11,656 nt of DNA from Calditrichaceae bacterium (GTDB taxonomy: Bacteria > Calditrichota > Calditrichia > Calditrichales > Calditrichaceae). A program made the translations under genes and the position numbers. Positions 1 through 11,656 of this stretch are shown piece by piece. The stretch spans positions 1 through 11,656 of the forward strand of contig JAUXGF010000028.1 in NCBI GenBank assembly GCA_030622395.1. The letters are read 5' to 3'. Under the pieces are notes generated by a model. The model saw only the letters and a program-made list of their open reading frames with translations. It was not told the DNA's origin and made no database searches. How positions within the stretch are numbered: position 1 is the first letter of the stretch; the number at the start of each line of letters is the position of its first letter.

Positions 1-18
1 ATCCCGACGATTCGGGAT
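1..18. repeat. ATCCCGA-N4-TCGGGAT inverted repeat, copy 1
   Basis: A perfect 7-bp stem (ATCCCGA at 1-7, TCGGGAT at 12-18) encloses a 4-base loop. A second copy with one mismatch lies at 1368-1386. Each copy is followed some distance downstream by a lone ATCGGGAT (71-78 and 1393-1400). Two intergenic occurrences in one window suggest a dispersed genomic repeat rather than a terminator, and no T-run follows. Confidence 0.7.
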
Positions 19-31
19 CGTTAAAAGATCC

Positions 32-122
32 TCGAAATGACAGGAAAAACACTAGAGCAACACCCTGTTTATCGGGATAAAATGGATAGGAAAAGATTTC
101 TCGCTCCGCTTCGAAATGACAG
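32..122. repeat. Direct repeat TCGAAATGACAG (two copies)
   Basis: The 12-mer TCGAAATGACAG occurs at 32-43 and again exactly at 111-122. The second copy sits in a longer 'tttctcgctccgcttcgaaa' context that resembles intergenic repeat tails familiar from several environmental genomes (recognition from memory, not a search). Neither copy lies in an open frame, and both precede the argF promoter region. The function is unknown. Confidence 0.6.
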
Positions 123-133
123 TTTTGTGTTTT

Positions 134-167
134 TTTACTTAATTTGTGAAACAGGTAAAATATTACC
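134..167 (+). promoter_or_regulatory. Possible argF promoter with overlapping inverted repeat
   Basis: TTTACT (134-139) and TAAAAT (156-161) are separated by 16 bases and match the sigma-70 hexamers at 4 of 6 and 5 of 6 positions. An inverted repeat GGTAA-AATA-TTACC (154-167) overlaps the -10 element and could be an operator, although it does not resemble a classical ARG box. The DNA is AT-rich, so a chance match is quite possible. Confidence 0.3.
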
Positions 168-188
168 AAGAATCTAACGGAGGTTAAT

Positions 189-1106
189 GTGAACAAAGAT
201 TTTATTTCTATTGCAGATTATACAAAACAAGAAATTGAAGCGATTTTTAATCTAACCGCTGAATTAAAAGAAAAAACCAAACACGCAGAAGAGCATCATA
301 TTTGTAAAGGCATGTCCATGTCGATGATTTTTGCCAAGCCTTCCGCACGCACGCGTATTTCATTTGAAACCGGCATGTATCAGCTTGGCGGTTACGCTCT
401 CTACCTTTCGCCAAACGACATAGGCATAGGCAAGCGTGAAGCCGTTAAGGATATTGCCCAGGTCATTTCCCGCTATAACCAAATTATTATGGCGCGTTTA
501 TTCGATCATGCTCATATATTGGAGCTGGCTGAGTATGCTACGGTTCCTGTAATAAACGGTTTAACCGACTATAATCACCCCTGCCAAATCATGGCGGATA
601 TTTTCACGGTTTTGGAACATCGCAAACATTTAAACGATCTCAAAGTAACTTACATCGGCGACGGCAATAACGTAGCTAATTCATGGATAAATCTTGCGGC
701 TAAGCTGCCCATGCATTTAGTTATTTGTTCGCCTTCCGGTTACGAGCCGGATAATAAAACGCTGTCTTATACGCGCAATCAAAATATCAGTACGGTTGAG
801 GTAACATCCAACCCGGTAGCTGCTGTTAAAGACTCCGACGTCGTTTATACAGACGTTTGGGCAAGTATGGGACAGGAAAGCGAAGCGCAGGAACGCCGCA
901 ATGTGTTTATGAAATATCAGGTCAACAGCGAGCTAATGAAACATGCCCGTCCCGGCGCTTATGTTATGCACTGCCTGCCTGCGCACCGCGGCGATGAAAT
1001 TACCGATGAAGTTATCGACAGCAAACAATCAATTGTTTTTGATGAAGCTGAAAACCGTATGCATGTTCAAAAAGCAATAATCGCCAAATTGCTGAAGCAG
1101 GGATAA
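189..1106 (+). CDS. argF: Ornithine carbamoyltransferase
   Basis: The product catalyses carbamoyl phosphate + ornithine to citrulline + phosphate, the sixth step of arginine synthesis, in the cytoplasm. At 305 residues it has normal family length. Visible signatures are the carbamoyl-phosphate loop S-A-R-T-R at 52-56 (many relatives have STRTR; the Ala form is, from memory, usual in Chlorobi-like proteins), DYNHPCQ at 127-133 with the H-P-x-Q signature, the DVWASMG ornithine-side segment at 222-228, and HCLPAHRG at 261-268 with the active-site Cys262. The start is GTG at 189, supported by GGAGG at 179-183 five bases upstream. An ATG at 187 is followed at once by TGA and cannot be used. No other arg gene flanks it, and it appears to be transcribed alone. 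An anabolic role fits better than a catabolic one because no arcA or arcC neighbour is present. Confidence 0.96.
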   Translation: MNKDFISIADYTKQEIEAIFNLTAELKEKTKHAEEHHICKGMSMSMIFAKPSARTRISFETGMYQLGGYALYLSPNDIGIGKREAVKDIAQVISRYNQIIMARLFDHAHILELAEYATVPVINGLTDYNHPCQIMADIFTVLEHRKHLNDLKVTYIGDGNNVANSWINLAAKLPMHLVICSPSGYEPDNKTLSYTRNQNISTVEVTSNPVAAVKDSDVVYTDVWASMGQESEAQERRNVFMKYQVNSELMKHARPGAYVMHCLPAHRGDEITDEVIDSKQSIVFDEAENRMHVQKAIIAKLLKQG

Positions 1107-1122
1107 ATTGAATATGAAGAAT

Positions 1123-1162
1123 TGGAATAATGGAGTAATGGAGTGTTGGAATATTGGGGTAA
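1123..1162. repeat. Five tandem 8-base units (TGGNNTNN type)
   Basis: Five consecutive octamers stay exactly in register: tggaataa, tggagtaa, tggagtgt, tggaatat, tggggtaa. They share TGG at positions 1-3 and T at position 6. The pattern decays into 'gtggaaga atggatcg' just after. The period of 8 rules out a coding repeat. Similar 'tggaatattgg' strings occur between genes in other environmental FCB-type genomes (from memory). Confidence 0.65.
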
Positions 1163-1206
1163 GTGGAAGAATGGATCGGAACTATTCATAGCAATAAAGA
1201 TTCGAA

Positions 1207-1242
1207 CCTGCCCGTGCCTGCCGGCGGGCACGGCGTAGCAGG
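1207..1242. repeat. GC-rich imperfect hairpin, REP-like
   Basis: The arm CCGTGCC (1212-1218) pairs perfectly with GGCACGG (1227-1233) around an 8-base loop containing the palindrome GCCGGC. The outer arms CCTGC (1207-1211) and GCAGG (1238-1242) extend the stem past a 4-base bulge. The element is far more GC-rich than its surroundings, which fits an extragenic palindromic repeat. No T-run follows on the plus strand, so it is not a standard terminator. Confidence 0.55.
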
Positions 1243-1341
1243 CGGGGACACAAAGCCTTTTAAAATTTATATTTAATAGAAAGAATTCTGACTGAAAGAA
1301 AAAATAATATTTTTAAATTCAAACAATCCTAACTTATTAAT

Positions 1342-1366
1342 TCTTCGTGTCTTTGTGACTTCGTGG
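1342..1366. repeat. 'cttcgtgtctttgtgacttcg' intergenic element
   Basis: The motif CTTCGTG occurs at 1342-1348 and TTCGTGGC at 1360-1367, linked by 'tctttgtgac'. Read on the minus strand it gives the 'HEVTKTRR' peptide that, from memory, recurs in spurious small ORFs of many environmental genomes. It is best treated as a non-coding repeat. Confidence 0.45.
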
Positions 1367-1367
1367 C

Positions 1368-1386
1368 ATCCCGAACCGTCGGGAAT
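1368..1386. repeat. ATCCCGA-N4-TCGGGA inverted repeat, copy 2
   Basis: TCCCGA (1369-1374) pairs with TCGGGA (1379-1384) around loop ACCG. This is the same design as bases 1-18, with one flanking mismatch. A lone ATCGGGAT follows at 1393-1400, just as ATCGGGAT follows copy 1 at 71-78. Confidence 0.6.
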
Positions 1387-1443
1387 GAATAGATCGGGAT
1401 TACTCTGCAATAGCCCAATAACCGGAACTTTAAATTTTAAAAA

Positions 1444-2472
1444 ATGACTGATAACCAACAAAAATATTCAGTTCGTAAATTGCATCCCGGAGAATACAAT
1501 CTCTGGGATCGTTTTATTTTTACGACAAATAGCGGAACGATCTTTCACACCACACACTGGGCGGAAATTATTCATACCGTATTCGGACGTCCTTTTAATA
1601 TACTTACCGTTTTTAAAAATGATGAAATTAACGGCGGAATCCTTTACTGGCCTAAAAACGTTCTCAAAATCAAATCATTGACTAATGTTCCCGTAACTCC
1701 TTACCAGGGAATTTTATACAAAACTTCATCGCTAAAATCTTCCGGAATAATCGCCGAATATCACCAGATTACAAACCTGCTGCTGGATGAACTTCAAAAA
1801 ACCTACGCTTATGTTGATATTCCCCTTTCTAACGGAATAATTGACGTCCGCCCCTATTTATGGAAAAATTTTACTGTTTCGCCATCCTATACCTATACTT
1901 TTAATCTTATCGACTTTGATCAGTTAAAAAATCAATTCAGCCAGGCGTTACGCAGGAAGATTAACGTTTCATTAAAGGAAAATCTTTCTGTTGTGCAGTC
2001 AGATGAAATTACTCTATTAGTAAAATTTGTGGCGGAAAGTTACAAATATCATAAAACCACTCCCCCTGTTGCTGAAGCAAAGTTACAAAAACTGTTTGAA
2101 ATTATTTTAGAACAAAACATAGGCCGGCTTTTCTACCTGAATAGTGAAGACAAGACTATTGCGGGAATCATCGTTTTATCCGATCAAAAAAAGGTTTACG
2201 CCCTATTTGCCGGGATAGACAAGAAATATCGAAACAGCCATTTTACGGAATACCTTTACGCCGATTTGATGCAGCGCCCCGAATTTACAGGAAAGCAATT
2301 CGATTTTTTAGGCGCCAATACTCAAACCTTTGAACAATTCAAACGCAGTTTTGGCGGCGAATTGGACGTCTTTTTTAATGTCGGTTATTACAAAAACAGT
2401 TATATAAAATTCTTAAGCGGGATAAGAAAACGGCAGCATATACTCAAACGCAGCATTTTGGGAAAATTTTAA
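1444..2472 (+). CDS. FemAB-like GNAT-fold acyltransferase
   Basis: A 342-residue cytoplasmic protein that looks like the FemAB-type branch of the GNAT fold (Acetyltransf_6). Such proteins transfer an acyl or aminoacyl group to cell-wall or sugar precursors. The signs are the basic segment ALRRKINVSLKEN (168-180), an AGIIVL strand (240-245) that would line the acyl-CoA or aminoacyl-tRNA cleft, and the diagnostic C-terminal block DFLGANTQTFEQFKRSFGG (287-305), matching the family pattern 'DFxGxx...FKxxFGG'. No signal peptide or membrane segment is seen. It is the first gene of the glycan cluster; its TAA overlaps the next ATG by one base (TAATG), so translation is probably coupled. The ATG at 1444 lacks a clear ribosome binding site. 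Substrate is unknown; its neighbours suggest N- or O-acylation of a surface sugar. Confidence 0.8.
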   Translation: MTDNQQKYSVRKLHPGEYNLWDRFIFTTNSGTIFHTTHWAEIIHTVFGRPFNILTVFKNDEINGGILYWPKNVLKIKSLTNVPVTPYQGILYKTSSLKSSGIIAEYHQITNLLLDELQKTYAYVDIPLSNGIIDVRPYLWKNFTVSPSYTYTFNLIDFDQLKNQFSQALRRKINVSLKENLSVVQSDEITLLVKFVAESYKYHKTTPPVAEAKLQKLFEIILEQNIGRLFYLNSEDKTIAGIIVLSDQKKVYALFAGIDKKYRNSHFTEYLYADLMQRPEFTGKQFDFLGANTQTFEQFKRSFGGELDVFFNVGYYKNSYIKFLSGIRKRQHILKRSILGKF

Positions 2473-4088
2473 TGAAACTGTATTGTTATAAAAATGAATT
2501 TATCACGCCCGCCGTACAATACACAATTGATTTTATTTTAAACAGCCTCGGTTATTTTTATGATTGGATAACAGATATTGAAACAATCCCCGAAAACAGC
2601 GTCTTAATTGTTTACGCGCCTGTTCCCCGCCCTTTTAAATTTAACGGCGGCGTTATCCATATTCCTCAAAATATAATTTTAGAAAATATAGATAAAGCAG
2701 ATTTAACCTGGCAGGAATTAGAAATAAATAATGAAGCCGTTCCTGTGATAGGAAAATCTTCAAACGTATCACTGGAGAAACATAAAAATTGCCATACCCT
2801 TCAACTGGATTTGCCGGCAAATGTTTACTTTCATCTTGCGCGCATTGAAGAATTATCTTTCACCCACCCCGACCAGGTCGACGCCGCTGTCACAAAAAGT
2901 ATTTTGTATAAATATGACAAATTCAAATTGCCGGCAGTTGATATTCTATCAAATTGGTTTAGCGGTATTATTGATAACATTTTTAAAGAAACTAATCAAA
3001 TAGTAATTAAAAAAGCCGCCTATCCCAACGGCGAAGAGTTTGGGATTGCTCTGACGCATGACGTAGATATGACGCGCGCTTATCATCCCTTAAAAAAATT
3101 CTTTATTAAACTTTTCATTAGTCTAAGTCTATATAAAAATAAAACCCGTCAAGCGCTCGATACGGAAGATCAAAACGCCTGGGGTTTTGACAGACTGCTC
3201 AATTTCTATAAACAGAAAAATTGGCGGGCTACCTTTTTTTTTATTCCCAAATACATGGAAGACGCCCATTTTAGATATAACATTAAAAGCAAGAAATTTA
3301 AAGAGCTTTTTGCTCAATTAAAAAATGATAATCATGAAATCGCCTTCCATCCAAGCCGCTATTCTTTTGATCGTCCGAAAAGATATTTAAAAGAAAAACG
3401 GAAATTGGAAAAAGCGGCAAATATAACTATCCACGGAATGCGGCATCATTACCTGCGCTGTCTTTTTCCACAAATCTGGATAATTGCCCGGAAATTAAAT
3501 TTAACATACAACGCCGGTTTAATTTACCGCAAATTCAGCGGCTTCCGCGCCGGAGCCGCCCATCCCTTCAATTGCTTTGATCATCGTAATAACGCCGAAT
3601 TAAATATTACAGAATTTTCTACCGCCTTCTTCGAAAACACCCTGCCCGGCGAAGGGAAAAATATTGAACAATCTTTGACCGTTGTAAATAAAATCATTTC
3701 ACAAGTAAAAAAATATCACGGTCTTTTAACAGCCCTCTGGCATCAAAATAATCTTTATCAGCCGGAATTGTATCCCTCTTTTTGGGACTATTTTTTAAAA
3801 TTGATAGAAAAAGAAAATGTTTTTCTGGATACACTGAACGAACAGTTGGATTGGCAGAATAAAAGAAAACAAATCCAAGTTGATAAAATCACTTATTTAA
3901 AAAACGGCTTAACCTTTGAGTTATCGTTTCCATCTAACTTAAGCCGCTTTTCACTGCTTTTCCCTTCAAATAATTTTGAAATTGAATTAGAGGATTCAAA
4001 AGTAAATTATTGTTTTAATAACAATTTTTTGATCCTAAAAAATAACGAGAGTATCAGCCGCATCACCATAAAGGCGCTGCGAAAATGA
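2472..4088 (+). CDS. Polysaccharide deacetylase-like protein (NodB-type)
   Basis: At 538 residues this is longer than a minimal NodB domain. Residues 1-180 resemble the extra N-terminal domain that precedes some deacetylases in FCB bacteria (I believe DUF7033). The catalytic barrel then shows LTHDVDM at 194-200 (general-base and metal Asp pair D197/D199), AFHPSRYS at 291-298 with metal-ligand candidate H293, IHGMRHHYLR at 320-329 carrying the Arg motif, GFRAG at 357-361 and ALWHQNN at 421-427 with H424. These match the five NodB motifs in order. Residues 470-538 look like a small beta-rich C-terminal domain. No signal peptide is seen, so it may act on a lipid- or nucleotide-linked precursor in the cytoplasm, or be exported otherwise. 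The ATG overlaps the upstream TAA by one base, and the TGA shares ATGA with the next gene. Predicted role is N-deacetylation of an amino sugar; substrate unknown. Confidence 0.85.
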   Translation: MKLYCYKNEFITPAVQYTIDFILNSLGYFYDWITDIETIPENSVLIVYAPVPRPFKFNGGVIHIPQNIILENIDKADLTWQELEINNEAVPVIGKSSNVSLEKHKNCHTLQLDLPANVYFHLARIEELSFTHPDQVDAAVTKSILYKYDKFKLPAVDILSNWFSGIIDNIFKETNQIVIKKAAYPNGEEFGIALTHDVDMTRAYHPLKKFFIKLFISLSLYKNKTRQALDTEDQNAWGFDRLLNFYKQKNWRATFFFIPKYMEDAHFRYNIKSKKFKELFAQLKNDNHEIAFHPSRYSFDRPKRYLKEKRKLEKAANITIHGMRHHYLRCLFPQIWIIARKLNLTYNAGLIYRKFSGFRAGAAHPFNCFDHRNNAELNITEFSTAFFENTLPGEGKNIEQSLTVVNKIISQVKKYHGLLTALWHQNNLYQPELYPSFWDYFLKLIEKENVFLDTLNEQLDWQNKRKQIQVDKITYLKNGLTFELSFPSNLSRFSLLFPSNNFEIELEDSKVNYCFNNNFLILKNNESISRITIKALRK

Positions 4089-5209
4089 AAAAAACAATCT
4101 TATATGTTACAATAGAACCGATTGAATACCGGCGGCGGATATTAAATCAAATAGAAACCGCCCGGCAGGCAGGCTTTGAAGTCGAGATATTTTCTTTGGG
4201 AGAAAAAGGTAAAGACTACAAAGAAAGTATTGATAGATTAAACGTAAAAAAAATAACGGTTCCGCTGGATAAAGGTCCGTTAAAATTTATAATATTTAAC
4301 CTCAAACTTTTTTTTAAATTTTTCTTAAAAAAATATGATATTGTACATTTTCGCGGGCTATGGGTAATACCGGCTGTTATCCTTCGGCAGTTGTTTAATA
4401 AAAGTATCCTAATTTATGACGCCAACGAATACTTTGCCGGTCTCGGTATTTTTGATAAGCGCCCAATTCGTCGGGCTGTATGGCTTTCTATCGAAAAAAT
4501 GATTGTTAAAAAAGTTAATGTTTTAATAACAGTTTCTGAACCTATCGCCCAATTATATAAAAAACGCTATCCGGTTTTAAACAAAATCGAAGTTATCCGC
4601 AACCTTCCTTCTTATCAAATTCCAAAATTACCTGACGATAATTCCCTGCGCATAAATTTAAAACATCCGTTTGTACTCTTTCATGGCTACTTCATGCCCG
4701 GACGCGGTCTTGAAAATTTAATTAAAGCGATTTCTGAGATTAACAATATTAATTTGCTTTTAGTCGGGGAAGGTTCGATTGAATCTTCTTTACGCTTATT
4801 AGTAAAAAAACTTAACCTTGAGCATAAGGTCCATTTTCAAAAATTCGTCGGCAACGATTTTATTGTATCATTTGCTTCTCAGGCTGACGTCGGCGTTTCT
4901 CTGCTCGAACCGGTTTCTTTAAATCATAAGTTTGCTCTTCCCAATAAATTTTTTGAATATATCATGGCCGGCGTGCCGGTCTTAGCCAGCCGGATTCCGA
5001 CATTAGAAGAATATATATCCAAATACAATGTCGGCATGGTAACAGATCCAACCGACCCGAAACAGATTTCAGAATCTATTAAAAGTATGATAGAAAATCC
5101 GGAACAGTTAAGGGAATGGAAAGACAATTGTTTTAAGGCTGCCCGCATATTAAACTGGGAAAAAGAGAGTCAAAAATTGAGTTCGATTTATGAAAGCTTT
5201 AAATTATGA
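4085..5209 (+). CDS. Glycosyltransferase, family 4 (GT-B fold)
   Basis: A 374-residue GT-B enzyme that should add a sugar from a nucleotide donor to a growing lipid-linked glycan on the inner face of the membrane. The N-terminal acceptor domain has the usual IVHFRGLW strand (86-93) and YDANEYFAGLG (111-121). The donor domain begins at about 195 with LFHGYFMPGRGLENLIKA (198-215), has LLLVGEG (224-230), and ends in LPNKFFEYIMAGVPVLAS (285-302), where E291 is the retained glutamate of the GT4 donor motif. The first glutamate of the classical E-x7-E pair is not obvious, as in many 'NKFFEY' members. It starts inside the deacetylase stop codon (ATGA), which indicates coupled translation. Linkage and donor cannot be predicted. 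Confidence 0.9.
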   Translation: MKKTILYVTIEPIEYRRRILNQIETARQAGFEVEIFSLGEKGKDYKESIDRLNVKKITVPLDKGPLKFIIFNLKLFFKFFLKKYDIVHFRGLWVIPAVILRQLFNKSILIYDANEYFAGLGIFDKRPIRRAVWLSIEKMIVKKVNVLITVSEPIAQLYKKRYPVLNKIEVIRNLPSYQIPKLPDDNSLRINLKHPFVLFHGYFMPGRGLENLIKAISEINNINLLLVGEGSIESSLRLLVKKLNLEHKVHFQKFVGNDFIVSFASQADVGVSLLEPVSLNHKFALPNKFFEYIMAGVPVLASRIPTLEEYISKYNVGMVTDPTDPKQISESIKSMIENPEQLREWKDNCFKAARILNWEKESQKLSSIYESFKL

Positions 5210-5290
5210 AATATACGCGTCGCAAATTATAAATAACCCGATTAAACTATATTAACATGCTGCTATTTATATAAATTCCAGGAATAAAAA

Positions 5291-6529
5291 GTGTTAATCC
5301 AATTAAATCATAATTTGAAAAGGGTTAGAAAACCTGCCATACTTTACTTCTCAATGATACTAAATCTATTATTAGGTTTTATTGTTACAAAAATTAACAC
5401 AACTCTGCTGTCGGTTGCAGAATATGGCATGTTTAGTCTTTGTATCAACACAATAGTTTTCACTCATGTTTTCTTTAGTTTTGGTCTCTTTGAAGCATCC
5501 TCGCGTTTAATTGCTGTGGAACAAGATAAACAAAAAACAAAAGAAATTTCAGGAACGACTATAATATTAACTGTAATTCTTGGAATATTTTTCAATTTAG
5601 CAATCCTCTGTCTTTCACAATTTTTTGACTCTATTTTCAAGATAAGAATAAACTTTTTATTGTTACTATTTTTTCCCTTTGTATTTGCGATATTATTTCA
5701 ATCTATGTTTCAAATCATTTTGCGTGGATTAGGACATATAGGTAAACTAAGCGCGTTTACTTTCTTGCCGAGATTATTTTATGTAATTTCTATATTACTG
5801 TTATCTATGCTTGGAATCTTTACGCTTAAGAACTCTATCTATGCATATTTATTAAATATCTTAGTCGTTGTTATTGCATTCATTTTTATTCTTAAACCAT
5901 CTTTTAAACATATCAAATATCATTTTAATAAATTAACCGGTGAAATTAAAAACTTCGGATCGCATTTATATATAGTAAATATTTTATCAGCTTTTTTCTA
6001 CCATATCGATAAGTTTATTATAGCTTACTTTTTGGACGTACAACAATTAGCTTTTTATTCACTTGGATTTGCATTAACCTATCCTCTTTCCCAGTTTTCA
6101 TCAGCTTTATCAATAAGTTCTTATAAAAAATTTGCTAATCAAAATTGCATTACTAAGAAATATTTATACATTAATCTAATATTTGTATTATTTCCTGCAT
6201 TACTTTTAATAATTTTCAGAAAATTTATTGTTTTAGATATTTTCTCTAAGCAGTTTTTACCAACTATCGATATAGTAACATTATTAACCATAGCTTCGGT
6301 TTTTAAAAGCTTATCCATCCCATATACAATGTTTTTTAAAGCGCAGAAAAGAGGGCGGGAAATACGCAATATAACAATAATTGTTCAAATTGTATTTTTA
6401 ATTTTAAATTTAATTTTAATACCTGCAATGGGAATTACCGGCGCTTCTATTGCGGCTGTAATTTCGTATGGATTAGATTATATCCTATACTTCTTTAAAT
6501 ATCGAAGTCTTTATCTAAAAAACAATTGA
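5291..6529 (+). CDS. Polysaccharide flippase, Wzx-like (MVF/MATE superfamily)
   Basis: A 412-residue, very hydrophobic protein with about twelve predicted membrane segments (roughly 16-34, 47-68, 88-110, 120-142, 158-176, 182-201, 225-248, 252-275, 292-310, 323-345, 361-379, 382-402). The arrangement and the opening 'KINTTLLSVAEYGMFSL' (34-50) are typical of oligosaccharide flippases that move undecaprenyl-linked repeat units to the periplasmic face. The start is GTG at 5291, with AGGA at 5280-5283 seven bases upstream; the next in-frame ATG (codon 22) lies inside the first membrane segment. It lies 81 bases after the glycosyltransferase, so it may be co-transcribed. Its DNA is visibly more AT-rich than the three genes before it, which may reflect the Phe/Ile/Leu-rich product, separate acquisition, or both. 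Confidence 0.88.
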   Translation: MLIQLNHNLKRVRKPAILYFSMILNLLLGFIVTKINTTLLSVAEYGMFSLCINTIVFTHVFFSFGLFEASSRLIAVEQDKQKTKEISGTTIILTVILGIFFNLAILCLSQFFDSIFKIRINFLLLLFFPFVFAILFQSMFQIILRGLGHIGKLSAFTFLPRLFYVISILLLSMLGIFTLKNSIYAYLLNILVVVIAFIFILKPSFKHIKYHFNKLTGEIKNFGSHLYIVNILSAFFYHIDKFIIAYFLDVQQLAFYSLGFALTYPLSQFSSALSISSYKKFANQNCITKKYLYINLIFVLFPALLLIIFRKFIVLDIFSKQFLPTIDIVTLLTIASVFKSLSIPYTMFFKAQKRGREIRNITIIVQIVFLILNLILIPAMGITGASIAAVISYGLDYILYFFKYRSLYLKNN

Positions 6530-6711
6530 CATAAACTTCCGAAATCAATTATCTGACAATATACTTAATATGCGCTGGGATGATATATATTTATGAGACA
6601 AGAATTTATTGATAATAGCAATAATAATTTTGCTGGTGTTTATGTTTCCGAAAGACGTATTATTTGTAATACTAAAATGATAAATGGTTTTTAATTGTGC
6701 TGAATGATTCT

Positions 6712-6732
6712 TTAAGGTGTAATATACCTTAA
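6712..6732. terminator. Weak stem-loop between convergent genes
   Basis: TTAAGGT (6712-6718) and ACCTTAA (6726-6732) form a perfect 7-bp stem with loop GTAATAT. It lies between the flippase and the lysozyme-like gene, where a two-way terminator would be expected. The stem is AT-rich and neither flank has a good T-run, so termination is only a guess. The surrounding 6530-6785 holds no gene I can support. Confidence 0.25.
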
Positions 6733-6780
6733 CAAATTTTATATTAAAAGTATGGGAAAATATCATACACCATTTGTATA

Positions 6781-6801
6781 AGTTCTTAAGGAACTGTTTT
6801 T
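6781..6801 (+). terminator. Possible plus-strand terminator
   Basis: AGTTC (6781-6785) pairs with GAACT (6791-6795) and is followed by GTTTTT. It has the order of a rho-independent terminator for the flippase transcript, but the stem is only 5 bp and it covers the last codons of the opposing gene. Confidence 0.2.
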
Positions 6802-7418
6802 AAATACTTAAAGACTAATTTGCCAAAAAAATTAGCTTTGGGACTGTCATTGGGTTTACGTACTTCTCCCGAGGGAAGAAACAGACCTGTTGAGTAAAGA
6901 GTACCTAAAATATCGGGACGATTTGAGATATTATGGCAAGCTCTTTCCCAATATGAAAGAATAATTCTTAGATATGCGGCTGCGTAATGTATGTTTAATG
7001 AATCGTTAAGCAGTTTATGTATTATTTCATTTGGATTTTTACTAACATTGAGTAAATCACAATATTTAATTCCCGCATAAAAAGAATTTGTAGAATCGGA
7101 AAGTGCTTTTTCAATAAAATAAGCGGTTTTTAATTTCAACTGACAAAATCCAATGGAACTATTATAACCCGATCTTGCCAGGGGGATATCTAAAGCGCCA
7201 TCCTTCCAGTCATAATTTAGAGTGCGTTCCACAAATACAACAGTCAAAAGTGTTTTTATATCAATATTAAATGATTTGGATGCAAAAGTAAAATAGGCAT
7301 ACCTTTCACTAATTTTTTTAAGAGCAGAATCAGGATGTTCAGCGAATAAATTGGATGATAATATAAAACAGACGGGGATAAATAAATATCCCCATCTATT
7401 ATTTGTTTTGTTACCCAT
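6786..7418 (-). CDS. Secreted lysozyme-like (transglycosylase-like) protein
   Basis: A 210-residue protein with a signal peptide (hydrophobic 10-25, likely cleavage after LFA at 26). The mature part shows spaced motifs that resemble lytic transglycosylase or goose-lysozyme folds: VFVERTLN (61-68) with candidate catalytic Glu64, SSIGFCQLKLKTA (87-99) like the family 'GxxQ' strand, NIHYAAAYLRIIL (142-154) like 'NIxxGAxYL', and LYSTG (174-178) like the 'YNxG' segment. If correct, it cleaves peptidoglycan glycan strands in the periplasm. Overall similarity is low, so a catalytically altered member is possible. Its ATG overlaps the TAA of the protease sorting-domain remnant (TAATG, 7420-7416) and I see no separate ribosome binding site, so its translation was probably coupled to the protease. 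The TGA at 7652 would put terminating ribosomes 234 bases upstream. Confidence 0.6.
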   Translation of the reverse strand: MGNKTNNRWGYLFIPVCFILSSNLFAEHPDSALKKISERYAYFTFASKSFNIDIKTLLTVVFVERTLNYDWKDGALDIPLARSGYNSSIGFCQLKLKTAYFIEKALSDSTNSFYAGIKYCDLLNVSKNPNEIIHKLLNDSLNIHYAAAYLRIILSYWERACHNISNRPDILGTLYSTGLFLPSGEVRKPNDSPKANFFGKLVFKYLKTVP

Positions 7419-7651
7419 TAACGTATCAAAAGCATTTTGATGGATTTGGAAAATGTTTCTTTATCTTCTTCCAATGATTGGGCGCTAAAATGAAGAATAT
7501 ATAGACCGCTGGACATATTGATTCCGTTCTCATTTTTACCATCCCAAAAATAATTGTGAATGCCGGCCGGAAGCAAATTATAGGAAACCTTTTTTACAAA
7601 TTGTCCAAGCGAATTATAAATAACGATATCAGCTTTTGAATCCTTTCGAAG
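7418..7651 (-). pseudogene. Cut-off C-terminus of the C25 protease (T9SS sorting domain)
   Basis: Translating past the TGA at 7654-7652 in the same frame gives 77 open codons to a TAA at 7420-7418. They encode LRKDSKADIVIYNSLGQ, then an 'LLPAGIHNYFWDGKNENG' block, then MSSGLYILHFS, and end in SIKMLLIR. This is the standard body of the type A T9SS sorting domain, continuing directly from 'YPNPFNPTTSIEF' upstream of the stop. No shift of frame is needed. With the TGA read as an amino acid the whole protein would be 1337 residues. One base, TCA (Ser) to TGA, explains the break. The remnant shows no other damage. Confidence 0.88.
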
Positions 7652-10600
7652 TCAAAATTCAATTGAAGTTGTTGGATTAAAAGGATTCGGATAATTAGAT
7701 GTTAAAGCATATTTATCCGGTAAAGTAGAGCTTTTATTATTTAGCAATTCATCTGAAAAAGAAGATTTTGCCAAAGAGGATTTCTTATCATTAAAATGAG
7801 ACATGGCTGATTCTGCTTCTAATGAATTAGGATATTCATGCTTCAATTGGTCAGCTGCTTCTTTGGCTTTCTCTAAATCATTCTGTTCGTTATAATAGTA
7901 CATAAACTTTTTATACAGAGCAAGTTTGGGCAAAAATGTGTCTTTGTATTCATTATAAATTTTATCACAAGAAGAAGTTAATGATTTATCGTTTTCAAAA
8001 CCAGCATATATAATATCTGAATAACCATAAAGGGATTTCTTCTCCTTTTTTGATGATAATTCAAGCAAATATTTTTTAAAAGATTCCAGATCGTAAGCGC
8101 TGCCTGGTTCGGCTTTACGGCTGGATTGCCATAAAATATCCAAAGCAAAAAAAGCCAATGATGAATCAGGGTAAAATTCCATAACATCTTTGCATATACT
8201 TTGGCTGCCTTTAATATCACCAAGCCAAAAGATATCTCTGGCGAAAATCAATTTTCGTTCCAAAGGCCATTTTGAATCATAATATTGCATATAATCTGAT
8301 TCAGATGAGAAACTATTTTCATTAGAAGAAAATTCGGAATCGTAATCCGACTCTTCCGGTGAATCGCCAGATGATTTGTTAAAAGTGGGCGGAGAAGGCA
8401 AAGCGGGAGTATAATCTATGGTAGAACCGCCGCTGGTATAAAAATCTGAACTATGAGGTGGATAATAACCCCACCAATTGAGTTCTGCCTGAACATAGCT
8501 GTTATTTATAGCTTTAATATGATAAGATGAATTGGAAGTAATTTGATTATTACCGCCATGAATTGTACATGATTCCTCCCCCAAAAAGGGATTACTTACA
8601 CTTGATGCAACACCATAAACATTATTATGAATATCATTGTTGCCATATTCTCCATAATTACCCAAATATGGAGATGAATTTGTAACAGCGATTACTCCAT
8701 AATCATGATTGTATATTTCATTACCTAAAATAAAAGGAGAAGAATTACTCAAATGAATACCGCAATAATTATTATCATGAATTGAATTATTACTTAAATT
8801 TAACCACTCGCTATTTGAATTTGAATTGTATACATAAATACCATAACTACCATTATTGTGAATTTGGCAATATGCAACTTCGGGATGTACTGTATCTTTG
8901 ATGTAAACACCAGAAAAACTATTATTAAGTAATTCAGAATTGGAAACGGTTCCGGATGAATTTGCATAAAATTGTACGCCTTTTTGCGCATATTCTATAA
9001 TTGCATGATCAATATTAGCAATACCATTTACTTTAATACCTTTCCACAATAATGTGGAACCGATAGGGCGCGTAAAAGTAACGGGTGAAGATGATGTGCC
9101 TGAAGCTGTAAGAGTACCATTTACAGTAATTAGTTTATTATATTTGAACAATATTACGGTACCAGATTCAATTGTTAAATTTACACCGCTGTTTACTGTA
9201 AGATCATCAATAACTTGAAGTTTCCCATATAATGTAATATCACTAGAAATTGAACCGCCTGTTATACCCACAAATGGCAAATAATGATCTTTGGATATGG
9301 TTACATACAAAGGCCTGATACTGGTTGTAAAGGTATAACTTGAAACGCCGCTGGCTAATAAATGATAACTTTGTCCATTATCTATGCTACAAACCGATAT
9401 ATCGCAATCCGAAACACCGGCATTGACCGTTAAATATGTGCCGCCATCAGTAACTGTTACACCCGCAAAAAAAGAAGGAGTTTGCGTCCACATTTTTGTT
9501 TCAGGACAACCGACAAGGTTGTGGGAGTAACTTAAATAGTGTTTCATTGATGTATTGTTTTGCCTGGAAACAGCTTCAGATACGCCCAGATGAAGGTTTG
9601 ACCCACCTGCTGATAATAAATCGGCAAATTTTTGGTATAATCTATATGAAGAACCTACCCATCCAAATCTTGTATTGCCTAAAAAGGCAGGACCGCCTCC
9701 TGAAAACATAGATGTAAACGCTTCCGCCAAATTACGTTGACCTGAATTAGTTTCAAAATCGTCAAATGGCATATTTTCGCAGGATAGAGAATAAACAAGA
9801 GCAGGATGGTTTGCATTATTTAGATTATCCATTCCATTGCCTGGTTCATTAGCGCCCGGCGCTATATCCAAATTGTCCCATGCACGTAAATAGGATTTTG
9901 TAGGAATATCTTTATTATACAGGTTAGCTTTACAGACCGTTGATATTGGCGAACCATGAGCGAACCAACTCCAGATAGCGTAGCGGGTTGTGTTCATTTC
10001 AGTAACCACTTCATTACCAAAAGGAAAGGTTGGGTTAGGAGCGCCGCCAGAAGGTAATTCTTTCCAAACTTCATGAGTGAACGAGCCTGGAAAATGAGTT
10101 TTAACATAATCTGGTTGTGATGTCAGTTGATCAGACGCTATCATAAATGAATTAGTTAAATATGTGACATCTCCCCTGCCCGGATTTTGTTCATAAAGGA
10201 TTACTTTTTCTGTCCAGTTAAGAATATCATCAGTAGAGGAACATAGTAAGCGTCCGACAAAAATTTCCGGCCCATAATCAGGATTATCTCCATAATTAGG
10301 TGTAGAACTATAAGGCTCACCATAGCGGATTTCGGTATCAGGATCAGCCCCATCCACATCCCAGTCGCCGTTGAAATCACAAAAATAGAGATCAGCAGGA
10401 ATTTTATACCCGTCATAGATTATACCTCCACTATGATGGTAATCCCACGTATTATGAGTCCCACATCCATAACGGATGGGCACATAATTATAATCTCCTC
10501 CCATTAAAACAAACACTGTGCCTCCACCCGTATAAGCGTCGTACAAATACTGGCGAATGGCTCCGGCATCATCGGTAATGCCGGAAATATGATCGGTAGT

Positions 10601-11431
10601 GTAATTATTTAAAATTTCTTCCACTGTGACGATTCCGGCGTCCAGACCTTTTCTCTTTTTCCAATCAACCAGTTTGCTAAAACTATTCTTTAAGGCATTG
10701 GTTGTTATAACCACATATTCATAAAAAGGCACCGGCCCGTCTGATATTTTGCTTAATCCATTTGAGCCAGTGGCATCTGGAACGTCATCGGGATTACTAA
10801 CCGCACTTTTTAACATGTTTGTGTAAAAAGCGCTTCGTTGGGCGCTGCGGTTTGTAACATGAACCGCTCCCCGCGCGCCGGAAGAATAGTCAATTTCGTA
10901 TTGAATATCCGTATGCAGGACGATTTTATTTTCTGTTGGAAAGTATTGTACCGGATAAACGGCTACGGTAACAATATGCTTATCACCATCAAACCAGTTG
11001 TGGTCGATAAGTATGACAATCTTATCAGGATAGGGAACGGCGCTTTGGTATATTTCTGATTTCGGTGGTGTAAAGGGAATGGTTATTTCTCTATCAGTTG
11101 TGGGCTGGTCGTGCTGCGCGGGGAAAAGTGCTTTTTCAAGTTTATATTCTTTTTCTGTACTCGAAATCACATGGATATTTACAGCTGTTTGATCTGAAGG
11201 GATAATCAGATTTACGTATTCAACAGGAAGTTCGGGTTCACCAGGTTGCCCTTCATTGAAAATACCTTCAAGTGTAATATGCTCATATTTTACGTCGTCT
11301 TCAGCTTTAACCTCAAATATTTCAATCTGAGAAGATCCTGGGAAATTAAAGCTGTCAGAAGCGAATAATACAGCGTTAAATAATAGCGCTGATATCAAAA
11401 TAGATAACAAATATTTTATTAGCGTTTTCAT
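7652..11431 (-). CDS. Secreted C25 (gingipain-type) cysteine protease with beta-helix, ended by an in-frame TGA
   Basis: A 1259-residue secreted endopeptidase. Order: signal peptide 1-24; gingipain-type propeptide about 35-183 (GEPELPVEYVNLIIPSD at 64-80); C25 catalytic domain about 236-650 with candidate catalytic His492 in WFAHGSP and Cys551 in YSLSCENMPFD; an Ig-like domain about 655-722; a right-handed parallel beta-helix about 730-990, full of N-N-S and G-I/V-Y turns and ending in ELNWWG; a Ser/Asp/Glu-rich linker 1018-1053; an alpha-helical, TPR-like region about 1055-1215; and the first strand of a T9SS sorting domain (NYPNPFNPTTSIEF, 1246-1259). The frame then meets TGA although the rest of the domain follows in frame. 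ATG at 11431 has GGAGA seven bases upstream. It would be moved to the periplasm by Sec, then across the outer membrane by T9SS, but without the full sorting domain export should fail. Substrate specificity cannot be read. TGA ends three other genes here, so it is a normal stop. Confidence 0.93.
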   Translation of the reverse strand: MKTLIKYLLSILISALLFNAVLFASDSFNFPGSSQIEIFEVKAEDDVKYEHITLEGIFNEGQPGEPELPVEYVNLIIPSDQTAVNIHVISSTEKEYKLEKALFPAQHDQPTTDREITIPFTPPKSEIYQSAVPYPDKIVILIDHNWFDGDKHIVTVAVYPVQYFPTENKIVLHTDIQYEIDYSSGARGAVHVTNRSAQRSAFYTNMLKSAVSNPDDVPDATGSNGLSKISDGPVPFYEYVVITTNALKNSFSKLVDWKKRKGLDAGIVTVEEILNNYTTDHISGITDDAGAIRQYLYDAYTGGGTVFVLMGGDYNYVPIRYGCGTHNTWDYHHSGGIIYDGYKIPADLYFCDFNGDWDVDGADPDTEIRYGEPYSSTPNYGDNPDYGPEIFVGRLLCSSTDDILNWTEKVILYEQNPGRGDVTYLTNSFMIASDQLTSQPDYVKTHFPGSFTHEVWKELPSGGAPNPTFPFGNEVVTEMNTTRYAIWSWFAHGSPISTVCKANLYNKDIPTKSYLRAWDNLDIAPGANEPGNGMDNLNNANHPALVYSLSCENMPFDDFETNSGQRNLAEAFTSMFSGGGPAFLGNTRFGWVGSSYRLYQKFADLLSAGGSNLHLGVSEAVSRQNNTSMKHYLSYSHNLVGCPETKMWTQTPSFFAGVTVTDGGTYLTVNAGVSDCDISVCSIDNGQSYHLLASGVSSYTFTTSIRPLYVTISKDHYLPFVGITGGSISSDITLYGKLQVIDDLTVNSGVNLTIESGTVILFKYNKLITVNGTLTASGTSSSPVTFTRPIGSTLLWKGIKVNGIANIDHAIIEYAQKGVQFYANSSGTVSNSELLNNSFSGVYIKDTVHPEVAYCQIHNNGSYGIYVYNSNSNSEWLNLSNNSIHDNNYCGIHLSNSSPFILGNEIYNHDYGVIAVTNSSPYLGNYGEYGNNDIHNNVYGVASSVSNPFLGEESCTIHGGNNQITSNSSYHIKAINNSYVQAELNWWGYYPPHSSDFYTSGGSTIDYTPALPSPPTFNKSSGDSPEESDYDSEFSSNENSFSSESDYMQYYDSKWPLERKLIFARDIFWLGDIKGSQSICKDVMEFYPDSSLAFFALDILWQSSRKAEPGSAYDLESFKKYLLELSSKKEKKSLYGYSDIIYAGFENDKSLTSSCDKIYNEYKDTFLPKLALYKKFMYYYNEQNDLEKAKEAADQLKHEYPNSLEAESAMSHFNDKKSSLAKSSFSDELLNNKSSTLPDKYALTSNYPNPFNPTTSIEF

Positions 11432-11438
11432 AAAATGT

Positions 11439-11443
11439 TCTCC
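11439..11443 (-). promoter_or_regulatory. Ribosome binding site of the C25 protease
   Basis: GGAGA on the minus strand lies seven bases before the ATG at 11431. It fixes this start just ahead of a typical signal peptide. Confidence 0.6.
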
Positions 11444-11461
11444 ATTTTTAAATTCTTTTTA

Positions 11462-11484
11462 ACGCTTGTTCTTAAACAAGGCGT
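11462..11484 (-). promoter_or_regulatory. Stem-loop in the protease leader
   Basis: ACGC-TTGTT (11462-11470) pairs with AACAA-GCGT (11475-11484, one bulged G) around loop CTTA. It lies about 30 bases before the start codon and would sit in the 5' leader if transcription begins upstream of it. No T-run follows on the minus strand. It may stabilise the mRNA or be the end of an older element. Confidence 0.35.
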
Positions 11485-11500
11485 CTTATTACGCGCCATT

Positions 11501-11532
11501 TGCAAAATTTACCATAATAATTTACTTTTGCA
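11501..11532. promoter_or_regulatory. Inverted repeat TGCAAAA-N18-TTTTGCA upstream of the protease
   Basis: Perfect 7-base arms at 11501-11507 and 11526-11532 flank an AT-rich centre in which the minus strand carries GTAAATT twice. The position 70-100 bases before the start codon would suit an operator or promoter. No convincing -35/-10 pair was found. Confidence 0.25.
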
Positions 11533-11628
11533 GGCAAAGAAATAAAGAGTAAAGAAATTTTGTTACATGTGATGTCCGGTAAATATTCCCTAAAGATTTG
11601 GGAATTGGCAAATCGGATAATCACGGAG

Positions 11629-11656
11629 CCCGGTTTATGTGGCTGCATAAGCCGGG
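11629..11656. other. Strong stem-loop at the window edge
   Basis: Bases 11629-11639 pair with 11646-11656 as an 11-bp stem (one G-T wobble) closed by loop TGGCTG. It is the most stable simple hairpin in the window. The sequence stops at its last base, so a following T-run, which would make it a plus-strand terminator, cannot be seen. It could also be part of a repeat or RNA continuing past the edge. Confidence 0.5.

Follow-up and report, generated by a model that had tools for sequence, protein, structure and literature searches.

Two reports on sorting domains of the type IX secretion system (T9SS) bear on the gene described here. In P. gingivalis, RgpB whose sorting domain lacks its last two residues is inactive and stays in the periplasm (PMC11285876), and for another such domain the targeting signal is placed within the last 22 residues (PMC4804311). 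A different kind of precedent is the UGA readthrough of fungi and animals, which adds a C-terminal extension and relocates the product (PMC4207609). We found no literature that connects Calditrichota with type IX secretion and none that connects T9SS with stop-codon readthrough, the latter in a narrow search that is thin evidence of absence.

The stretch of DNA analysed here (the window, 11,656 nucleotides) is the whole of contig C484, one of the 522 contigs of a 3.05-Mb draft genome that is 76.6% complete. On its minus strand, a frame of 1259 residues (11431-7652 including the stop, sense part 7655-11431) encodes, in this order, a C25 propeptide, a C25 peptidase, a beta helix, a linker and the first 14 residues of a sorting-domain motif. 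PF08126, PF01364, PF13229 and PF05048 all scored above their cut-offs on this frame in a family profile search, and the predicted C25 peptidase reached 130.8 bits with PF01364 against a cut-off of 23. The frame ends in NYPNPFNPTTSIEF and meets a TGA at 7652-7654 within the sorting domain, with C as the next base. Beyond this stop, another 77 sense codons (7421-7651, minus strand; LRKDSKAD...SIKMLLIR) supply the remainder of the Ig-like sorting domain, until a TAA at 7418-7420 closes the continued frame and overlaps the start codon of the next gene (TAATG). The chance that a random frame of the same composition stays open for 77 codons is about 0.004. Taken by itself, the post-stop piece has a match to PF13860 (FlgD_ig) at 6e-11, and in a genome-wide profile search the TIGR04183 sorting-domain match spans the TGA; read across it, the frame scores 31.2 bits against a cut-off of 23, and the post-stop piece by itself remains under that cut-off with 20.9 bits. 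Because both families match in this way, the split-domain arrangement is more than a chance occurrence, and the initial annotation, which had described the long C25 frame, the TGA, the 77 open codons and a sorting domain continuing past the stop, is borne out by the open reading frame listing, the sequence and the profile matches. With its propeptide, C25 peptidase and sorting domain, the gene resembles a T9SS cargo that carries a TIGR04183 domain of PF13860-like Ig fold at its C-terminus. Unlike such an intact cargo, however, its sorting domain is split by the TGA, and the product of the standard code stops 14 residues into the motif, without most of the domain and without an intact C-terminal end. 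SprA (TIGR04189), the one T9SS component that we sought, is above its cut-off on contig C510 of the same genome (671.3 bits, stretches summed).

The next gene (6786-7418, minus strand) encodes 210 residues with no family above cut-off. Its homologues adjoin a homologous peptidase or beta-helix gene in five other genomes (tblastn; L043, L044, L045, L046 and L048), in one of which only 61 residues are present, at a contig end. The junction between the two genes reads TAATG in the window, TGATG in G019 and TAGATG in G001, and has an ATG two bases past a TAG in G003, which is a genome of the same family as that of the window. Within the peptidase frame itself (window 11431-7655, minus strand), the C25 domain is identical to the protein P0002 at 371 of 419 positions and the beta helix at just 107 of 264, a contrast in the aligned sequences that suggests a mosaic history. 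The C-terminal linker module (window 7655-9400, minus strand) recurs in P0109, P0110, P0116 and P0117 with other N-terminal domains, among them PF00656 in P0116 and PF00082 in P0117.

We aligned 15 relatives at the site of the stop: four are frames from genomes, and 11 belong to the 108 proteins that the first protein search returned. Each of the 15 has a sense codon there and continues into the same domain, although the end of P0002 is partial; the stop itself occurs in none. The residues at this position are Ala and Gln (five each), Ser (two), Asn, His and Glu (one each). Over the tail, the closest relatives of the post-stop piece are P0003 (52 of 76 residues identical), G019 (45 of 76) and G003 (39 of 75); the first two have Ala at the stop position and the third has Gln. 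The codons read at five loci (GCA, CAG, GCT, GCC and AAT) each differ from TGA by more than one base. The proposal that relatives would have a residue such as Ser (TCA), a single base away, thus does not hold for the nearest two or for any of the five codons, while the comparison of the same locus in related genomes, which had also been suggested, uniformly returned a sense codon followed by the same domain rather than by unrelated sequence. Apart from P0001, the entry of the window itself, no sequence closer than 64% identity appeared in the two protein searches; the cluster of P0001 is listed with two member sequences on one contig. A homologue in another draft of the same family (L042, on contig C334 of G010, a genome that is 73% complete) has an in-frame TGA elsewhere, at 1997-1999, in its C25 domain.

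The PNPF motif lies at most 130 residues from the end in 43 of the 123 proteins from both protein searches, and 41 of these 43 have a tail of at least 60 residues. Only two fall short of this, the entry of the window itself and P0112; the latter ends in NFPNPFNPSTTIK, one residue before the equivalent of the window's stop. P0112 shares the beta-helix, linker and motif module and differs in its N-terminal part, where a metalloprotease-like HEFGH motif was seen by eye. It was not found in any of the 40 searched genomes of the phylum (best match 46%), and its end may be a run-off of its contig rather than a stop.

We further compared the window with its relatives at positions that are kept in at least 80% of them. 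Before residue 1237 it differs from them at 14 of 246 such positions, in residues 1237-1259 at none of 11, and after the stop at one of eight. The tail is without decay, which implies that the stop is very recent, or an error, or read through. Two codons past the stop the window has Arg, where 11 of the 15 relatives have Pro; the case for a patch of errors around the stop, which could be argued from this residue, is weakened as Pro is not found in all of them.

Nothing marks this TGA as programmed. TGA closes 49 of 236 long closed frames on 101 contigs of the genome, and in the window it ends the plus-strand genes at 4088, 5209 and 6529, just as the initial annotation had stated. (The first of these genes, 2472-4088, has DUF7033 above cut-off and the VimE deacetylase model far under its own, with 73.2 of 440 bits, and adjoins a glycosyltransferase and a polysaccharide-export-type gene.) The gene for release factor 2 (prfB, RF2) is present above cut-off, and eight weak matches to the tRNA-Sec model RF01852 all fall under the cut-off in this genome, of which 76.6% is represented. 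With RF2 present, no tRNA-Sec above cut-off and TGA serving as an ordinary stop, we rejected a recoding of TGA, be it to selenocysteine or by reassignment. The C that follows the stop had been pointed out as a leaky context for UGA; it is indeed there, but it is not special, since a C also comes after the ordinary stop at 6529. We found no unusually stable RNA fold around or after the stop: the 101 nucleotides, folded as one sequence, have a z-score of +0.93, and 165 of 200 shuffled versions fold equally well or better. A search of the genome for another copy of the segment found none, with 79% over about 60 bases for the match that scored best elsewhere, so that a donor cassette for switching was rejected as well.

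Stops, with all three kinds represented, interrupt four of the 69 sorting-domain matches in this genome; the broken domain of contig C128 accounts for two of the 69. The four are the window (TGA) and matches on C193, C518 and C128. The domain on C193 (2246-2470) ends a different secreted-type protein and has a single in-frame TAA between two intact halves. On C518, two similar orphan sorting domains (6664-6918 and 8706-8960) are separated by about 2 kb and neither is preceded by a long gene; the second contains a TAA and is a decayed copy. The domain on C128 (5829-6058) shifts frame halfway. In a relative assembled as a single contig, a stop is present in two of 140 sorting-domain matches, of which one lies under the cut-off (4/69 versus 2/140, p 0.09), and in G003 and G010, with 185 such matches, no stop was seen among the stronger ones that were listed. 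No stop was found in 85 matches to other families of the window's genome (30 ABC and 55 receiver domains; 4/69 versus 0/85, p 0.038; p 0.20 when the count is limited to the two domains with a clean single stop). This comparison gives a weak hint that it is dispensable genes that carry the lesions, as would be the case for real mutations. A hexamer scan of 101 contigs (598 kb of the 3.05 Mb), to which frameshifts are invisible, returned 384 coding-like frame ends. Of these, 40 exceeded the score cut-offs and were judged by eye, and just two of these 40 looked split, the window and a gene remnant on C417, which argues against a high error rate. The remnant (9774-10538) is that of a WbuX-like N-acetyl sugar amidotransferase, is split by a TGA at 10164-10166 and has two small minus-strand genes directly upstream; its pieces weakly match successive parts of TIGR03573, with the N-terminal part of the model unmatched. 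Another candidate, L075, was rejected as a split gene because it is just the gene that comes next, a carbamate kinase.

The best explanation of these observations, to which we give an even chance of being correct, is an individual and very recent nonsense substitution in a gene that would normally encode a full-length, T9SS-exported C25 peptidase. The stop is present, the tail behind it is intact and the relatives have sense codons. The gene shares one stop, an intact tail and the lack of any stop in its aligned relatives with an ordinary nonsense pseudogene or allele, and differs from one in that its stop is known from a draft consensus. Against a nonsense substitution stands the distance of more than one base between TGA and the codons of the nearest relatives, so that the change would have had to pass through an intermediate sense codon. 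The main rival is an error in the consensus of this draft, metagenome-type contig, in which case the living gene would be intact and the full-length peptidase exported. We consider this a serious alternative that falls somewhat short of an even chance. An error would look the same as a real substitution, the draft is fragmented into many contigs and the tail has not decayed; in addition, the stop and the nearby Arg would be two unusual codons close together, a weak point as the Pro of the relatives is not universal. Split genes are, however, rare elsewhere in this genome, as judged from the ABC and receiver matches and from the scan, where the window had a single remnant for company. Of the four options that had been offered for the stop, these two, a sequence error and a recent nonsense mutation, fit the data.

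The other two options fare worse. Programmed or leaky UGA readthrough would yield a major retained form of the peptidase and a minor, exported full-length form, to which expression of the next gene would be coupled. It could draw on the intact, in-frame tail, on the C after the UGA and on P0112, which would be a second case of a leaky-stop sorting domain if its end were a true stop. The fungal and animal examples (PMC4207609) are alike in the UGA-C and in a coding extension with a location signal, but the stop of the window is not conserved and no downstream structure was found here. None of the aligned relatives keeps the stop, RF2 and the ordinary use of TGA speak for termination, no tRNA-Sec exceeds its cut-off, the fold is no better than that of most shuffled sequences, the other broken sorting domains of the genome are interrupted elsewhere, by TAA or a frameshift, and P0112 may merely run off its contig. 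Readthrough is consequently without positive support, and we regard it as very improbable; the specific proposal that a leaky UGA in the sorting domain produces retained and exported C25 peptidase forms, with next-gene expression tied to the exported one, seems fainter still. A population or phase variant, in which the sampled population would hold two alleles and the stop would belong to one of them, appears equally improbable to us as readthrough in general. Where two alleles coexist, a draft consensus can display just one, and there are further broken sorting domains in the genome; yet switches do not usually work by a single substitution, and with no donor copy in the genome phase variation has no visible basis in the sequence.

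If a recent nonsense substitution is the cause, the change would be an ordinary truncating mutation and not a regulatory device. RF2 would end translation at the TGA and release a product of 1259 residues that retains only the start of its sorting domain. From the truncation results for P. gingivalis (PMC11285876 and PMC4804311), we infer that this peptidase would be made and would reach the periplasm, but that the T9SS would fail to take it up for export. As the start codon of the next gene overlaps the TAA of the full frame, termination 231 bases ahead of it would also weaken the translational coupling of that gene, or abolish it.

For a draft genome, one nonsense codon is an ordinary finding and matters little in itself. 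Readthrough, if it were true, would represent a bacterial dual-location switch that acts on a T9SS signal. For genomes such as this one, where stops were met in four of 69 sorting-domain matches, counts of T9SS cargo taken from drafts should allow for broken tails.
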